Assembly (NCBI RefSeq): GCF_947492365.1
Contig: NZ_CANLMB010000002.1
Span: 620,001-684,000 of the forward strand
Reading direction: 5' to 3'
DNA length: 64,000 nt
DNA from: an uncultured Erythrobacter sp.
GTDB lineage: Bacteria > Pseudomonadota > Alphaproteobacteria > Sphingomonadales > Sphingomonadaceae
The notes under the pieces were generated by a model that was not told the DNA's origin, did not search any database, and worked only from the letters and a program-made list of their open reading frames with translations. Shown here piece after piece: positions 1 through 64,000 of this stretch. Numbering within the stretch: the first letter of the stretch is position 1; the number at the start of each line of letters is the position of its first letter. The translations under genes and the position numbers were made by a program.

Positions 1-155
1 GCGGCTTTGACGGCCGTGTCGATCTGGTCGACGGCGCATTCGACGACGAAGGGCGCTATATCATCAGGAACTTCAATCCGGGCTCTGGTGAAGCGAATAC
101 TTTCGAATCCTCCACCGCATGGCGGATCCAGATCGGTGCGCGTTACGAATTCTAA
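1..155 (+). CDS. C-terminal end of an outer-membrane receptor (partial)
   Basis: The reading frame is open from the window edge and stops with TAA at 153-155; about 50 residues are visible. The end, IQIGARYEF, is a typical last beta strand of a TonB-dependent receptor or similar outer-membrane barrel, with alternating hydrophobic residues and a terminal aromatic residue used for outer-membrane insertion. An Oar-like receptor is possible, but the plug and TonB box lie outside the window, so substrate and subfamily cannot be read. A strong hairpin terminator follows at once, which supports this as the true gene end. Confidence 0.6.
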   Translation, partial: GFDGRVDLVDGAFDDEGRYIIRNFNPGSGEANTFESSTAWRIQIGARYEF

Positions 156-184
156 TTCGTCGCGACCGAGTGACCAAAAGCGAG

Positions 185-211
185 CGGCGGGGCCTTCGGG
201 CTCCGCCGTTT
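185..211 (+). terminator. Intrinsic terminator after the receptor gene
   Basis: A 10-bp stem (CGGCGGGGCC at 185-194 with GGCTCCGCCG at 199-208, one G-U pair) closes a TTCG tetraloop and is followed by a short T run. It lies 30 bases after the receptor stop and before the convergent kinase gene. Confidence 0.8.
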
Positions 212-245
212 GCGTTTGGGATGGGTATTAGATTGGACTACCGCC

Positions 246-3200
246 TTAACCGCGAGCGCGTGTGTCGATCGGATCGTCTGCCACGCTGAGCAATTCGAAT
301 GCCAACGCTTCTCTGACTTCGCCGGACATGTTCATGCGCAGCGCGCGCTCGAACGCGGTGGCCTGATCGCCAAGCTCGGGTTCGCCAAAGATTGCTGCGG
401 TTCCGGCCAGCTTGTGCACCAACCTGGCAAGGTCCTGCGCGCTTTCTTCATCGCCGCCCAGTTCGCCAAGCTTACCCGATTGCAGCGCCAGTCGCACAGC
501 CTCGACCGCCTCGCTGCGCCGCTCGGTCCAGCGGCTGAGCAGGTCGGGGGAGTGCGATTGCAGACTGCCGCCTGTCTCGGATTGCGGAGGGGACGGCGCA
601 GGACGTTTGGAGGGCATTGCGCTCTTGGATTCGTATCGGGGCTGGCCTTCAAATTGCGCGGTGTCGTGTGCGGATACCAACTCGTCACCCTGATCTGCCA
701 GGTGGTCCTTCATGTCCGGCGCGTAACCGGCTTGAGCGTGATCCAGAGCATTGACCCGGCCATATTGCGGCATGTCAGCCTGAGACGTGATGTCGCCAAA
801 ATCATCGGATTCTTCGCCCGCGTCGGCCTCGATAATGCGGGTGGGCAGCCATCGCCCCAGCGCGCGAGCGAGATCGGCAAAGACCAGCGGCTTGGCCAGA
901 TGCGCCTGCATCCCGGCGTCGCGCGCGGCGGAGATATCCTCGGGGAAAGCGTTGGCGGTGAGCGCGACGATCGGCATGACATCGGGGGTGATCCCCTCAG
1001 CCCGAATGGCGCGGGTCGCGGCATAGCCGTCGCAGCCGGGCATCTGAATATCCATCAGCACCAGATCATAGGGCTTGCCGCGCATCACGCTGTCGATGAC
1101 CATCGCGATGGCTTCATTCCCGTCATGCGCAATTGCAACAGACTGCCCGCACCTTTCGAGCATTTCTGTGCCCAGCAGCCGGTTGACGTCATGGTCCTCG
1201 ACCAGCAACACGCGCGCCGATTGCGGCAGGTCTTGCGGCTCGACAATGGGCACCAGGCGCTCGGGCCGTTCTTCAGGTTCGGCATAAGTCGCGGGCAATG
1301 TCAGACGGAAGGTCGATCCCTTGCCCGGGTCGCTTTCGACTGTGATCGTGCCGCCGAGCAATTCTGCGAGTTGGCGCGAGATTGTCAGACCGAGTCCAGT
1401 CCCGCCAAAGCGGCGCGCCGTGTCGCTTTCCGCCTGCGTGAACGGGGCAAAGACCGTGTCGATCCGTGATTTGCTGATCCCGATCCCGGTGTCGCGCACC
1501 TCTAGGCAGAATTCCTCCGCATCGGCCCAATAGGAAACCTCAACTTCGCCGCGCTCGGTGAATTTGACTGCATTGCCGATCAGGTTGAGCGAGATCTGCC
1601 GCAAGCGCAGCGCATCGGTGACAACCCAGGGATGTTCGTCGAGATCAGTGCTTCGGTCTGAATCGGGTGCATCGCGCCGCTCAAACTCGATTCGCAGGCC
1701 CTTTTTCTCCGCCGCAGCACGGTGCAGCGCGGCGCATTCGGACAAAGTTGCATGAAGATCAACTGGGGTCTGGTCGATGTCGATCTGTCCCGCCTCGATC
1801 TTGGAAAGGTCGAGAATGTCGTTGAGCAGCATCATCATCGAGCGGCCGGACTGGACAATCATCTCGGTATGGCGGCGATGGTCTGGGGTCAGCTCGTCCT
1901 GCAGGATCAATTCGGCAAACCCGAGCACGCCGTTCATCGGTGTGCGGATCTCGTGGCTCATATTGGCGAGGAATTCCGATTTGGCACGAGCGGCGTTTTC
2001 GGCATGGCGACGGGCACGGGTCAGCAGCAGTTCCAGCTCGACCCGGTCGGTCACATCGCGGGCGGAAACCACAAAGCCAGCCCGCTCGCTGGTCTTTGGA
2101 TCATAGGCGACCGCGCATTCAGCCTCGATAAAAACCGGTGTGCCGTCCTCTGCATCGTGCAGGCGGCGATAAGTGAAGCGTTGATGGTCTGCCAATCCGG
2201 CCTGCAGCTTGCCCAAAACCTGCGCAATCTTGTCAGACGAATCCTCATGCGGGCGGTCGGTTACTCGGTCGCCGATCATAGCATTCGGATCGCGGCCAAG
2301 CACTTTTTTGACCGAAGGCGAGGCATAGGTGATGACCCCGTCCAGATCGAGCTTGAACACGGCATCGGTGACATTGTCGGCCAGCAGGGCAAGTTCACGC
2401 CGCCCGGCGATCATGGCGTCGGCGATCCGTTCGCGTCCGGCCAGGATCGCGGCGATTGGCAGTCCGCTGAGGAAATTGGCCGCGACAAAGCTCTGCAGCA
2501 CGAAAATCTCGCTTGCTGCGATGGTGCCTCTCTCAGCAAGCGGGCCATAGCCGCTGAAGTTCATCCAGCTGCCGACAATGGCAATACCCGGAACGAACAA
2601 AGCGGTCCCAAGTCCTCCGACCCGGAACGCGATCAGCAGGGTCACCGGCGGAATCAGAAAGAGCAGCGGATATGTGGGCTGGCGAAAGACCAGATAGGTC
2701 GCGATCAATCCGCCGATCATCATGACGCTGCGTTCAAGCACTTCGGCGCCGGTCGGCCGGACTTCGGAGCGCAGCGAAGCTACGATCAGCAAGAGCGCCG
2801 GAACGATCAGGATCATGCCGAGCGAGTCCGCGATAAACCACGCTGCCGGAGCCTGTGCTAGAGCAGAAGTGCCAGGCACTAACGCGGTTGCAGCAATCAA
2901 GGTCGACGCTGCCGGACCGACAATCCCGCCAATCAGCAAGAAGCGGCCCAGGTCCGACAGGTCGTTCATGTCGGGAATGGATTCGCAGGCTCGCCGCATC
3001 AGCAAGGTGATAAGCAAGACCTCGATCGTATTGGCTGCAGTGAAGACGAGCGACAAGTTCAGCGAATTGCCTGCCAGCAGATTGGCTCCGACGCTGCCAG
3101 CCGCAATAGCCGCGAAGAAGGCGATTTCGCTGCGCACCCGCACCAGCATCAGTGCGGCCACAGCCGCTGCATTGGGCATCCACAGGCTCGCCAGCGCCAT

Positions 3201-3593
3201 GTCAAAGCGCGACAGGGCAAGGCACATGGAGGCGATCAGAAAGAAGCCCGTCCCCCCGGCAATCGCGAAGATCAAGCTGCGCAGATCGAGCGGTGCTACG
3301 GCCAAGGTTCCCAAGACCGATTGCGACCGCTCGGGTGCGAGGTCAGCCGGCGTCGTCCAGCCCGTTTCCGCTTCGGGCACGGCCATTGCGGCACCATCTT
3401 TCTCGGCCCTGTCGATGGCGGCCTGCGCAATTGCGGCAACAGCGTCGGGATTGTCTCGTGCGCTTGAGATAACGCGCTCCATCGCAAAAATTGAAAACGC
3501 TGCTAAGATTGCGGGCATGAAGGCACCCGCAATGCTGACAAGCCGCGCCGGCCGGGTAACGTTCAGATCATTATGGTTTCGATCTTCACGCAC
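246..3593 (-). CDS. MASE1 hybrid sensor histidine kinase with PAS, receiver and Hpt domains
   Basis: This 1115-residue membrane phosphorelay kinase has, in order: an N-terminal membrane region with many hydrophobic segments (about 15-385) resembling the MASE1 sensor domain; a PAS domain (about 395-520); HisKA with the H-box SHEIRTPMNG, phospho-acceptor His547; HATPase_c with DTGIGIS and GGTGLGLTIS (about 650-780); a receiver with acceptor Asp848 in LMDIQMPG; and a C-terminal Hpt domain with His1060 in VHKLAGTA. All phosphotransfer residues are present, so an internal His-Asp-His relay is expected. No output regulator lies beside it, so the partner must be encoded elsewhere. It is convergent with the upstream receptor gene. 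The ligand is unknown. Confidence 0.9.
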   Translation of the reverse strand: MREDRNHNDLNVTRPARLVSIAGAFMPAILAAFSIFAMERVISSARDNPDAVAAIAQAAIDRAEKDGAAMAVPEAETGWTTPADLAPERSQSVLGTLAVAPLDLRSLIFAIAGGTGFFLIASMCLALSRFDMALASLWMPNAAAVAALMLVRVRSEIAFFAAIAAGSVGANLLAGNSLNLSLVFTAANTIEVLLITLLMRRACESIPDMNDLSDLGRFLLIGGIVGPAASTLIAATALVPGTSALAQAPAAWFIADSLGMILIVPALLLIVASLRSEVRPTGAEVLERSVMMIGGLIATYLVFRQPTYPLLFLIPPVTLLIAFRVGGLGTALFVPGIAIVGSWMNFSGYGPLAERGTIAASEIFVLQSFVAANFLSGLPIAAILAGRERIADAMIAGRRELALLADNVTDAVFKLDLDGVITYASPSVKKVLGRDPNAMIGDRVTDRPHEDSSDKIAQVLGKLQAGLADHQRFTYRRLHDAEDGTPVFIEAECAVAYDPKTSERAGFVVSARDVTDRVELELLLTRARRHAENAARAKSEFLANMSHEIRTPMNGVLGFAELILQDELTPDHRRHTEMIVQSGRSMMMLLNDILDLSKIEAGQIDIDQTPVDLHATLSECAALHRAAAEKKGLRIEFERRDAPDSDRSTDLDEHPWVVTDALRLRQISLNLIGNAVKFTERGEVEVSYWADAEEFCLEVRDTGIGISKSRIDTVFAPFTQAESDTARRFGGTGLGLTISRQLAELLGGTITVESDPGKGSTFRLTLPATYAEPEERPERLVPIVEPQDLPQSARVLLVEDHDVNRLLGTEMLERCGQSVAIAHDGNEAIAMVIDSVMRGKPYDLVLMDIQMPGCDGYAATRAIRAEGITPDVMPIVALTANAFPEDISAARDAGMQAHLAKPLVFADLARALGRWLPTRIIEADAGEESDDFGDITSQADMPQYGRVNALDHAQAGYAPDMKDHLADQGDELVSAHDTAQFEGQPRYESKSAMPSKRPAPSPPQSETGGSLQSHSPDLLSRWTERRSEAVEAVRLALQSGKLGELGGDEESAQDLARLVHKLAGTAAIFGEPELGDQATAFERALRMNMSGEVREALAFELLSVADDPIDTRARG

Positions 3594-3637
3594 GCGACCT
3601 TGAGGAAACTCATCATCTCCCTGCCACAGGTTACATT

Positions 3638-4357
3638 ATGAACGCGCAACGCCGCTATCAGGGAAAACCGAAGGGTCTGCGCTGGCCGTTGGTGCTGGCG
3701 ATCGTGCTGATGCACCTCGTCGTGCTCTATGGATTGACGCGTGCACTGGCGCCCGATTTCACCGCTTCTGTCGAGAATGAAGTGGTGGGTGCCTTCACTG
3801 TCACCATCACCGCACCCGAGGAGCCCGAGACCCCGCCAGAGCCCGATGAAGGCGCGGCCGGTGCCCCCGGAGAAGACGCGGTGCCGCAGCCGGTGAGCGC
3901 GCCCAGTCCGCGGATCGAGCGCACGCCCGATCCGGTCCCGCAAGCCTCATCCACCGGCACCGCGACCCGATCGGGCGCGCGCGAGGCGGGCGATGGCACA
4001 GGGGCCGAGGGCGAGGGCGCAGGCACAGGCAGCGGCAATCAGGGCAGCGGGCAGGGCAACGGTGTGGCAGTGCGGCCCAGCGTCGCTTCGGGCAGGCTCG
4101 ATCCGCGCCGCGACTTTCCCATTCCCGAAGGCGGGCGCGAGGTGCGCTTTGGCACTTCGGTCACGGTGGTTTTCACCGTGCAAACCGACGGCAGGGCGCG
4201 CAATTGCTCGGTCGCGCAGACCAGTGCCGATGCCGAGACGACGGCGCTTGTGTGCGGGCTTGTGATCGAGAAAATCCGGTTTAACCCGGCGCGCAACCGT
4301 GCGGGCGACGCGATCGAGGCGCGCTATGGCTACCGCGTCGATTTCCGTGCGCGCTAG
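3638..4357 (+). CDS. TonB-family energy transducer
   Basis: The 239-residue protein has a short cytoplasmic N-terminus, one membrane segment (about 14-34), a long Pro/Glu/Gly-rich periplasmic linker (about 55-150) and a C-terminal TonB-like domain (about 160-239) with VVFTVQTDGRARNCSV and a closing YRVDF strand. This is the layout of TonB, which couples ExbB/ExbD and the proton gradient to outer-membrane receptors. No exbB or exbD is adjacent, so it may be one of several TonB copies. A GC-rich hairpin without a T run follows at 4377-4393. It is divergent from the kinase gene with only 44 bases between, so the two promoters must overlap. Confidence 0.8.
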   Translation: MNAQRRYQGKPKGLRWPLVLAIVLMHLVVLYGLTRALAPDFTASVENEVVGAFTVTITAPEEPETPPEPDEGAAGAPGEDAVPQPVSAPSPRIERTPDPVPQASSTGTATRSGAREAGDGTGAEGEGAGTGSGNQGSGQGNGVAVRPSVASGRLDPRRDFPIPEGGREVRFGTSVTVVFTVQTDGRARNCSVAQTSADAETTALVCGLVIEKIRFNPARNRAGDAIEARYGYRVDFRAR

Positions 4358-4376
4358 AGGGCAGGGCCTGAGAGAT

Positions 4377-4393
4377 GCCGCCACAATGGCGGC
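4377..4393 (+). other. Hairpin between tonB-like gene and manC
   Basis: GCCGCC at 4377-4382 pairs with GGCGGC at 4388-4393 around an ACAAT loop. No T run follows, so it is at best a weak or factor-assisted terminator. Confidence 0.35.
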
Positions 4394-4449
4394 GGTTCGC
4401 CTACGCGTCTTAGCTGGAAATAAACCGCCGCGCTGCTAAGGATCGAGCC

Positions 4450-5490
4450 ATGTCGAAGGCTCGCATCATCCATCCGGTCATCCTGTGCGGCGGCAGCGGG
4501 ACGCGGCTTTGGCCCGTCAGCCGCAAGGCTCGCCCCAAGCCTTTCCTGCCATTGGTGGGTGAGGAAACGCTGTTTGAACAAGCGGTTAGCCGTGTGGCGG
4601 GGGATGATCGCTTTGCTGCGCCAATCGTGGTTGCAGGCGCAAGCCATGGCGATTTGATCGAGGCGCAGATGCACGGCGCGCCGCATCGCCTGATTGTCGA
4701 ACCGGCCGCCCGAAACACCGCGCCTGCGATTGCGCTCGCGGCGGCTCTGATCCCCGAAGACGATATCATGCTGGTCTGCCCCAGCGACCACCACATCGCC
4801 GATCCGGCGGCCTTTCGCAGCGCAGGTTTGGCAGCAGCGGCGCTGGCGGCTGAGGACTATCTCGTCTCCTTTGGCATCGCGGCTGACCGGCCCGAAACCG
4901 GCTATGGCTATCTCCATCGCGGCAAGGCTTTGCCCGGCGGCTTTGCCATCGCAAAATTCGTCGAAAAGCCGGACCGCGCGCGCGCGCAGGCCTATCTGGA
5001 CAGCGGCGAATACAGCTGGAATGGCGGTATCTTCGCCTTTCGCGCGGGCGCTTTGCTGGCCGAACTGGCGCGGCATCGTCCCGCGATGGCGGCAGCGGTG
5101 CGCGCCTCGGTGGACAAGGGCCGCGAAGAGGGCACGCGCTTCCACCCAGATGCAGACAGTTTTGCCGCGATTGAAGGCGATTCCATTGACTATGCGGTGA
5201 TGGAAAACACCGCGCGCGCAGCGATGGTGCCCGCCGATATGGGCTGGTCCGACATTGGCAATTGGGCGGCTTTGCACGATGCCTTGGAGCGCGATGGGCG
5301 GGGCAACGCGGTGCGCGGCGAGGCGGACCTTGCCGATTGCTCCAACGTTTTGGCGATGAGCGACGGCCCGCGCATCTCTGCTGTCGGCCTAGAGGATGTG
5401 TGCATCATCGTGTCGGACGGCGAAGTGCTGGTCACCACCCGCGATGGCGCGCAGGCGGTGGGCAAACTGCCCGGAGCCTCCAATCAGTGA
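4450..5490 (+). CDS. manC: Mannose-1-phosphate guanylyltransferase
   Basis: Makes GDP-mannose from mannose 1-phosphate and GTP, a precursor for exopolysaccharide, LPS and GDP-fucose sugars. The 346-residue protein opens with the nucleotidyltransferase motif CGGSGTRLWPVSR (about 12-24) and has FVEKPDRA (about 160) and the product-site region GYGYLHRG. It is shorter than the roughly 470-residue bifunctional ManC/AlgA type because it lacks the fused isomerase cupin; that activity sits in the next gene, whose start overlaps this stop by four bases. The pair therefore turns fructose 6-phosphate into GDP-mannose once a phosphomannomutase, not seen here, is added. Confidence 0.92.
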   Translation: MSKARIIHPVILCGGSGTRLWPVSRKARPKPFLPLVGEETLFEQAVSRVAGDDRFAAPIVVAGASHGDLIEAQMHGAPHRLIVEPAARNTAPAIALAAALIPEDDIMLVCPSDHHIADPAAFRSAGLAAAALAAEDYLVSFGIAADRPETGYGYLHRGKALPGGFAIAKFVEKPDRARAQAYLDSGEYSWNGGIFAFRAGALLAELARHRPAMAAAVRASVDKGREEGTRFHPDADSFAAIEGDSIDYAVMENTARAAMVPADMGWSDIGNWAALHDALERDGRGNAVRGEADLADCSNVLAMSDGPRISAVGLEDVCIIVSDGEVLVTTRDGAQAVGKLPGASNQ

Positions 5491-6296
5491 GCGAAGCCGT
5501 GCGCCAATTGCCGACCAAGCTGGTCGAAAAAGTCTGGGGGCGCACCCGCCTGCCTGACCCTTTCACCGCGCCTGATGGCAAGCGGATCGGTGAGATCTGG
5601 TTCGAGCCTCCGGCAGAACTGCCGCAATTGCTCGTCAAATACCTCTTCACCAGTGAGAAACTCTCAGTGCAGGTCCACCCCTCGGGCGCCAATGCTCTGG
5701 CAGGCGAGGATGGCAAAGAGGAATGCTGGCTGGTGCTCGATGCCGAGCCGGGCGCGAGACTGGCCATCGGCTTTGATAACGAACTGTCATCTGAGGCGGT
5801 CGAGAAAGCCGCGCGCGACGGCTCTATCGAAGAGCTGCTGACCTGGCACGAAGTCGCGCCCGGCGATGTCTATTACTTGCCCCCCGGCACGGTTCACGCG
5901 ATCGGCCCCGGCCTCTCGCTGGTCGAAGTGCAGCAGAACTCCGACACCACATTCCGCCTCTATGATTACGGGCGCGACCGGGCGCTGCATCTGGAACGGG
6001 CGCTGGCAGTGGCCGATTGCGGGCCCTATCCACGCGCGCATCACGGCACTGCGCAGGAACGCGGCACCACGCTGATCGACGCACCGCATTTCCGCATGGA
6101 CCGGATCGAGGGCGAGCCTGATGCGGCGACGCGCGCGGCCTACACGGCCCCGCTTCTGGCGCTGCCGCTGGGCGGAGAACTGCGCAGCGCGGATGGAACC
6201 GCCAGCGCGGCGGCAGGCGAATGTCTTTATGCGGAAAGTCTGGATGCGCTCGATTTCAAACGCGCAGAGACAACGCTGCTGACGCGCCCGAACTAA
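5487..6296 (+). CDS. manA: Class I mannose-6-phosphate isomerase
   Basis: Interconverts fructose 6-phosphate and mannose 6-phosphate and is zinc-dependent. I place the start at GTG 5487, overlapping the manC stop in a GTGA junction; an upstream open frame exists but only runs antisense-style through manC. The 269-residue product has the cupin metal motifs QVHPSG (about 55) and PPGTVHAIG (about 130), then VEVQQNSDTTFRLYDYGR, a well-kept signature of type I phosphomannose isomerases. Coupling with manC indicates a dedicated GDP-mannose supply operon. Confidence 0.9.
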   Translation: MSEAVRQLPTKLVEKVWGRTRLPDPFTAPDGKRIGEIWFEPPAELPQLLVKYLFTSEKLSVQVHPSGANALAGEDGKEECWLVLDAEPGARLAIGFDNELSSEAVEKAARDGSIEELLTWHEVAPGDVYYLPPGTVHAIGPGLSLVEVQQNSDTTFRLYDYGRDRALHLERALAVADCGPYPRAHHGTAQERGTTLIDAPHFRMDRIEGEPDAATRAAYTAPLLALPLGGELRSADGTASAAAGECLYAESLDALDFKRAETTLLTRPN

Positions 6297-6307
6297 AGAC
6301 CCAAACT

Positions 6308-6610
6308 TCAGCCCTTTTCGAGCAGACGGCCGCCATGCTTGCGCACTGCGCCTTCGATCGTGCCGCGCAGAAAACTGAGCATCGCGGGCAGGTCCATTTC
6401 GATCACCACATTGTCTTCGGTGATGTCGATCCCGCCCTTGATCCGCTGACCCATGGCGTTGACGAGCAATTCCATCCGGTCGTCATCGGGCCAGCTGGTT
6501 TCCACGCTGGCCATGCCTGCGGGGAAGTGGTCGGCAATCTCGTGGCCGTGTTCGTGCATGCGTCGGCGCACTTCTTCCTTGCCGAGCGAATGGGGTAGCG
6601 AAACGCGCAT
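6308..6610 (-). CDS. Polyhydroxyalkanoic acid system family protein
   Basis: A 100-residue protein that resembles the PHA_gran_rgn family of small proteins linked to PHA granules in many proteobacteria. It starts MRVSLPHSLGKEEVRRRM and keeps the typical order of a His-rich helical segment (HEHGHEIADHF), a hydrophilic beta region and IEMDLPAMLSFLRGTIEG near the end. Its biochemical role is not known. It lies 11 bases downstream of the XpaC-like gene on the same strand, so telA, the XpaC-like gene and this gene probably form one transcript. No PHA synthase is in the window. Confidence 0.75.
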   Translation of the reverse strand: MRVSLPHSLGKEEVRRRMHEHGHEIADHFPAGMASVETSWPDDDRMELLVNAMGQRIKGGIDITEDNVVIEMDLPAMLSFLRGTIEGAVRKHGGRLLEKG

Positions 6611-6621
6611 CGGGATTGGTC

Positions 6622-7446
6622 CTATCTGGTCTTTTGCGGAGCGAGGTCGAGATCGGGCAGCGGCACGCCTGAGCCCTGCTCGCCTCCCTCACCCTGTAAA
6701 TCGGCAAGCAATTCATCGCCGCCATAACGATATTCGAGATAGCGCGACTTGATCGCGAGATCGTCGAGCGCGCCTTCGGCAAGCCTGCGGGTCACGCGGT
6801 CAACCTCGCCCGAGATTTTGGTCAGGCTTTCGGTCAGGCGGGCATCAGCGGTGCCTCCCGCATGCTCCTCCTGCCGCAGATGCGCGGGGATTTTGCGGTA
6901 ATTGTCGATCGTCTCGGGGATATACTCGCCCACCAGCTCGCGCACTTCCCTCATCGCGGGATGTGCGTCGTCGAGGGTTTCGAGCTGCACGCCAAGCGCG
7001 TCGAGCTGCACGCCCAGCTGATCGACAATCGCCGCAGCTGGAGCGGGCAGAGCATCGCGCTGCGCTTCGAGCCACAGCTCGGTGCGCGCGACCATCTGCT
7101 TGGGATTGCCTTGCTTGAGCTCGGAGCGTTTGGGGGGCTTGGGCTTGGGAGCAAGCACAAAGACCGCAATCGCAATCATCACCGCAAGGCCCAGAGCCAT
7201 GACGCCCCATGTGCCGATTCCGCCGATAATCCCGCCGATAATGCCAGTCCCGACAAACAGCGCGAAGATCGCTGCGACAAGATAGGCACCGCGTTTGAGC
7301 CAGTGCCGCATCTTGGCCTGAGCCGAGCCGCGCCCGATGCTCTTGCTAACCGGCCCCGGACGATGCGTGCCGCCGTCCCGCTGGGTCACCAGCGAGGTCT
7401 TGGCTGCATGCATGATCCGGTCGGATTCGCGGGTCGTGTCGCTCAT
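6622..7446 (-). CDS. XpaC-like membrane protein, TelA partner
   Basis: The 274-residue protein has a basic N-terminus, two adjoining hydrophobic segments with a glycine-rich GIIGGIIGGIG turn (about 50-105), then a long helical cytoplasmic part containing ELWLEAQRDALPAP and ETIDNYRKIPAHLR. Size, topology and position next to telA match the XpaC family (named for 5-bromo-4-chloroindolyl phosphate hydrolysis), although its own catalytic role is unproven. Its ATG shares one base with the telA stop, so the two are translated together. Assignment rests largely on context. Confidence 0.6.
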   Translation of the reverse strand: MSDTTRESDRIMHAAKTSLVTQRDGGTHRPGPVSKSIGRGSAQAKMRHWLKRGAYLVAAIFALFVGTGIIGGIIGGIGTWGVMALGLAVMIAIAVFVLAPKPKPPKRSELKQGNPKQMVARTELWLEAQRDALPAPAAAIVDQLGVQLDALGVQLETLDDAHPAMREVRELVGEYIPETIDNYRKIPAHLRQEEHAGGTADARLTESLTKISGEVDRVTRRLAEGALDDLAIKSRYLEYRYGGDELLADLQGEGGEQGSGVPLPDLDLAPQKTR

Positions 7447-8690
7447 CAGCTATCCAGCGCCAGCAGTGAAGGATTGGCGGCGACCTTGGCCTGTGCCTGC
7501 GCCTGACCTTCGGCCCGCGCAATATAGCCCTTCGACTTCTCGACCTCGTCGGTGAGGACGTTGACGGTCTGCTTCATGCTCGCCAGCGCGCGCACCTTGA
7601 AATCGTCGACCTCGTCCATCGTGTCGTAGATGTTCTGGAAGGCGCGTTGCAGCGTCTCCAGCGGGATCGTCGAAGCGGCAGCCTGCTCGTGGATCTGCGC
7701 GGTCTGTTCGCGCAGCAGCGTGCTGGTCGAATCGATGATATTGGTGGTGGTCTCGTTCAGCGACGTGATCTGCTGGAGCACAAGCTTCTGGTTGGTCATC
7801 GCCTGCGCCACCGTCACCGCCGTGCGCAGCGCGCCGACTGTGGTGGTGCTGGCGCGGTCGACGCCTTTGACCAGCTCGACATTGTTCTTCTTGACCAGAT
7901 CGAGCGCGAGATAGCCCTGAACGCTCACCGCCATCTGGGTGAGCAAGTCCTGCGTGCGCTGACGAACATAGAAGAGCGCGCTTTCACGCAAGGCCTTGGC
8001 CTTTTCCGGATCGCTGGAATCGAGTTCGAGCGCCTTTGCTTCAAGCCGCTCGTCGAGCGTTTTGGCGATGTGGATCATCTGCTCCAGCTCGCCCATCGCT
8101 TCCCACAATTTCGCGCGTTCGGTGTCGATCGCGGCATTGTCGAGATGCAGTTCCTTCTTGCCGCCCTCAAGCCTCTCGAGGATCGCCTGAATGTGGCCCT
8201 GCGCGGATGTGTAGCTGTCGAAATAGTTCTTCAGCTTGTTGCCGAAGGGGATGATGCCGAACAGCTTGCGCGGGGCCAGCAGCTTGTTCTTGCGGCCCGG
8301 ATCGAGGTCTTCGACCGTGCGGCGCAGTTCGGCGAGATCGCTGCCCACGCTGCTGTCTGCGTCCATCGCGCGCACCGGACGGTCGAGGAAGCGGTTGGAA
8401 TGCGCAGCAGCAGCGCGGATCTGTTCCTGACCCATACGCGTGATCTGATCGACCTTCTCGCCAAAGGCAGGCGAATTGGAATCGGTAGAGACAAGGTCAG
8501 TGACAAAAGCGTCCACCTTGGTGTCGAGCTTGGATCGCTGCTCGGTCGAAACCGGGACGAGGCCAGCGGCCTTTTCGGGCGCAACCTCGGGCACGGGCGC
8601 GGGCGGCGTCAGTTCAAAGTCGCCAGCCGTCTTGGTGGCCGTCTTGGTGGCGGTTTCGGTTGCTTTCTCAGGTGTCATCTCGGTGCTCAT
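7446..8690 (-). CDS. telA: Toxic anion resistance protein TelA
   Basis: TelA-family proteins are linked to tellurite and other envelope stresses; the biochemical activity is unclear. I start at ATG 8690 (MSTEMTPEKA), which has GGGAG upstream; the frame extends 34 codons further but without family-like sequence. The 414-residue product has a low-complexity Thr/Lys/Ala N-terminus, then a nearly all-helical body with DLAELRRTVEDLDPGRK, the conserved region KLFGIIPFGNKLKNYFDSY (about 145-165), and long predicted coiled coils to the end. It is the first gene of the telA-xpaC-like-PHA-family run and is divergent from the DUF389 gene. Confidence 0.9.
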   Translation of the reverse strand: MSTEMTPEKATETATKTATKTAGDFELTPPAPVPEVAPEKAAGLVPVSTEQRSKLDTKVDAFVTDLVSTDSNSPAFGEKVDQITRMGQEQIRAAAAHSNRFLDRPVRAMDADSSVGSDLAELRRTVEDLDPGRKNKLLAPRKLFGIIPFGNKLKNYFDSYTSAQGHIQAILERLEGGKKELHLDNAAIDTERAKLWEAMGELEQMIHIAKTLDERLEAKALELDSSDPEKAKALRESALFYVRQRTQDLLTQMAVSVQGYLALDLVKKNNVELVKGVDRASTTTVGALRTAVTVAQAMTNQKLVLQQITSLNETTTNIIDSTSTLLREQTAQIHEQAAASTIPLETLQRAFQNIYDTMDEVDDFKVRALASMKQTVNVLTDEVEKSKGYIARAEGQAQAQAKVAANPSLLALDS

Positions 8691-8820
8691 GCGGCGTATT
8701 TGCTCCCTGATCCGCCGGGCAGGGCCATTCCCCGCCCCAGCAGATTTGATCCTTGGTGCTCTTTGATACTGTATTAGTGATCTAAAACACACCTTTCAAG
8801 ATAGCAGGAAACTGGCGCGA

Positions 8821-10491
8821 ATGCCTCGTGCTTTTGCAATTGCCGCGCCTGCGCGCGATGCGCCGGTGGGTTCCCCTGCGGTGCGAAAGCCAGTAAATGG
8901 GTGTTTCATTCGGGGTATTAGACACTTGCCAGACGAAAACACACCGCCGCTCGCACCCTCCAGTTCGGGCTACAAACCCATTCCTTCCAAGGCCGCGACC
9001 GATACGTCCAGCGAGGGCATGTCGGCGTCACGCATCCTGTTCAGCGTGCGCCGCTGGTGGCGCGAGGACGTGGTCGGCACCGTCGATCAGGCGCAGGTGA
9101 TCGAGAAACGCCGCGCCGAATGCTCACTGTCCGAACGGTATCTGTTCATGACCGCGATGAGCGCCGGGATCGCGGTGCTCGGCCTGCTGTTGTCCTCGCC
9201 TGCCGTTGTGATCGGCGCGATGTTGCTCTCGCCGCTGATGGACCCGATTATGGGCCTCGGCTTTGCGCTGGCGATTGGCGATTATGACTGGCTGAAGAAA
9301 TCCGCGCGCAGCCTCGCCTGGGGTACGGCGATAGCCATCGGACTGACCGGCGCGCTTGTCTATCTCTCGCCGATCCAGACGATCACGCCAGAGATTGCCG
9401 CGCGGACCCAGCCCAACCTGTTCGACCTGTTTGTAGCGCTGTTTTCCGCACTCGCAGGCGCCTATGCGATGATCCGCGGGCGAGAGGGCACAATCGTCGG
9501 CGTGGCAATTGCGACCGCCTTGATGCCGCCGCTTGCAACGGTGGGCTTTGGCCTTGCGACGTGGAATTGGACGGTCTTTTCCGGCGCGCTGCTGCTCTAT
9601 GTGACCAACCTGATTACCATCGCGCTTACCGCATGGGGTATGGCGCGGCTTTACGGGTTCCAGACAAACCTGTCGGCGCGCAACACCGCGTTTCAGAATA
9701 TCGCGATTGTGACGGTGTTTGTGGGCCTCGCCATCCCGCTGGCATTGTCGCTGCAGAACATTGCGTGGCAAGCCAATGCCCAGCGGATCGTGCGCGCGGA
9801 GATTGTCGAGAAATTCGATTCCGATTCGCGCCTCAACGCGGTCGAGATCGAGTTCAAGGCTGATCCGGTGGCGATTGCTGCGACCGTGTTCACCCCGCGT
9901 CCCAATATCGATGCCGAGGCCGAGATCGAGCGCGCGCTAGCTGCGCGGCTAGAGCGTCCGGTCGAACTGACCCTGACGCAGTATCAGGTCCCGACCGGCG
10001 CGAGCGCGGCCGAGCAGGCCCAGCTTTCACAAGCCCGCGCGAGCGAGGAGGCTGCCGAGCTTGAACGGGCCGAGACATTGGCGACCCGACTTGCGCTGGT
10101 GGCCGGCGTCAGCGAGGATGACGTCACCGTCGACCGCACCCGCCGCCGCGCCACTGTGCGGGCAGAGCGGCTCGATGGCGCGACACTCGCCGCCTATCGC
10201 GCGCTGGAAATGCGCATCGCCGCGACCGAGCCGGACTGGACGATCGAACTGCTCCCGCCGATTGGCGAACTGCCTGCCGAAATCACCTTTGGCGAAGATG
10301 GCCCCACACCCGAAGGCGCGCAGGCGCTTGCAGTGATCGAATGGGCCTCCAAACGGATCGACCTGCCGATTGTGTTGATCGGCACGCCAGAGGAATCCAC
10401 CCAGGCCGCCGAGCTGCTCGCCCGGCGCGGCGTGAGCGTGACCGTCCGCAATGCTGGCGGCGTGCTGCGCGCGGAGTGGGGCGGGAGTTAG
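8821..10491 (+). CDS. DUF389 membrane protein
   Basis: A 556-residue inner-membrane protein of the DUF389 (TIGR00341-like) family, function unknown. The core at about 105-300 carries the family motifs GAMLLSPLMDPIMGLG and GVAIATALMPPLATVG with about six membrane helices. After it comes a soluble region of about 240 residues rich in Ala/Glu with a periplasmic, OmpA-like feel near the end (PIVLIGTPEES). The start is uncertain: ATG 8821 has AGGAAA upstream, but TTG 8926 and ATG 9019 are in frame and closer to the conserved core. It is divergent from telA, which may suggest a shared envelope-stress role. Confidence 0.8.
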   Translation: MPRAFAIAAPARDAPVGSPAVRKPVNGCFIRGIRHLPDENTPPLAPSSSGYKPIPSKAATDTSSEGMSASRILFSVRRWWREDVVGTVDQAQVIEKRRAECSLSERYLFMTAMSAGIAVLGLLLSSPAVVIGAMLLSPLMDPIMGLGFALAIGDYDWLKKSARSLAWGTAIAIGLTGALVYLSPIQTITPEIAARTQPNLFDLFVALFSALAGAYAMIRGREGTIVGVAIATALMPPLATVGFGLATWNWTVFSGALLLYVTNLITIALTAWGMARLYGFQTNLSARNTAFQNIAIVTVFVGLAIPLALSLQNIAWQANAQRIVRAEIVEKFDSDSRLNAVEIEFKADPVAIAATVFTPRPNIDAEAEIERALAARLERPVELTLTQYQVPTGASAAEQAQLSQARASEEAAELERAETLATRLALVAGVSEDDVTVDRTRRRATVRAERLDGATLAAYRALEMRIAATEPDWTIELLPPIGELPAEITFGEDGPTPEGAQALAVIEWASKRIDLPIVLIGTPEESTQAAELLARRGVSVTVRNAGGVLRAEWGGS

Positions 10492-10494
10492 CGT

Positions 10495-10513
10495 CGATCG
10501 TATCAAACGATCG
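10495..10513. terminator. Palindromic hairpin between convergent genes
   Basis: CGATCGT at 10495-10501 pairs perfectly with ACGATCG at 10507-10513 around an ATCAA loop, in the 30 bases between the DUF389 stop and the HTH gene stop. It lacks a clear T run; a weak bidirectional terminator is the simplest reading. Confidence 0.4.
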
Positions 10514-10521
10514 AACGATAT

Positions 10522-11034
10522 CTAGTCGCTCGCATACGCTGCTTTAGCCGCTTCAACCTGTGCCTCCTTCGCGTTTTTGACGATCGGCCGAATTGCGCGA
10601 AGTGAGCCGTCGTTCAATCTCGACTGCAGCAACCTATACGTTTCAAGAAGAACGCCGCGACGTTGCGCTACTGACCTTGGGGCATTCTGACCCATTGCAT
10701 AGCGATTGACGGTATTCTCGTCGCACCCCAACGATGCCGCAAGCTCAGTCTGCCTGAGCCCCAGACCGATCATCAATGCCATCAGAACACTGAATTCGGC
10801 TTTGGTTGAAAGATCGACGTTCAGAATGGCGTCCTGAAGATCGGCGATCCAGTTCCGAATCATGCAAAGCGAGGGGGAAGTGTCACTATCGCTGGCCGAT
10901 CGAACCCGGTCGTGAATCAGGCGTGTCGATTCGAGGCGAGAGACTTCTTCCGCCAGATCTGGAAAGCCGGAATCTCGCCTGTTAGCGCAGTTTATCGATT
11001 CGACCGAATTGGCTACGGATAGATGGTTTGGCAT
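10522..11034 (-). CDS. HTH (XRE-like) DNA-binding protein
   Basis: I start at ATG 11034 (MPNHLSVANS), which has GGGAG five bases upstream; the frame opens 17 codons earlier without such a site. The 170-residue product has an uncharacterised N-terminal half and a helix-turn-helix near 110-140: LRQTELAASLGCDENTVNRY, followed by AMGQNAPRSV, as in XRE/lambda-repressor type domains. It is divergent from the GNAT-like gene across a 182-base AT-rich spacer with repeats, so it probably regulates both. Base composition here looks lower in GC than its neighbours, hinting at acquisition. Specific family not recognised. Confidence 0.6.
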   Translation of the reverse strand: MPNHLSVANSVESINCANRRDSGFPDLAEEVSRLESTRLIHDRVRSASDSDTSPSLCMIRNWIADLQDAILNVDLSTKAEFSVLMALMIGLGLRQTELAASLGCDENTVNRYAMGQNAPRSVAQRRGVLLETYRLLQSRLNDGSLRAIRPIVKNAKEAQVEAAKAAYASD

Positions 11035-11074
11035 AAAAACTCCCAAGTTCAGTATGTTGTATGATTTCAGCGCT

Positions 11075-11158
11075 TGATAAAGCACTTTAATCGGATTTTC
11101 GCAAGGTATTTATCACGATTGATGTAGACAAATCTACTTGGAGATGTGTAAGTAGACA
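11075..11158. promoter_or_regulatory. Divergent promoter region with inverted and direct repeats
   Basis: The spacer between the HTH and GNAT-like genes is AT-rich. TGATAAA at 11075-11081 is mirrored by TTTATCA at 11109-11115. GTAGA at 11124-11128 and TCTAC at 11133-11137 form an inverted repeat around CAAA, and GTAGACA recurs at 11152-11158, 28 bases after its first copy at 11124. Such spaced repeats are typical of operators for a divergently encoded regulator; binding is inferred. Confidence 0.4.
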
Positions 11159-11216
11159 CCACTAACGGGGGCTAATGGCATTGAAGTGACAACCTGATTC
11201 GAAATTGGAGTAAGAT

Positions 11217-12110
11217 ATGACCAAGAAGTTCGAGATTGGTCTCGCTGGAGAGGCCGCCGGAAAGCGACACAATGCGATTGAGCTTGCTGCCGACGTTCGA
11301 GCTTGCCGAAAAGTCGCCCTGGAAGCCGGAAGTTGTTACCTGCTGCCGGAAACTGTCCACGGAATTGAAGAAGCCGTTCTTTCGCGCACTGCCCATGTAA
11401 GCAGGACCGATGGCGACGTGGACGGAATTTGTTTTCATAACCTGATCGATGTGACTCATCGCCGTTACGGGTCAGGATTGATCGAAACCTATCGCCTGAA
11501 TGAGCTGCGCGGCCTAACCGTCCTCCCGTCTGAACGTCGGCGTGAAACTGCGCACCGTTTGGTCCGTAGCGCACAATTTAAGGGTACAATCCTGTCACAC
11601 ATGAAACCCAATGCCTTTGCGCTGCGGGCCGTTGCGACCGTCGGCGCAATTCATCGAGAAAACATTGCAGCGCTTAATCTGGCGAAGCGGATGGGTGCGA
11701 TTATCACCCCGCCGGAAGGTCCCGTGGTGGATTCATCGCCTGCGCTGCGTGCATATTCTCAAGTGATCTACGAGCGTGTTCAGCGCATGAGTGTACCGAT
11801 ACCATTCCGCATCGCAGTTTTCCGCAATATCGACCTGGTCGAAGCAGCGCGGCTGCACCACATGGGGAGAGAAGAAGCCAACGTCTTTGGATACGGACAG
11901 CATACCGCCGTCGCATATGAACCCTCTGCAGACCTCTCGGACTGGCTCGACACGGCAGCCACCAGCTTGGCGCTTTCGGGTACGAATTACGGCATTGACG
12001 ATCAGTGGCTGTCGCGACTGGGCATCGACGATTGCGCCGACACCCGAGGCGAAGGCAACATATTCTTTGGGCGCATCACGCGCGAAATGAAGTACCATCT
12101 CGCAGCCTGA
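11217..12110 (+). CDS. Uncharacterised protein with GNAT-like features
   Basis: I do not recognise this 297-residue protein with certainty. Its middle reads like a GNAT fold: LRGLTVLPSERRRETAHRL (about 98-117) resembles the strand 4/loop/helix 3 acyl-CoA site, and HRENIAALNLAKRMGA (about 145-160) resembles the late N..A..LY.K.G motif. The C-terminal third (HHMGREEANVFGYGQHTAVAYE) matches nothing I know. The length exceeds a simple acetyltransferase; N-acyl amino acid or acyl-homoserine-lactone synthase-like enzymes share this fold and are alternatives. GGAG lies six bases before the ATG. It is divergent from an HTH gene and ends three bases from the convergent fatty-acyl-AMP ligase. Confidence 0.4.
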   Translation: MTKKFEIGLAGEAAGKRHNAIELAADVRACRKVALEAGSCYLLPETVHGIEEAVLSRTAHVSRTDGDVDGICFHNLIDVTHRRYGSGLIETYRLNELRGLTVLPSERRRETAHRLVRSAQFKGTILSHMKPNAFALRAVATVGAIHRENIAALNLAKRMGAIITPPEGPVVDSSPALRAYSQVIYERVQRMSVPIPFRIAVFRNIDLVEAARLHHMGREEANVFGYGQHTAVAYEPSADLSDWLDTAATSLALSGTNYGIDDQWLSRLGIDDCADTRGEGNIFFGRITREMKYHLAA

Positions 12111-12113
12111 TAA

Positions 12114-13880
12114 TCAGGCTGCCAACTCCAGCGGCACGATCTCGCCTGCCAGATAGAGCTTCTTTGCCTTGGCGCGGCTGAGTTTGCCTGAGCTGGTGCG
12201 CGGCAATGTGCGTGGGGGAACCAGTTCGACCACGCAGCTCATGCCGGTGACCGAGCGGACCTTGTCAGAGATCTGTTCGCGCAGTTTGACGCGCTCTATG
12301 GGATCGGAAACGCGGCAATGGACCAGCACGGCAGGCGCTTCTTCGCCGCCTTCTGTCTCGACCGCAAAGGCGGCAATATCGCCGTGGTTGAAGCCGGGCA
12401 GCTGCTCGACCGCCCATTCGATATCTTGCGGCCAGTGGTTCTTGCCGTTGATGATGATCATGTCCTTCGCGCGGCCCACGATGAACAGATATCCGTCCGC
12501 GACATAGCCCATATCGCCGGTGTCGAGCCAGTCGCCCTTACCTTCTTCAGTGCTTGGGACGAGGCAGGCTTCGGTCGCTTCCTCGTCGCGGAAATAGGAG
12601 TGCATCACACTAGGCCCGCGGCACCAGACCTTGCCGATCTGATGGTCGCCGCGCGCGGGGCCAACGCCCTCTTCCTCGGGTCCGCAAATGCGCACTTCCA
12701 TATCGGGCAGCGGCTTGCCGCAATTGACGATCGCGCGGTAGCGGGCCGGGCGCGAGATATCGCGCGGCGTGCCGGAGAGGCGCTCTTCCTCAACCAGCTC
12801 GACGCGGATGCCTTCGCCCGGCGGCATGACCGTGACGGCCAGAACCGCTTCGGCCAGACCATAGGAAGGGGTGAAGGCCGAAGCCTTGAAGCCCGCAGGT
12901 GCAAAAGCGTTGACGAAGCTTTGCATGACGTCGGGCCGGATCATGTCCGCGCCGTTGCCCGCAAGCCGCCAACGCGACAGGTCGAAGCGTTCAGCCACAT
13001 TGCTCTGGCTGGAAATGCGGCGCGCGCAAATGTCATAGCCGAAGGTCGGCGAGTAGCTGGCGGTGTTGCCCTTGTTGCGGCTGATCATGTCGAGCCATGC
13101 CAGCGGACGGCGGGCAAAGGCGTCGGGTTTCAGATAATCGACCGAGAACTGGTTGGCGATCAGCGACAGGAAACAGCCGACCAGTCCCATATCATGATAG
13201 AGCGGCAACCAGCTGACGCAGCGGTCATTCTCTTTCAAATCCATCGATACGGCATGGCCATAGAGATTGTGCAGCAAAGCCTCATGCGTGACCGCGACCC
13301 CGGTGGGGAAACGGGTCGAGCCGGAGGAATATTGCAGATAGCAAATGTCGTCGGGCTTGGTTTCGGGCAGGTCGACCTGCGGAGCGGCGCGTTTGGCAAA
13401 GTCCTGCCAGCTTTCGCCTGCACAGCCCTGTTTTGCAGCCGCAGAGGCAGCCATTTCGCCAATCTCTTCAGGATAGATCAGGATCGCCGGATCGGAGCTG
13501 TTGAGCTGCACCGCGAGCTGATCGATATAGCTTTCCTTGCCGCCGAATGTGGTCGGCAAAGGCAGCGGCACCGGCCAAGCACCGGCATAGACGCAGCCGC
13601 AGAACAAAGCGGCAAAGTCGGCGCAAGTCTCTGCGACCAGCGCGATCCGGTCCCCCGGCTTGATCCCGTATTCGATCAGGCGATAGGCCATTTCAATGCC
13701 GTCTTCGCGCATTTCAGAATAAGGGTACACACGCTCAAGCTGTCCACGCATATCGTGGAAATTGAGCCCCTTTTCGCTGCGGGCGGCGTAGTCAATGGCT
13801 TCGTTGAAGGTCGCAAACTGGGCGCGGATGCGCGGCAATTCGCAATCATTCGGCGTCGGCGTCAATGCGGCGTCGGTCAT
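12114..13880 (-). CDS. Fatty-acyl-AMP ligase (FAAL / FadD-like)
   Basis: A 588-residue adenylate-forming enzyme expected to activate fatty acids as acyl-AMP, usually for transfer to an acyl carrier protein. It has the P-loop-like motif YLQYSSGSTRFPTG (about 185-198), WLPLYHDMGLVG (about 225-236), the late GDMGYVADGYLFIVGR and KDMIIINGKNHWPQDIE, and ends with RTSSGKLSRAKAKKLY, which keeps the catalytic lysine region. The missing canonical TGTPKG-style motif and the PLYHDMGL signature favour FAAL over acyl-CoA ligase. No carrier protein, PKS or NRPS is adjacent; the only close neighbour is the convergent GNAT-like gene. Confidence 0.88.
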   Translation of the reverse strand: MTDAALTPTPNDCELPRIRAQFATFNEAIDYAARSEKGLNFHDMRGQLERVYPYSEMREDGIEMAYRLIEYGIKPGDRIALVAETCADFAALFCGCVYAGAWPVPLPLPTTFGGKESYIDQLAVQLNSSDPAILIYPEEIGEMAASAAAKQGCAGESWQDFAKRAAPQVDLPETKPDDICYLQYSSGSTRFPTGVAVTHEALLHNLYGHAVSMDLKENDRCVSWLPLYHDMGLVGCFLSLIANQFSVDYLKPDAFARRPLAWLDMISRNKGNTASYSPTFGYDICARRISSQSNVAERFDLSRWRLAGNGADMIRPDVMQSFVNAFAPAGFKASAFTPSYGLAEAVLAVTVMPPGEGIRVELVEEERLSGTPRDISRPARYRAIVNCGKPLPDMEVRICGPEEEGVGPARGDHQIGKVWCRGPSVMHSYFRDEEATEACLVPSTEEGKGDWLDTGDMGYVADGYLFIVGRAKDMIIINGKNHWPQDIEWAVEQLPGFNHGDIAAFAVETEGGEEAPAVLVHCRVSDPIERVKLREQISDKVRSVTGMSCVVELVPPRTLPRTSSGKLSRAKAKKLYLAGEIVPLELAA

Positions 13881-14014
13881 ATTGTTCAGCGATACCCGTA
13901 TGTTAATGCGTAAGCTGTCACGCTTTTAGACATCCCTTGTGGGATAGGCCAAACGGGCCGTCTCCCCTCATATCTTTTCCCATTTGATAAGGACTGTGGC
14001 ACGAATAAGGCGAA

Positions 14015-14671
14015 ATGGTGGCAGGTAAAGGCAAATCCTTCTCGCAAGAGCGCGAAATGCGGCGTTCCGAGCGCGGCAAAAAGGGCGCTCGAAAGGAGCG
14101 CAAGTCACGTCCGCTTGACGAGACGAGCCTGCGCGATCTGGCATTGTCCTATGTTGCGCGCTTTTCCACGACGGGGGCCAAGCTCGAACAATATCTCGCG
14201 CGCAAAATCCGCGAGCGGGGTGTGGCTGAAGACGAAGACGGCCGCGCCCGCGATCTGGACGTAACCGGCACCGTCACGCGCTTTATCGAGCTGGGCTATA
14301 TCGACGACGATGCCTATGCGCGCGGTCGCAGCCGTGATCTCACCGCGCGCGGATATGGCGCAAGGCGGGTCGAGCAGGCGCTCTGGGCTGCGGGTGTCGA
14401 GGAGCAGGTGCGCAGCGACAACGCCCCTGCCGAAGCCGAATGCCGCCGCGCGGCGGCTCTGCTGGCCAAGAAACGCCGCTTTGGGCCCTTCGCAATTGCG
14501 CAGGATGAAGACATGCCATCCGATCAGCGCCACAAGCAGCGCGAAAAACAGGTTGCCGCCATGCTGCGCGCTGGCCATCTATACGAGCATGTGCGGTTCA
14601 TCCTTGATGCATCCGCCGAGGACGAGATTGAGGAATGGCTTGAGGAGGCCGAAGATGATGGCGATTTTTGA
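14015..14671 (+). CDS. recX: RecX family regulatory protein
   Basis: RecX binds RecA filaments and limits recombination and SOS induction. The 218-residue protein has a Lys/Arg-rich N-terminal tail (1-35), then the three-helix repeats typical of RecX: LRDLALSYVARFSTTGAKLEQYL (split over about 38-60), IELGYIDDDAYARGRSRDL, and a third repeat ending HLYEHVRFILDA. The tail is longer than in enterobacterial RecX. It does not follow recA, as it often does. The DUF192 gene starts inside its last codons, so the two are co-translated. The alternative is a RecX-like orphan paralogue, but none is needed to explain it. Confidence 0.8.
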   Translation: MVAGKGKSFSQEREMRRSERGKKGARKERKSRPLDETSLRDLALSYVARFSTTGAKLEQYLARKIRERGVAEDEDGRARDLDVTGTVTRFIELGYIDDDAYARGRSRDLTARGYGARRVEQALWAAGVEEQVRSDNAPAEAECRRAAALLAKKRRFGPFAIAQDEDMPSDQRHKQREKQVAAMLRAGHLYEHVRFILDASAEDEIEEWLEEAEDDGDF

Positions 14672-15188
14672 CGCTTTGCTGCGGCGACCCGGCCTGCCGA
14701 TATTCGCGCCGATTGTGCTGTTCGCTGCTGCCTGCGCCCCTTCCGGCAGCGCGGGTGAGCCTTCTCCTGTTCCGGTCGCTCAAAACGAAGCGGCGACCCA
14801 TTCAGAATCAGGCCTTCGCTTGATCGACGTCACTGTGGTGAGCGGCGAGACGCGCCATTCCTTCGTCACCGAGCTTGCCGATACCAACGAAGCGCAGGCG
14901 CGCGGCATGATGTTCCGCACCGAAATGGGAGACGGGGAAGGAATGCTGTTCCCCTCCTACACTCCGCAAGCGCGCAGTTTCTGGATGAAGAACACCCCGC
15001 TGCCGCTCGACATCATCTTTATCGGCCCCGATTACCGGATCACCAATATCGAGGCGGGTGTGCCCTATTCGACCGACAGCGTGTATTCCGACGGGCTCTC
15101 GATTGCAGTGTTCGAGATTCGCGGCGGGCGGTCGGAAGAGCTTGGGATCAGCGCAGGCGATCTGGTCGAGTTTGAATTGGAAGATTAG
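14655..15188 (+). CDS. DUF192 lipoprotein
   Basis: Function unknown. The start is ATG 14655 or 14658, both served by GAGGAGG just upstream and lying inside the end of recX. The 177-residue product has a signal peptide with a lipobox-like LFAAAC near residue 25, a short linker, then the DUF192 domain (about 55-175): RGMMFRTEMGDGEGMLFPSY, FWMKNTPLPLDIIFIG and the closing GDLVEFE. It is probably anchored in the envelope. A long open frame extends upstream, but there it is only the shadow of recX. Its stop is followed directly by mosaic repeat copy A. Confidence 0.88.
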   Translation: MMAIFDALLRRPGLPIFAPIVLFAAACAPSGSAGEPSPVPVAQNEAATHSESGLRLIDVTVVSGETRHSFVTELADTNEAQARGMMFRTEMGDGEGMLFPSYTPQARSFWMKNTPLPLDIIFIGPDYRITNIEAGVPYSTDSVYSDGLSIAVFEIRGGRSEELGISAGDLVEFELED

Positions 15189-15440
15189 CTTTTCGCTCCC
15201 ACCTCCGTGGGCCGGGTGGGCCTTCGGCCCGTCTTCGACTCCCTCGCTAGACGTCCTTCGCTTCGCTACGGACCCGCTGCGGGCGGGCGGTCGCCCTTTG
15301 ACTGCCGTGACCAAGGTTCTGGATTGGGATGGTTGCGAGCCGGAGGCGAGCCAGCGCGCGACCGCGCGCCGCCGCTTATGCGGCGAAGCCAAGCGGGCCG
15401 GACGGCCCGCGCCCGGCGTCTGAGGGGGCAACAAACACAC
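15189..15440 (+). repeat. Mosaic palindromic repeat, copy A
   Basis: The non-coding stretch between the DUF192 and NDUFA12 genes is full of GC-rich hairpins. It opens right after the stop with CCCAC/GTGGG (15198-15211) around a CTCC loop, then GGGCC/GGCCC (15218-15230) around TTC, then GTCC/GGAC (15253-15273) around a loop containing TTCGCTTCGCTAC. CCTCGCTAGACG at 15242-15253 recurs in copy C. About 15374-15430 is nearly identical to the reverse complement of 31666-31715 in copy B. Loops are shared while stems differ between copies. Confidence 0.75.
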
Positions 15441-15484
15441 TAACCACGCTTGAAGCCAGTCTCGAAACCCACTATCCGCGCCCG

Positions 15485-15916
15485 ATGGCTATATTCGGCA
15501 AAATCTTCACTTGGTGGGATGGCGGGACGCTCGGCACCCATTGGTGGTCCACCCGCGTTGGCGGCGAGCATGTCGGCACCGATGCGCAAGGCAACAAATA
15601 TTACCGTGCCAAAGGGCGCGGCGGGCCGAACAATGGCTCCTACACGCAGAAAGAGCGCCGCTGGGTGATCTATAACGGCCCCAATGACGCCAGCCGCGTG
15701 CCCGCTGAGTGGCACGGATGGCTCCACGGATCGTTCGACGATGTGCCCGAAAGCTTTCTCCCACCTGCAAAGATATGGGAAGCGGATTACACCCCCAACG
15801 CCACCGGCACGCCGCAGGCTTACCGCCCCCAAGGCGCGCTGGAACGCGGCGGCAAACGCGCCTCTGCGGACGGCGATTACGAGGCTTGGGATCCTCTTGG
15901 GGAGCCGGAAGGCTAA
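15485..15916 (+). CDS. NADH:ubiquinone oxidoreductase subunit NDUFA12 family
   Basis: Accessory subunit of respiratory complex I, shared by alphaproteobacteria and mitochondria. The 143-residue product starts at ATG 15485 (MAIFGKIFTWWDGGTLGT); the frame continues upstream only through repeat sequence. Family hallmarks visible are GTDAQGNKYYRAK, RRWVIYNG, DASRVPAEWHGWLH and the late TGTPQAYRPQGALERGGKR. It is soluble and binds the matrix-side arm of the complex. The DUF2155 gene follows after 11 bases, an arrangement I associate with sphingomonads. Confidence 0.92.
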   Translation: MAIFGKIFTWWDGGTLGTHWWSTRVGGEHVGTDAQGNKYYRAKGRGGPNNGSYTQKERRWVIYNGPNDASRVPAEWHGWLHGSFDDVPESFLPPAKIWEADYTPNATGTPQAYRPQGALERGGKRASADGDYEAWDPLGEPEG

Positions 15917-15927
15917 GCACTATCTCT

Positions 15928-16440
15928 ATGCGCGCACGCCTTGCCCTCATTCCGCTTGCGAGCGTGCTGGTCTTGGCCGCTTGCGGCGAGACCGAGGCTG
16001 ATCCCGATGCGGAGGCTGTGGCTGTCCCGCTCGATGACGCGGCGCCGGAGCCTGCCGAAGGCGCAGGTGAGGGCGCAGGTGAGGGCGGGGTCACCGAAGT
16101 CGAAGGCGCAACCCCGATTGCCGAGCGCGTGGCCACGATCGGCCTGCTCAACAAGCGCAACAATGTCAGTCAGGATTTCGAGATCAGGACCGGCGAGACG
16201 ATCGAGCAAGGTCCGGTGATCGTGCGGCTTGAAAACTGTGAGCGCACAGCGCCGCATGAATTCCCGCAGGAAACGGGCGCTTTCGTTCAGGTCGACGTGC
16301 TCGAACGCGGCGCGGACGAGCACACGCGCATATTCTCAGGCTGGCTGTTCAAGGAAAATCCCAGCCTCAATATCGTCGAGCACCCGGTCTATGATGTCTG
16401 GGTCAAAGACTGCGCGATGAGCTTTCCCGGGGAAGAGTGA
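15928..16440 (+). CDS. DUF2155 lipoprotein
   Basis: Function unknown; the family is mostly alphaproteobacterial. The 170-residue protein has a signal peptide with lipobox LAAC near residue 19, an acidic Ala/Glu/Gly linker with a repeated EGAGEGAGEGG stretch (about 45-57), then the DUF2155 domain: ATIGLLNKRNNVSQDFEI, FVQVDVLE and IFSGWLFKENPSLNIVEHPVYDVWVKDC. Start ATG 15928 is chosen because it gives the signal peptide. Its last 52 bases overlap the convergent aat gene. Confidence 0.87.
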   Translation: MRARLALIPLASVLVLAACGETEADPDAEAVAVPLDDAAPEPAEGAGEGAGEGGVTEVEGATPIAERVATIGLLNKRNNVSQDFEIRTGETIEQGPVIVRLENCERTAPHEFPQETGAFVQVDVLERGADEHTRIFSGWLFKENPSLNIVEHPVYDVWVKDCAMSFPGEE

Positions 16441-17105
16441 TTCTCCGCTGAGCTGAACCGGCGATGCGCGGCATCGAGCCACAATTCGGGCTTCCCCCGC
16501 GCCTTTGCCAGCAAATCCAGATAGTCCGCCTGCGGCATCTCCACCGCGCCCATAGAGGCGAGGTGATCGGTCATGAACTGGCAATCGAGCAGGCTGAAAC
16601 CCGCCTCGCGCAGCATCGCCACCAGCCAGCACAGCGCGACCTTGCTGGCATTGTCGGCGAGGGAGAACATGCTCTCCCCGCAAAACACCGAATCGAAGGC
16701 GACCCCGTAAAGCCCGCCGACGAGCAGGAGATTGCCCTGTTCCTCGATCCAGCATTCGACCGAATGGGCATGGCCGGCGCGGTGCAGCTGGACATAGCTC
16801 GCCACAATCCTTTCGCTGATCCAGCTTTCCGGATGGCCCGGGCGCGGGGCAGAGCAGGCGCGGATCACATCATCAAAGGCGGTGTCGAGCGTGACGATAA
16901 AGCGGTCCGCGCGCAGCACTTTGCGAAGGCTCTTCGACACGCGCAGGCCATCGAGGGGGATAATGGCACGGTCGCGCGGCTCGACCCAGAAGACGTCTTC
17001 ATCCTCGCGCGTATCGGCCATCGGGAAAATCCCGCTGCGATAGGCGAGCAGCAGCGTTTCCACCGGAATTGCGTTGCGCGAGGCCGGGTTGATGGGCGAG
17101 TGCAT
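16389..17105 (-). CDS. aat: Leucyl/phenylalanyl-tRNA-protein transferase
   Basis: Adds Leu or Phe from tRNA to N-terminal Lys or Arg of proteins, marking them for ClpS/ClpAP degradation (N-degron pathway). I start at ATG 17105 (MHSPINPASR); the frame extends 22 codons further without family-like sequence. The 238-residue product has LLLAYRSGIFPMAD (about 18-31), WVEPRDRAIIPLDGL, SWISERIVASYVQLHRAGHAHSVECW, and GGLYGVAFDSVFCGESMFS, which are all diagnostic. Its 3' end lies inside the 3' end of the DUF2155 gene on the other strand. Confidence 0.93.
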   Translation of the reverse strand: MHSPINPASRNAIPVETLLLAYRSGIFPMADTREDEDVFWVEPRDRAIIPLDGLRVSKSLRKVLRADRFIVTLDTAFDDVIRACSAPRPGHPESWISERIVASYVQLHRAGHAHSVECWIEEQGNLLLVGGLYGVAFDSVFCGESMFSLADNASKVALCWLVAMLREAGFSLLDCQFMTDHLASMGAVEMPQADYLDLLAKARGKPELWLDAAHRRFSSAENHSSPGKLIAQSLTQTS

Positions 17106-17275
17106 GGCGGCGGTTTTACCAGACCGTGCCCGCGCGGCTAGTAACGAAACGACGAGGGGTGCTCCAGACATGGCCGGAACCCATGGCGGAATTGCTATTC
17201 GCCGCGCTCTGTTGGGTGAGAAGCAATGGATGGTTGCCTATTGCGCAGCGCTCCGATAAAGCGCGCTCCTCCTGC

Positions 17276-17351
17276 AGGGGTGTAGCTCAGTTGGTAGAGC
17301 ATCGGTCTCCAAAACCGAGGGCCACGGGTTCGAATCCTGTCACCCCTGCCA
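17276..17351 (+). tRNA. tRNA-Trp (CCA)
   Basis: A full cloverleaf: acceptor AGGGGTG (17276-17282) pairs with CACCCCT (17341-17347), discriminator G, and CCA is encoded at 17349-17351. The anticodon loop CTCCAAA gives anticodon CCA at 17309-17311, and the T loop TTCGAAT is canonical. tRNA-Trp before secE is a common bacterial order; here two micro-ORFs and a reverse-strand symporter lie between. Confidence 0.97.
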
Positions 17352-17410
17352 TTTTCTTTGATCTTTGGTGACTCCGGCTGGCCCCATGAGGGCAAACCCG
17401 CAGTATTGCG

Positions 17411-17447
17411 GTCGAGAATTCTCGACTTTGCGCGGCGCATGATGCGC
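17411..17447. promoter_or_regulatory. Perfect 16-base palindrome and second inverted repeat upstream of micro-ORF A
   Basis: GTCGAGAATTCTCGAC (17411-17426) is a perfect palindrome, followed by GCGCAT/ATGCGC (17435-17447) with one central base. Both lie between tRNA-Trp and the first micro-ORF, 32 bases or more before its ATG, where an operator would be expected. No bound regulator can be named. Confidence 0.4.
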
Positions 17448-17478
17448 GTTGCAGCGAAAGGTCTTCGGAGAATTGCCC

Positions 17479-17628
17479 ATGAACGGATCGAGTCACCACA
17501 CAGCTCGCAGCGCGCGATGTTCGAAACAGTCGCAGGCAGTGGATGCCTTGCTGCGTCGTCAGAAATACGGCCCGATCCGTCCGATGCATGAGCCCAGCTT
17601 TGTCGAAAGATTGCTGCGCCGCTGGTGA
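17479..17628 (+). CDS. 49-aa micro-protein A, paralogue of micro-protein B
   Basis: A short frame from ATG 17479 to TGA 17628 with GGAG nine bases upstream. The product is Arg/Ser/Gln-rich at the start and ends in KYGPIRPMHEPSFVERLLRR plus W. The downstream micro-ORF encodes exactly the same length and aligns without gaps: 15 of the last 20 residues are identical and the other changes are mostly conservative, whereas the first 29 positions share only 7. No signal peptide or membrane segment is visible; a basic, soluble or peripheral protein is likely. I do not recognise the family. Coding status rests on this paralogy. Confidence 0.6.
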   Translation: MNGSSHHTARSARCSKQSQAVDALLRRQKYGPIRPMHEPSFVERLLRRW

Positions 17629-17650
17629 CGCTTGTTCACATTAAGATACG

Positions 17651-17671
17651 TTTAGCTGAACATTAGCTAAA
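17651..17671. promoter_or_regulatory. Inverted repeat between the micro-ORFs
   Basis: TTTAGCT at 17651-17657 is mirrored by AGCTAAA at 17665-17671 around GAACATT, in a locally AT-rich stretch 23 bases after micro-ORF A. It could be an operator or part of a promoter for micro-ORF B. Confidence 0.35.
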
Positions 17672-17722
17672 TTGCGCGCTCAGCTTTGCGCCAGCCATTC
17701 GGGTGCAGAGCGGACCTCTAGC

Positions 17723-17751
17723 CGGGCGGCCACCTCTCTTTTCGCCGCCCG
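17723..17751 (+). promoter_or_regulatory. Leader hairpin directly before the micro-ORF B ribosome site
   Basis: CGGGCGGC (17723-17730) pairs with GCCGCCCG (17744-17751); the 13-base loop holds CCTCTC. The ribosome site AGGAGG follows at 17755-17760, six bases before ATG 17767. The pyrimidine loop is partly complementary to the ribosome site, so translation control is conceivable. Confidence 0.4.
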
Positions 17752-17766
17752 AACAGGAGGAAAATT

Positions 17767-17916
17767 ATGAGCCACTATTCCTATCGCAGTTCGCGGCCTG
17801 ACCAATGGTCCAGCCCGCGCCCTTATTCAGACCCGAGCCTGCGCGCACTCGCCTATGGCCCGGTGCGGCCTATGCACGAACCATCATGGCTGGAGCGTCT
17901 GCTTGGGCGGTATTGA
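17767..17916 (+). CDS. 49-aa micro-protein B, paralogue of micro-protein A
   Basis: ATG 17767 has an ideal AGGAGG six bases upstream and the frame ends with TGA at 17914-17916. The product starts MSHYSYRSSRPDQW, is rich in Ser/Arg/Pro/Tyr, and ends AYGPVRPMHEPSWLERLLGR plus Y. It has the same length as micro-protein A and the same C-terminal signature YGPxRPMHEPSxxERLLxR. The strong ribosome site and the two-copy conservation make it very likely translated. The function is unknown; the amphipathic ERLL tail could bind a membrane or a partner protein. The convergent symporter gene ends 57 bases downstream. Confidence 0.7.
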   Translation: MSHYSYRSSRPDQWSSPRPYSDPSLRALAYGPVRPMHEPSWLERLLGRY

Positions 17917-17973
17917 GGGTGAGGGTGAGGGGGAGCCGCCGGCAGCAGGCCGGATCGACTCCCCCCAATCCCA

Positions 17974-19491
17974 TCAATACTCGTTCGGCTCTTCGGGAGT
18001 GTCTTCCCGATGGTCCGGTCCGGCATCCTTGATGCCTTGAGCAAGCTTGAAGACCACGCCCGAAAGCAGCAGCAGCGCCAACAAGTTGGGCAATGCCATT
18101 GCGGCGTTGGAAATGTCGCCCAAACGCCAGACCAGCTCGGAAGGCTGGGCCGCTGCGAGGAAAATCACCAGACACCAAAGCACGCGCCAGATGATGTGGA
18201 GCACCTTCTCGCCGCCGCGGGTCGAGCCGGGGAAGCGGTCATAGATGAAGGTGATCGCCCGCTCGCCATAATAGGACCACGTCAGCAATGTCGTGAACAC
18301 GAACAGGATGAGCGCGATCGAGGCGACCAGGGTGCCGATTGCGACGCCCGCAAGCTCAACCGGGAAAGCCGCTGCGAATGCACCGCTGGTCATTTCAAAA
18401 CCAACACGGTCCGATTGCCACGCATAGCTGACAGCCTCGGTTCCCGCCATGAAGTCGCCGCGAACCGTCAGGATCACCAGCGCCGTCATGGTGCAAATCA
18501 CGATCGTGTCGATAAAGGTGCCAAGCATCGCCATCCGGCCCTGCGCTTCGGGATCGTTGGTCTGTGCCACAGCGTGGGCAATGGCAGTGGAACCTTGACC
18601 CGCCTCGTTAGAGAAGAGACCGCGTGCAACGCCCGCCCGGATCGCAAGCATGATGATGCCGCCAGCGAAGCCGCCAGCCGCCGCATCGAAGCCAAACGCG
18701 TTTTTGAAGATGAGCATGAAAGTCGCGCCCAGATCACCGAAGTTCAATATCAGCGCGAAAACCGCCATGATGACATAAGCGCCCGCCATGAACGGGATGA
18801 CTTTTTCCGCGACGCTGCCGATCGACTTGATCCCGCCGATAATCACGACGAATACAAGCACCGCGACAATCGCGCCGCCCAGCCATTCCTCGATCCCGAA
18901 TAGCTCGTTGAGCCCGTCTGCAACCGCGTTGGCCTGGATCGAATTGCCCGTCACCAGCGCGCTGAACAGCGTGCCGAGACAGAAGACGATCGCTAGCCAT
19001 GTCCACTTTTTGCCCAGGCCCATCATGATGTAGGTCATCGGTCCGCCGCGCAGAACACCATCGCTGGTACGCTCACGATAGCGGATCGCCAGCGCGCCTT
19101 CGGCAAACGCCAGAGCCATGCCGAACAGCGCCGTGATCCACATCCAGAAAATCGCACCCGGTCCGCCAAGCGCGATTGCGGTTGCGACACCTGCTAGGTT
19201 GCCCGTGCCGACTTGCCCAGAAAGCGCAGTCGAGAGTGCGGCAAAAGGTGAGATTTCGCCGTCACCTTGGCTCTTGCGACCGGCAAACAAGCCCTTGAAC
19301 GCGCTGCCTAGATTGCGCAGCGGATAGAATTTGAGGCCGACCATGATCCACAGGCCGATGCCCAATAGGGCGATCGTCATCGGCGGGAAGGGTATAACCT
19401 CCACCCCGTCCCAGGTGCCGCCCCAGATAAAGTCTGAAACATTGGTAATTGGTTCGATCCAGGCTTCTGCGCCTGATACGTCTGCAGCCAT
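17974..19491 (-). CDS. Alanine/glycine:cation symporter (AGCS family)
   Basis: Inner-membrane sodium-coupled importer for alanine or glycine. The 505-residue protein has about ten hydrophobic segments and AGCS hallmarks: FAALSTALSGQVGTGNLAGV (about 83-102), GGPGAIFWMWITALFGMALAF, and FSNEAGQGSTAIAHA (about 293-307). It begins MAADVSGAEAWIEPITNV and has a charged acidic C-terminal tail. It stands alone on the reverse strand between the micro-ORFs and secE, interrupting the usual tRNA-Trp to secE neighbourhood. Exact substrate cannot be read. Confidence 0.92.
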   Translation of the reverse strand: MAADVSGAEAWIEPITNVSDFIWGGTWDGVEVIPFPPMTIALLGIGLWIMVGLKFYPLRNLGSAFKGLFAGRKSQGDGEISPFAALSTALSGQVGTGNLAGVATAIALGGPGAIFWMWITALFGMALAFAEGALAIRYRERTSDGVLRGGPMTYIMMGLGKKWTWLAIVFCLGTLFSALVTGNSIQANAVADGLNELFGIEEWLGGAIVAVLVFVVIIGGIKSIGSVAEKVIPFMAGAYVIMAVFALILNFGDLGATFMLIFKNAFGFDAAAGGFAGGIIMLAIRAGVARGLFSNEAGQGSTAIAHAVAQTNDPEAQGRMAMLGTFIDTIVICTMTALVILTVRGDFMAGTEAVSYAWQSDRVGFEMTSGAFAAAFPVELAGVAIGTLVASIALILFVFTTLLTWSYYGERAITFIYDRFPGSTRGGEKVLHIIWRVLWCLVIFLAAAQPSELVWRLGDISNAAMALPNLLALLLLSGVVFKLAQGIKDAGPDHREDTPEEPNEY

Positions 19492-19739
19492 GTTTGGCTA
19501 TCCCCTCTTATGTGTCCCCGAAGGTAAAGCGCGCACGCTAGAGCCGAGCGGTGCAAATGACTAGTCCCGATTCCGCCCTCTTCTTTCTTGCCATCCCCGC
19601 GAATCCCCCTTATCTGCACCTCCAATTCCGACATTGGTAAGACGTAAAGCCCAGCCGCGACCTTGTCCCGGAGGGCGACGGACCCTACCTGAAAGCCGGA
19701 TGAAATACGCACACTCACGCGAAGGCGAGCACACGAGAC

Positions 19740-19976
19740 ATGGCTGACGAACAAAAGGCCCCACCGGCCAAGGCCGAGAAAAAGCGCAAGACCTCGATTC
19801 CCGAATTCGTGAATCAGGTCCGCACCGAAACCAGCAAGGTCGTGTGGCCGACGCGCGAGGAAACCGTGCGCACCGCGATCTTCGTCTTCATTTTCATGGT
19901 GCTGCTGTCGCTGTTCTTCTTCGGCGTCGACTCGCTGTTCAAATTCATCGTCAATTTCCTGCTGACGCTCGCCTGA
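19740..19976 (+). CDS. secE: Preprotein translocase subunit SecE
   Basis: Essential clamp subunit of the SecYEG channel. The 78-residue form has a basic tail, the conserved amphipathic helix FVNQVRTETSKVVWPTREET (about 24-43), and one membrane helix (about 45-75). This single-span form is typical of most bacteria, unlike the three-span form of E. coli. nusG follows after 56 bases in the classical order. Confidence 0.96.
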   Translation: MADEQKAPPAKAEKKRKTSIPEFVNQVRTETSKVVWPTREETVRTAIFVFIFMVLLSLFFFGVDSLFKFIVNFLLTLA

Positions 19977-20032
19977 TCGGCCTCTCGCCGACCGCCGCTG
20001 CGCACACGCATAGAACTCCCAAGGATTAGCCC

Positions 20033-20569
20033 ATGGCCCGCTGGTACATCATCCACGCTTATTCCGGTTTCGAAAACAAGGTGAAGGAAGCGATCATTTC
20101 CGAAGCCGAACGCCTTGGCCTGTCCGAAGGCGTTGAGGAAATCGAGGTTCCGACCGAAACCGTGACCGAAGTGAAGCGCGGCAAGAAGGTTCAGGTCGAG
20201 CGCAAGTTCATGCCCGGCTATGTCCTCGCCAAGCTGCGGATGAATGACGACATCTATCACCTCGTCAAGAACACGCCCAAAGTGACCGGCTTCCTCGGCA
20301 ACAACAACAAGCCGCAGCCGATCTCCGAGAAAGAGGCCGCGCGCTATTTCGGCGGTGTCGAAGAAGCCAAGTCCGCCCCCAAGACCCAGATCAGCGTCGA
20401 TTACGAAATCGGCGATCAGGTCAAGGTGCTCGACGGTCCCTTCGCCAGCTTCAACGGCGTTGTCGAAGAGCTCGATTTCGACAAGGCGAAGGTCAAGGTC
20501 AGCGTCTCGATCTTCGGCCGCGCAACGCCTGTGGAACTCGATTTCGAACAGGTCGAACTGGTCAAGTAA
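20033..20569 (+). CDS. nusG: Transcription termination/antitermination factor NusG
   Basis: Binds RNA polymerase, aids processivity and links to Rho or ribosomes. The 178-residue protein opens with RWYIIHAYSGFENKVKEAI (NGN domain, to about 115), has FMPGYVLAKLRMND and NTPKVTGFLG, and ends with a KOW domain: DQVKVLDGPFASFNGVVEEL through FGRATPVELDFEQVELVK. AAGGA precedes the ATG. A strong terminator follows, so rplK-rplA are probably transcribed mainly from a separate promoter here. Confidence 0.97.
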   Translation: MARWYIIHAYSGFENKVKEAIISEAERLGLSEGVEEIEVPTETVTEVKRGKKVQVERKFMPGYVLAKLRMNDDIYHLVKNTPKVTGFLGNNNKPQPISEKEAARYFGGVEEAKSAPKTQISVDYEIGDQVKVLDGPFASFNGVVEELDFDKAKVKVSVSIFGRATPVELDFEQVELVK

Positions 20570-20595
20570 GCAGCTTCAGGCCTGCGAAAAACAAA

Positions 20596-20626
20596 AGGGC
20601 GCCGGTCTGGGATCGGCGCCCTTTTT
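20596..20626 (+). terminator. Intrinsic terminator after nusG
   Basis: AGGGCGCCG (20596-20604) pairs perfectly with CGGCGCCCT (20614-20622), followed by TTTTT and preceded by an A run. It closes the secE-nusG unit. Confidence 0.9.
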
Positions 20627-20761
20627 GTTTGTGCGCGGCCATCCGGCACGTGGCGTGTTCTTCCAAGCCCTGAACATCCGCTACGTGTACGGATGATTGG
20701 ATGTCGCGATCGGACCGGGTGCAAACGCGAAGAGCGGGCGCCGGATCTCTTGGAGGCGAAA

Positions 20762-22351
20762 ATGCACTTACGATCCGTTTTTCTGACGCTTTTTCTGCTG
20801 GCCGCAGCAATGCAGCCGCAAAAGGCATTCGCGCAGACAACCGATCCATCGGCGGAGGACGTTTGCAGGGACTTCAGCTGGCTGGTCGGGACGTGGCAAT
20901 CCTACAGTCCATGGGACGATCAGAGTGAACCAACCGGCGGAACGCTGGTCTTCAGCTATGACGGCGGCAGCATTGTGGGCCGGATCGGCAGCGTCAATAA
21001 TTACATGGAAGAGAACGACTATTCTTCCGGCACAATCGTGTTTCGCGGTTTCACCGAAGTCCGCAGCTATGGCCCGGATGGAACCACGCGCTTTGAGTCT
21101 TTCGGGGGCGAGTATTACCAGCTCGACGATGGCGAAGGGCAATGGCGCGAAGAGTCAATCGGGGTACGGCAAAACGGCGAACTTTATATCTCGCCTCCTG
21201 CCATTTCCCGCCTGTCAGGCCACGGCCCGTTTCGCAAATCGTCCAGCGTCCAGCCAGGTGGAGATTGCACGACGGTACAAGAGCCAGCAGCAGAGACTGT
21301 CCCCGCACAAGTGAGCCGGACTGCGTTGCTGCGCGAGATATTGGAGCAGGAAGACTATCTGCCGCCTGTCATCCTGAGCCCGGATCCCTGTTCCGACAAT
21401 TTCGATGGCCGCGAAGGGCTCGGCGAGGCGATGCAGGATTGGGAAGGCGACCTCGAGAGATTACAGGAACTGGAAGCGGATCGGGCATCAGATCCCACTA
21501 CGCGCTCTTTTCGCGAATTCATGGACGCGGTGATCATCGGAAACCTGTTCGGCAATTCTACGGACCCGCAAGATTTGCCGGTTTCTCCGGTAAGTGAGGG
21601 CGCGCAAGAGAGCGCGGCGGACCCATGCATCAATCCGCGTGGAGACGTGATTCTGGACCTTCGAAACCGCATGTCTCAGCTGACTGGCGACGAAGCATCT
21701 GACGCCGGATCTCCCGCAGAACCGCAAAAACCTTCGCTCACTGGGGGTATGGCAGAAATCGCGCCGCCGGTGCTGTCAAACGAGTATGACCCCGAGTTGC
21801 AGGTTGTCTCGGTTCGCGGCGATGTGCAGGGAATTGTTCCCGGGCTCTTTTACGGTGAAACTGAGGATGATCGGGTCGCGAACTTACGCGATCTCGCCGA
21901 AAGGCTCGAAACGATAGATGCCGCCGATCCGTTGCGTGCAGAGTTTCAGCGCAATTTCGACTTGCGCTTTGACCGGTTGGAGCAGGAATATCTCGCCACA
22001 CAGGCATTGTTGCGCCAGCCCGACCTTACCGAAGAACAGCGCAGCAATTACAGCGCAAAGCTTGATCGCCTGTCTGAACAATATGATGAATTCGGCGGGG
22101 GTATCAGCGCCGACAGAGCGGCACGGTCTCTCATTCGCTACGAGCTTGATAAAGCGGAAAACGGTGATTTGAGCGACATATTCGCGCCGGGCGTCGAAGC
22201 CGGCAGAACGCAGGGGCGGACTGCCGAAGAGCTGGCCGGATCACGGGCCGGAATGCGTTTGCAATCCGCGCTCGACCGGGCGTTCCCCGAAGGCTGGTCT
22301 TACGACAGTGACTCCAGCCAGATTGTCCCCAGAGGCGGATCGCCCGAATAG
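20762..22351 (+). CDS. Secreted protein with DUF6265-like N-terminal domain
   Basis: Start ATG 20762 (MHLRSVFLTLFLLAAA) is set by GGAGG five bases upstream and by a clear signal peptide ending near AFAQ. Of 529 residues, about 30-165 look like a lipocalin-type DUF6265 domain: FSWLVGTWQSYSPWDDQ, GGTLVFSYDGGSIVGRIG, and GTIVFRGFTEVRSYGPDG. The rest is acidic and helical (LEQEYLATQALLRQPDLTEE, coiled-coil-like at about 385-445) and unlike any family I know. It sits between nusG and rplK, which usually adjoin, and its composition looks less GC-rich. Function unknown; probably periplasmic. Confidence 0.7.
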   Translation: MHLRSVFLTLFLLAAAMQPQKAFAQTTDPSAEDVCRDFSWLVGTWQSYSPWDDQSEPTGGTLVFSYDGGSIVGRIGSVNNYMEENDYSSGTIVFRGFTEVRSYGPDGTTRFESFGGEYYQLDDGEGQWREESIGVRQNGELYISPPAISRLSGHGPFRKSSSVQPGGDCTTVQEPAAETVPAQVSRTALLREILEQEDYLPPVILSPDPCSDNFDGREGLGEAMQDWEGDLERLQELEADRASDPTTRSFREFMDAVIIGNLFGNSTDPQDLPVSPVSEGAQESAADPCINPRGDVILDLRNRMSQLTGDEASDAGSPAEPQKPSLTGGMAEIAPPVLSNEYDPELQVVSVRGDVQGIVPGLFYGETEDDRVANLRDLAERLETIDAADPLRAEFQRNFDLRFDRLEQEYLATQALLRQPDLTEEQRSNYSAKLDRLSEQYDEFGGGISADRAARSLIRYELDKAENGDLSDIFAPGVEAGRTQGRTAEELAGSRAGMRLQSALDRAFPEGWSYDSDSSQIVPRGGSPE

Positions 22352-22630
22352 CGCGTTGGGAGAAGGCCTGCGGCTGTTTGCGATTGCCGGTGTGGCGGCG
22401 GCAATCTCGCTGGCCAGACAGGCAGGGCCAGCGGAGCGCGGGCACCGCCAGACAGTCCCTCCGACGCGCGCTTCCAGCTTGCAATACGCGCCAGACTCGC
22501 TATGTGCGCCGCTTCCCATCAAACAGGCGGGAAATCCGTGCGGGAGGTCTGTTCGAAAACAGGCCGCTGGACCGCTTAACATGAGCCGGGTTGGAAACAG
22601 CGCGGCAACAGTGAGAAAAGGAGGCCTCTC

Positions 22631-23062
22631 ATGGCCAAGAAAATCGAGGGCTATATCAAGCTCCAGGTGCCCGCGGGCACTGCCAACCCTTCACCCCCGA
22701 TCGGCCCGGCGCTGGGTCAGCGCGGCGTCAACATCATGGAATTCTGCAAGGCCTTCAACGCGGCCACGCAGGACCTTGAAAAGAGCGCTCCGATCCCGAC
22801 CACGATCACGGTCTATGCCGACCGTTCGTTCACATTCACCTTCAAGAGCCCGCCGGCGAGCTACATGCTCAAGAAAGCCGCCAAGCTGAAGTCAGGCTCG
22901 AGCGAGCCGGGCAAGGTTTCGGCCGGCACGATCAAGCAGAGCGCAGTGAAGGAAATCGCGGAAGCCAAGATGGCTGACCTCAACGCGAATTCTATCGATC
23001 AGGCAATGAAGATCATCGAAGGCTCCGCGCGTTCGATGGGCCTCGAAGTGGTGGAGGGCTGA
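22631..23062 (+). CDS. rplK: 50S ribosomal protein L11
   Basis: Part of the GTPase-associated centre; binds 23S rRNA with L10 and is needed for RelA activation. The 143-residue protein has [20 protein letters not shown] and [15 protein letters not shown] in the N-terminal domain and [20 protein letters not shown] in the linker. AAAAGGAGG lies ahead of the ATG. The 279 bases upstream hold no gene that I can support and must carry its promoter, since nusG ends in a terminator. Confidence 0.98.
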
Positions 23063-23066
23063 ACCA

Positions 23067-23759
23067 ATGGCTAAACTCACGAAAAAGCAGAAGGTCGTTG
23101 CCGAGCTCGACGCAGAGAAGCTCTACAGCATCGACGAAGCAATCACCGTATTGCGCGAGCACAAGGCGAAGTTTGACGAAACCGTCGAACTGGCCATGAA
23201 CCTGGGTGTTGACCCGCGTCACGCTGACCAGATGGTTCGCGGCATGGTCTCGCTGCCTTCGGGCACGGGCAAGGACGTCAAGGTTGCGGTCTTCGCGCGC
23301 GGCGACAATGCCGACAAGGCTACCGCTGCTGGTGCTGACAAGGTCGGCGCTGAAGACCTGATGGAAGACATGCAGAACGGCAATCTCGACTATGACCGCG
23401 TGATCGCCACGCCGGACATGATGGGCGTTGTCGGCCGTCTGGGTAAGGTGCTTGGTCCCAAGGGCCTGATGCCGAACCCCAAGCTCGGCACTGTCACCCC
23501 GAACGTGGAACAGGCCGTAAAGGACGCCAAGGGCGGCCAGGTCGAATTTCGCGTCGAGAAGATGGGCATCATCCACTCCGGCATCGGCAAGCTGTCGTTC
23601 AAGGATGCTGACATCAAGGCGAATTTTGAAGCGCTCACTCAGGCTGTGGTGAAAGCCAAGCCGTCGGGTTCAAAGGGCAAGTATGTCCAGAAGGTCTCGC
23701 TGACCTCGACCATGGGCCCCGGTCTGAAGATCGACGTGTCTGGAATTGAGGGCGCGTAA
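23067..23759 (+). CDS. rplA: 50S ribosomal protein L1
   Basis: Forms the L1 stalk and typically represses its own operon by binding the mRNA leader. The 230-residue protein shows [13 protein letters not shown] at the start, [20 protein letters not shown], the signature [18 protein letters not shown] (about 128-145), and [19 protein letters not shown]. It starts four bases after the rplK stop. rplJ and rplL do not follow directly; a terminator closes the unit. Confidence 0.98.
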
Positions 23760-23790
23760 CGCTTTCCTACATCGTCTGACGATGACATGA

Positions 23791-23823
23791 GGGGCTGGAA
23801 GCTTGGTGCTTCCGGCCCCTTTT
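23791..23823 (+). terminator. Intrinsic terminator after rplA
   Basis: A 12-bp stem (GGGGCTGGAAGC at 23791-23802 with GCTTCCGGCCCC at 23808-23819, one wobble) around TTGGT, followed by TTTT. Confidence 0.92.
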
Positions 23824-24211
23824 GTGTTCAGCGTTTGAGCTTCGCGCGGGCGGTTGCCACCGAGAAATAGACTAACGCGTTCCCGTCGATGGATAGGAGG
23901 AAGCACCATTGCGACGGCGTTGGTGGCTCGAAAGAGCTAATGCTGCGACTGAGTTGCTTAGTGGTGGGAGGGTGTGGTTACGCTCCACTCCCCTTTGCAG
24001 GGATCGGATTTACAGTCCGATTGCCAGAACTACTGACTTTACCCTCCCACAGGGAAGGCAAGTCGCGGATCAGAATGTTAGCTGATCGCACGCCTCGCAG
24101 GCGCGCGGATGCGCGCCGTTAAGCGGCGTAAGGATATCGGTGAAGGTTGGTCACGATATTGTGCATGGCGGGCCAGCTAGGCGTCTTGGACTTGTTGGTC
24201 AAGCGCTCGCT
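23824..24211. other. 388-base non-coding stretch around the tRNA-like element
   Basis: Between the rplA terminator and the cinA-like stop I see no supportable protein gene. A 77-codon plus-strand frame (23889-24122) runs straight through the cloverleaf and is rejected. A weak minus-strand promoter is possible: TTGACC (24202-24197) and TAGCTG (24179-24174) with 17 bases between, about 125 bases before the cloverleaf. Confidence 0.4.
23962..24048 (-). ncRNA. tRNA-Tyr-like cloverleaf with non-consensus D and T loops
   Basis: On the minus strand, acceptor GGGAGGG (24048-24042) pairs with CCCTCCC (23972-23966), then A73 and an encoded CCA (23964-23962). Inside are a D-arm-like hairpin GTCAG/CTGGC (24037-24023), an anticodon arm with 6-bp stem and loop CTGTAAA giving anticodon GTA (24013-24011), a long variable arm CCCT/AGGG with a GCAA tetraloop (24002-23991), and a T-arm-like hairpin GTGG/CCAC (23988-23974). 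The body is 84 bases, as for tRNA-Tyr. Odd points: the T loop is AGCGTAA, not TTCRANN; the D loop TAGTT lacks GG; and two bases before the acceptor can pair with the A-C of the 3' end. Confidence 0.55.
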
Positions 24212-24976
24212 TTAAATACCCCCGGGCGTGAAATCGTATCCGTGGGTCGCAAGCCCGTCTGTCAGGCTGTCGACGCAGCTGGAGAGGTCTTCCTGACGGG
24301 TTGAGCGGATCACGAAATTCGCGCCCACCTTACCTTCGCGGAAGAAGGGGTAGGAGCCGATCTGGCAGTTCTCATGCGCCTTTTCGACTTCGCGCAGCAG
24401 GTTGGCGACTTCGCTTTCGGCGATCCAGCAGCCGATCGTTTCCGCGATCAGCGGCGCGCCGCCTTCCAGCTTGCCGGTCAGCGCATCGAGCATGCCAGCG
24501 GTGATATGCGGGACGCCCGCCATCAGGATCACATTGCCGCGCCGGATACCGGGTGCGCCGGTCTTGCGGTTGGGGATGAGCTCGGCGCCTTCGGGCACGC
24601 GGGCCATGCGCAGCCGCGCGTCGGTCAGCCCGCCGGGCTTGTCGGCGTAATATCTCTCAAGGATCGCGCGCGCTTCGGGATGGACGACAACCGGCACACC
24701 GAGCGCCGCAGAAACAGCATCGACGGTGATGTCGTCATGGGTCGGCCCGATCCCGCCGGTGGTGAAGAGATAGTCGTTGGCCGCGCGAAGAGCGTTGACT
24801 GCCTCGACAATGCGGTCCTCGACATCGGCCACCACGCGCACTTCGGACAGGCGGATGCCCTGCACCTGAAGCCAGCTCGCGATCTGCGCGATATTCTTGT
24901 CATGGGTGCGGCCGGACAGGATTTCATCGCCGATAATGACGAGCCCTGCGGTCCAGATTTTGTCGGAAGAGGTCAT
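24212..24976 (-). CDS. Competence/damage-inducible protein A-like (MoCF domain)
   Basis: A 254-residue protein with a molybdopterin-binding-like domain (about 6-170): AGLVIIGDEILSGRTHDKN, FTTGGIGPTHDDITVDAVS and the later GVPHITAGMLDAL. It matches the N-terminal half of CinA (COG1058) and lacks the C-terminal nicotinamide-nucleotide amidase domain, so it probably cannot deamidate NMN; COG1058 proteins may act as ADP-ribose pyrophosphatases. Start ATG 24976 is preferred over a frame start 12 codons upstream. It is a single gene, upstream of the tRNA-like element on the same strand. Confidence 0.82.
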   Translation of the reverse strand: MTSSDKIWTAGLVIIGDEILSGRTHDKNIAQIASWLQVQGIRLSEVRVVADVEDRIVEAVNALRAANDYLFTTGGIGPTHDDITVDAVSAALGVPVVVHPEARAILERYYADKPGGLTDARLRMARVPEGAELIPNRKTGAPGIRRGNVILMAGVPHITAGMLDALTGKLEGGAPLIAETIGCWIAESEVANLLREVEKAHENCQIGSYPFFREGKVGANFVIRSTRQEDLSSCVDSLTDGLATHGYDFTPGGI

Positions 24977-25039
24977 GCGAAGCGGGTTAGGCGAGATGAC
25001 TATCGGCCTCAAGCTTCAACCTGAATTCTGCTCGTGAAT

Positions 25040-25179
25040 TCGGCTGCAGAGCAGCCGCAAGGCCACGCGGCCGCCCCCCTTCGGCTGACTGGTAAGCCAG
25101 CCGCTCAGGATAAACTTCGCGGGCGCAGCTTTGCTGCGCGTCTAGCGAGGACGCTCGCCCGGAGGGGCGAGCGCAACAA
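25040..25179 (-). repeat. Mosaic palindromic repeat, copy C
   Basis: Begins on the minus strand a few bases after the monooxygenase stop with a 9-bp stem (CGCTCGCCC at 25152-25160 with GGGCGAGCG at 25165-25173) around a loop that reads CTCC on the minus strand. The minus strand then reads CCTCGCTAGACG (25150-25139), shared with copy A, a GCGCAG/CTGCGC hairpin (25137-25121) and further GC-rich hairpins to about 25040. Confidence 0.65.
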
Positions 25180-26688
25180 CTACTCAGCCGCTTCGAGCTG
25201 TTCCTCTGCGGATTGCGCATTCGCACCAGCGCGGGTGAAGGTCAGCAGGCCGTCATCCACCGGGTCTTTTGCCATGCGCTTGCGGTCGAGCACATATTCC
25301 TGATTGAGCCGCCACGGGTAATCGACCGAATTGCGCGGCATGATGTGTTTGCCGCGTTGGATATAGCCGCTTGAGAAGTCGAAAATATCGTCTTCTTCAA
25401 TTGCGGCTTCTGCCTCAGGCGTCAGCACCGGATTGGCGATGTCGGTGCCGGTTTCGCGCATATGGTTGAGCACGCGGCAGACGTAGTCGGAATTGATATC
25501 AGCGCGCAGCGTCCAGCTCGCATTGAGATATCCGAACACGACCGCAAGGTTGGGCAGGTTCGAGAACATGCAGCCTTTGTAATAGAAACGCTCGGCAAAA
25601 GTCACCGGATCGCCATTGACGCGCACATCGATCTTGCCCGCAACCGCCAGTTTGAGGCCGGTTGCCGTCACGATGATGTCCGCTTCCAGCAGTTCGCCCG
25701 ATTTCAGACGGATACCCTTGGCTTCGAAAGCCTCGATATGCCCGGTCTTGATGCTCGCATCGCCGGACTTCAGCGCTTTGAACATGTCGTCGTCGGGGAC
25801 GAGGCAAAGCCGTTCCTCCCACGGATTGTAAGGCACGTCGAAATCGGCCTTGTTGTAGTCAGGGCCCATCGCCTTTTCATAGCCTTTGCGCAGAGCCTGC
25901 TTGGCCTTCTCGGGCTTCTTGCGGGCCGCCTTGAAGATGAAATCCTGCATCCGGATATTTTTGAACCGGGTGATCGAGTAGGCGAGGCTTTCCGGCAGGA
26001 TCTTGCGCAAGAAATTGGCAAATCCGTCTTTCGCAGGCCGTCCTGCCATCCAGGTCGGCGTGCGCTGGAGCATGGTGACATGCGCCGCGTCCTTGGCCAT
26101 CGAAGGCACAATGGTCACGGCTGTCGCGCCCGAGCCGATCACCACGACCTTCTTGCCAGTGTAGTCGAGATCGTCGGGCCAGAATTGCGGATGCAGCACT
26201 TGCCCTTCAAATTCGCCGAGCTGGAAGCCGGGATCATAGGGCTCGTCGTAATCGTAATAGCCGGAGCCGAGATAGATGAAGTTGGCGGTGACATGCGTGC
26301 GCGAACCGTCCTCGCGCTCCATTTCGACATGCCAGCGCGCTTCGTCTTCGCGGAAATCGGCAGAGATGACTTTCTGCCCGAACTGGATGCGCTCGCGGAT
26401 GCCGCGCTCGTCCACAATACGGTTGAGATATTCGATGATCGCAGGCGCATCAGCGATGGATTTTTCGTGCCGCCACGGCTCAAAATCAAATCCGAGCGTG
26501 TGCATGTCGCTGTCCGACCGGATGCCAGGATAGCGGAAGAGGTCCCACGTCCCGCCCAGATTGTCGCGCCGCTCGACAATGGTGAAGGAGTGGTGCGGCG
26601 CTTTCATCCGCATATGCGCCGCCATTCCGATACCGGATATGCCTGCGCCGACGATCAGCACATCGAAATCAGGGGGTGTGGCTAGCAT
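25180..26688 (-). CDS. Flavin-containing / Baeyer-Villiger-type monooxygenase
   Basis: Uses FAD and NADPH to oxygenate ketones or similar substrates. I start at ATG 26688 (MLATPPDFDVLIVG); a GTG 25 codons upstream is in frame but not family-like. The 502-residue product has the FAD Rossmann motif VGAGISGIGMAAH (about 14-26), GGTWDLFRYPGIRSDSDMH (about 46-64), a second Rossmann motif VVVIGSGATAVTIVPSMA, and ATGLKL. The BVMO fingerprint FxGxxxHxxxWP appears only loosely, as FEGQVLHPQFWPDDLDY, with Pro after His. Substrate unknown. Confidence 0.85.
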   Translation of the reverse strand: MLATPPDFDVLIVGAGISGIGMAAHMRMKAPHHSFTIVERRDNLGGTWDLFRYPGIRSDSDMHTLGFDFEPWRHEKSIADAPAIIEYLNRIVDERGIRERIQFGQKVISADFREDEARWHVEMEREDGSRTHVTANFIYLGSGYYDYDEPYDPGFQLGEFEGQVLHPQFWPDDLDYTGKKVVVIGSGATAVTIVPSMAKDAAHVTMLQRTPTWMAGRPAKDGFANFLRKILPESLAYSITRFKNIRMQDFIFKAARKKPEKAKQALRKGYEKAMGPDYNKADFDVPYNPWEERLCLVPDDDMFKALKSGDASIKTGHIEAFEAKGIRLKSGELLEADIIVTATGLKLAVAGKIDVRVNGDPVTFAERFYYKGCMFSNLPNLAVVFGYLNASWTLRADINSDYVCRVLNHMRETGTDIANPVLTPEAEAAIEEDDIFDFSSGYIQRGKHIMPRNSVDYPWRLNQEYVLDRKRMAKDPVDDGLLTFTRAGANAQSAEEQLEAAE

Positions 26689-26829
26689 TGGGTCTCTCTC
26701 TTCCCGGTATTGCCCCCGGTATCGGCAGGCCTTGTTGACAGCAATGTAAACACACCGCCGCACGAAAAGCGAGTCTTGATAGCAATTTGAAACTGACTTG
26801 GGCTGGCAAAGCCGCTAGCGCGCATTCCT

Positions 26830-28860
26830 ATGAAATTCGCAACCCACCTCGCCGCCTCTGTCTTTGCTCTTTCGCTCTCAGCTCCTGCCATTGCGCAGAG
26901 TGAAGCCGCGGGGGAGGACGCCAGCGAAGAACCCGAGATCGTGGTCACGGGCGAGGGGCTTGAGCCTGCGCTCTCCAACATCGTCTATTCGACGGTCACA
27001 CTCGAGCGCGAAGCCATCGTGTCGAGCGGGTCGGGGCGGATTGAGGATGCGCTCTCCAACGTTGCGGGTTTCCAGCAATTTCGCCGTTCGGACAGCCGCT
27101 CATCCAACCCCAGCGCCCAAGGCGTCACTTTGCGCGCCCTGGGCGGCAATGCGACGAGCCGCGCGCTGGTGCTGCTGGACGGGGTGCCGATCAATGATCC
27201 GTTCTTCGGCTATATCCCGCTCTCCTCGATTGCGCCCGAAACGCTCGCGCGCATCCGCGTGACGCGCGGCGGCGGGTCGGGACCGTTTGGTGCAGGCTCG
27301 CTCGCAGGCACAATCGAGCTGGAAAGCGCGGGGCCTGATGCTCTTGGGCCGGTGGCGGCAAGCCTGCTCATCAATGACCGCGAGGAAACCGAAGCCAGCG
27401 GCGTGGTGACGCAGCGGCTGGGCGGAGGCTTTGCGCAAGCGAGCGGGCGCTGGGATCGCGGGCAGGGCTTTTTCACAACACCAGCCGGCCAGCGCGTTCC
27501 GGCGAGCGCGCGGGCTGCGTTTGACAGCTGGCAAGTCGGCCTGCGCGCTGTCGCTCCGGTCAGCGACGATGTTGAGCTGCAAGCGCGCGTAAGCCTGTTC
27601 GACGATCGCCGAACCTTGCGTTTTGACGGCGCGGATTCCAGCCATGAGGGGCAGGATGCGAGCCTGCGGATCGTCGGACGCGGAGAATGGGCATTTGACG
27701 CGCTCGCTTATGTGCAGGCGCGCAATTTCTCCAATGAAGTCATCAGCTCGACGCGGTTTGTGCGCGTGCTCGACCAGCGCAACACGCCTTCGACCGGGCT
27801 TGGCGCGAAGTTTGAACTGCGCCCTCCGATTGCCGAGGGGCATGATGTGCGGATCGGAGCGGATTACCGCCGGTCTTCGGGCGAGTTGCAGGAGGAGGCA
27901 TACAGCGCCTTCACCACTCTGCTGCGCGAGCGCCGCCGTGCGGGCGGGACCAACAGCAATCTCGGCTTCTTCGTCGAGGATGACTGGCAGATCGGTCCGC
28001 TGGTGCTGACCGGAGGCCTGCGCGCCGACTATACGCGGATCGAGGACGGGTTCTTCCGCGCGGTGAACGCCAATGGTCAGCTGGTGAGTGAGACGATTGC
28101 TGCTGACCGATCCGACTGGGCGGTGAGCTGGCGCGCGGGCGCGAGCTTCTATGCCACGCGCCGTCTGGACCTGCGCGCGGCGGCCTATACCAGCCTGCGC
28201 CTGCCAACGCTCAACGAGCTTTACCGGCCCTTTGTGGTCTTCCCGGTTGTGACACAGGCCAATGCGGCGCTTGAGAATGAGCGGCTGGAAGGCTTCGAAA
28301 TCGGCCTCAACTGGCAGCCCGTAAACGAAGTGGTGCTGTCGCTGACCGCGTTCGACAACGAAGTCGAGAACGCGATTGCCAATGTCACGCTCCAGCCCAA
28401 TCTGCGCCAGCGGCAGAACCTGCCCGCCATCGATGCGCGCGGGGTCGAAGGCGCGGTCGCGGCGCAATTCGGTGCAGTCAGCTTTGATGCCTCGCTTGCC
28501 TTCACCGATGCCGAGATTGCGGGAGAGGGCGTATCTTTGGCGCTCGATGGCAATCGCCCGCCGCAAGTGCCCGAATTCTCCGCCTCGGCGACATTGGCGT
28601 GGCAACCGGCGGAAGGCTGGCGGCTTGCGAGCACATTGCGCCATGTCGGCGCGCAGTTCGAAGATGATCAGGAAACCGACATCCTGCCTGCCGCCACGAC
28701 TTTGGACCTGTTCGCGCAGGCGCCGATTGCTGGTCGCTTCTCGGTGATTGCCCGCGCTGAGAATGTGTTCGATGAGACAATTGTAACGCGCAATTCGCGC
28801 GGGGCGATTGACCTCGGCGTGCCGCAGACATTCTGGCTGGGCCTGCGTTACGGCTTTTGA
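26830..28860 (+). CDS. TonB-dependent receptor
   Basis: A 676-residue outer-membrane receptor with a signal peptide (to about AIAQ, residue 23), a TonB-box-like EIVVTGEGL (about 36-44), a plug domain with SSNPSAQGVTLRALGGNATS and RVTRGGGSGPFGAGSLAGTIEL (to about 170), and a 22-strand barrel ending FWLGLRYGF. Size and plug resemble BtuB- or haem/siderophore-type receptors rather than the large sphingomonad glycan receptors. It is divergent from the monooxygenase gene. No adjacent ABC transporter or regulator tells the substrate. Confidence 0.9.
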   Translation: MKFATHLAASVFALSLSAPAIAQSEAAGEDASEEPEIVVTGEGLEPALSNIVYSTVTLEREAIVSSGSGRIEDALSNVAGFQQFRRSDSRSSNPSAQGVTLRALGGNATSRALVLLDGVPINDPFFGYIPLSSIAPETLARIRVTRGGGSGPFGAGSLAGTIELESAGPDALGPVAASLLINDREETEASGVVTQRLGGGFAQASGRWDRGQGFFTTPAGQRVPASARAAFDSWQVGLRAVAPVSDDVELQARVSLFDDRRTLRFDGADSSHEGQDASLRIVGRGEWAFDALAYVQARNFSNEVISSTRFVRVLDQRNTPSTGLGAKFELRPPIAEGHDVRIGADYRRSSGELQEEAYSAFTTLLRERRRAGGTNSNLGFFVEDDWQIGPLVLTGGLRADYTRIEDGFFRAVNANGQLVSETIAADRSDWAVSWRAGASFYATRRLDLRAAAYTSLRLPTLNELYRPFVVFPVVTQANAALENERLEGFEIGLNWQPVNEVVLSLTAFDNEVENAIANVTLQPNLRQRQNLPAIDARGVEGAVAAQFGAVSFDASLAFTDAEIAGEGVSLALDGNRPPQVPEFSASATLAWQPAEGWRLASTLRHVGAQFEDDQETDILPAATTLDLFAQAPIAGRFSVIARAENVFDETIVTRNSRGAIDLGVPQTFWLGLRYGF

Positions 28861-29066
28861 TCGAAAGGGCGGCTATTGGCATAAACCGAGCCAATACTGA
28901 TACTTACCCCTGATCCGCGCAGGGTGAGCCAGACTAGTTGCATTTATGCTACTAGCTTTGACCAACCGCCCAACGGCACTTGGCAGAATGTAAACAACTG
29001 ATAGTCTCACCGACCGGTAAGACGCACCGGCAATAAATGCCGGGCGGAATGTGGAGAGACGATCTT

Positions 29067-31589
29067 ATGACACGCAAGTTTGCAGCCTATGCGGCTGGCC
29101 TTATGGCCTGTTCTGCCTTCACGGCACCTGCCTTTGCGCAGGACAACGACACGGTCGCGACGCCTGATGAGAATGACGGCGTCATCATCGTGACGGCAAC
29201 CCGCCGCGCGCAGGACATTCAGGATGTTCCAATCGCGGTGACGGCAGTCGGCGGCGAACAGCTCGACAAGCAGGGCGTCGTCAACGTTCAGAACATCACT
29301 CAGGTTTCGCCCAGCTTCTCGACCTCGAACGCGCAGATCGCTTCGGGTTCGGTCGTGCTGCGTATTCGCGGCGTCGGCACCACGTCGAACAATATCGGCT
29401 TTGAAAGCGCGGTCGGCATCTTCGTCGATGGCGCTTACCAGTCGCGCCCCGGTGTGGCCCTGTCCGAATTTGTCGATGTTGAACGCGTCGAAGTTCTTCG
29501 CGGACCGCAAGGCACTCTGTTCGGCCGCAACACTTCGGCCGGTGCGCTCAACATCACCAACAAGCGTCCGGATCTCAACGAATTCGGCGGCTTCGCCAAT
29601 GCGACTTACGGCAATTACGATCTGATGAGCGTGCAAGGCGCGATCAACGCTCCGATTGTCGAGGACACGCTCGCTGTCCGCCTGACCGGCGCCTATCGTG
29701 AGCGTGACGGTTATATCGATGTGGTCGATGAAACCGGCACGAAGATCGGCGAATCCAACACGATCGACCAATTCCTCCTTCGCGGGCAGCTTGGTTACGA
29801 AAGCGAAGGCGGCGTGCGTGGCCGCTTGATCTTCGATTATACGGAAAGCTCCAACCAGTGCTGTGCAGCGGTTGAAATGCTCGCTGCATCCCCGCTCGAA
29901 GCGACCTTGGTGGCGCTCGGCGCTCCGCCGCGTGGCGGCATGGCGGCTCCGTTTGTATCGACGTCACCGTTCGATCAGGAAGCGGGCCAGCAAGTGCTCG
30001 ACAACCTGACAGCGACTTCAAACCGTCTGCCGCTGGCAGAGGTTGAGCAATGGGGCGTAACCGGTGAATTTGAATTCCCGCTGGGTGACAGCGCGGACCT
30101 TATCATCATCGGTTCGTATCGCGACTTCCAGGCTAACGAGAATTACGATTCCGACTTCTCGGGGCTTGAAGTGTTCGATGTGGATCGCCTCGACACCAAT
30201 ATCGAGACTTTCACGGCAGAAGTCCGCATTCAGGGCGATGCCATGGACGGCGCGCTCGAATGGCTGGTCGGCGGCTACTACGCTGACGAGCAGATCAACG
30301 CCTCGATCGATTTCTCGCTTGGCAATGATTACGACCTGCTGATCGGCGGCCTGTTTGGCGGCGCGCTCGGCCCGGCTCCGCTGACGCTGCTGACCGACCT
30401 GATCGTGGACGGTATTCCCAATGGCAACGGCGTTAGCCCTGCCGGGACCACCGCGACCAACGTCTATGCGCAGAGCAGCGAAAGCTGGTCGATCTTCACG
30501 CATAACACGCTCAACATCACGGACAGCCTCGGCCTGACAATTGGCCTGCGCTATTCGGATGAGAGCAAGACTGGCGGCTTTACCCAGACCGCGAGCAACA
30601 ATCCGACATGTCTGACGCTGCTTGGCGGTGTGCCGACAATCGCGGCGACCGTCGGCCCGGCTCTGGTCCCGACCGTTCTGGGCACCGGCTGCTTTGCCTT
30701 CACCGCGCCAGCGATTGGCACGGACGCAACGCCGTTCCTGCCGCGTGAGTTCAACGTTCCGTTCTCTGACAGTGAGTTGATCTATACCGGTAAGCTCACT
30801 TATGAGTTCGCCGCGCCGATCAACGCCTATGCGAGCTTCACCCACGGCTATAAGTCGGGCGGTATCAACCTCGACATTACAGCCAATTCGGGCGGTGCGG
30901 ATCCGACCTTCCTTTCCGAAGAAGTCGATGCCTATGAGATCGGCGTAAAGGGCCGCTTCCTCGATGGCGCGGTGACAGCCAACATGGCGGTCTTCCACGA
31001 GGAGTTCACCAACTTCCAGGTTCTCGAATTTACCGGTGCGCAGTTCACCACGTTCAACGTGGCGAGTGCGAAGTCGACCGGACTTGAACTGGAAACGGTG
31101 ATCCGTCCTGATGACTATCTGACGATCAACGCTGGCCTGACCTACACCAATGCCCGTTATCCGGGGAATTGTGATGGTGACGCGCCGTCGCTCAACGTGA
31201 CCTCGCTGTGCGGTAATGAACTGACCAACGCACCGCAGATCGTGGCGATCATGGGCTTCAACTATGACCGTGATATCAGCAACTCGCTGCGCGGGTTCCT
31301 GACCGGGCAAGTGCGGACAGAAAGCGATCGCCGGACCTCGACCCAGGCGGTCATTCTGGCGACCCAGGGTGCCAACCCGTATGACATCCAGGACGGCAAT
31401 ACGAAGATCAATCTTCGCGCCGGCATCGGTTCGATTGACGATACGTGGACGCTGGAAGTCTGGGGCAACAACATCACCGATCAGGTGACGCGCGGTGTGA
31501 CGTTCAACACCGTGCTGCGTAGCACCTCGCGCTCTGCATTCCCGCAGCAGCCGGCAACCTACGGTGTGACACTGCGCACCCAGTTCTGA
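29067..31589 (+). CDS. Large TonB-dependent receptor
   Basis: Start ATG 29067 (MTRKFAAYAAGLMACSAF) gives a clean signal peptide ending AFAQ and has GGAGAG nine bases upstream; an in-frame ATG 10 codons earlier is less likely. The 840-residue protein has a TonB box VIIVTATRRAQD (about 41-52), a plug with VLRIRGVGTTSNNIGFESAVG and VEVLRGPQGTLFGRNTSAGA, and a long barrel with extended loops ending YGVTLRTQF. This is the sphingomonad CirA/FyuA-like class. About 200 bases upstream are AT-rich with the inverted repeat CTAGT/ACTAG at 28934-28955. A terminator follows. Confidence 0.92.
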   Translation: MTRKFAAYAAGLMACSAFTAPAFAQDNDTVATPDENDGVIIVTATRRAQDIQDVPIAVTAVGGEQLDKQGVVNVQNITQVSPSFSTSNAQIASGSVVLRIRGVGTTSNNIGFESAVGIFVDGAYQSRPGVALSEFVDVERVEVLRGPQGTLFGRNTSAGALNITNKRPDLNEFGGFANATYGNYDLMSVQGAINAPIVEDTLAVRLTGAYRERDGYIDVVDETGTKIGESNTIDQFLLRGQLGYESEGGVRGRLIFDYTESSNQCCAAVEMLAASPLEATLVALGAPPRGGMAAPFVSTSPFDQEAGQQVLDNLTATSNRLPLAEVEQWGVTGEFEFPLGDSADLIIIGSYRDFQANENYDSDFSGLEVFDVDRLDTNIETFTAEVRIQGDAMDGALEWLVGGYYADEQINASIDFSLGNDYDLLIGGLFGGALGPAPLTLLTDLIVDGIPNGNGVSPAGTTATNVYAQSSESWSIFTHNTLNITDSLGLTIGLRYSDESKTGGFTQTASNNPTCLTLLGGVPTIAATVGPALVPTVLGTGCFAFTAPAIGTDATPFLPREFNVPFSDSELIYTGKLTYEFAAPINAYASFTHGYKSGGINLDITANSGGADPTFLSEEVDAYEIGVKGRFLDGAVTANMAVFHEEFTNFQVLEFTGAQFTTFNVASAKSTGLELETVIRPDDYLTINAGLTYTNARYPGNCDGDAPSLNVTSLCGNELTNAPQIVAIMGFNYDRDISNSLRGFLTGQVRTESDRRTSTQAVILATQGANPYDIQDGNTKINLRAGIGSIDDTWTLEVWGNNITDQVTRGVTFNTVLRSTSRSAFPQQPATYGVTLRTQF

Positions 31590-31613
31590 TCCGAAAGGGT
31601 TAGCGACACAAAA

Positions 31614-31644
31614 AGGCGCCTCGGGAAACCGGGGCGCCTTTTTT
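31614..31644 (+). terminator. Intrinsic terminator after the TonB receptor
   Basis: An 11-bp stem (31614-31624 with 31629-31639, one wobble) closes a GAAA tetraloop and is followed by a T run; an A run precedes it, so it may also work in reverse. Confidence 0.92.
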
Positions 31645-31659
31645 GTTTTGCGTTGATTT

Positions 31660-31897
31660 GTTTGCGCCCTCAAACGCCGGGCGCGGGCCGTCCGGCCCGC
31701 TTGGCTTCCTCGCATAAGCTCGGGCGGCCGGTCGGCCTTGCGACGCCTACGGCGTCGTACCATCCCAAGTTATCCAACGTGTCGCGGAGCACGGTCCGCG
31801 CCCAGCGGACCGCGAGCGCACGCGCGCGAGCCGCAGGTGCACCGTAGCGAAGCGGAGGAGCTGCACCGAGGACGCACCCGCGGAGGCGGGTGCGAAA
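31660..31897 (-). repeat. Mosaic palindromic repeat, copy B
   Basis: Fills the gap between the receptor terminator and the acyl-CoA dehydrogenase stop. Read on the minus strand it opens right after TAG with a 9-bp stem (31873-31881 with 31886-31894) around a CTCC loop, then GGTGCA/TGCACC (31867-31836) enclosing CCGCTTCGCTACG, and ends with about 50 bases (31715-31666) nearly identical to 15374-15430 of copy A. Confidence 0.75.
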
Positions 31898-33061
31898 CTA
31901 CATACTTCTCGCGATCAGCATTTTCATGACTTCGTTCGAGCCGCCAAAGATGCGGCTGATGCGGCTGTCGCGGTACATCTTTGCGATCGGGTAGTCGTTG
32001 ATATAGCCCGCGCCGCCATGCAGCTGGAGGCACTTGTCGACCACTTCGCTTTGCAGCTCGGTTACCCAATATTTCGCCATGGCGGCGGTTGCGACGTCCA
32101 GCTCGCCCTTGAGCAGCTTTGCGATGCAATCATTGACGAAGATGCGCGCTGCTGTGCCCTTGGCTTTGAGGTCGGCCAGCACGAACTGGGTGTTCTGGAA
32201 GTCCCAGATGGTCTGCCCGAAAGCTTTGCGCTGTTTGACATATTCGATGGTGGTATCGAGCGCTTTCTCGATCCCCGTCGCAGCGCCCATGGCGATCACC
32301 AGCCGCTCCTGCGCAAGCTCGCCCATCAGCTGGTAAAAGCCCTTGCCTTCAACCCCGCCAAGCACGTTCTCAGCAGGCACGAACACGTCGTCAAAGAACA
32401 GCTCGGACGTGTCCGCCGCGTCGAGGCCGATCTTGTCGAGCTTCTTGCCGCGCTGGAACCCTTCCGCGCCCTCGGTTTCGAGCAGCATCAGCGAGATGCC
32501 CTTGGCGCGCTCATTCGGGTCGGTCTTGGCGACGACCACGATGAAGTCTGCGGTCTGCCCGTTGGAGATATAGGTCTTGGCCCCGTTGATCCGGTAGCCA
32601 TTGCCATCTTTGAGCGCGGTGGTGGTGATCGCCTGCAGATCGCTGCCAACGCCCGGCTCAGTCATCGCAATCGCGCTGACGAGTTCGCCGGAGACGAGTT
32701 TGGGCAGATATTTCTGCTTCTGCTCTTCGGTGCCGTGGCGCACGATATAAGGCAGGATGATCGTGTTGTGCAGGCTCGCCGCGAAGCCATCGACTCCGTG
32801 TTTCGCCTGCTGGTCGAGGATCACCATGTCATGCCGGAAATCGCCGCCATGCCCGCCATATTCCTCCGGCACCGAAACGCCGAGCAGACCTGCCGCTCCC
32901 GCCTCGTTCCAAAACTCGCGCTCGACCTGGCCGTCTTCGCGCCACTGGGCGACGCGTTTTTCGGGCGCGTGCTGGTTGAAGAATTTGCCCACGGCATCGG
33001 CGAAGATCGAAATCTCCTCGTCATCCATGAACTCGGGCTGGGGTACGTCGATTACGGGCAT
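31898..33061 (-). CDS. Acyl-CoA dehydrogenase
   Basis: FAD enzyme for the first oxidation of an acyl-CoA. Start ATG 33061 (MPVIDVPQPEF) follows the upstream hydratase stop by one base; the open frame upstream overlaps that gene. The 387-residue product has AMTEPGVGSDLQAI (about 131-144), TYISNGQTADFIVVVAKT, ERLVIAMGAATGIEKAL, QLHGGAGYINDYPIAKMYRD and FGGSNEVMKMLIAR at the end. The usual YEGT catalytic-Glu position of MCAD is replaced by FGGS, as in IVD/LCAD-like members with the base elsewhere. It is co-transcribed with the hydratase gene. Confidence 0.92.
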   Translation of the reverse strand: MPVIDVPQPEFMDDEEISIFADAVGKFFNQHAPEKRVAQWREDGQVEREFWNEAGAAGLLGVSVPEEYGGHGGDFRHDMVILDQQAKHGVDGFAASLHNTIILPYIVRHGTEEQKQKYLPKLVSGELVSAIAMTEPGVGSDLQAITTTALKDGNGYRINGAKTYISNGQTADFIVVVAKTDPNERAKGISLMLLETEGAEGFQRGKKLDKIGLDAADTSELFFDDVFVPAENVLGGVEGKGFYQLMGELAQERLVIAMGAATGIEKALDTTIEYVKQRKAFGQTIWDFQNTQFVLADLKAKGTAARIFVNDCIAKLLKGELDVATAAMAKYWVTELQSEVVDKCLQLHGGAGYINDYPIAKMYRDSRISRIFGGSNEVMKMLIARSM

Positions 33062-33062
33062 C

Positions 33063-33830
33063 TTACTTTCCCTTCCAGTTCGGGGCGCGCTTTTCGGCAA
33101 AGGCGGCTGCGCCTTCGCGGGCGTCTTCGGAAACGAAGACCGGGGCGATCAACTTGCCCTGATTGGTGTAGCGATCTTCCATCGCCCAGCCGCGCGATTC
33201 CTTCATCACTTGCTTCGATACGCGCACTGCCAGCGGCCCGTTGGCAGCGATCTTCGCAGCCAGTGCGAGCGCGCCGTCTAGCGCAGGCCCGTCGGTGACA
33301 GTGTTGATGAGGCCCAACTCGTAAGCGCGGCCCGCATCGATAAAGTCACCGGTCAGCGCGAGTTCCATCGCGATCCGCTCTGGGATCTGGTCAGGCAGCA
33401 TCATCACCCCGCCAGCGGCAGCGACAAGGCCGCGCTTGGCTTCGGGAATACCGAATTTCGCGCCCGAATTGGCCACCACCAGATCGCATGCGATCATCAG
33501 CTCAAGCCCGCCCGCGAGCGCATAGCCTTCAACCGCAGCGATCAGCGGCTTGGCCGGAGGCGCCTGCACAACGCCGCCAAAACCGCGACCCTCAACGCTG
33601 GGGCTTTCGCCGCGCAGGAAGCCCTTCAAATCCATACCCGAACAGAATGTCCCGCCAGCGCCGGTCAGGATGCCCACGCGCAGATCGTCTTCGCCGTCGA
33701 GCCGGTCCATCGCCGCGGCAATCGCTTCGGAGGCCGCTTTGGTCATGGCGTTCTTCGCTTCGGGCCGGTTGATCGTGACAATCAACACGCCGTCGCGGAC
33801 TTCCGTCAGCACTTCTTGAGTATCGGACAA
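33063..33830 (-). CDS. Enoyl-CoA hydratase/isomerase family protein
   Basis: Crotonase-fold enzyme acting on enoyl-CoA. The 255-residue protein has RPEAKNAMTKAASEAI (about 19-34), the oxyanion loop GTFCSGMDLKGFL (about 60-72), and ALAGGLELMIACDLVVANSGAKFGIPEAKRG split over about 105-140, with a Glu (in GGLEL and PEAKRG) at both catalytic positions. It heads a two-gene unit with the acyl-CoA dehydrogenase and is divergent from the thiolase gene, so beta-oxidation steps are gathered here. Substrate chain type is unknown. Confidence 0.9.
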   Translation of the reverse strand: MSDTQEVLTEVRDGVLIVTINRPEAKNAMTKAASEAIAAAMDRLDGEDDLRVGILTGAGGTFCSGMDLKGFLRGESPSVEGRGFGGVVQAPPAKPLIAAVEGYALAGGLELMIACDLVVANSGAKFGIPEAKRGLVAAAGGVMMLPDQIPERIAMELALTGDFIDAGRAYELGLINTVTDGPALDGALALAAKIAANGPLAVRVSKQVMKESRGWAMEDRYTNQGKLIAPVFVSEDAREGAAAFAEKRAPNWKGK

Positions 33831-33974
33831 GGTTCTCTCTCCCAGATAGGTTGGCCCAAATTTCCGGCCTAGCTAAATTGCCATTGCGAATTGCAACTGA
33901 ATTCTTGTGTGAGTGGTGCAGGCGGTTTACGGATACGTCAACCGCAATTTCGATAATCGGCGAAAGAGGACATC

Positions 33975-35243
33975 ATGGGCGAAGCATATATCATCGACGC
34001 AGTGCGCACTCCGCGAGGGATCGGCAAACAGGGCAAGGGCGCTCTGGCCGAGCAGCACCCGCAGCATCTCGCCGCGACTGTTCTGAAGGCAATCGCTGAG
34101 CGCAACAGCCTCGACACCTCGACCGTTGACGATGTGATCTGGTCGGTATCGACGCAAGACGGCATGCAGGCGGGCGATATGGGCCGGATGGCTGCGCTCG
34201 ATGCGGGCTATGACGTCACCTCGTCGGGCACCACGCTCGACCGTTTCTGCGGCGGCGGGATCACTTCGGTGAACCTTGCGGCTGCGCAGGTGATGAGCGG
34301 CATGGAAGACTGCATCGTTGCAGGCGGGACCGAGATGATGAGCCTCACCGCCGCCATGTCGAAAGCCAAGATGCAGGCCGGGATCAAGCCGCCAATGATG
34401 GGCAGTTACAATGAGCGCCTGCAAGCCGTTCACCCGCAATCGCATCAGGGTGTCTGCGGCGATGCGATCGCCACAATCGAAGGCTTCACCCGCGAAGAAC
34501 TCGACGAGGTGGGCTACCGCTCGCAGCAGCGCGCTGCCGAAGCTATTGAAGCGGGGCGGTTCGCAAAATCGGTCATACCGGTGAAGCTGGATGACGGGAC
34601 CGTCGTGCTCGACCATGACGAATATCCCCGTCCGCAGACCACGCGTGAGGGGCTGGCGCAGCTTGAGCCGGCCTTTACCAAGATCGCTGACGTGCCGCTC
34701 GATGCGAATGGCACGACCTTCCGCGGGCTGGTCAATCAGAAATATCCCGATGTCGAAATCCAGCACTTCCACCATGCGGGCAACAGCTCGGGCGTGGTCG
34801 ATGGCGCGGCGGCTGTGCTCGTCTGCTCCAAGGAATATGCAAAGAAGCACGGTCTCAAGCCGCGCGCGCGGATCGTCCAGACGGCCAATATGGGCGATGA
34901 TCCCACTTTGATGCTCAACGCGCCTGTCCCCGCAGCGAAGAAGGTGCTCGAAAAAGCGGGCATGTCCATCGACGATATCGACCTGTTCGAGATCAACGAG
35001 GCGTTCGCTGTCGTCGCGGCCAAGTTTGTGCGCGACCTTGATCTCGATTGGGACAAGGTCAACGTCAATGGCGGCTCAATCGCGCTGGGCCACCCGATTG
35101 GGGCGACCGGATCGATCCTGATCGGCACGATCATCGACGAACTCGAACGCCGCGACCTCAAGACCGGCCTTGTCACCATGTGTGCAGCGGGCGGCATGGC
35201 TCCGGCGATCATTGTCGAGCGGGTGGACGATTTCGTTGACTGA
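33975..35243 (+). CDS. Acetyl-CoA C-acyltransferase (thiolase)
   Basis: Cleaves 3-ketoacyl-CoA with CoA to acetyl-CoA. The 422-residue protein has the nucleophile region TTLDRFCGGGITSVNLAA (Cys near 90), NSSGVVDGAAAVLVCS, FEINEAFAVVAAKFVRD, GGSIALGHPIGATGSI with the catalytic His, and the second Cys in MCAAGGMAPA. AGAGGA precedes ATG 33975. The first codons read GEAYIIDAVRTPRG, standard for the family. The next thiolase-like gene overlaps its stop, and the hydratase/dehydrogenase pair is divergent. Confidence 0.94.
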   Translation: MGEAYIIDAVRTPRGIGKQGKGALAEQHPQHLAATVLKAIAERNSLDTSTVDDVIWSVSTQDGMQAGDMGRMAALDAGYDVTSSGTTLDRFCGGGITSVNLAAAQVMSGMEDCIVAGGTEMMSLTAAMSKAKMQAGIKPPMMGSYNERLQAVHPQSHQGVCGDAIATIEGFTREELDEVGYRSQQRAAEAIEAGRFAKSVIPVKLDDGTVVLDHDEYPRPQTTREGLAQLEPAFTKIADVPLDANGTTFRGLVNQKYPDVEIQHFHHAGNSSGVVDGAAAVLVCSKEYAKKHGLKPRARIVQTANMGDDPTLMLNAPVPAAKKVLEKAGMSIDDIDLFEINEAFAVVAAKFVRDLDLDWDKVNVNGGSIALGHPIGATGSILIGTIIDELERRDLKTGLVTMCAAGGMAPAIIVERVDDFVD

Positions 35244-36780
35244 AATCGCAGATAACACTCCGGTTATCATCGGGGTTGGCCAATATTCGGAACGCGTGGG
35301 TGAGCCGGATTATGAGGCGCTCTCCTATATGGATCTGGGCGGGCGGGCGCTGGCAGCTGCGCTCGCCGATACCGGTGCGAATGCTCCGGTTGCGCCTGCA
35401 ATCGACACGCTCGCGGCAATTCGCGCGTTTGAAAATTCGCGCCCCGACCGCGAGCCGCCCTTTGGCGGGTCGAACAATGTGCCGCGCAGCTTTGCCAAGC
35501 GCGTTGGTGCCGATCCAGCGCGGGCGATCCTCTCGACCACCGGCGGGCAGTACAATCAGAAGCTGGTGGGCGAGTTCGCCGCTGATATCGCGGCAGGGCG
35601 CAACCAATGCGCCGCCATAGTCGGGTCGGAAGCGATCTCCACTGTGCTTGCGCTGTCAGCCAAAGGCGAGAAGCCCGACTGGTCAGAAGAGGTCGAGGGC
35701 AGCTTAGAAGATCGCGGCTTTGGCCTCGACGGGATGCTCGAACCAGCTTTGTTTGCGCACGGCGCGACCGGGGCGATCCCGCTTTACGCGATTGCCGAAA
35801 ATGCCCGCCGGGCAAAGCTGGGCAAGGGACTGGATGAGTATCGCCGCGACATTGGCGAACTGTTTGAACCCTTTACAAAGGTCGCTGCGAGCAACCCCCA
35901 TGCCGCCGCCCCAAAACATCGCAGCGCCGGGGAACTCGCGACAATCACTGAGCGCAACCGCGTGGTCGCCGAACCCTATGCCCGCATGACAGTCGCGCGC
36001 GATCAGGTGAACCAGGCCGCCGCAATCCTGATTGCCAGCGCAGGGAAGGCGCGCGAACTGGGTGTTCCGCAAGACAAGTGGGTGCATATCCACGGCGTCA
36101 CCTCGGCAACCGAGCTGGAACTGTCCGAGCGTCCCGATCTTGCCGCCAACCCTGCCTCCATCGCCTCGGTCGAGCGCGCGCTGGAGCTTGCGGGGAAAGG
36201 CATGGACGACATGCATTTCCTCGATTTCTATTCGTGCTTTGCGATCCCCGTCTTCTGCCAGTGCGACCATTTCGGGCTTTCGGTGGATGATCCGCGCGGG
36301 CTGACGCTGACCGGCGGACTGCCTTTCTTTGGCGGGGCGGGGAACAATTACTCCGCCCATGCGATCTGCGAAGCGGTTGAACGGGTCCGCGCGAGCGCGG
36401 ACAGCTATGCCTTGGTCGGAGCGAATGGCGGGTGGATGAGCAAATATGCGACCGGCATCTATTCAGCCGATCCGGCAGATTGGAGCGGGGAGGGGCGCGT
36501 GGTCGAAATTTCCAAAGCCACCAATGGCGTGAAGCGCTCGGATCAGCCTTTCCAGAATGCCACGGTCGAAAGCTACACCATCAATCACGGCAGGGCGGGC
36601 AGTGACGCGGTGTTTATCGGCCGTAACGAGGCTGGCGAGCGGGTGGTCGGCAATGCGGACCTTTCGCATGAACCAACGCGGGCGCTGTTCGAGGGCGGAG
36701 AGCCTTTCGGGGCCAAGCTGAACGTGAACCGCGCCGAAAATGGCCGCAATATCGGACGCGTGGCAGGCAAACCGACTTAG
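35236..36780 (+). CDS. Thiolase-like acetyl-CoA acetyltransferase family protein
   Basis: I start at TTG 35236, inside the last codons of the preceding thiolase gene; no ATG fits before the conserved IIGVGQYSERVGEP. The 514-residue product resembles the SCP-x/lipid-transfer thiolase-like group: LDGMLEPALFAHG, DFYSCFAIPVFCQCDHFGL, GLTLTGGLPFFGGAGNNYSAH and ALVGANGGWMSKYATGIYS. A Cys sits in FYSCF, but the classical FCGGG nucleophile loop is absent (STTGGQYNQ instead), so it may be a non-canonical or substrate-specific partner of the thiolase. Its stop overlaps the convergent CMD gene by four bases. Confidence 0.8.
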   Translation: MTEIADNTPVIIGVGQYSERVGEPDYEALSYMDLGGRALAAALADTGANAPVAPAIDTLAAIRAFENSRPDREPPFGGSNNVPRSFAKRVGADPARAILSTTGGQYNQKLVGEFAADIAAGRNQCAAIVGSEAISTVLALSAKGEKPDWSEEVEGSLEDRGFGLDGMLEPALFAHGATGAIPLYAIAENARRAKLGKGLDEYRRDIGELFEPFTKVAASNPHAAAPKHRSAGELATITERNRVVAEPYARMTVARDQVNQAAAILIASAGKARELGVPQDKWVHIHGVTSATELELSERPDLAANPASIASVERALELAGKGMDDMHFLDFYSCFAIPVFCQCDHFGLSVDDPRGLTLTGGLPFFGGAGNNYSAHAICEAVERVRASADSYALVGANGGWMSKYATGIYSADPADWSGEGRVVEISKATNGVKRSDQPFQNATVESYTINHGRAGSDAVFIGRNEAGERVVGNADLSHEPTRALFEGGEPFGAKLNVNRAENGRNIGRVAGKPT

Positions 36781-37394
36781 ATAGTGTTCGAACCGCCTTC
36801 GGGCGCGGGCACTTCGACCACCGGATCAGCGCGATCATCGAATTCGAGCCGCAATGCGCGCGCCATCACCGCATGCATGAAATAGGTGCAGGTGATGTAG
36901 GTAAACTCGAGGATCTCCTCATCGGAGAAATGCGCCTTCAACTCGCCAAACAGCGCATCGGGCACGCGGCCATTGTGGCGCACGAGCCGGTCCGCATAGG
37001 CAAGCGCCGCCCGCTCGCGCGGATCGAAGCAGGCCGCGGTCTGCCAGACGGGCAGCGCGGTGATCTTCTCCTGCGAAACGCCCAGTCCGCGCAGGCTCTT
37101 GCAGTGTTGCGAGAAGACGAACTGGCTGCCGGTCGCCCAGCCTGCCCATGTCTGGCCCAGCTCGCGGATCACCGGATCGATCTTGCGCTCCGGACTGCGG
37201 TAATAGGCAAAGGTGCGCGCGGCGTCTTTGAGCGTGTCGGGCGAATTGGCAAAGACCGTCCACCAATCGCCCGGCGTGCCGGTTGCGGTGCCGGGTTCTG
37301 CGACCGGATCGCGCTCGCCGAACATCATGGTGTAGAGCGGCTGTGCGACATCGGGATCGGCTTCGGATTTGGGCAGTTGTTTGAGGCGGGGCAT
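36777..37394 (-). CDS. Carboxymuconolactone decarboxylase family protein
   Basis: AhpD/CMD-fold, all-helical protein of 205 residues. Start ATG 37394 (MPRLKQLPKSEAD) lies one base after the VOC gene stop; the frame upstream runs through that gene only as a shadow. Visible are RELGQTWAGWATGSQFVFSQHCKSLRGLGVS, here split at about 92-122, and a His in QHCKS. The usual AhpD CxxC pair is not present; a single Cys next to His remains, so peroxidase activity is doubtful. It is coupled to the VOC gene, suggesting a shared ring-cleavage or detoxification task. Confidence 0.8.
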   Translation of the reverse strand: MPRLKQLPKSEADPDVAQPLYTMMFGERDPVAEPGTATGTPGDWWTVFANSPDTLKDAARTFAYYRSPERKIDPVIRELGQTWAGWATGSQFVFSQHCKSLRGLGVSQEKITALPVWQTAACFDPRERAALAYADRLVRHNGRVPDALFGELKAHFSDEEILEFTYITCTYFMHAVMARALRLEFDDRADPVVEVPAPEGGSNTI

Positions 37395-37395
37395 G

Positions 37396-37920
37396 TCAGT
37401 TTGCCTCCGCGCTGGCCGGGGCGTGTGCGACATCCTCGGGACCGAACGCTTTGGTCGTTGCGGCGAATTCGAGCATGATGCCGTTGGGGTCGGTGAAATA
37501 GACCGAGCGCACGAACACGCCTTCATGCTTTTCGCGGGCAATGCCGGCGCGGCTGTCATCGTGGTTCACAACCGCGTGGGTGTGCTCGACGCCTGCTTCC
37601 TCAAGCCGGTCGAGCGCGGCTTCGAGTTCGGATTCCTCCATGTTGAAGGCGAGGTGGTTCATCGATCCGATGGCTGTTTTGGCGTCGAGCGGGAATTTCC
37701 TGACCGAGGCCACTCCGGGGGCGGCTGGCGGGCCGTCCTTCCACCAGAAGAACGCCACCGCATTGCCGCCGCCGCAATCGAAGAAGAAATGCTGCCCGCC
37801 GCCCGGCAGTTCGACCGTCTTGAACAGGGGCATGTTGAGGATGCCGGTGTAGAACTCCACCGTCTCCTTCATGTCGCGGCAGACGAGCGCGATGTGGTTG
37901 ATGCCCTGGGTGCGGATCAT
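37396..37920 (-). CDS. VOC family protein (glyoxalase/dioxygenase fold)
   Basis: The start is ATG 37920 (MIRTQGINHIALVC) with AAGGAGAG upstream. A far longer open frame continues to 39534 but is antisense to the hppD and VOC genes and is rejected. The 174-residue product has paired beta-alpha-beta modules with likely metal ligands in NHIAL (His), GSMNHLAFN (His) and PNGIMLEF (Glu). It resembles biphenyl-diol dioxygenase or glyoxalase-like proteins without a clear substrate. It is followed by the CMD gene and divergent from hppD. Confidence 0.82.
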   Translation of the reverse strand: MIRTQGINHIALVCRDMKETVEFYTGILNMPLFKTVELPGGGQHFFFDCGGGNAVAFFWWKDGPPAAPGVASVRKFPLDAKTAIGSMNHLAFNMEESELEAALDRLEEAGVEHTHAVVNHDDSRAGIAREKHEGVFVRSVYFTDPNGIMLEFAATTKAFGPEDVAHAPASAEAN

Positions 37921-38094
37921 GGCTCTCTCCTTGTGTGCGCAAGAGTGCACTTTGCGCGGCGGCTTTTCAATTGGCGATGCTGCGCGAGAGGCTTTGACAA
38001 AAGTGGACGGCTCGCGTAGATAGTTACAAACGTAACTAAATTCGCACATGTCGGGGGCCGCCTCCGAATGTGTTTCATCAACAAGAGGCAATCC

Positions 38095-39216
38095 ATGACC
38101 ATCCACCCCGGCGACCTTTTCGAAAACCCAGCAGGCCTCGACGGATTTGAATTCGTCGAATTCTGCGCTCCTGAAAAGGGTGTGCTTGAACCGGTTTTCG
38201 AAGCGATGGGCTTCACGCTGGTTGCCAAGCACCGTTCGAAAGACGTGCATCTGTGGCGCCAGGGCGGGATCAACCTGATCGCCAATTACGAACCGAAAAG
38301 CGCCGCTTGGTACTTTGCGCGCGAGCATGGCCCGAGCGCCTGCGGCATGGCCTTCCGCGTCCGTGACGCCGCCAAGGCCTATGAGCACCTGATCGAAGCG
38401 GGTGCAGAACCGGTCGCCAATGAGCCAGGGCCGATGGAACTGCGCATCCCCGCGATCCGCGGCATTGGCGGCGCAATCATCTATCTGGTTGACCGTTACT
38501 CCGATCAGGCTGGCGACGGTCTGTCGATCTACGACATCGATTTCGAGTATCTCCCCGGCGTCGACAGGCACCCTGAGGGCTGCGGCTTTCAGCTGATCGA
38601 TCACCTCACTCACAATGTCTATGGCGGGCGCATGGCCTATTGGGCCGACTTCTATGAGAAGCTCTTCAACTTTCAGGAAATCCGCTATTTCGACATCAAG
38701 GGCGAGTATACCGGCCTCACTTCCAAGGCGCTGACCGCGCCCGACGGCAAAATCCGCATTCCGCTCAACGAAGAGGGCGAGAACGGCAAGGGCCAGATCG
38801 AGGAATATCTGCGCGAATATAACGGCGAAGGCATTCAGCACATCGCATTGATCTGTGATGATATCGTCGCAGCTTGGGACAAGCTCAAGGCGCTCGACGT
38901 GCCGTTCATGACCGCGCCTCCTGAAACCTATTATGAAATGCTGTCGGAGCGCTTGCCCGGCCATGGCCGCGATGAGGCAGCGTTGAAATCGCGCGGAATT
39001 CTGCTCGATGGAACGACCGAAGGCGGTAGCCCGCGCCTGCTGCTTCAGATCTTTGCAGAACCGCGCATCGGCCCTGTTTTCTTCGAGTTCATCCAGCGCG
39101 TTGGCGACTACAAAGACGGCTTTGGCGAAGGCAATTTCAAGGCGCTTTTCGAAAGCATCGAGCGTGACCAGATCGCGCGCGGCGTGCTCGACGTGGAAGC
39201 GGAGCCTGCGCAATGA
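38095..39216 (+). CDS. hppD: 4-Hydroxyphenylpyruvate dioxygenase
   Basis: Iron(II) enzyme that makes homogentisate from 4-hydroxyphenylpyruvate in tyrosine catabolism. Start ATG 38095 ([14 protein letters not shown]) with AAGAGG upstream. The 373-residue product has [13 protein letters not shown] at the N-terminus, [16 protein letters not shown] with the first iron His (about 165), [13 protein letters not shown] with the second His (about 245), and [13 protein letters not shown] with the iron Glu (about 328). All three ligands are present. The next gene overlaps its stop by four bases. Homogentisate dioxygenase and later steps are not in the window. Confidence 0.95.
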
Positions 39217-39785
39217 CCCCCACGACAACCAGCGCACCCAATCTCGCAGGGGTCCACCACGCCGCCTATCGCTGCAAAGACGCGAAGGAGACGGTCGAGT
39301 GGTACGCCAATGTGCTCGGCATGGAATACACAACTGCCTTTGCTGAGGATCATGTTCCCTCAACGGGCGAATATGATCCCTACATGCACGTCTTCCTTGA
39401 TGCGGGGAACGGCAACATCCTCGCCTTTTTCGAGCTGCCGAACCAACCCGATATGGGCCGTGACGAAAACACGCCGCAATGGGTCCAGCACCTGGCCTTC
39501 CGCGTGCCGGACGAGGCCGCGCTGCTGGCTGCAAAGGACCACATTACCGGCCTCGGCATCGACGTGCTTGGCCCCACGCATCACGGCATTTTCAAATCGA
39601 TCTATTTCTTCGATCCCAATGGTCACCGCGTTGAACTCGCGGCGGATATCGGGACAGAAGAGCAATATGCCGAGTTGAAACGCGTAGCGCCAATGATGCT
39701 CGACGACTGGAGCAAGACCAAGACCGCACCGCGCCATGCCGATTGGCTGCACGAGATTGCGCGAGCCGAACACGGCAACGGCTAG
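39213..39785 (+). CDS. VOC family protein coupled to hppD
   Basis: The 190-residue product starts in the ATGA overlap with hppD and has two VOC modules: [22 protein letters not shown] with a likely His ligand (about 11-32), [16 protein letters not shown] (second His), and [18 protein letters not shown] (Glu). This resembles extradiol-dioxygenase or glyoxalase-like enzymes. Translational coupling with hppD suggests a role in tyrosine or homogentisate metabolism, perhaps on a side product; this is inference. It differs clearly from the other VOC gene at 37.4-37.9 kb. Confidence 0.82.
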
Positions 39786-39804
39786 CGAATTCAACACGAC
39801 AAAG

Positions 39805-39842
39805 AAAAGGGGCGCGAAGGTGAAAACCTTCGCGCCCCTTTT
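39805..39842. terminator. Bidirectional terminator
   Basis: A perfect 13-bp stem (39809-39821 with 39826-39838) around a GAAA tetraloop, with AAAA before and TTTT after, between the convergent VOC and TonB receptor genes. Confidence 0.95.
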
Positions 39843-39864
39843 CGCGTTTGGCTGTGAGCCGTCC

Positions 39865-42800
39865 TTACATGGTGAGCGTTGCACCAAGGAAGAACAGCGT
39901 GCCAACCGGGCTAACCGGATAGGCTTGCTCGGTCACGAACGGCTTACGGTTGAAGACGTTGTTCACCCCGCCATACAGATCGATGTTGTCAGTCGCTTCA
40001 AAGCTGAACGTGATGTCGTGGATGAAGACATCGCTGGCGATACCGTTGGCGAAGGAATAGGTGTCCGCGCCAGTATTGCCGACCGTCTCGATCTCAACAG
40101 CACGCAGGCCCATCTCGTCGAGATAAGTAGTGCCCCAGGTCAGGCTGAAGCTCTGATACTCCGCCGTGAGCGAAGCACGACCAGCCCATTCGGGACGCTG
40201 CAATTCGCCAAGCTCGGGATCAACCAGCGTTGGATCAGCCGGATCGAAGAAGTTGTTGAGCTTGTCGACCCAGGTGCCGCTTGCATTGAAGGTGAAGTCC
40301 AGCGGACCTGCGCCAAAGCGATACTGCATCGAAGCTTCGACACCGGCAGTTTCCTGACGCGCGAAGTTCAATGAGCTCTGACGCAGGAAGGTGAAGCCGC
40401 CATTGGCACCGCGATCAACCAGCGTACAGAACGCGTTGTCGATCGTCGCAGAATCGACGCAATTGTCGACGATATCCTGAGCGCTAACCGCGTTGATCGC
40501 GTCTTCAATCTCGATGTTGTAATAATCAATACTGAAGACGAAGCCGGGAAGGAAACGCGGTGTGATCTGAGCGCCGACTGTCCATGTAGTGGCAGTTTCT
40601 TCTTGAAGATCAGGGTTGCCGCTGATCGAACCGGAGAAACGAGCCGTCAAAGGATCAACATAGGAATACGTTCCAGTACCGAGCGTCGGATCAAAGCCAA
40701 GGTCCGCGAACAAAGCCTCGCAGTTCGCCTGACGCAAAGCCGGATCGGCACCCGAAACGAGGTTACCCGCATCGCACGGATCGACCGGACGGAAGAACGC
40801 ACCCTGAGCCGGGTTGAACAGCTCATTGATGTTCGGTGCACGCACCGCCTGTGCATAGGTGCCGCGGAATAGAATGTCCTCGCTCGGCGCCCAAAGACCA
40901 CTGACATTCCAGGTGAAGGTGTCACCTACCGTCGAGTAGCTCGAGAGGCGCGCTGCGCCGCTCAGTTCAAGCGTTTCGGCAAAAGGAACACCGGAAAGGA
41001 TCGGCAGACGAACCTCGGTAAAAATGTCATAGACATTGAAATCGCCGCCGGCATTGTTGATCACCGAAGCCGGATCGAAAACCAGCGAATTCTGAGCAAA
41101 GCCGAGATTTCGGAGCAGGTCGCCTTGATTCGCGTCCGGCGTGGTCACCGGAATGACACCAAGCACCAACGGATCGAATACCGATTCCGAACGCTCCTCG
41201 CGGTATTCCATACCGAATGCGAAACCAACCGGACCACCGGGCAGTTCGAAGAAGGCGCCGGTGTCACCGGTAAAGAATGCGCTGAAGACCAGCTGTTCAA
41301 GCTGGAATTCATTCACAACCGTGGTCGTGATGAAGTCGATCGCATCCTGACTGATCGCACCGACACCGCCAAGCACGTTGGCAGGACGGCATGAACCGTC
41401 ACCTGGGTTAAAGGTGAAGAAGCCAGGATCGCCTGCAGGAATACCGAACGGCGTGGTGGCAGGCGCAGTTGGGTCGATATCCGAACGACAGATCGGATTG
41501 CCAGCTGCATCGCTGGTTACGTCGATCGCCGCGAAGAAACGGTCCATGATAACCCGGTTGGCGTCATTCACAGTCTGTGTTGAGCGACCATAATTGGCCG
41601 AAACCTCGTAGGAGAAATGATCCGAGGTTTCTCCGCGCACACCGCCAACGAAGCGATAGGTTTCGAACTCGTTGCGATTGCGGTTTGGACCGAGGTCCGC
41701 CGGGTCGCGCGTGAGGTAGAAGCCTTCATCAGTGCCGTTGCCGAAAAACAGCGGCGCGACATATTGCTGCAGATCCGGCGTGATAAACGGATTGTCCGCA
41801 CGGATGGTCAGAAGATCGTAGAAGGTGTTCGGCTGTGCCTGGAATTCGGCATAGCTCGATACATATTTGCCTTCAGCAAAGATCGTCGCAGCAGGCGAAA
41901 TCTCATAGGTCAGCATTGCGTTGACCGACCAACGCTCGGTCTCCGGGATCAGCGAGTTCACATCGAAGTTGTTCTGGATGCCGTCACCGCCGAACTGATT
42001 GAACAGGCCGGTGATCTGACCATCCTGATAGACGCTCAGCGTACCATCGGGATTGATGACTGCACAACCGCCGGCAAGGCCGAATGCGCCGGCATTGAAG
42101 GTGCTGTTGAAGCCGACCGCCGATTCAAGGCAATCGGGTGTGCCATTGCCATTGATATCTGGACCATCGCTCAACCCGATATCACCCGGTGCGACAATAC
42201 CGCCAGCCGAAGACAGCGAGAAACGCGGATCGCCTGCGATAAAGCGGCGAGGGGCGTTGAGCGAGCGGTTGATTAAAGCCTGCTCAGCCGCTGTCGGGGT
42301 GAAGCCGCTCGTATCGGTAGGGATCAGCCCGCCCAGTACGGCGCCATTGGCGATGAAGTTCGGGGTATCGGTTGCATTGAGCTCACCGGTCTGGAGACGA
42401 AGCGCGGGGTTTGCCGCATCGTCGAAGATGCCGTTATTGCGAGAGAAGGAGCGCTCGCCGAACTGCAGTTCGTCATTGCGTGCATATTCGCCGGTAACAA
42501 CAAAGTTACCGCGGCCATCGGCGAAGTTCGTGCCCCAGGTCAGATCGCCATTGATGCGCCATGCATCGCCTTCCGACGAGATGCCCGACTGGACGTTGGC
42601 CTGAAGGCCTTCGAAATCGTCCTTGAGCACGAAGTTGACCACGCCGGTAACAGCGTCGGAACCATAAAGCGCTGAAGCACCGCCGGTCAAAGTCTCAACC
42701 CGTTCGATCAGCGCGGTCGGGATCGAGTTGATGTCAACCGCTTGTTGTCCAGCGATACCCGAAACGTGGCGACGACCATTGACGAGAACCAGTGTCCTGT

Positions 42801-43158
42801 TTTCGCCCAAGCCGCGCAGATTAAGCACAGACTGTCCGACTTGAACATTGCCTGAGAAGACGCCGTCGATGGACCCTTCCGAAGTGGTAGAGGTCGACAG
42901 TGCGGGAACATCGCGCAAGACATCGACGACATCGCTACCGCCGGTTTGCGTGAGTGCTTCGGCATCGAGCGAGATAACCGGAGCGGGCGCACCGATATTG
43001 GGGTCACGCGAGATGCGCGAGCCGATAACGACGATGCGTTGTTCCTCTTCGGCTTCGGGCGCGTCCGCGTCAGTGTTATCTTGCGCCTGAGCTGCGAATG
43101 GCATCGCGCTGGCGGCGGCAAGGAGGATGGCCTGGGCCGAAAGTTTGAAAGGTCTCAT
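39865..43158 (-). CDS. Very large TonB-dependent receptor
   Basis: A 1097-residue outer-membrane receptor. It has a signal peptide (to AAQAQ, about 26), a TonB box RIVVIGSRISRD (about 41-52), a plug with LRGLGENRTLVLVNGRRHV and TLTGGASALYGSDAVTGVVNFV, and a barrel with very long loops ending in a hydrophobic strand (LFFLGATLTM). The NGRRHV/GGASALYG plug is typical of the large sphingomonad receptors often tied to peptide or glycan uptake. The M14 peptidase gene is divergent from it across 262 bases, a pairing that suggests peptide import. Confidence 0.94.
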   Translation of the reverse strand: MRPFKLSAQAILLAAASAMPFAAQAQDNTDADAPEAEEEQRIVVIGSRISRDPNIGAPAPVISLDAEALTQTGGSDVVDVLRDVPALSTSTTSEGSIDGVFSGNVQVGQSVLNLRGLGENRTLVLVNGRRHVSGIAGQQAVDINSIPTALIERVETLTGGASALYGSDAVTGVVNFVLKDDFEGLQANVQSGISSEGDAWRINGDLTWGTNFADGRGNFVVTGEYARNDELQFGERSFSRNNGIFDDAANPALRLQTGELNATDTPNFIANGAVLGGLIPTDTSGFTPTAAEQALINRSLNAPRRFIAGDPRFSLSSAGGIVAPGDIGLSDGPDINGNGTPDCLESAVGFNSTFNAGAFGLAGGCAVINPDGTLSVYQDGQITGLFNQFGGDGIQNNFDVNSLIPETERWSVNAMLTYEISPAATIFAEGKYVSSYAEFQAQPNTFYDLLTIRADNPFITPDLQQYVAPLFFGNGTDEGFYLTRDPADLGPNRNRNEFETYRFVGGVRGETSDHFSYEVSANYGRSTQTVNDANRVIMDRFFAAIDVTSDAAGNPICRSDIDPTAPATTPFGIPAGDPGFFTFNPGDGSCRPANVLGGVGAISQDAIDFITTTVVNEFQLEQLVFSAFFTGDTGAFFELPGGPVGFAFGMEYREERSESVFDPLVLGVIPVTTPDANQGDLLRNLGFAQNSLVFDPASVINNAGGDFNVYDIFTEVRLPILSGVPFAETLELSGAARLSSYSTVGDTFTWNVSGLWAPSEDILFRGTYAQAVRAPNINELFNPAQGAFFRPVDPCDAGNLVSGADPALRQANCEALFADLGFDPTLGTGTYSYVDPLTARFSGSISGNPDLQEETATTWTVGAQITPRFLPGFVFSIDYYNIEIEDAINAVSAQDIVDNCVDSATIDNAFCTLVDRGANGGFTFLRQSSLNFARQETAGVEASMQYRFGAGPLDFTFNASGTWVDKLNNFFDPADPTLVDPELGELQRPEWAGRASLTAEYQSFSLTWGTTYLDEMGLRAVEIETVGNTGADTYSFANGIASDVFIHDITFSFEATDNIDLYGGVNNVFNRKPFVTEQAYPVSPVGTLFFLGATLTM

Positions 43159-43420
43159 GGAGGGTTCCCGTTCAGTGATTAAGACTGTTGCAGCGCAAAA
43201 TGATCTCGACAGGGTGCAAAAGTGTCAAGTTGATTTCAGTCGAATCTATCGATTGTGCCCCCAGCGTTGCAATTTTGTTGCGCTCGGCTTTGGGATATGA
43301 CGCGTTAACTGGCTAGGTCTGCGCTTACTCGATGAACTTCGCATATGGCTTGACCAGCGCCTGCGATTGCCGGACACCAACGTCTTACACCAATTTGGTA
43401 GCAGCACATCGGGGAAAGAC

Positions 43421-46045
43421 GTGATCCGCAAAGCAATCGCTCAAATCGTTCTATTTTTGTCAGCAGTGCTTACTCTGCCAGCAACGGGCCAGGCGCAATC
43501 TTTCCTTCAGGCCGAGTTTGATCCGGCAATTCCGACGCTTACAGAGGTCGCGGGGCACGCTCCCGGTGAGCGGATTACATCGCCAGACGAAGCCAACCGC
43601 TACCTGCGCGCTTTGGTCGAAGCGGCTCCTGACAGGGTTCGGATGGTGCAATATGCCACCAGCTGGGAAGGACGCCCGCTGCACTATCTGGTGTTCACCT
43701 CGCGCGAAAATATAGCGGCGCTGGATGCGATCCAAAGCGACCTTGCCAATATCGCTGCGGGCCGTGCTGGCAATGGCTCGGCGCTGCCGGTCACATGGCT
43801 AGCCTATGGTGTCCACGGCAACGAGATTTCTTCGACCGATGCCGCGCTGATGCTGGCCTATCACTTGCTGGCAGCGCGCCGTGATGAGCGAGTCGATCAG
43901 ATCCTGTCGCAAAGCATTGTGGTGCTCGACCCGATGCAGAACCCCGACGGGCGAGCGCGCTTCGTCAATCACTTCCGCACTGCAACCGGGATCGCGCCGT
44001 CAGGCGACCGGCAAGCGGCGGAACATGATGAGACTTGGCCGAGCGGGCGCGTGAACCATTACATGTTCGATCTCAACCGCGACTGGTTCACGCTCAGCCA
44101 GCCCGAAACCCGCGGCAAGGTCGCCGCGATCCGCCAGTGGAACCCGGTCGTGGTTGTCGACGTCCACGAAATGAGCGGGGATGACAGCTATTTCTTCTCC
44201 CCCGCCGCGCAGCCGATCAACCCGAACATCACCGCATCCCAGCGCCTCGCCTACGAAATCATCGGACGAAACAACGCCGCGTGGTTTGACCAGATGGGCG
44301 AGCCCTACTTCACCCGCGAGGTCTATGACCTTTTCTACCCCGGCTACGGCGACACGTGGAACACCCATCAAGGCGCAATTGGCAGCACTTACGAGCAAGG
44401 TTCCGCACGCGGACTGGTGTGGGAGCGTCGCGACGGAACCGAGCTGACCTATGCAGACAGCGTGCGCAATCACTTCATTGCCAGTTTCTCAACAGCAGAG
44501 GCCGTTGCGCTGAACGCTGATGGTTTCCTCTCCGATTATGCCAATTACCGCGCCGCCAATGCGCGCGGTAGCGCCGGGAGCGGCACCTATGTCATCGACC
44601 TTGCAAGCCGCCGCTGGAATGCAGAGAGCCTCGGGCGCAGATTGGCCGCGCAAGGGATCGAAGTGCGCCGCCGCGATGGTCCGGTGAGCGCTTGCGGGCG
44701 GAGTTATCCGGCCGGCTATCTGGCAGTGCCGCAGGCCCAACCCGCTGCGCGATTGGTGCGTAGCTTGCTTGACCGCGACACTCCGCTTCCGCGTGATTTC
44801 GTGGTCGATCAGGAACAGCGCCGCTCCGAAGACTTGCCGCATGAGCTCTACGATGTGACCGCTTGGTCGGTCGGTCTGATGTCGGGGGTCGAAGTAAATC
44901 TGTGTGGCAGCGCGGTTTCGGGCGATCCGCTTAGCGGAGATGAACCCATCGCACCGCTTGCAAGTGGATCGGGTAACTTCGGAATTGCCGTGCCGTGGAC
45001 CGATAGCGGCCAGGCACGGTTGGTCACACTCGCTCTGCGCGAAGGGATCGAGGCGCGCGTTACTGACGAGGCGTTCATCAAGGACGGCCGAACTTATCCC
45101 CGCGGAACCGTTATCTTCCCGGCCGCAGCAAATGACGATGCCAAGATGGAACGTGTGCGTTCGCTGGCAGGAGAGATCGGGGCAGAGCTGGTTATCCTGC
45201 CGTCGAGCTGGGTCGAAGACGGGCCCAATCTGGGCAGCGAGGCCTTTGTGCGCCTAACCCTGCCGCGTGTGGCGATCGCTTGGGATGACGGCATCTCGCA
45301 ATTGAGTGCTGGCGCGATGCGTTATGTGCTCGAACGGCGGCTTGGTCTGCCGGTCACGCCGATCCGTACATACCGTTTCGGCGGAGCGGATCTATCTGAC
45401 TATGACGTCGTGCTGGTGCCCGAAGGGTCGCCAGGCCGAGCATTCGGGGAAGGCGGTGTGGCGACGCTGCGAACCTTTGTCGAAAATGGCGGAGTGCTGG
45501 TCACGGTCGGACGCAGCCTTTCAACCTTCACCGGCGGCGACAATCCCTTGCTCTCGGTTCAGCGCGAAGCGGCGCTCGGGCGCGATCCAGCCAGCGGTCA
45601 GGGCGAAGCGGTATCGCTCGCCACGGCGCGTGAGATTACCAGCGACAGCGAGTATCGCGATCTAATCGCCGATCAGGGTGCATTGCCGGACACTTTGCCC
45701 GGCGCGCTGCTCAACACGGTAGCAGACCGCGAACACTTCCTCTCCGCAGGCTATGATGGCGGCGCGGTTGTGCTCGCGACCGGTTCGCAGATTTTCACCC
45801 CGTTGGATCGCTCGGACGGTGTCAATGTGATGCGCTTCGAGGCCGCCGACGAGTTGATCGCAAGCGGCTATGTCTGGGATGAGAACCGGCGGCAGCTCGC
45901 ATTCAAGCCCTATCTGATGGCGCAGCCCACAGGGCGCGGACTGACCATTGCCTTCGCGCATGATCCGGCAACCCGCGCCTATCTCGACGGGTTGGATCTA
46001 TTGATTGCTAATGCGGTGATCGTCGCCCCCTCGCGGGTACGATAA
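43421..46045 (+). CDS. Secreted M14-family zinc carboxypeptidase
   Basis: I start at GTG 43421 (MIRKAIAQIVLFLSAV), which follows GGGGAAAG and gives a signal peptide ending QAQ; an in-frame ATG 18 codons earlier would hide it. The 874-residue enzyme has the zinc site in AYGVHGNEISSTDAAL (His, Glu; about 126-141) and VVDVHEMSGDDSYF (His; about 248-261), and a DLNRDW substrate region. The C-terminal half (about 560-860) has GATase-like segments (LVPEGSPGRAFGEGG). It is predicted to be exported and to trim peptides, in line with the divergent receptor. Confidence 0.88.
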   Translation: MIRKAIAQIVLFLSAVLTLPATGQAQSFLQAEFDPAIPTLTEVAGHAPGERITSPDEANRYLRALVEAAPDRVRMVQYATSWEGRPLHYLVFTSRENIAALDAIQSDLANIAAGRAGNGSALPVTWLAYGVHGNEISSTDAALMLAYHLLAARRDERVDQILSQSIVVLDPMQNPDGRARFVNHFRTATGIAPSGDRQAAEHDETWPSGRVNHYMFDLNRDWFTLSQPETRGKVAAIRQWNPVVVVDVHEMSGDDSYFFSPAAQPINPNITASQRLAYEIIGRNNAAWFDQMGEPYFTREVYDLFYPGYGDTWNTHQGAIGSTYEQGSARGLVWERRDGTELTYADSVRNHFIASFSTAEAVALNADGFLSDYANYRAANARGSAGSGTYVIDLASRRWNAESLGRRLAAQGIEVRRRDGPVSACGRSYPAGYLAVPQAQPAARLVRSLLDRDTPLPRDFVVDQEQRRSEDLPHELYDVTAWSVGLMSGVEVNLCGSAVSGDPLSGDEPIAPLASGSGNFGIAVPWTDSGQARLVTLALREGIEARVTDEAFIKDGRTYPRGTVIFPAAANDDAKMERVRSLAGEIGAELVILPSSWVEDGPNLGSEAFVRLTLPRVAIAWDDGISQLSAGAMRYVLERRLGLPVTPIRTYRFGGADLSDYDVVLVPEGSPGRAFGEGGVATLRTFVENGGVLVTVGRSLSTFTGGDNPLLSVQREAALGRDPASGQGEAVSLATAREITSDSEYRDLIADQGALPDTLPGALLNTVADREHFLSAGYDGGAVVLATGSQIFTPLDRSDGVNVMRFEAADELIASGYVWDENRRQLAFKPYLMAQPTGRGLTIAFAHDPATRAYLDGLDLLIANAVIVAPSRVR

Positions 46046-46052
46046 TGGAGGA

Positions 46053-47504
46053 TCAGGCGCTTGTAATCGCCTGCTGACTCACATCGCGCAAGAAACCAAG
46101 ATCGGGAGAATTGAAGTTGCCGATATTGGGCGAGACGATGGGGATTTCTCCAGGCGAAACGCCGAGCCACTTCGCCAATGTCGCCGAATATTCGTCAACC
46201 GAAGTGGTCGGGAGCAACCTGCCCCGGCCAACCTGATCGTCCGAATCCACCGAGATTTCCGGCGCTGTCCCATAGAATTGCCCGCCATTGACCGCGCCGC
46301 CGAGCACGAAATGGTGCCCGCCCCAGCCATGGTCGGAACCATCGCCATTTGATGCCAGCGTCCTGCCGAAATCGGATGCGGTGAAGGTCGTCACGCGGTC
46401 GGCCACGCCGACCTCCAGCATTGCGCTGTAAAAGGCATCCAGAGCGAAATCGACGCCTGCCAGCAAGTTTTCGTGTGTTCCGATCAAACCATCGTGATTA
46501 TCAAACCCGCCGGTCGCGACGAGGAACACCTGACGCGTAACGCCCAGCTGGTTTCGGGCCGCAATCAATTGCGCGACGATCTCCAGCTGCTGCGCCAAGC
46601 CGTTGCCGTTACCGAAATCGGTCGCAAGGTTCACATTCTGGAGCGCGTCATTGATAAAACCTGAAAACTGGATCGAGCGCGCATTGGCCATCGCATAATC
46701 GTTCTCGAAAATGTGATTGGTCCCATTGGTCAGCAATGCATTGAGCGCCTGACTGGCCGCGCTCGAACTGTAGAGGTTGCGCCTCAAAGCGGCGATCTCG
46801 ATCGCTCCGGCGGAGGATATGCCGTAGGGCTGGGTCTGATCGCCCGAGAGGAACACCGCATTGCCGGTCGCGTTAATCGCGGTGAACATCGAGTTCGTGT
46901 TGCTGCTCGCCGCAAGATCGCCAATACGTCCGCCCCAGCCCGAAACAGAGCCTTCGGGCGAACCCGATTGCCAGGTCGATTGCTGGTCGTTGTGCGAAAA
47001 CAGTTTGGCTGGGCGCGGGAACATCGAATTGTTGCCGCTGTCGAATTGCTGGCGCGTGATCGGCGTGATCAGCGGTCCGACATTGAGCACCGGAGCCAGC
47101 GCACCTTGATCAAACCGGGCTTTCAGACGCGGCATAGTCGGCGCAAGCGCAAGCTGTATATCATCGGTCAGAGTTTGCGGCTGGAGCGGGTTGAGCACTT
47201 GGCTTGCCAGCGCACTGCGATCAATCGCAATCCCGCCAGCAGCAGGAAGCCCGCCGCGAATGGTGCTGTAGCGATTATAGTTGGGACTATCGAATGGGAT
47301 CAGCGTGTTCGCATGATCGTTCCCGCCCAGCAGAAAGACGCAAACCAGCGCCTTGTACCCGCCACCTGTTTCGAATGCTGCGGCATCGCTAAGGCCGGCA
47401 AGGCCCATAGCATAGCCCGATGCCGCCCCCATGACCGCAAGCTGGCTCGATCGCTGCATGAAGGCGCGGCGCGAGATTTCGTTGGCTTTTCCGATGTGAA
47501 ACAT
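46053..47504 (-). CDS. DUF1501 family exported protein
   Basis: A 483-residue protein with a twin-arginine signal: SRRAFMQRSSQLAVMGAASG (about 11-30). Family marks are VCVFLLGGNDHANTLIPFD (about 55-73), VATGGFDNHDGLIGTHENLL (about 350) and FTASDFGRTLASNGDGSDHGWGGHHFV (split at about 375-402). DUF1501 proteins are periplasmic relatives of the alkaline-phosphatase/sulfatase fold, function unknown. The gene begins ten bases after the DUF1800 stop, the standard two-gene pairing of these families. Its end nearly touches the convergent M14 gene. Confidence 0.92.
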   Translation of the reverse strand: MFHIGKANEISRRAFMQRSSQLAVMGAASGYAMGLAGLSDAAAFETGGGYKALVCVFLLGGNDHANTLIPFDSPNYNRYSTIRGGLPAAGGIAIDRSALASQVLNPLQPQTLTDDIQLALAPTMPRLKARFDQGALAPVLNVGPLITPITRQQFDSGNNSMFPRPAKLFSHNDQQSTWQSGSPEGSVSGWGGRIGDLAASSNTNSMFTAINATGNAVFLSGDQTQPYGISSAGAIEIAALRRNLYSSSAASQALNALLTNGTNHIFENDYAMANARSIQFSGFINDALQNVNLATDFGNGNGLAQQLEIVAQLIAARNQLGVTRQVFLVATGGFDNHDGLIGTHENLLAGVDFALDAFYSAMLEVGVADRVTTFTASDFGRTLASNGDGSDHGWGGHHFVLGGAVNGGQFYGTAPEISVDSDDQVGRGRLLPTTSVDEYSATLAKWLGVSPGEIPIVSPNIGNFNSPDLGFLRDVSQQAITSA

Positions 47505-47514
47505 TTGCCGCCTC

Positions 47515-49371
47515 CTATTTCTGGATCAGATAATCGTTGGCGGCCATCACGAGCATTACCGCCCGATAGATTTGCCTGAGCTTGGCGTCATTACCTGCGG
47601 ATTGCGCGACCGGCGTGGCGTCGAGCGCGCCCGCAATCGTGTCCCGCGCGAATTGCGACAATTGGTTCGCGGTCAGCAGCAGGTCGAGCCGGTCGATCAG
47701 CGCGGCGGTGTCATGGGCGATCTGAAGCTCTTCGGCATAGGTCGCCTTGATGTCGAACATCCACCCGCCTCGCCCGTCTATCGTTCGCTCCATGAAGTTG
47801 ATGTAGCTCGCGGCCGTCGTCTCGTTGACCAGCTGGAATTCCGGTGCGAGCAGATCATTCGCAGCGGCCTGCGAATTGGACGGCGTGTATCCCGGTCGGA
47901 AGAAGTTGAAGACCGATGGCGATCGCAAGGGAGATTGGCTGAGACGGTTGGAACGCTCAGACAGGTTTTGCATCAGCCAGAAGCCCGAAGTCGATTCCGC
48001 GCCAAAGGTCCGCCCCCATTGGGCAAAGCGCAGCATCGGCTCGCGCAATTTGCCAAAGCGCGGGTCGTCGAGCGAGCTATCCGATAGCGCTTCCGGATCC
48101 AGCAACACCGCTTTGAAAACGGTGCGCAGGTCGCCGCGAACGCCGGAACCATTGTTGTTGAACGCCTCGGCCACCCTCCGGACATAGGCTGGTGAAGGAT
48201 TGCTGGTCACTAGCCGCTGGATCATCTGCTTGCCGAAAAACGGGCCGACGTTCGGATGGTTGAACAGGGTGTCGAGCGCGATCCGCAATGTCTCATCCGG
48301 ACCAGTTCCAGCGGGAATAGTGGTGCCAAGGAAGCTCTTCTCCTCCGGCGAGTGCGTATCCTGCCCAAAGGGCGGCCGCAGCGCGGGATTGGCTGTCATC
48401 GGATTGCGCAGCAGCCGCGCCTCGGGAATATCGAGATTGGGCTGGGACGGGGGCGAGGAAAACTGGATATCGCCCGAAAAATTGTAGTGAAATCCGGTGA
48501 AGACCTTAGCGATCCCGGTCACGTCATCATTGGTATAAGTTTCGACAGGATCGCCCGCGCCGTCAGTGACTACAGTCCCGTCAATATTGAGCTCGAACAG
48601 CCCGATCGAAAACAGCTGCATCACCTCACGCCCGTAATTCTCATCGGGAACGCGGCCAGTGGCAGGGTCAGCCTTTTGGTTGCCAAGCGTATTGAGGAAA
48701 ATTCCCATCGCGGCGTTGAGCGTGATTTCTTCAAGCAGTTCGCGGAAATTGCCGAACGCGTTGCTTTTGAGGATGTCCCAATAGGCACCGATTGCAGTGC
48801 TGGGCCAAAGCTGCAGATTGTTGAGCGACACGACGAAGAATTCCGACAGTGCGAGCGCGACGCGTTTCCGCACTGAATTGCGACCGGTCAGCAGTTGGTT
48901 CCAGATCATGTAATCGGCAGGATCGCTCCTGAAGAACCAGCGGTCGTCGTTGATTTCCTCGAAACCGAGGCTGGAGAGGAACTGCTCCGCGCTGCGCTCA
49001 ATCCCTTGGTTGATCTCGCGGTCTAGCCATGGCTCGTAGCCGATCGAGCGCATCTCCGAAATGTCACCGGTTGAAACCGAAAGGCCTGCGCGAAGGGCAA
49101 ATCGCGCTGCTTGTGCATCGCTTTGCGGAGTGAGCACAGTTGGGGTGGACGTGCCTCCGCCTGTTACTGGCCCTCCGCCTGTTGTGCCGCCACCTCCACC
49201 ACCGCAAGCCGCAGTAGCGAGTGCCAAAACCGAAGCCGCAGTCGCCGCGATTGGGTTGGATCCGGACGCGCCAAGGTCATCGGTTTCGAGAGCGTCGGAG
49301 AACTCGGCGGTATGATCGTCCAATTCTTCGAGGTCAGTCCCGTTTTCCGGAAGCGAAACGCAGTTTTCCAA
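47515..49371 (-). CDS. DUF1800 family protein
   Basis: The 618-residue partner of the DUF1501 protein. The DUF1800 body (about 85-600) shows RFALRAGLSVSTGDISEM, RKRVALALSEFFVVS, PDENYGREVMQLFSIGLFEL, DDVTGIAKVFTGFHYNF and MIQRLVTSNPSPAYVRRVAEAF. The N-terminus is odd: about 40 acidic residues (LEELDDHTAEFSDALETDD) precede a short hydrophobic stretch that ends in TAACGGGGGG, like a lipobox set too far in. A later start or a membrane-anchor role is possible, but no better ATG lies close to the hydrophobic stretch. Function unknown. Confidence 0.88.
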   Translation of the reverse strand: MENCVSLPENGTDLEELDDHTAEFSDALETDDLGASGSNPIAATAASVLALATAACGGGGGGTTGGGPVTGGGTSTPTVLTPQSDAQAARFALRAGLSVSTGDISEMRSIGYEPWLDREINQGIERSAEQFLSSLGFEEINDDRWFFRSDPADYMIWNQLLTGRNSVRKRVALALSEFFVVSLNNLQLWPSTAIGAYWDILKSNAFGNFRELLEEITLNAAMGIFLNTLGNQKADPATGRVPDENYGREVMQLFSIGLFELNIDGTVVTDGAGDPVETYTNDDVTGIAKVFTGFHYNFSGDIQFSSPPSQPNLDIPEARLLRNPMTANPALRPPFGQDTHSPEEKSFLGTTIPAGTGPDETLRIALDTLFNHPNVGPFFGKQMIQRLVTSNPSPAYVRRVAEAFNNNGSGVRGDLRTVFKAVLLDPEALSDSSLDDPRFGKLREPMLRFAQWGRTFGAESTSGFWLMQNLSERSNRLSQSPLRSPSVFNFFRPGYTPSNSQAAANDLLAPEFQLVNETTAASYINFMERTIDGRGGWMFDIKATYAEELQIAHDTAALIDRLDLLLTANQLSQFARDTIAGALDATPVAQSAGNDAKLRQIYRAVMLVMAANDYLIQK

Positions 49372-49528
49372 TGAACTTCTCCCCGCAGCCCACCAATCCG
49401 CCCTGACAGATGCAGCTTGGGGGTTGCGGATCGACGAGTCAAATGGTCGCGCCAGGCACTTGGCAATCAGTCAGGGTTCGGCCGCCGGTTATCGTCCAAC
49501 CTATTCGGCAGATTCTGGCAGAACAGAG

Positions 49529-49924
49529 TCAGTTCAGAAGCCGCGCGACGGTGCCAATTAACTCGCCCATATCGACAGGCTTTGTGAAATGCGTGTCACT
49601 ACTGTGTTCGGTCAATGCGCTTTTGCTGCGCTCGCGTGCAGCCTCAAGGCTAATGCCTGAAATGGAGACAATGGGGGTTTGGCGGACCGCCGGATCTCGA
49701 TGGGATCTGATATGATTGATCAGCGCAAAACCGTCTATAGTGTCGCTGCTATCCGCATCGAAGATGTCGGTAACCAACAGATCAACCGTGTCCGGGCTGT
49801 CGATATGGGCAATTGCTGCGCTTGCAGTATGTGTAATCGCCGTCTCGTGCCCCTCAATCTCCAGAAGATCGGCAAGCATCAGGGCCTGAATCGTGCAATC
49901 TTCCATCACAAGGATCTTTGCCAT
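49529..49924 (-). CDS. Single-domain response regulator
   Basis: A 131-residue receiver with no output domain: ILVMEDCTIQALMLADLLE with acidic pocket residues near 8-9, phospho-acceptor Asp in LLVTDIF (about 53), the Ser of VSISG (about 88) and the Lys of FTKPVD (about 115). It lies 13 bases downstream of the PAS hybrid kinase on the same strand and is very likely its partner or phosphate sink. Such CheY-like proteins act through protein contacts, so the output is unknown. Confidence 0.88.
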   Translation of the reverse strand: MAKILVMEDCTIQALMLADLLEIEGHETAITHTASAAIAHIDSPDTVDLLVTDIFDADSSDTIDGFALINHIRSHRDPAVRQTPIVSISGISLEAARERSKSALTEHSSDTHFTKPVDMGELIGTVARLLN

Positions 49925-49937
49925 CTTCCTCCCTTTC

Positions 49938-52436
49938 CTATTTCGCGGCCCCGTCGAGGACGGTTCTGATTAGCGAGGAAGTTACGCTGGGCGAAGAAGG
50001 CTTGGGGAGAAGTGGCGCAACAACAGTGCCCATCTCTTCGTCCGAAAATCCAGTGTAACCCGACATATAGATGATCGGCATTGCAGGGAATTTCGCGCGT
50101 GCAATCCGCGCCAGTTCAAAGCCGCCGATGCCGCCTGGCATAACGATATCGGTGAGGATCAAGTCGGGCTTTGCGCCCTGTGCGATGAGCGTGCTTGCTT
50201 CCTGTCCCGAAGCTGCTCCGATGGTCTGGTAGTTTAGCTCCTTGAGCAATTCATCTATCTGCTCGAGGAGATACTCCTCATCCTCGACAATCATCACAGT
50301 TTCCCCCCTGCCGATGCAGAGAGGAGCAGGCGCAGTCGGCGCCTCGATCCCCGACGCATGATCACCGCGCGGCAGGAACAGCCGGACAGTGGTGCCCTGA
50401 CCTTCCTCTGTGTAGATGCGCAATTCGCCATCAGATTGCTGGACAAAGCCATAGACCATCGAGAGTCCGAGGCCCGTCCCCGAGTTCACTCCCTTGGTTG
50501 TGAAAAACGGATCGAGCGCGCGCGCAGCAATCGCTTTGGACATGCCGGGACCATTGTCCGAAATCGCGATTTCGACATAGCGTTGGGTGTGACCATCCTT
50601 GCGGTCTAAATCGGCCTCTTGCTGGATCGTCCGTCCTTCACTGCTGTGCCGAGAGGGGTCGCGTAGATTGGATGGACTGTCGGCGGGCAGAGAATCGACT
50701 GCCTTTGCGGCAATAGTGATGAGATGCCCTTTGCCTTGCTGCATGATCGCATCGCGGCTGTTGAGAATCAGATTAAGCACGGCATTCTGCAGCTGCCCCT
50801 GATCGCAAAAAACCAGCAGATCGTCGTCGAGCGGCGCAAACTCGACCGTGACCGAGGCTTCGATCGAAGGGGCGACCAATGCGCCTAGTTCAGCAAATGT
50901 CTCCTGTATCGAACGTGCAGCTGCGCGCTCCGGCTGCCGCTTGGCAAAGGCGAGAAGGCGATTGGTCAGCTCAGATCCGCGGCTGATCGAGTTCAGCGCC
51001 GCAGCAGCAGAGCGCTGTCCGCGCTCGCTCAATTCCTCACGGCCGATCAGCTCGATCGCATATTGCATCGTGTTGAGCAGATTGTTGAAATCGTGGGCGA
51101 TACCGCCGGTTAGCTGGCCCAAGGCGTCGAGCCGAGATTGGCGTTCGATCTGCTGGCGGTTGTGTTCGGCCTCGGACACGTCGTCGAGGACGATCACGCT
51201 TCGCAGGGGCGATGATTTGCTTTGTACCAGCCTCGACGTCACTCTGACATAGCGCGACTCCGCCGATGACTTGCGGGTCATCAAATGAACCTCGCCGCCG
51301 ATTTCGAAGCCGTTCAATGCGCGCGCGACCGGGTCATGCGTTGCTTCGAGTGGGCGCATGTCTTCGGGGTCGAGAAACCCGATCTCGGAGGGCCAATCGA
51401 AGGGCGTTTCGATAGTTGGCACGGCCAGAATGTGCCTCCCGGCATTGTTGATCATCAACACCTGTCGGTCTTCGGTCAGCCCCACCACAGCACCCGAGAC
51501 CGCGTTGAAGACCGTGTTCAGCAATTCCAGCGACCATTCATTCTCGCGTCGCACCGCTGCGAGCTCGGTAATGTCTCTGCCAATGCCGAGTACGAATTTG
51601 CTGCCTCGCTGGTCTTCGAAGCGGACCTTGCGGGTCAGCAATTCGCGGCGTGTTCCATCGGGGAAGTCGATGCTCTCTTCGATTTCGGTGAAACCATCGC
51701 GCAGAGCGATTCGGTCCTGTTTGAGAAAAGCGTCGCGTTCTTCCTCATTGTATTGCTCGATCGTGGTGGTTCCGATCACGCCGTCGCGCATATCCTCCGG
51801 ATAGACGCTGAGGAATTGCGCGTTAGCCTGAATGATCCGGAATTCCTCGTCCTTCACAAAGACGAGATCGGGCATGTGCCGAAACATCAAACTCTGGAAT
51901 TCATGCGCTTCATTGAGCCGGCGCTCGATATCGCGCGTGCTTGTAATGTCGCGTGCGATTCCAAGCAGGAAAGGTTGTCCGTCCTGACCTTCAAACCGGA
52001 ATTTCTGCGTCTGGAATGTCCGTGATTGCGACCCGCGGATCGTTACCTGCTCGACATCTGTCGAGCTGCCATTTTCCAGAGCCTCTCGGTCCTTTGCCTG
52101 ATAGGCCTCAACTTCGTGAGGTTCGAAATCTTCTGCTCCCGTCGCGCCTATGACACGGTCGCGGTCATCTTCGGGGAATAGGTCGAAGAACGCTTTGTTA
52201 CCCCAGACATGTCGGAAATCGGCGTCTTTTACGAACACTACATCCGACATATTTTCAAACACGAACTCGAGCGATATCGACGCGCCGGCAAATGCATCTC
52301 CCAGGCTTACATGTGTGCATGGTTCTAGACCGGATGCATTGGTCTCGCTCTGAGCAACACCTTCATTTGCCGTCGTGGCTCCCGATCCTTTTTCGCCCTC
52401 TGCCAAGCTTTCACCTCGTATTGTGCAGTACCGCAT
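49938..52436 (-). CDS. Three-PAS hybrid histidine kinase with receiver
   Basis: No membrane segment is visible, so it is probably cytoplasmic. From ATG 52436 (832 residues; an in-frame TTG lies 20 codons upstream and neither has a good ribosome site) it has PAS domains at about 60-170, 180-300 and 310-425, a HisKA-like H-box LTGGIAHDFNNLL with His448, HATPase_c with DNGPGM and GTGLGLSMVYGF, and a receiver with Asp763 in LTDIVMPGG. The GGIAHDFNN type is common in hybrid kinases that sense soluble signals. The repeated DVVFVKDADF/DLVFVKDEEF PAS starts look like internal duplication. A stand-alone receiver follows. Confidence 0.9.
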   Translation of the reverse strand: MRYCTIRGESLAEGEKGSGATTANEGVAQSETNASGLEPCTHVSLGDAFAGASISLEFVFENMSDVVFVKDADFRHVWGNKAFFDLFPEDDRDRVIGATGAEDFEPHEVEAYQAKDREALENGSSTDVEQVTIRGSQSRTFQTQKFRFEGQDGQPFLLGIARDITSTRDIERRLNEAHEFQSLMFRHMPDLVFVKDEEFRIIQANAQFLSVYPEDMRDGVIGTTTIEQYNEEERDAFLKQDRIALRDGFTEIEESIDFPDGTRRELLTRKVRFEDQRGSKFVLGIGRDITELAAVRRENEWSLELLNTVFNAVSGAVVGLTEDRQVLMINNAGRHILAVPTIETPFDWPSEIGFLDPEDMRPLEATHDPVARALNGFEIGGEVHLMTRKSSAESRYVRVTSRLVQSKSSPLRSVIVLDDVSEAEHNRQQIERQSRLDALGQLTGGIAHDFNNLLNTMQYAIELIGREELSERGQRSAAAALNSISRGSELTNRLLAFAKRQPERAAARSIQETFAELGALVAPSIEASVTVEFAPLDDDLLVFCDQGQLQNAVLNLILNSRDAIMQQGKGHLITIAAKAVDSLPADSPSNLRDPSRHSSEGRTIQQEADLDRKDGHTQRYVEIAISDNGPGMSKAIAARALDPFFTTKGVNSGTGLGLSMVYGFVQQSDGELRIYTEEGQGTTVRLFLPRGDHASGIEAPTAPAPLCIGRGETVMIVEDEEYLLEQIDELLKELNYQTIGAASGQEASTLIAQGAKPDLILTDIVMPGGIGGFELARIARAKFPAMPIIYMSGYTGFSDEEMGTVVAPLLPKPSSPSVTSSLIRTVLDGAAK

Positions 52437-52496
52437 CCCATGGCAGCGAGGATTATTGGGGTCAAGCGATGCGCCTAGGTAAAAATCCCTGGGCAA

Positions 52497-52895
52497 TGGC
52501 GTGAGTGGTACTTCTATATCAATACAGATTAATGCATATAAAGTAATAACTTGATAGAGAACCCGTCGATCCTGATGGTTCTAAGTCACCCATTTGAAGC
52601 ACGCTGTGCTTTTGCTGTAGGATGACCAAGAAAAGCGAGCCGATGCGGCTCACATCGGCTGGCTCACATGGCAAGCCTCAGCCGCGCGGCCAAAGTTGCG
52701 ATAACGGTTAATCACCGCAACATATTCCCATCGCTGCGGCATTGGGTGCAAAACTCTAGCAAAGCAGCTGGGTTGGAGCGTAACCCGCCGTTGGCCACTT
52801 CAAACCCGATCCCATCAACCGAAGGTCAGCTTGCTTGGCGGCGTAGACCTCCATTACTAAGCATGCGTGATCTACAGCTTTTCAATGGTGGTGCG
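52497..52895. other. 399-base intergenic stretch with AT-rich promoter region and hairpin
   Basis: About 52510-52560 is unusually AT-rich and fits a promoter for the minus-strand kinase. AGCCGATG (52638-52645) pairs with CATCGGCT (52653-52660) around CGGCTCA, without a T run. A 107-codon plus-strand frame (52668-52991) overlaps the regulator end and has no recognisable sequence; I do not call it. Confidence 0.4.
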
Positions 52896-53657
52896 TCATA
52901 CCGCGATCATTCGAAACTTTCGGGGGGTCAGATTTGTTGCTTGTCTGAACTGGCGGGTGAAAGCGCTTTGATCGCTATATCCGGCGCGTAGAGCGATATC
53001 GACAATTGGTAGATCGGTGGTGCGAAGCAGCTTTTGCGCCATGTCGATGCGCTGCTTGATGATCCATTGCCCGACATTGAGCCCAAATATCTGCCGGAAA
53101 CGGCGGTTCAACTTGAATTGCGACAATCCCGTTTGTTCGGCCAATTGCTTGACCGTCGGAATGTCCGTGAAATTGACCAACACGCGCCTTATCGCGCCGG
53201 CCACCTCGTCATATTCGCTGCGCGACGTATTGGGCAATTGCAGATCCTTCGAAATGCCAACGACGCCTGCAACAAGGCCCCTGTCATCGAAGGTCGGAAG
53301 CTTGGCAGTAAGGCACCAGCCAACTGTCTTGTTTGGATAGACATGCATTTCCAGCCTTTGTTCAATCGGCAGTCCTGTTTGAACAACCGATCGATCTTGC
53401 TTCTCATAACTGCTGCCAAGCTCCTTGCCCAAAATCTCTGAAGGCAGGCGCCCGATCAATTGAGCTTTGTCTGTCAAACCCGATCGCTCGACGAGCGTCG
53501 CATTCACAGCTTTATACCGACCTGCGATATCCTTCTTGAAAAAGACAACATTGGGCAATTGGTCGAAAAGCCCTGTGACAATGCCTAAAGAAAGTGCCTC
53601 GTACATGCCAATCGTTTGCTCAAGAATATACCAAAATTCAAGTTCGCAGTTTCGCAT
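52896..53657 (-). CDS. PAS-AraC family transcriptional regulator
   Basis: The 253-residue protein has a PAS-like domain (about 28-140: LFDQLPNVVFFKKDIAGRYKAVN, split at the loop) and a C-terminal AraC domain with two helix-turn-helices: VKQLAEQTGLSQFKLNRRF (about 168-187) and IVDIALRAGYSDQSAFTRQF (about 217-236). Start at ATG 53657; ATG 53606 is an alternative. It is divergent from the hydroxyproline operon across about 100 bases, so it is the likely regulator. Most hydroxyproline regulators I know are AraC or GntR types without PAS, so the sensor domain is of interest. Confidence 0.85.
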   Translation of the reverse strand: MRNCELEFWYILEQTIGMYEALSLGIVTGLFDQLPNVVFFKKDIAGRYKAVNATLVERSGLTDKAQLIGRLPSEILGKELGSSYEKQDRSVVQTGLPIEQRLEMHVYPNKTVGWCLTAKLPTFDDRGLVAGVVGISKDLQLPNTSRSEYDEVAGAIRRVLVNFTDIPTVKQLAEQTGLSQFKLNRRFRQIFGLNVGQWIIKQRIDMAQKLLRTTDLPIVDIALRAGYSDQSAFTRQFRQATNLTPRKFRMIAV

Positions 53658-53760
53658 CCGGCAAGACCAGAACGTTCGGTCGGTCTAGAAAACGGCATCA
53701 TCATCTGCCGAGGCTTGGCGGATCTGGCGTAGGATTTGTGCAAGTTGGGAGAGCGGGAGC

Positions 53761-54705
53761 ATGACACAGACAGACAAAGTTTTTTCGGGTTGCATGCCGG
53801 CCCTCATGACACCGTGCGACGCCAATGGAGCGGTGGATTTCGATGCCCTGGTTCGCAAGGGCAGTGAGCTGATCGCTGCGGGCATGGACGCGGTTATCTA
53901 TTGCGGATCGATGGGTGACTGGCCGCTGCTCAGCGATGAACAGCGTATGGAAGGCGTCGCACGGCTTTGTGCAGCGGGCGTGCCTGTGATCGTCGGTACC
54001 GGCGCGCAGAACCCCGCCCGCGCGGTGGCCTTGGCGCGTCACGCACAGGAAGTTGGCGCAGCCGGGTTGATGGTAATTCCAAGGGTGCTCTCGCGCGGTA
54101 TATCGCCGGCGGCGCAGCATGCGCATTTCTCTGACATACTCAACGCAGCGCCTGACATTCCGGCGGTGATCTATAACAGCCCCTATTACGGGTTTGAAAC
54201 CAAGGCCGACTTGTTCTTTTCGCTGCGAGGCGAGCATCCGAATCTGGTCGGCTTCAAGGAGTTCGGCGGCGCGGAATCGATGCGCTATGCAGCCGAGAAT
54301 ATCGCTTCAGCTGATCCTGACATTGCATTGATGGTCGGTGTCGATACGCAAGCCTTTCATGGCTTTGTGAATTGCGGGGCAGACGGGGCTATTACCGGTA
54401 TAGGCAATGCTCTGCCACGCGAAGTCTTGCGGTTGGTCGAATTGTGTAAACGAGCCGCAGCGGGCGATGCCGAGGCTCGCGCTCTGGCGTGGGAGCTCGA
54501 CAAGGCGCTGCATGTCCTTGCGACCTTCGATGAAAGCCCCGATCTCGTGCTCTATTACAAGCATCTTATGGTGCTCGAAGGATGCACCGAATATGCGCAT
54601 CACATCCACGCGTCAGATCAGCTTAGCCCACCGCAAAAGGCGTACCTGGAAGCGCAGTGGAAACTGTTCCGCGATTGGTGGGATAGCTGGCCGGGAGCGG
54701 TTTAA
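53761..54705 (+). CDS. DapA-family deaminase, probable pyrroline-4-hydroxy-2-carboxylate deaminase
   Basis: Expected to convert 1-pyrroline-4-hydroxy-2-carboxylate to 2-oxoglutarate semialdehyde and ammonia. The 314-residue aldolase-like barrel has the Schiff-base Lys166 in VGFKEFGG, Tyr138 in VIYNSPYYG, and the early GSMGDWPLLSDEQRME in place of the usual GTTGE motif. That variant and the operon partners separate it from lysine-pathway DapA. It is the first gene of the operon, with GGGAG ahead of the ATG. Analogue: LhpC of Pseudomonas. Confidence 0.82.
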   Translation: MTQTDKVFSGCMPALMTPCDANGAVDFDALVRKGSELIAAGMDAVIYCGSMGDWPLLSDEQRMEGVARLCAAGVPVIVGTGAQNPARAVALARHAQEVGAAGLMVIPRVLSRGISPAAQHAHFSDILNAAPDIPAVIYNSPYYGFETKADLFFSLRGEHPNLVGFKEFGGAESMRYAAENIASADPDIALMVGVDTQAFHGFVNCGADGAITGIGNALPREVLRLVELCKRAAAGDAEARALAWELDKALHVLATFDESPDLVLYYKHLMVLEGCTEYAHHIHASDQLSPPQKAYLEAQWKLFRDWWDSWPGAV

Positions 54706-54720
54706 GCGGGAACTGCCAAG

Positions 54721-55650
54721 ATGCGTGTCATCGACTCACATACTTGCGGGCAGCCAACCCGGGTCATCGTAACTGGTGGACCTGATCTAGGCGCCGGCCC
54801 CTTGTCTGAACGCCGCGAACTGCTTGCCCGCGAACATGACGAGTTGCGCCGGAAGTCCATTCTGGAGCCCAAATGTTCCGAGGCGATGGTTGGCGCACTT
54901 TTGTGCGATTCGCCCAATCCAGAATGCGCCGCCGGGGTGATCTTCTTCAACAACACCGGGTATCTCGGGATGTGCGGCCACGGCACAATCGGGCTTGCCG
55001 TTACGCTTGCCTATCTCGGCAAGCTTGGCCCCGGGACTCACTTGATCGATACGCCAAGCGGAGTTGTCCGGGTCGGTTTGGACGGCCCGAACAATGTCTC
55101 TGTCGAAAATGTCCCGAGCTACTGTTTCCGCCAGAATGTGGAGCTCCAGGTTGAAGGCCTCGGTACGGTCAGCGGATCTATAGCCTGGGGCGGAAACTGG
55201 TTTTTTCTAGTAGATCAATCGCCGTGCGAACTGTCGCGCGCCAACATCCCGCAGCTCACCGACGCGGCCATCAGGATCAAGCGTGCGCTTGTGGAGCAGG
55301 CGATCTTTGGTGCTGATGGGGCAGAGATCGATCACATCGAGTTCTTCGGTCTCGGCCAAAGCCCCGACGCTGATAGCCAGAACTTCGTACTGTGCCCGGG
55401 TCTGGCTTATGATCGGTCGCCCTGCGGAACGGGGACCAGCGCAAAGATTGCCTGTCTCGCCGAGCGTGGACAGCTCGCACCGGGGCAGGAGTGGGTTCAG
55501 GAAAGTATCATGGGCAGCCGCTTTCGCGGGTCTTACAGGCTCGATGATGCAGGCCGAGTCATCCCGACGATTGCCGGCACCGCCTATGTGTTCGCTGATG
55601 CCAGTCTGGTTGATCAGGCCGGTGATCCCTTCGCGCAAGGTTTTGGCTGA
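54721..55650 (+). CDS. 4-Hydroxyproline 2-epimerase (proline racemase family)
   Basis: Interconverts trans-4-hydroxy-L-proline and cis-4-hydroxy-D-proline. The 309-residue protein keeps both catalytic cysteines, Cys85 in GMCGHGTIG and Cys235 in SPCGTGTSAK; members with Thr at the first site are dehydratases, so epimerase fits. Other family marks are DSHTCGQPTRVI at the start and GNWFFLVD. It lies 15 bases after the deaminase gene and its stop meets the oxidase start. Proline racemase is the alternative, but the operon argues for hydroxyproline. Analogue: LhpA. Confidence 0.88.
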   Translation: MRVIDSHTCGQPTRVIVTGGPDLGAGPLSERRELLAREHDELRRKSILEPKCSEAMVGALLCDSPNPECAAGVIFFNNTGYLGMCGHGTIGLAVTLAYLGKLGPGTHLIDTPSGVVRVGLDGPNNVSVENVPSYCFRQNVELQVEGLGTVSGSIAWGGNWFFLVDQSPCELSRANIPQLTDAAIRIKRALVEQAIFGADGAEIDHIEFFGLGQSPDADSQNFVLCPGLAYDRSPCGTGTSAKIACLAERGQLAPGQEWVQESIMGSRFRGSYRLDDAGRVIPTIAGTAYVFADASLVDQAGDPFAQGFG

Positions 55651-56909
55651 TGGCAGGTCAGGAAACGGATAAAGTGATCGTAATTGGCGGCGGTGTGATC
55701 GGGATCGCCTGTGCTCATTACCTCAACCAAGCGGGCTATGCGGTTACCGTGCTGGAAAGTGGCAGCCTTGCAGCGGCCTGTTCCCATGGGAATTGCGGCT
55801 ATATCTGCCCCAGCCATGTCTTGCCGCTGACAACGCCGGGTGCGCTGCGCGAGGGGCTGAAGTCGCTGTTGAACCCATCCGCATCATTCCGCATCAAGCC
55901 TCGCCTTGAACCGGCGTTCATTCGCTGGCTCTGGCAATTCTCTCGCCGGTGTTCGGCCCGCCAGATGCTCGAAACGGCAAAGCATCTCAACGCAATTCTG
56001 GAATCCTCAGCGGCTGAGTATCGCCGCCTGTTGACTGGAGAGATCGATGGGGCGGAATACCGCCAATCTGGACTTCTTTACGTCTTCGGAACTGCCGAGG
56101 CTGCGGAAGTTTTCTCGGCGAACGAGCGGGCTGTGTCCGCTCGCCATGGCGTGCGGTCAGACTGGATCGAGGGCGCTGACCTGAGGGACTTCGATGGCGC
56201 GCTGAAGCCAGACCTTGCTGGGGGTGTTCTGTTTCCCGACGATGCCAGCCTGCGGCCCGATCAATTGACCGCGCAATGGGCCGCGCTGCTTAAAGGCAGG
56301 GGCGTAACATTTCGCGAAGGCGTTCGGTTTGAGAATGTCGAGCGTTCAGGACGGATGATCAGCGCGATCAAGACTTCAGCCGGAGCGATGCAAGCGGACC
56401 ATTATGTCCTGGCGGCAGGTGCGATCAGTGGGCGTTTGGCCGGTTATTTTGGCAGAGCTATGCCAATCGAACCGGGTAAAGGTTATTCCATCACCCTAGA
56501 CCGGCCCAAGCAAACGCCGCGTGTGCCCATGCTCTTTCCCGAGCATCACGTTGGCATTACCCCATTTGACAGCGGCTTCCGGATTGGATCGATGATGGAA
56601 TTTGCCGGTTTCGACAGCGCGATCCCGCAGCGCAGACTGCAACAATTGCGCAGGTCGGTAGCGCATTATCTGGTCGATGATTTGCCCAAGAACAATATCG
56701 AAGAATGGTACGGCTGGCGCCCAATGACTTGGGACAGCCTGCCGATTATCGGCGCCATGCCCGACACGGACAATGTCTGTCTAGCAACCGGACACAATAT
56801 GCTTGGCATGACTCTGGCTCCGGCTACCGGAAAACTCGTTGCCGAACATATCCAAGGTCAAATCGCGCATATCGATCCCACCCCGTTTTCGCCCGCCCGA
56901 TTTAACTGA
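55650..56909 (+). CDS. FAD-dependent D-hydroxyproline dehydrogenase (DadA-like)
   Basis: A D-amino-acid dehydrogenase-like flavoprotein of 419 residues, expected to oxidise cis-4-hydroxy-D-proline to 1-pyrroline-4-hydroxy-2-carboxylate. It opens with the FAD Rossmann motif VIGGGVIGIACAHYL (about 11-25) and has YILAAG-like HYVLAAGAISGRLAGYF, KGYSITLDRP and WYGWRPMTWDSLPIIGAMP and a final NVCLATGHNMLGMTLAPATG. The ATG overlaps the epimerase stop by one base. It is the single-subunit type, not the multi-subunit hydroxyproline dehydrogenase. Analogue: LhpB. Confidence 0.86.
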   Translation: MAGQETDKVIVIGGGVIGIACAHYLNQAGYAVTVLESGSLAAACSHGNCGYICPSHVLPLTTPGALREGLKSLLNPSASFRIKPRLEPAFIRWLWQFSRRCSARQMLETAKHLNAILESSAAEYRRLLTGEIDGAEYRQSGLLYVFGTAEAAEVFSANERAVSARHGVRSDWIEGADLRDFDGALKPDLAGGVLFPDDASLRPDQLTAQWAALLKGRGVTFREGVRFENVERSGRMISAIKTSAGAMQADHYVLAAGAISGRLAGYFGRAMPIEPGKGYSITLDRPKQTPRVPMLFPEHHVGITPFDSGFRIGSMMEFAGFDSAIPQRRLQQLRRSVAHYLVDDLPKNNIEEWYGWRPMTWDSLPIIGAMPDTDNVCLATGHNMLGMTLAPATGKLVAEHIQGQIAHIDPTPFSPARFN

Positions 56910-56946
56910 AGCGCGCAGCTGCGGTTTTCGAAGAAAGAGATTTCGT

Positions 56947-58383
56947 ATGTCAGTTCACAACAATTTCATCGCCGGTGAATGGATCGGCTCTGCTGATCAG
57001 ATTGCCAACATCAACCCTTCCGATACGAAGGACATTATCGGCGAGTACGCGCAGGCAAACCGCGATCAAGTGGAGCAAGCAATCGAAGCGGCCCATATCG
57101 CGGCTCCAGACTGGGAGCGAAGCGGAATCCAGCAACGTTTCGAATGTCTCGATGTTATTGGAAGCGAGGTCCTCGCGCGCAAGCAGGAATTGGGCACACT
57201 GTTGTCTCGCGAAGAGGGCAAAACACTTGCCGAAGGGATCGGAGAGGTCACGCGCGCAGGCCAGATTTTCAAGTTCTTCGCTGGCGAAACGCTGCGTAAT
57301 GCAGGTGAACTGCTGCCTTCGGTGCGGCCCGGTCTGAGCGTGGAAATCTCGCGCGAAGCGGTGGGCCCGCTCGCTATCATCACACCGTGGAATTTCCCGA
57401 TTGCCATTCCGGCATGGAAGATCGCCCCGGCACTGGCATTTGGCAATACGGTGGTGTTCAAACCTGCGGAACTGACACCCGGCAGCGCTTGGGCTCTTTG
57501 CGACATTATCGCGCGCTCAGGCGTGCCTGAAGGCGTCTTCAATCTGGTTATGGGGCGCGGCGCAGAGATCGGTGCGCCTTTGCTCAACGACCGCCGCATT
57601 CGCGCAGTGAGCTTCACCGGATCGACCCAGACCGGGCGCATTGTCGCCGAAGCATGTAGCGCGCGCAATGCCCGCTTTCAGCTCGAGATGGGCGGCAAGA
57701 ACCCGTTGATCGTTCTCAATGATTGCGACCTGGAGAATGCTGTCAATTGTGCGGTGAATGGCGCGTACTTCTCGACCGGACAGCGCTGCACCGCGTCTTC
57801 GAGGCTGATCGTTGAGGCTTCGGTCCACGACGCATTTGTTGCAGCACTTGTGCGGAAAATGGATGGGCTGGTGATCGGAGACGCTCTCGCCGATGGAACC
57901 GATATCGGCCCGGTCGCAGACCAGTCGCAACTCAACAAGAACCTCGAATATATCGAAATCGGCAAACAAGAAGGTGCAGAACTCCTGACAGGCGGTGATG
58001 TGGTGGAGCGTGACAAGCCCGGCTTCTACCAGAAGCCTGCTCTGTTTATCGAAAGCGACAACGCCATGCGCATCAATCAGGAAGAGGTTTTTGGCCCTGT
58101 AGCTTCGGTGATCAAGGTGGCAGATCTTGATGAAGCTTTGCACTGCGCAAACGACACGCAATTCGGGCTTTCTGCAGGCATCTGCACATCATCGCTGCGT
58201 TCTGCCGCACGCTTCAAACAGGAAAGTCAGGCCGGAATGGTCATGGTCAATGCGCCCACAGCGGGTGTCGATTACCACGTCCCATTCGGAGGAACGAAAG
58301 GATCAAGCTTCGGTCCCCGCGAGCAAGGTGGCTATGCGCGCGATTTCTACACCACGGTCAAAACCGCATATACTCAAGCTTGA
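56947..58383 (+). CDS. Aldehyde dehydrogenase, probable 2-oxoglutarate semialdehyde dehydrogenase
   Basis: NAD(P)-dependent; would finish hydroxyproline breakdown to 2-oxoglutarate. Start ATG 56947 (MSVHNNFIAGEWIG), preceded by AAGAGA; the frame upstream is a shadow of the oxidase gene. The 478-residue protein has the PWNFPIAIPAWKIAPALAFG segment (about 149-168), SFTGSTQTGR, Glu247 in LEMGGKNP and the nucleophile Cys281 in GQRCTAS, followed by EEVFGPVASV. The exact aldehyde is inferred from the operon. Confidence 0.88.
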   Translation: MSVHNNFIAGEWIGSADQIANINPSDTKDIIGEYAQANRDQVEQAIEAAHIAAPDWERSGIQQRFECLDVIGSEVLARKQELGTLLSREEGKTLAEGIGEVTRAGQIFKFFAGETLRNAGELLPSVRPGLSVEISREAVGPLAIITPWNFPIAIPAWKIAPALAFGNTVVFKPAELTPGSAWALCDIIARSGVPEGVFNLVMGRGAEIGAPLLNDRRIRAVSFTGSTQTGRIVAEACSARNARFQLEMGGKNPLIVLNDCDLENAVNCAVNGAYFSTGQRCTASSRLIVEASVHDAFVAALVRKMDGLVIGDALADGTDIGPVADQSQLNKNLEYIEIGKQEGAELLTGGDVVERDKPGFYQKPALFIESDNAMRINQEEVFGPVASVIKVADLDEALHCANDTQFGLSAGICTSSLRSAARFKQESQAGMVMVNAPTAGVDYHVPFGGTKGSSFGPREQGGYARDFYTTVKTAYTQA

Positions 58384-58454
58384 ACCATACGTCGCCAGGA
58401 GCGGATTCTGCGCTCGCGATCTCAGGAAGCACAATATCTGGAGTGCCAGTGACG

Positions 58455-59609
58455 ATGAATGCCAACGCCAAAATGCCGCCTTCTATTACGGATGTCGAGA
58501 AGAGCGATCGTCGAGCCAAATTGAGGCGAGCGATGGCCAACGCCGCGCATCAGGCCGTGATCATCACGCCCGGCTCAAATCTGCAATATTTCTTCGGCCT
58601 CAATCTGTATGAGAGCGAACGGTTCATTGGCGCGTTAATCACGCCGAGCGAGACCATATTCATCTGCCCGAAATTCGAAGACACGTCGCTGGCAGCCAAA
58701 TTGAACCAGCCCTATGAAACGCTCTATTGGGAAGAAGACGAGGACCCATATGCGCTGATCGCAACCTATTTGCGTTCGAATTCAGTCAACCTATGCGCCA
58801 TTGATCCCAACTGCAGCTACGGACACGCGTCGCGAATTGGCGATGCACTTGGCAGGGCGATCGGCGTAGGTTCAGCTCATGCGCTGATCTCACCACTGCG
58901 TGCTCGCAAATCGGCCGCAGAGCTTGCTTTGATGACCTTTGCCAAACAACTGACATTGGACATCCACCTCACAATAGCTGGCTGGATCAAGCCCGGCATG
59001 GCTTGCAGCGAGGTGAAGCACGAGATTGACCGGCTCCACCGCGCTGGCGGTGCGGATAATGGAAGTTCGTTCTGTGCCGTCCAATTTGGCGAAGCGACCG
59101 CACACCCCCATGGCGTTCCGGGCGATCCGGTTCTGCAGCCGGGCGAACTGATCCTGATTGACACCGGCTGCACGATTGACGGTTACAATTCCGACATCAC
59201 CCGCACCTATGCGCTCGACACGATGAGCGAAGAGGTTGAGATGATGTGGGCGCTCGAAAAAGAAGCGCAGCAGGCCGCTTTTGATCGTGCGGCTCCCGGC
59301 GTTGCTTGCGAGGATGTCGACACCGCCGCAAGGCAATTTCTGACAGATCGCGGTCTTGGCCCCGACTACAAACTGCCCGGCGTCCCGCACCGGACAGGGC
59401 ACGGCATCGGTCTCGACATCCATGAAGGTCCCTATCTCGTACGCGGAGACAAAACCCCTCTCGCTGCGGGCATGTGCTTTTCGAATGAGCCGATGATCGT
59501 CGTCCCCGGCAAATTCGGCATCCGGCTGGAAGATCATTTCTACATTACGGAAACAGGGGCCTCCTGGTTTACCGAGCCGCAGGAAAGTCTGTACGCGCTG
59601 ACGCAATAG
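58455..59609 (+). CDS. M24 family metallopeptidase (Xaa-Pro peptidase-like)
   Basis: Likely cuts peptides next to proline or hydroxyproline. I prefer ATG 58455 (GGAG upstream), while TTG 58380 overlapping the aldehyde dehydrogenase stop is possible and would add 25 residues. The 384-residue product has a creatinase-like N-terminal domain (NLQYFFGLNLYESERF) and a pita-bread domain with metal ligands in LIDTGCTIDGYNSDITRTY (two Asp), GHGIGLDIHEGP (His), NEPMIV (Glu) and IRLEDHF (Glu). As the last gene of the operon it suggests that peptide-bound hydroxyproline, as in collagen fragments, is the food. Confidence 0.87.
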   Translation: MNANAKMPPSITDVEKSDRRAKLRRAMANAAHQAVIITPGSNLQYFFGLNLYESERFIGALITPSETIFICPKFEDTSLAAKLNQPYETLYWEEDEDPYALIATYLRSNSVNLCAIDPNCSYGHASRIGDALGRAIGVGSAHALISPLRARKSAAELALMTFAKQLTLDIHLTIAGWIKPGMACSEVKHEIDRLHRAGGADNGSSFCAVQFGEATAHPHGVPGDPVLQPGELILIDTGCTIDGYNSDITRTYALDTMSEEVEMMWALEKEAQQAAFDRAAPGVACEDVDTAARQFLTDRGLGPDYKLPGVPHRTGHGIGLDIHEGPYLVRGDKTPLAAGMCFSNEPMIVVPGKFGIRLEDHFYITETGASWFTEPQESLYALTQ

Positions 59610-59846
59610 TGTGAGACCCCTACCGCTTTCTGAGAACTGTACATACGTTCTAGGTTAGCTTCTCACCTTTGGGTCCGAGCATTGAGCAAAGGCAAGAGTT
59701 GAGCTGGAATCGGAAAGCAATAGTCAATCAAGGTTCAGTCATTCCGACATCACCCACTGCGCAGATATGAGCAGACGGTGAGAGTTGGTGTAACTCTCGG
59801 CAGCGGCTCAATGGTGATCGGGGAAAGGCCAGAATTGCCAGAAGCT

Positions 59847-60002
59847 TCATGGTTCCGCCTCATCCTCATCGTCGATCAGAATACGATGCGATGCGCCGTC
59901 CATATCGTCATACTGGCCCGAACGCATGGCCCAGAAAAACGCGCCCAACCCGGCAAGACCCATGAGCAGCGCGATAGGGATCAGGAAGGCGAGGCCCGTC
60001 AT
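59847..60002 (-). CDS. ccoS: cbb3-type oxidase assembly protein CcoS
   Basis: A 51-residue protein: MTGLAFLIPIALLMGLAGLG forms one membrane helix, then FFWAMRSGQYDDMDG, the diagnostic CcoS segment, and an acidic tail (DDEDEAEP). CcoS is needed for cofactor insertion in cbb3 oxidases. Its ATG overlaps the ccoI stop by four bases, completing the usual ccoG-ccoH-ccoI-ccoS order. Confidence 0.93.
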   Translation of the reverse strand: MTGLAFLIPIALLMGLAGLGAFFWAMRSGQYDDMDGASHRILIDDEDEAEP

Positions 60003-62134
60003 ATCCTGCTCTCTTTGGCGCTGCCCGCCAGCCGGAGCGAATTCGCAACCACGATCAGCGAGCTAAGCGACATTGCGATCGCTGCGATCAGCGGAGTGAC
60101 ATATCCGAACAGCGCCAGCGGCACTGCAAGCGCATTGTAGCCGATGGCGAGCGCGAAGTTCTGCCGGACTATTGCCATCGTCCGCCTTGCCACCTTGATC
60201 GCCAATGCGACCGGCATCAGCCGATCCCCGATAAAGACCGCGTCGGCGGCCTGCTGGCTGACATCGCTGGCGGTGCTTGGCGCTATCGAGGCGTGCGCTG
60301 CGGCGAGCGCGGGGCCGTCATTCAGGCCGTCGCCGACCATAAGTGGAAGACGCCCCGCCTCGCGCAAGGCTTCGAGCGCGGCGAGCTTGTCCTGCGGGCT
60401 GACTTGCGCGCTTGCGTTGATGCCCAGTTGGCGCGCGACCTCTTCGACCGGCGCGCTGCGGTCGCCCGAGAGGATGCTGGCTTCGATATCGTTGCTGTGC
60501 AGCCAGGCGATTGTTTCAGCAGCATCGGAGCGGATCGGGTCAGTGAAGGAGAGCGTTACCTCGCGCTCTCCAATCATCAGCCTCGTCGCAAGATCGCTTC
60601 CGCCGGATTCCGGCCGTGTTAGCGCGACAGGCACGCCGCCCCAGTTGCCCGTAAGCCCTTGCCCGCTCGTTTCGACAATCTCGATGATCGCGGCTGGTTC
60701 GACACCCTCTTCGAGCAAGGCCTCGCTCAATCCTTGGCTAAGTGGGTGGCGGCTCGCCTGCGAAAGCCCGAGCGCCACGCTGCGGGCTTCTGCGTCAAGC
60801 GCGGCGATATCGGCACGCGGCTTGCCCAGCGTGAGCGTTCCGGTCTTGTCGAACAGAGCCATATCGACCTCGGCCAGCCGTTCGAGCGTGCTGCCATCTT
60901 TGACCAGCAATCCGCGCCTCAGCAGCGCGCCCGAGGCGACAACCTGAGCGGTCGGGACCGCCAGCCCCATCGCGCAGGGGCAGGTGATAATCAAGACCGC
61001 GATAGCGATCACCAGCGATTGGTGCCAGCCAGCACCCGCGATCATCCAGCCGGCAAAGGCGAGCGCCGAAAGGCTGTGAACGACCGGCGCGTAAAGCCGC
61101 GATGCGCGGTCGGCGATGCGGACATAGTGGCTGCGCGATTGCCCGGCCTCGTCCATGAGCCGCGCGATTTCGGCGATTGCGGTATCGTCGGCGGTGCGCG
61201 TCAGCCGCATCCGGAACGGCGCGCCGAGATTGATCGCTCCGGCATGGACCTCCGACCCGGCTCGCACGCTTTCCGGCGCGCTTTCACCGGTCAGCATGGA
61301 ATTGTCGATCGAGCTTTCGCCATCCTCGATCTCGCCATCGGCGGCGAGAGCCTCGCCTGACGCGACCAACACCAGCATGCCCGGCTCCAGCGCATTGGCA
61401 GCAACGCGGCGGGTCGCTCCATCAGCGCCGATCACGCTGGCGCTCTTGCCCATCCGTTTGAGCAGAGCGCCAATACCGGCCCGCGTGCGGGTGCGCATTT
61501 CCGCATCAAGCGCGCGGCCCGCAAGCAGGAAAAACAGCAGCATCACCGCGCTCTCGAAATAAGCGTGCGCGCCGCCGGTCATCGTCTCGTAGAGGCTTAG
61601 CCCGGTGGCCAGGATCACCCCGATCGAGATCGGCACATCCATATTGGTCCGGCTGTATCTGAGCGCCATCCAGGCGCTGGAGAAAAAGGGCCTGCCCGAA
61701 TAGGCGATGACCGGCAGCGCGATCAGCGCCGAAAGCCAGTGGAACAGCTCACGGGTGAACCCTTCCGCGCCCGACCAGATGCTGACCGAAAGCAGCATGA
61801 CATTCATCATCCCGAAGCCCGCAACCCCGAGCGCGCGCATCAACTGCTTGCGTTCGGCGGATTCGGTGCCGACCGGGTTTTCCTCGATCGGCTGCGCTTC
61901 AAAGCCAAGCCTGAGCAAGGCTTCGGTGAGCGCGTCTTCATCGACGCTTGCATCGTGTTCAACCGCGACGCGTTTTGACGAGAAGTTCACCCGCGCGGCG
62001 ACCACGCCGCCGGTTTTCGGCAACTCGCGCTCGATCTTTGCGATGCAGCCCGCACAGCGCATTCCCGGCACGATGAAACGCGTGGATTTGGTCTGACCTT
62101 GCGGCGAAGCAATCGAGAGACCGGGCGCGTTCAC
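59999..62134 (-). CDS. ccoI: Copper-exporting P-type ATPase CcoI (FixI)
   Basis: Moves copper across the inner membrane for cbb3 oxidase assembly. I start at GTG 62134, in a GTGA overlap with ccoH; a TTG nine codons earlier is in frame. The 711-residue protein has an N-terminal metal site GMRCAGC (about 24-30), eight membrane helices, the CPC motif in ITCPCAMGLAVP, the phosphorylated Asp in FDKTGTLT, the HP motif in ASRHPLSQG and GDGLNDGPAL. Operon position separates it from CopA-type detoxification pumps. Confidence 0.94.
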   Translation of the reverse strand: MNAPGLSIASPQGQTKSTRFIVPGMRCAGCIAKIERELPKTGGVVAARVNFSSKRVAVEHDASVDEDALTEALLRLGFEAQPIEENPVGTESAERKQLMRALGVAGFGMMNVMLLSVSIWSGAEGFTRELFHWLSALIALPVIAYSGRPFFSSAWMALRYSRTNMDVPISIGVILATGLSLYETMTGGAHAYFESAVMLLFFLLAGRALDAEMRTRTRAGIGALLKRMGKSASVIGADGATRRVAANALEPGMLVLVASGEALAADGEIEDGESSIDNSMLTGESAPESVRAGSEVHAGAINLGAPFRMRLTRTADDTAIAEIARLMDEAGQSRSHYVRIADRASRLYAPVVHSLSALAFAGWMIAGAGWHQSLVIAIAVLIITCPCAMGLAVPTAQVVASGALLRRGLLVKDGSTLERLAEVDMALFDKTGTLTLGKPRADIAALDAEARSVALGLSQASRHPLSQGLSEALLEEGVEPAAIIEIVETSGQGLTGNWGGVPVALTRPESGGSDLATRLMIGEREVTLSFTDPIRSDAAETIAWLHSNDIEASILSGDRSAPVEEVARQLGINASAQVSPQDKLAALEALREAGRLPLMVGDGLNDGPALAAAHASIAPSTASDVSQQAADAVFIGDRLMPVALAIKVARRTMAIVRQNFALAIGYNALAVPLALFGYVTPLIAAIAMSLSSLIVVANSLRLAGSAKESRI

Positions 62135-62595
62135 TCGGGAAGCTCGCTTTCCTGCGCCCAATGCTGCCCTCCAGCCTCGATGAACAGACGCATGGTCCAG
62201 CGGCCTGCGGCGACCGGTTCGCTCGACCGGTAGCGCCCTGCGCCAAGCGGCGTGAACGAAAGGCTGGCATATTCGCGCGGGCCGATCGGGCGGCGCAGTT
62301 CGGCCATAACCCTCGCGCCTTGAGGAACGGCCTCAGTGCTCACAAGAACATGGCCCTCCTCGTCGCGGGTGGTTTCGACCGTCCAGCCCAACGCCTCCGC
62401 AGCTTCGGCCTCTTCGAGCCAATCGTTGAACTGCTGGCTGGCCACATAGGAATTGTCGACGACCGTGCCGTGGAAGCCGCTGACAGCGAGGCTCGCCATG
62501 TAGAAATTCACGCAGACGACAATGCCGAAACCGCCGACAAGAATGGCTGCCATGTGCTTGCCGGTGAACGGCTTGGTCGTTTTGCCCGCCATCAT
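62131..62595 (-). CDS. ccoH: FixH/CcoH family cbb3 oxidase assembly protein
   Basis: A 154-residue membrane-anchored protein: one helix (about 14-36: MAAILVGGFGIVVCVNFYMA), then a periplasmic domain with the FixH mark SYVASQQFNDWLEEAEAAEA and a later beta-rich part. It stabilises subunits during cbb3 assembly. Start ATG 62595 overlaps the ccoG stop (ATGATG junction), and its own stop overlaps the ccoI start. Confidence 0.92.
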   Translation of the reverse strand: MMAGKTTKPFTGKHMAAILVGGFGIVVCVNFYMASLAVSGFHGTVVDNSYVASQQFNDWLEEAEAAEALGWTVETTRDEEGHVLVSTEAVPQGARVMAELRRPIGPREYASLSFTPLGAGRYRSSEPVAAGRWTMRLFIEAGGQHWAQESELPE

Positions 62596-64000
62596 TCGGC
62601 TCCTGGCTGCATGAATGTGGTTTCTTGGCTGTCGCGCTCACCCTGTTCGTCGAGCGAAGTCAGGACGAAGCTGAAATCATCGACATTGCTGCTTGCCGAA
62701 ACCACGACATAGGCGCGGATAATGCGGGTTTCGTCCGCAGCCACTTCCACCGTCTGGGAAGGCGCAGCATTATCGCGCCCGATCCGGTCGGTCCACATCA
62801 GCGCGCCTTCGGGCAGTCCTGTGAAAGACACCTCCATCTGGCGCGGGCGGGCTTCCATGTTGCGAAGGCGCAATGTGTAGGAATTGCGCACCGAACCATC
62901 TTTCATCAGCATGAAAGGCGGATTGCGGTCCGGTGAGACGGTAATCTCGGTATGCGCACGCGTGCCCAAGGCAAACAGCATCGCCAGCCCGATCGAGCCC
63001 CAGATGCCGAAATAGACGAATGTGCGCGGCCTGAGCAGCGCCTTCCATGCGGGTTGCGCAGGCGCTCCTGCAGCTTCGGCCTCGCACTGTTCCAAAGTCG
63101 TGTAGTCGATCAGACCGCGCGGACGTCCGATGTCTTTCATCACGCGGTCGCAGGCATCGATGCAGAGCGCGCAGGTGATGCAGCCGACCTGCTGGCCTTC
63201 GCGAATGTCGATCCCCGTCGGGCAAACCGCCACGCATTGGAGGCAATCGACGCAGTCGCCGTAGAGCTCAGGATCCTTCGCCGCTTTCTTGAGGCTGCCG
63301 CGTTGCTCTCCGCGCCAGTCCTTGTAGGTCACGATTAGCGATTTTTCATCGATCATCGCGGCCTGAATCCGCGGCCACGGGCACATATAGATGCACACCT
63401 GCTCGCGCATGAATCCGCCCAGCCAGAAGGTCGTGCCGGTCAGCACCGCGACAGTCATATAGGCGACCGGATCGGCCTGAAGCGTGAAGAAATCCGCAAA
63501 CAGCGTGGGGGCGTCAGCGAAGTAGAGAATCCATGCGCCGCCGGTCAGCAGGCTGATCAGCAGATAGACCGACCACTTGCCAGAACGCCGCGCGATCTTG
63601 GCCGGGCCCCAAGGTGCCTTGTCCAGACGGATGCGGGCGTTGCGGTCTCCGTCGAACAGACGGTCGACATGCTGGAACAGATCGGTCCAGACGGTCTGCG
63701 GGCAGGCATAGCCACACCACGCTCGGCCCACGGCGCTGGTGACGAGAAACAGGCCTAGGCCTGCCATGATCAGCAGGCCCGCCACGAAATAGAATTCGTG
63801 CGGCCAAATCTCGATATCGAACATGTAGAAGCGGCGGTTTGCGAGGTCGATCAGAACCGCCTGATCGGGGGCATAGGGTCCGCGATCCCAGCGGATCCAT
63901 GGCGTCAGATAATAGATGCCCAGCGTGACCAGCATGACCAGCCACTTGAACCGGCGAAACGGCCCGTCGATCCGCTTGTTGTGAACCGCCTTGCGCTTTT
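62592..64000 (-). CDS. ccoG: Cytochrome c oxidase accessory protein CcoG (partial, start beyond window)
   Basis: FixG/CcoG-type iron-sulfur protein that reduces copper for cbb3 oxidase assembly. The frame stays open past the internal ATG at 63935 to the window edge and reads KRIDGPFRRFKWLVML, as in the N-terminus of CcoG, so the gene is cut. Visible parts are several membrane helices, WCGYACPQTVWTD, MCPWPRIQ, two ferredoxin clusters CVDCLQCVAVCP and CITCALCIDACDRV, and a C-terminal periplasmic domain with NPPFMLMKDGSVRNSYTLRL. It heads the ccoG-H-I-S unit. Confidence 0.95.
   Translation of the reverse strand, partial: KRKAVHNKRIDGPFRRFKWLVMLVTLGIYYLTPWIRWDRGPYAPDQAVLIDLANRRFYMFDIEIWPHEFYFVAGLLIMAGLGLFLVTSAVGRAWCGYACPQTVWTDLFQHVDRLFDGDRNARIRLDKAPWGPAKIARRSGKWSVYLLISLLTGGAWILYFADAPTLFADFFTLQADPVAYMTVAVLTGTTFWLGGFMREQVCIYMCPWPRIQAAMIDEKSLIVTYKDWRGEQRGSLKKAAKDPELYGDCVDCLQCVAVCPTGIDIREGQQVGCITCALCIDACDRVMKDIGRPRGLIDYTTLEQCEAEAAGAPAQPAWKALLRPRTFVYFGIWGSIGLAMLFALGTRAHTEITVSPDRNPPFMLMKDGSVRNSYTLRLRNMEARPRQMEVSFTGLPEGALMWTDRIGRDNAAPSQTVEVAADETRIIRAYVVVSASSNVDDFSFVLTSLDEQGERDSQETTFMQPGAE

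Follow-up and report, generated by a model that had tools for sequence, protein, structure and literature searches.

A phage-type tRNATyr in Erythrobacter, probably captured and kept as an inducible back-up under a putative leader-peptide attenuator

We found an apparently extra tRNATyr(GUA) in a 64,000-nucleotide stretch of the genome of an uncultured Erythrobacter sp. (the window). It belongs to a tRNATyr family of phages with eight acceptor pairs and four T-stem pairs (8/4), and it is preceded by a leader that resembles an attenuator. We consider it likely that a phage-type tRNATyr of this kind was captured once by Sphingomonadales, and that it now stands alone under a ribosome-mediated attenuator as an inducible back-up.

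The 8/4 tRNATyr and its family

The element lies on the minus strand and is 87 nt long with CCA (84 nt without).

23962..24048 (-): 8/4 tRNATyr(GUA), 87 nt including the encoded CCA; 94.4 bits with model R2
24041..24048 (-): 5' strand of the acceptor stem, 8 nt, partner 23966-23973
23966..23973 (-): 3' strand of the acceptor stem
24023..24037 (-): D arm, 5-bp stem and 5-nt loop TAGTT (loop 24028-24032; A18 and G19 in our own numbering)
24003..24021 (-): anticodon arm, loop CTGTAAA, anticodon GTA at 24011-24013
23991..24002 (-): variable arm with GCAA loop
23974..23988 (-): T arm, 4-bp stem, loop AGCGTAA (23978-23984; G55 and C56 in our own numbering)

A preliminary description of this stretch had proposed a tRNATyr-like cloverleaf here. 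Its coordinates, strand, helices, CTGTAAA loop with GUA, GCAA variable arm, G1-C72, A73 and encoded CCA were all confirmed, and the D-loop and T-loop letters are as it gave them. The eight acceptor pairs, the four T-stem pairs and the attenuator-like leader upstream (24119-24202) were absent from it. The CU-GUA-AA loop, G1-C72, A73, the long variable arm and the CCA end are all Tyr criteria. The predicted minimum free energy is -42.3 kcal/mol (z = -4.72), and 0 of 200 shuffles are equally stable. The element is a single copy within its own genome (G000), where the tRNA set looks complete and a canonical tRNATyr(GUA) is found at C1:462879 (64.5 bits with RF00005), so the possibility raised earlier that it might be the only tRNATyr does not apply. 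One TyrRS gene scores above the cut-off in this genome; a dedicated second TyrRS was rejected, as the second matches score below it. Because the host has a canonical tRNATyr as well as one TyrRS, the element is, by sequence, an extra tRNA, which upholds the earlier proposal of an additional tRNA with Tyr identity letters. It would be charged by the ordinary single TyrRS of the host.

Neither ARAGORN nor Rfam reports the element, and their sole report in the window is a tRNATrp at 17276. The element scores below the gathering score of RF00005, the Rfam model of the canonical 7/5 tRNA, and is not among the 46 matches of a whole-genome search with this model up to E = 1. Two side observations concern the same genome. 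At 23769-23825 of the window, Rfam asX1 gives a match below its threshold (24.9 bits, cut-off 70), which covers a terminator-like hairpin after rplA and is probably just the terminator. At another locus (L036, C1:1993400-1993850), the 5' half of a tRNAThr(CGT) gene is duplicated beside the intact gene, as an integrated element would leave it.

A model built from four copies (R1), together with a pattern scan that gave 7 genome matches and 108 viral matches, led to phage contigs. As a control, the pattern with one N too many gave 0 genome and 8 viral matches. One of the seven genome matches, L066, is not a tRNA and was discarded. Of the 108 viral contigs, 19 were excluded on sight as coding-like, and 89 were scored with the model, as were ten bacterial loci. 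This search gave 101 matches in 99 loci. Four of the matches (two 30-bit matches, L156 and the decayed L056) were dropped before counting and three named phages were added, giving 100 sequences, 56 of them distinct; 51 of the 56 were used for covariation. With model R2, family members score 71-101 bits, and the best other match in the genus, class and phylum samples under strict filters scores 43.8 bits. In the genus, the next kind of match after the window element scores at most 36.8 bits.

The 56 distinct members share an 8-bp acceptor stem, an AAA linker, a 5-bp D stem with a 5-nt loop, A26 and a 4-bp T stem, all present in the window element, as well as a 6-bp anticodon stem. Each of 22 stem pairs is standard in 91-100% of them. 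Covariation in relatives, a check proposed in the preliminary description, bears out the fold: over the 51 sequences, 98.9% of the stem cells are paired, double changes occur in 21 of the 26 pairs, and 0 of 500 shuffles reach any of five measures. Acceptor pair 8 is T-A in 55 of the 56 members, the window element included, and A-T in Sinorhizobium phage Phosso. This one compensated change supports the 8/4 over the 7/5 pairing. The anticodon loop CTGTAAA is kept in 54 of the 56. Compensatory stem changes, invariant loops and a single clade across several genera indicate a selected and not a decaying element, as had been proposed.

The preliminary description also held that the bases forming the D-T elbow had been lost. 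Letters 18, 55 and 58 are indeed off consensus, but all 56 distinct members keep G19 and C56. Positions 18/55 are G/T in 46 members and A/G in ten, with no mixed case, and the window element has A18/G55 in place of G18/U55. Since G19 and C56 are invariant and 18 and 55 change together, we conclude from these letters that the elbow contact is exchanged, not lost. The stand-alone bacterial copy of G1007 (G18/T55) nests in the A18/G55 group in a 71-nt tree (support 0.952 for the group of six and 0.607 for the closer grouping), which would mean that the 18/55 pair reverted together. The coupled change amounts to a natural experiment on the tRNA elbow. Elbow changes are also carried by the staphylococcal tRNAGly used for cell-wall synthesis, and this likeness in kind would suit a tRNA that supplies Tyr to a non-ribosomal tRNA-dependent enzyme and is induced at Tyr scarcity. 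Such a role is very improbable here, as phage relatives with consensus elbows exist and no gene for such an enzyme lies among the about 16-18 neighbours of stand-alone copies that were examined (12 with a Pfam match).

Phage arrays and bacterial carriers

Phage tRNA arrays commonly contain members of the 8/4 tRNATyr family, most of which escape ARAGORN and Rfam. ARAGORN named the member tRNATyr in none of the 89 viral loci and made two overlapping calls, a tmRNA (L104) and a tRNAPyl(cta) (L094). The copy in Erythrobacter phage vB_EliS-L02 is one that ARAGORN does call. When 15 loci were searched with RF00005 at its gathering score, all 15 members went unreported. Three phage records contain copies that are not annotated: those of Rhodobacter phage RcXuper, Sinorhizobium phage Phosso and Cellulophaga phage phi38:1. 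In RcXuper (L181, 3001-3177), the 8/4 tRNATyr directly precedes an annotated conventional tRNATyr, so that the two kinds stand in tandem. A 6-kb stretch of vB_EliS-L02 (L180, 46-4838) has 30 tRNA/tmRNA genes by ARAGORN against two annotated CDS. The member that ARAGORN calls tRNAPyl (L094:12476-12562) has a CTA (amber) anticodon, and there may be amber-decoding phage relatives of the 8/4 tRNATyr. BLAST searches with the window element gave no match in plasmids and one 20-base match in phages; the array of L055 gave no match in plasmids, and a family member gave only a short match to a Bacillus phage tRNATyr.

In 47 of the 50 loci with at least ten tRNA genes, ARAGORN found no other tRNATyr, with the limit that these loci are stretches and a second tRNATyr could sit outside them. 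A decoding tRNA is favoured because the 8/4 architecture is the sole detectable tRNATyr in most of the phage arrays examined. The preliminary description had suggested a tRNA mimic with a possible role outside translation, and the altered elbow, the 8/4 fold and the unusual D arm would suit a non-decoding decoy for TyrRS or tRNA-modifying enzymes, or a regulatory RNA. We regard this as quite unlikely in view of these arrays and of the conserved anticodon loop, and nothing found pointed to a non-translational role. A report on Sinorhizobium phage AP-J-162 gives 66 tRNA genes for 19 of the 20 amino acids, without a tRNATyr (PMC11242549). A missed 8/4 member would fit this apparent absence, and the family may offer an answer to large phage tRNA sets that seem to be without tRNATyr.

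In bacteria, BLAST of 100 genus genomes gave three further copies (G090, G096 and G040). R2 finds carriers in four of 114 genus genomes, in six of 397 genomes of the family sample and in six of 396 of the order sample; in the class (289) and phylum (249) samples the window's own genome is the only carrier. The three other genus carriers each have a match resembling that of the canonical tRNATyr (33.9-35.1 bits). Of the 13 bacterial loci in all, ten stand alone, and the other three (G155, G1141 and the decayed G110, L056) belong to tRNA arrays. In the 71-nt tree, the ten stand-alone copies group as a single clade (support 0.949) within the phage sequences, nearest to viral L136 and L154, both of which have A18/G55.

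The stand-alone copies occupy about eight gene neighbourhoods: cinA-like/L1 (the window), nitroreductase/CobT, acyl-CoA dehydrogenase/RecQ, amino acid permease, GSDH, citrate synthase/kinase, L25 and MauE. The next downstream gene is convergent in seven of the ten, and there the tRNA is consequently the only product. In the relative G007, about 200 bp separate cinA and rplA, with no element between them; in the window the distance is 452 bp. A sporadic distribution (four of 114 genus genomes) and the one decayed array copy are what might be expected of a phage remnant in decay or of a site that serves only for integration. This explanation is scarcely credible and was rejected, since the stems are intact and compensated, the upstream unit is kept, and the ordinary neighbours vary between copies, with no phage or integrase kind among the neighbour proteins with a Pfam match.

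The leader ORF and its alternative hairpins

The region upstream of the tRNA contains the following features.

24197..24202 (-): TTGACC, -35-like box, 36 nt before the leader ATG
24174..24179 (-): TAGCTG, a poor and weak -10-like hexamer after a 17-nt spacer
24119..24166 (-): leader ORF MHNIVTNLHRYPYAA*, two Tyr codons (TAT, TAC)
24111..24117 (-): leader segment 1 (GGCGCGC)
24100..24106 (-): leader segment 2 (GCGCGCC), partner of segment 1 or segment 3
24088..24094 (-): leader segment 3 (GGCGTGC)
24068..24087 (-): further hairpin GATCAG..CTGATC between leader and tRNA

This unit was first recognised by upstream comparison of the eight stand-alone copies then known; the leader ATGs and segments were chosen by eye. 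A TTGAC box stands 36-39 nt before the ATG of a putative 14-15-codon ORF in all ten stand-alone copies, and the stop codon lies 70-111 nt from the tRNA. The predicted peptides have one to three Tyr each, in total 26 Tyr in 137 codons against 3.3 expected from the 2.4% of eight window genes. With one leader per type (six of the ten), there are 16 Tyr in 81 codons, for which a binomial P of ~1e-10 is only indicative because the enrichment was noticed before it was tested. G1007 and G1175 were found after the leader had been noticed and provide a fair test: both have the leader unit, with three Tyr each. The array copy of G1141 is without it. TTGAC with such an ORF precedes none of the 82 phage copies and none of the 30 ordinary tRNA genes scanned in the window's own genome. 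A short ORF with at least two Tyr at the leader distance is found before three of the 82 phage members and none of the 30 ordinary tRNA genes, in no case with TTGAC.

A leader model (R3) built without G000 and G090 places both at the exact ATG (15.6 and 20.2 bits, respectively), with scores within the noise of a whole-genome search. In the 114 genus genomes, beyond G096, G040 and G090, R3 gave nine weak matches (19-27.9 bits), six of them above the 20.2 bits of G090. None was accepted as a further leader: L271 and L272 fall within a long coding ORF, and the rest were judged unrelated from their letters alone. As six unrelated places outscore G090, the R3 matches of G090 and G000 count as support by position only. 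In 93 phage loci, nothing scored above 11.9 bits.

A promoter scan with the default consensus reported nothing in the 24197..24202 region. The spacing between TTGAC and ATG suggests that transcription starts at or near the leader ATG. In alphaproteobacteria, some attenuators have leader ORFs that are leaderless. The mRNA of the window unit would probably be leaderless too, as is known in alphaproteobacteria; a study on Caulobacter gives 375 leaderless mRNAs (PMC4117421).

By predicted energy, mutually exclusive hairpins occur at the stop codon in ten of ten stand-alone copies: 1:2 at -11.2 to -14.4, 2:3 at -5.7 to -13.8, and 0:1, in which the last ORF codons pair with segment 1, at -8.0 to -15.4 kcal/mol. 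The segments of G000 and G090 (GGCGCGC, GCGCGCC, GGCGTGC) differ from those of the others (for example, CGGGGTG, CGCCCCG, CGGGGTG), with both pairings kept. Helix 1:2 shows no double changes among eight aligned leaders, and a two-sided change appears only when G000 and G090 are set beside the other eight. For four of the ten leaders, the predicted folding is not stronger than that of shuffles (z -0.78 to -1.61); the mean z of the ten is -2.51. No T run of an intrinsic terminator follows hairpin 2:3. A C-rich leader stretch at 24052-24058 is complementary to the tRNA 5' strand GGGAGGG and could hold back tRNA folding; by eye and without a control, this complementarity is present in seven of the ten copies and not in L069, G1007 and G1175.

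Some of these features would also suit a decoding tRNATyr that is made constitutively, its leader being a remnant or a processing signal that does not sense Tyr. The U-run terminator is absent, the Tyr codons are down to two in the window (YPY) and one in G090, and there are the four leaders that fold like shuffles. On the other hand, all ten copies, in about eight neighbourhoods, retain TTGAC, the ORF length, the position and the Tyr codons, and the two copies found later matched the leader prediction. We therefore consider constitutive synthesis unlikely.

A proposed circuit and known systems

Under the attenuator that we prefer, plentiful Tyr-tRNA would allow the ribosome to reach the stop codon and cover segment 1, so that hairpin 2:3 forms and little tRNA is made. 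A ribosome stalled at the Tyr codons would cover the strand with which segment 1 pairs in 0:1, so that 1:2 would form in place of 2:3 and the tRNA would be made. Transcription without a U-run might be stopped by Rho, an RNase or another factor. The induced tRNA would be charged by the ordinary TyrRS. Such an inducible back-up would be most useful when normal tRNATyr is lost, for example, to a tRNATyr nuclease.

We favour tRNATyr loss, of the kind caused by retron-Eco7 or Septu, as the trigger that may have selected the unit, because an extra tRNA would help little under pure Tyr starvation. According to two reports, retron-Eco7 and Septu remove tRNATyr and a phage tRNATyr rescues; the Septu cut site is the tRNATyr variable arm, and Septu also cut the tRNATyr of phage T6 (PMC11555353, PMC13096335). 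Anticodon nucleases would probably cut the element too, because its anticodon loop is ordinary. It is conceivable, and we offer it tentatively, that the unit is a self-sensing spare tRNA: a divergent phage tRNATyr under leader-peptide attenuation, induced by stalling at Tyr codons, that restores translation after nucleases or competitors have destroyed the normal tRNATyr. A phage counter-defence would then have been domesticated as tRNA insurance. An inducible and structurally different host tRNATyr would bear on how cells survive the tRNATyr nucleases, such as those of retron-Eco7 and Septu. Literature searches, largely outside subscription journals, listed no case of an 8/4 or otherwise unusual phage tRNATyr or of an attenuator before a tRNA gene.

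Mukai et al. (2017) reportedly described 8/4 tRNAs for Ser and His in bacteria and phages. The window element resembles the 8/4 tRNAs and allo-tRNAs in its 8-bp acceptor and 4-bp T stems, and differs from them in being a tRNATyr with a long variable arm; one account describes 8/4 tRNAs as Sec, selC* Cys and allo-tRNA species (PMC7609411). The 8/4 architecture is shared with vB_EliS-L02, RcXuper, Phosso and phi38:1 (R2 82.8-94.4 bits), while Brevundimonas phages gave a BLAST match only, with an annotated tRNATyr. Unlike the window element, the tRNATyr genes of the named phages stand in arrays, have no leader and keep the consensus 18/55 letters. The tRNATyr of phage T5, which counters retron-Eco7, is likewise phage-encoded and rescues from tRNATyr loss (PMC11555353). 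It was rejected as a family member: in a search in which members scored 82.8-98.9 bits, it reached 26.3.

The textbook targets of attenuators are biosynthetic operons and synthetases. Like the trp-type attenuators, the unit has a short putative leader ORF with codons of the amino acid that would be sensed, and its hairpins 0:1, 1:2 and 2:3 map onto trp 1:2, 2:3 and 3:4. It differs from them in that the hairpin at the terminator position has no U-run and in that the gene controlled would be a tRNA, not a biosynthetic or synthetase gene. If so, the loop would be closed on the tRNA itself, a direct circuit for sensing tRNA loss.
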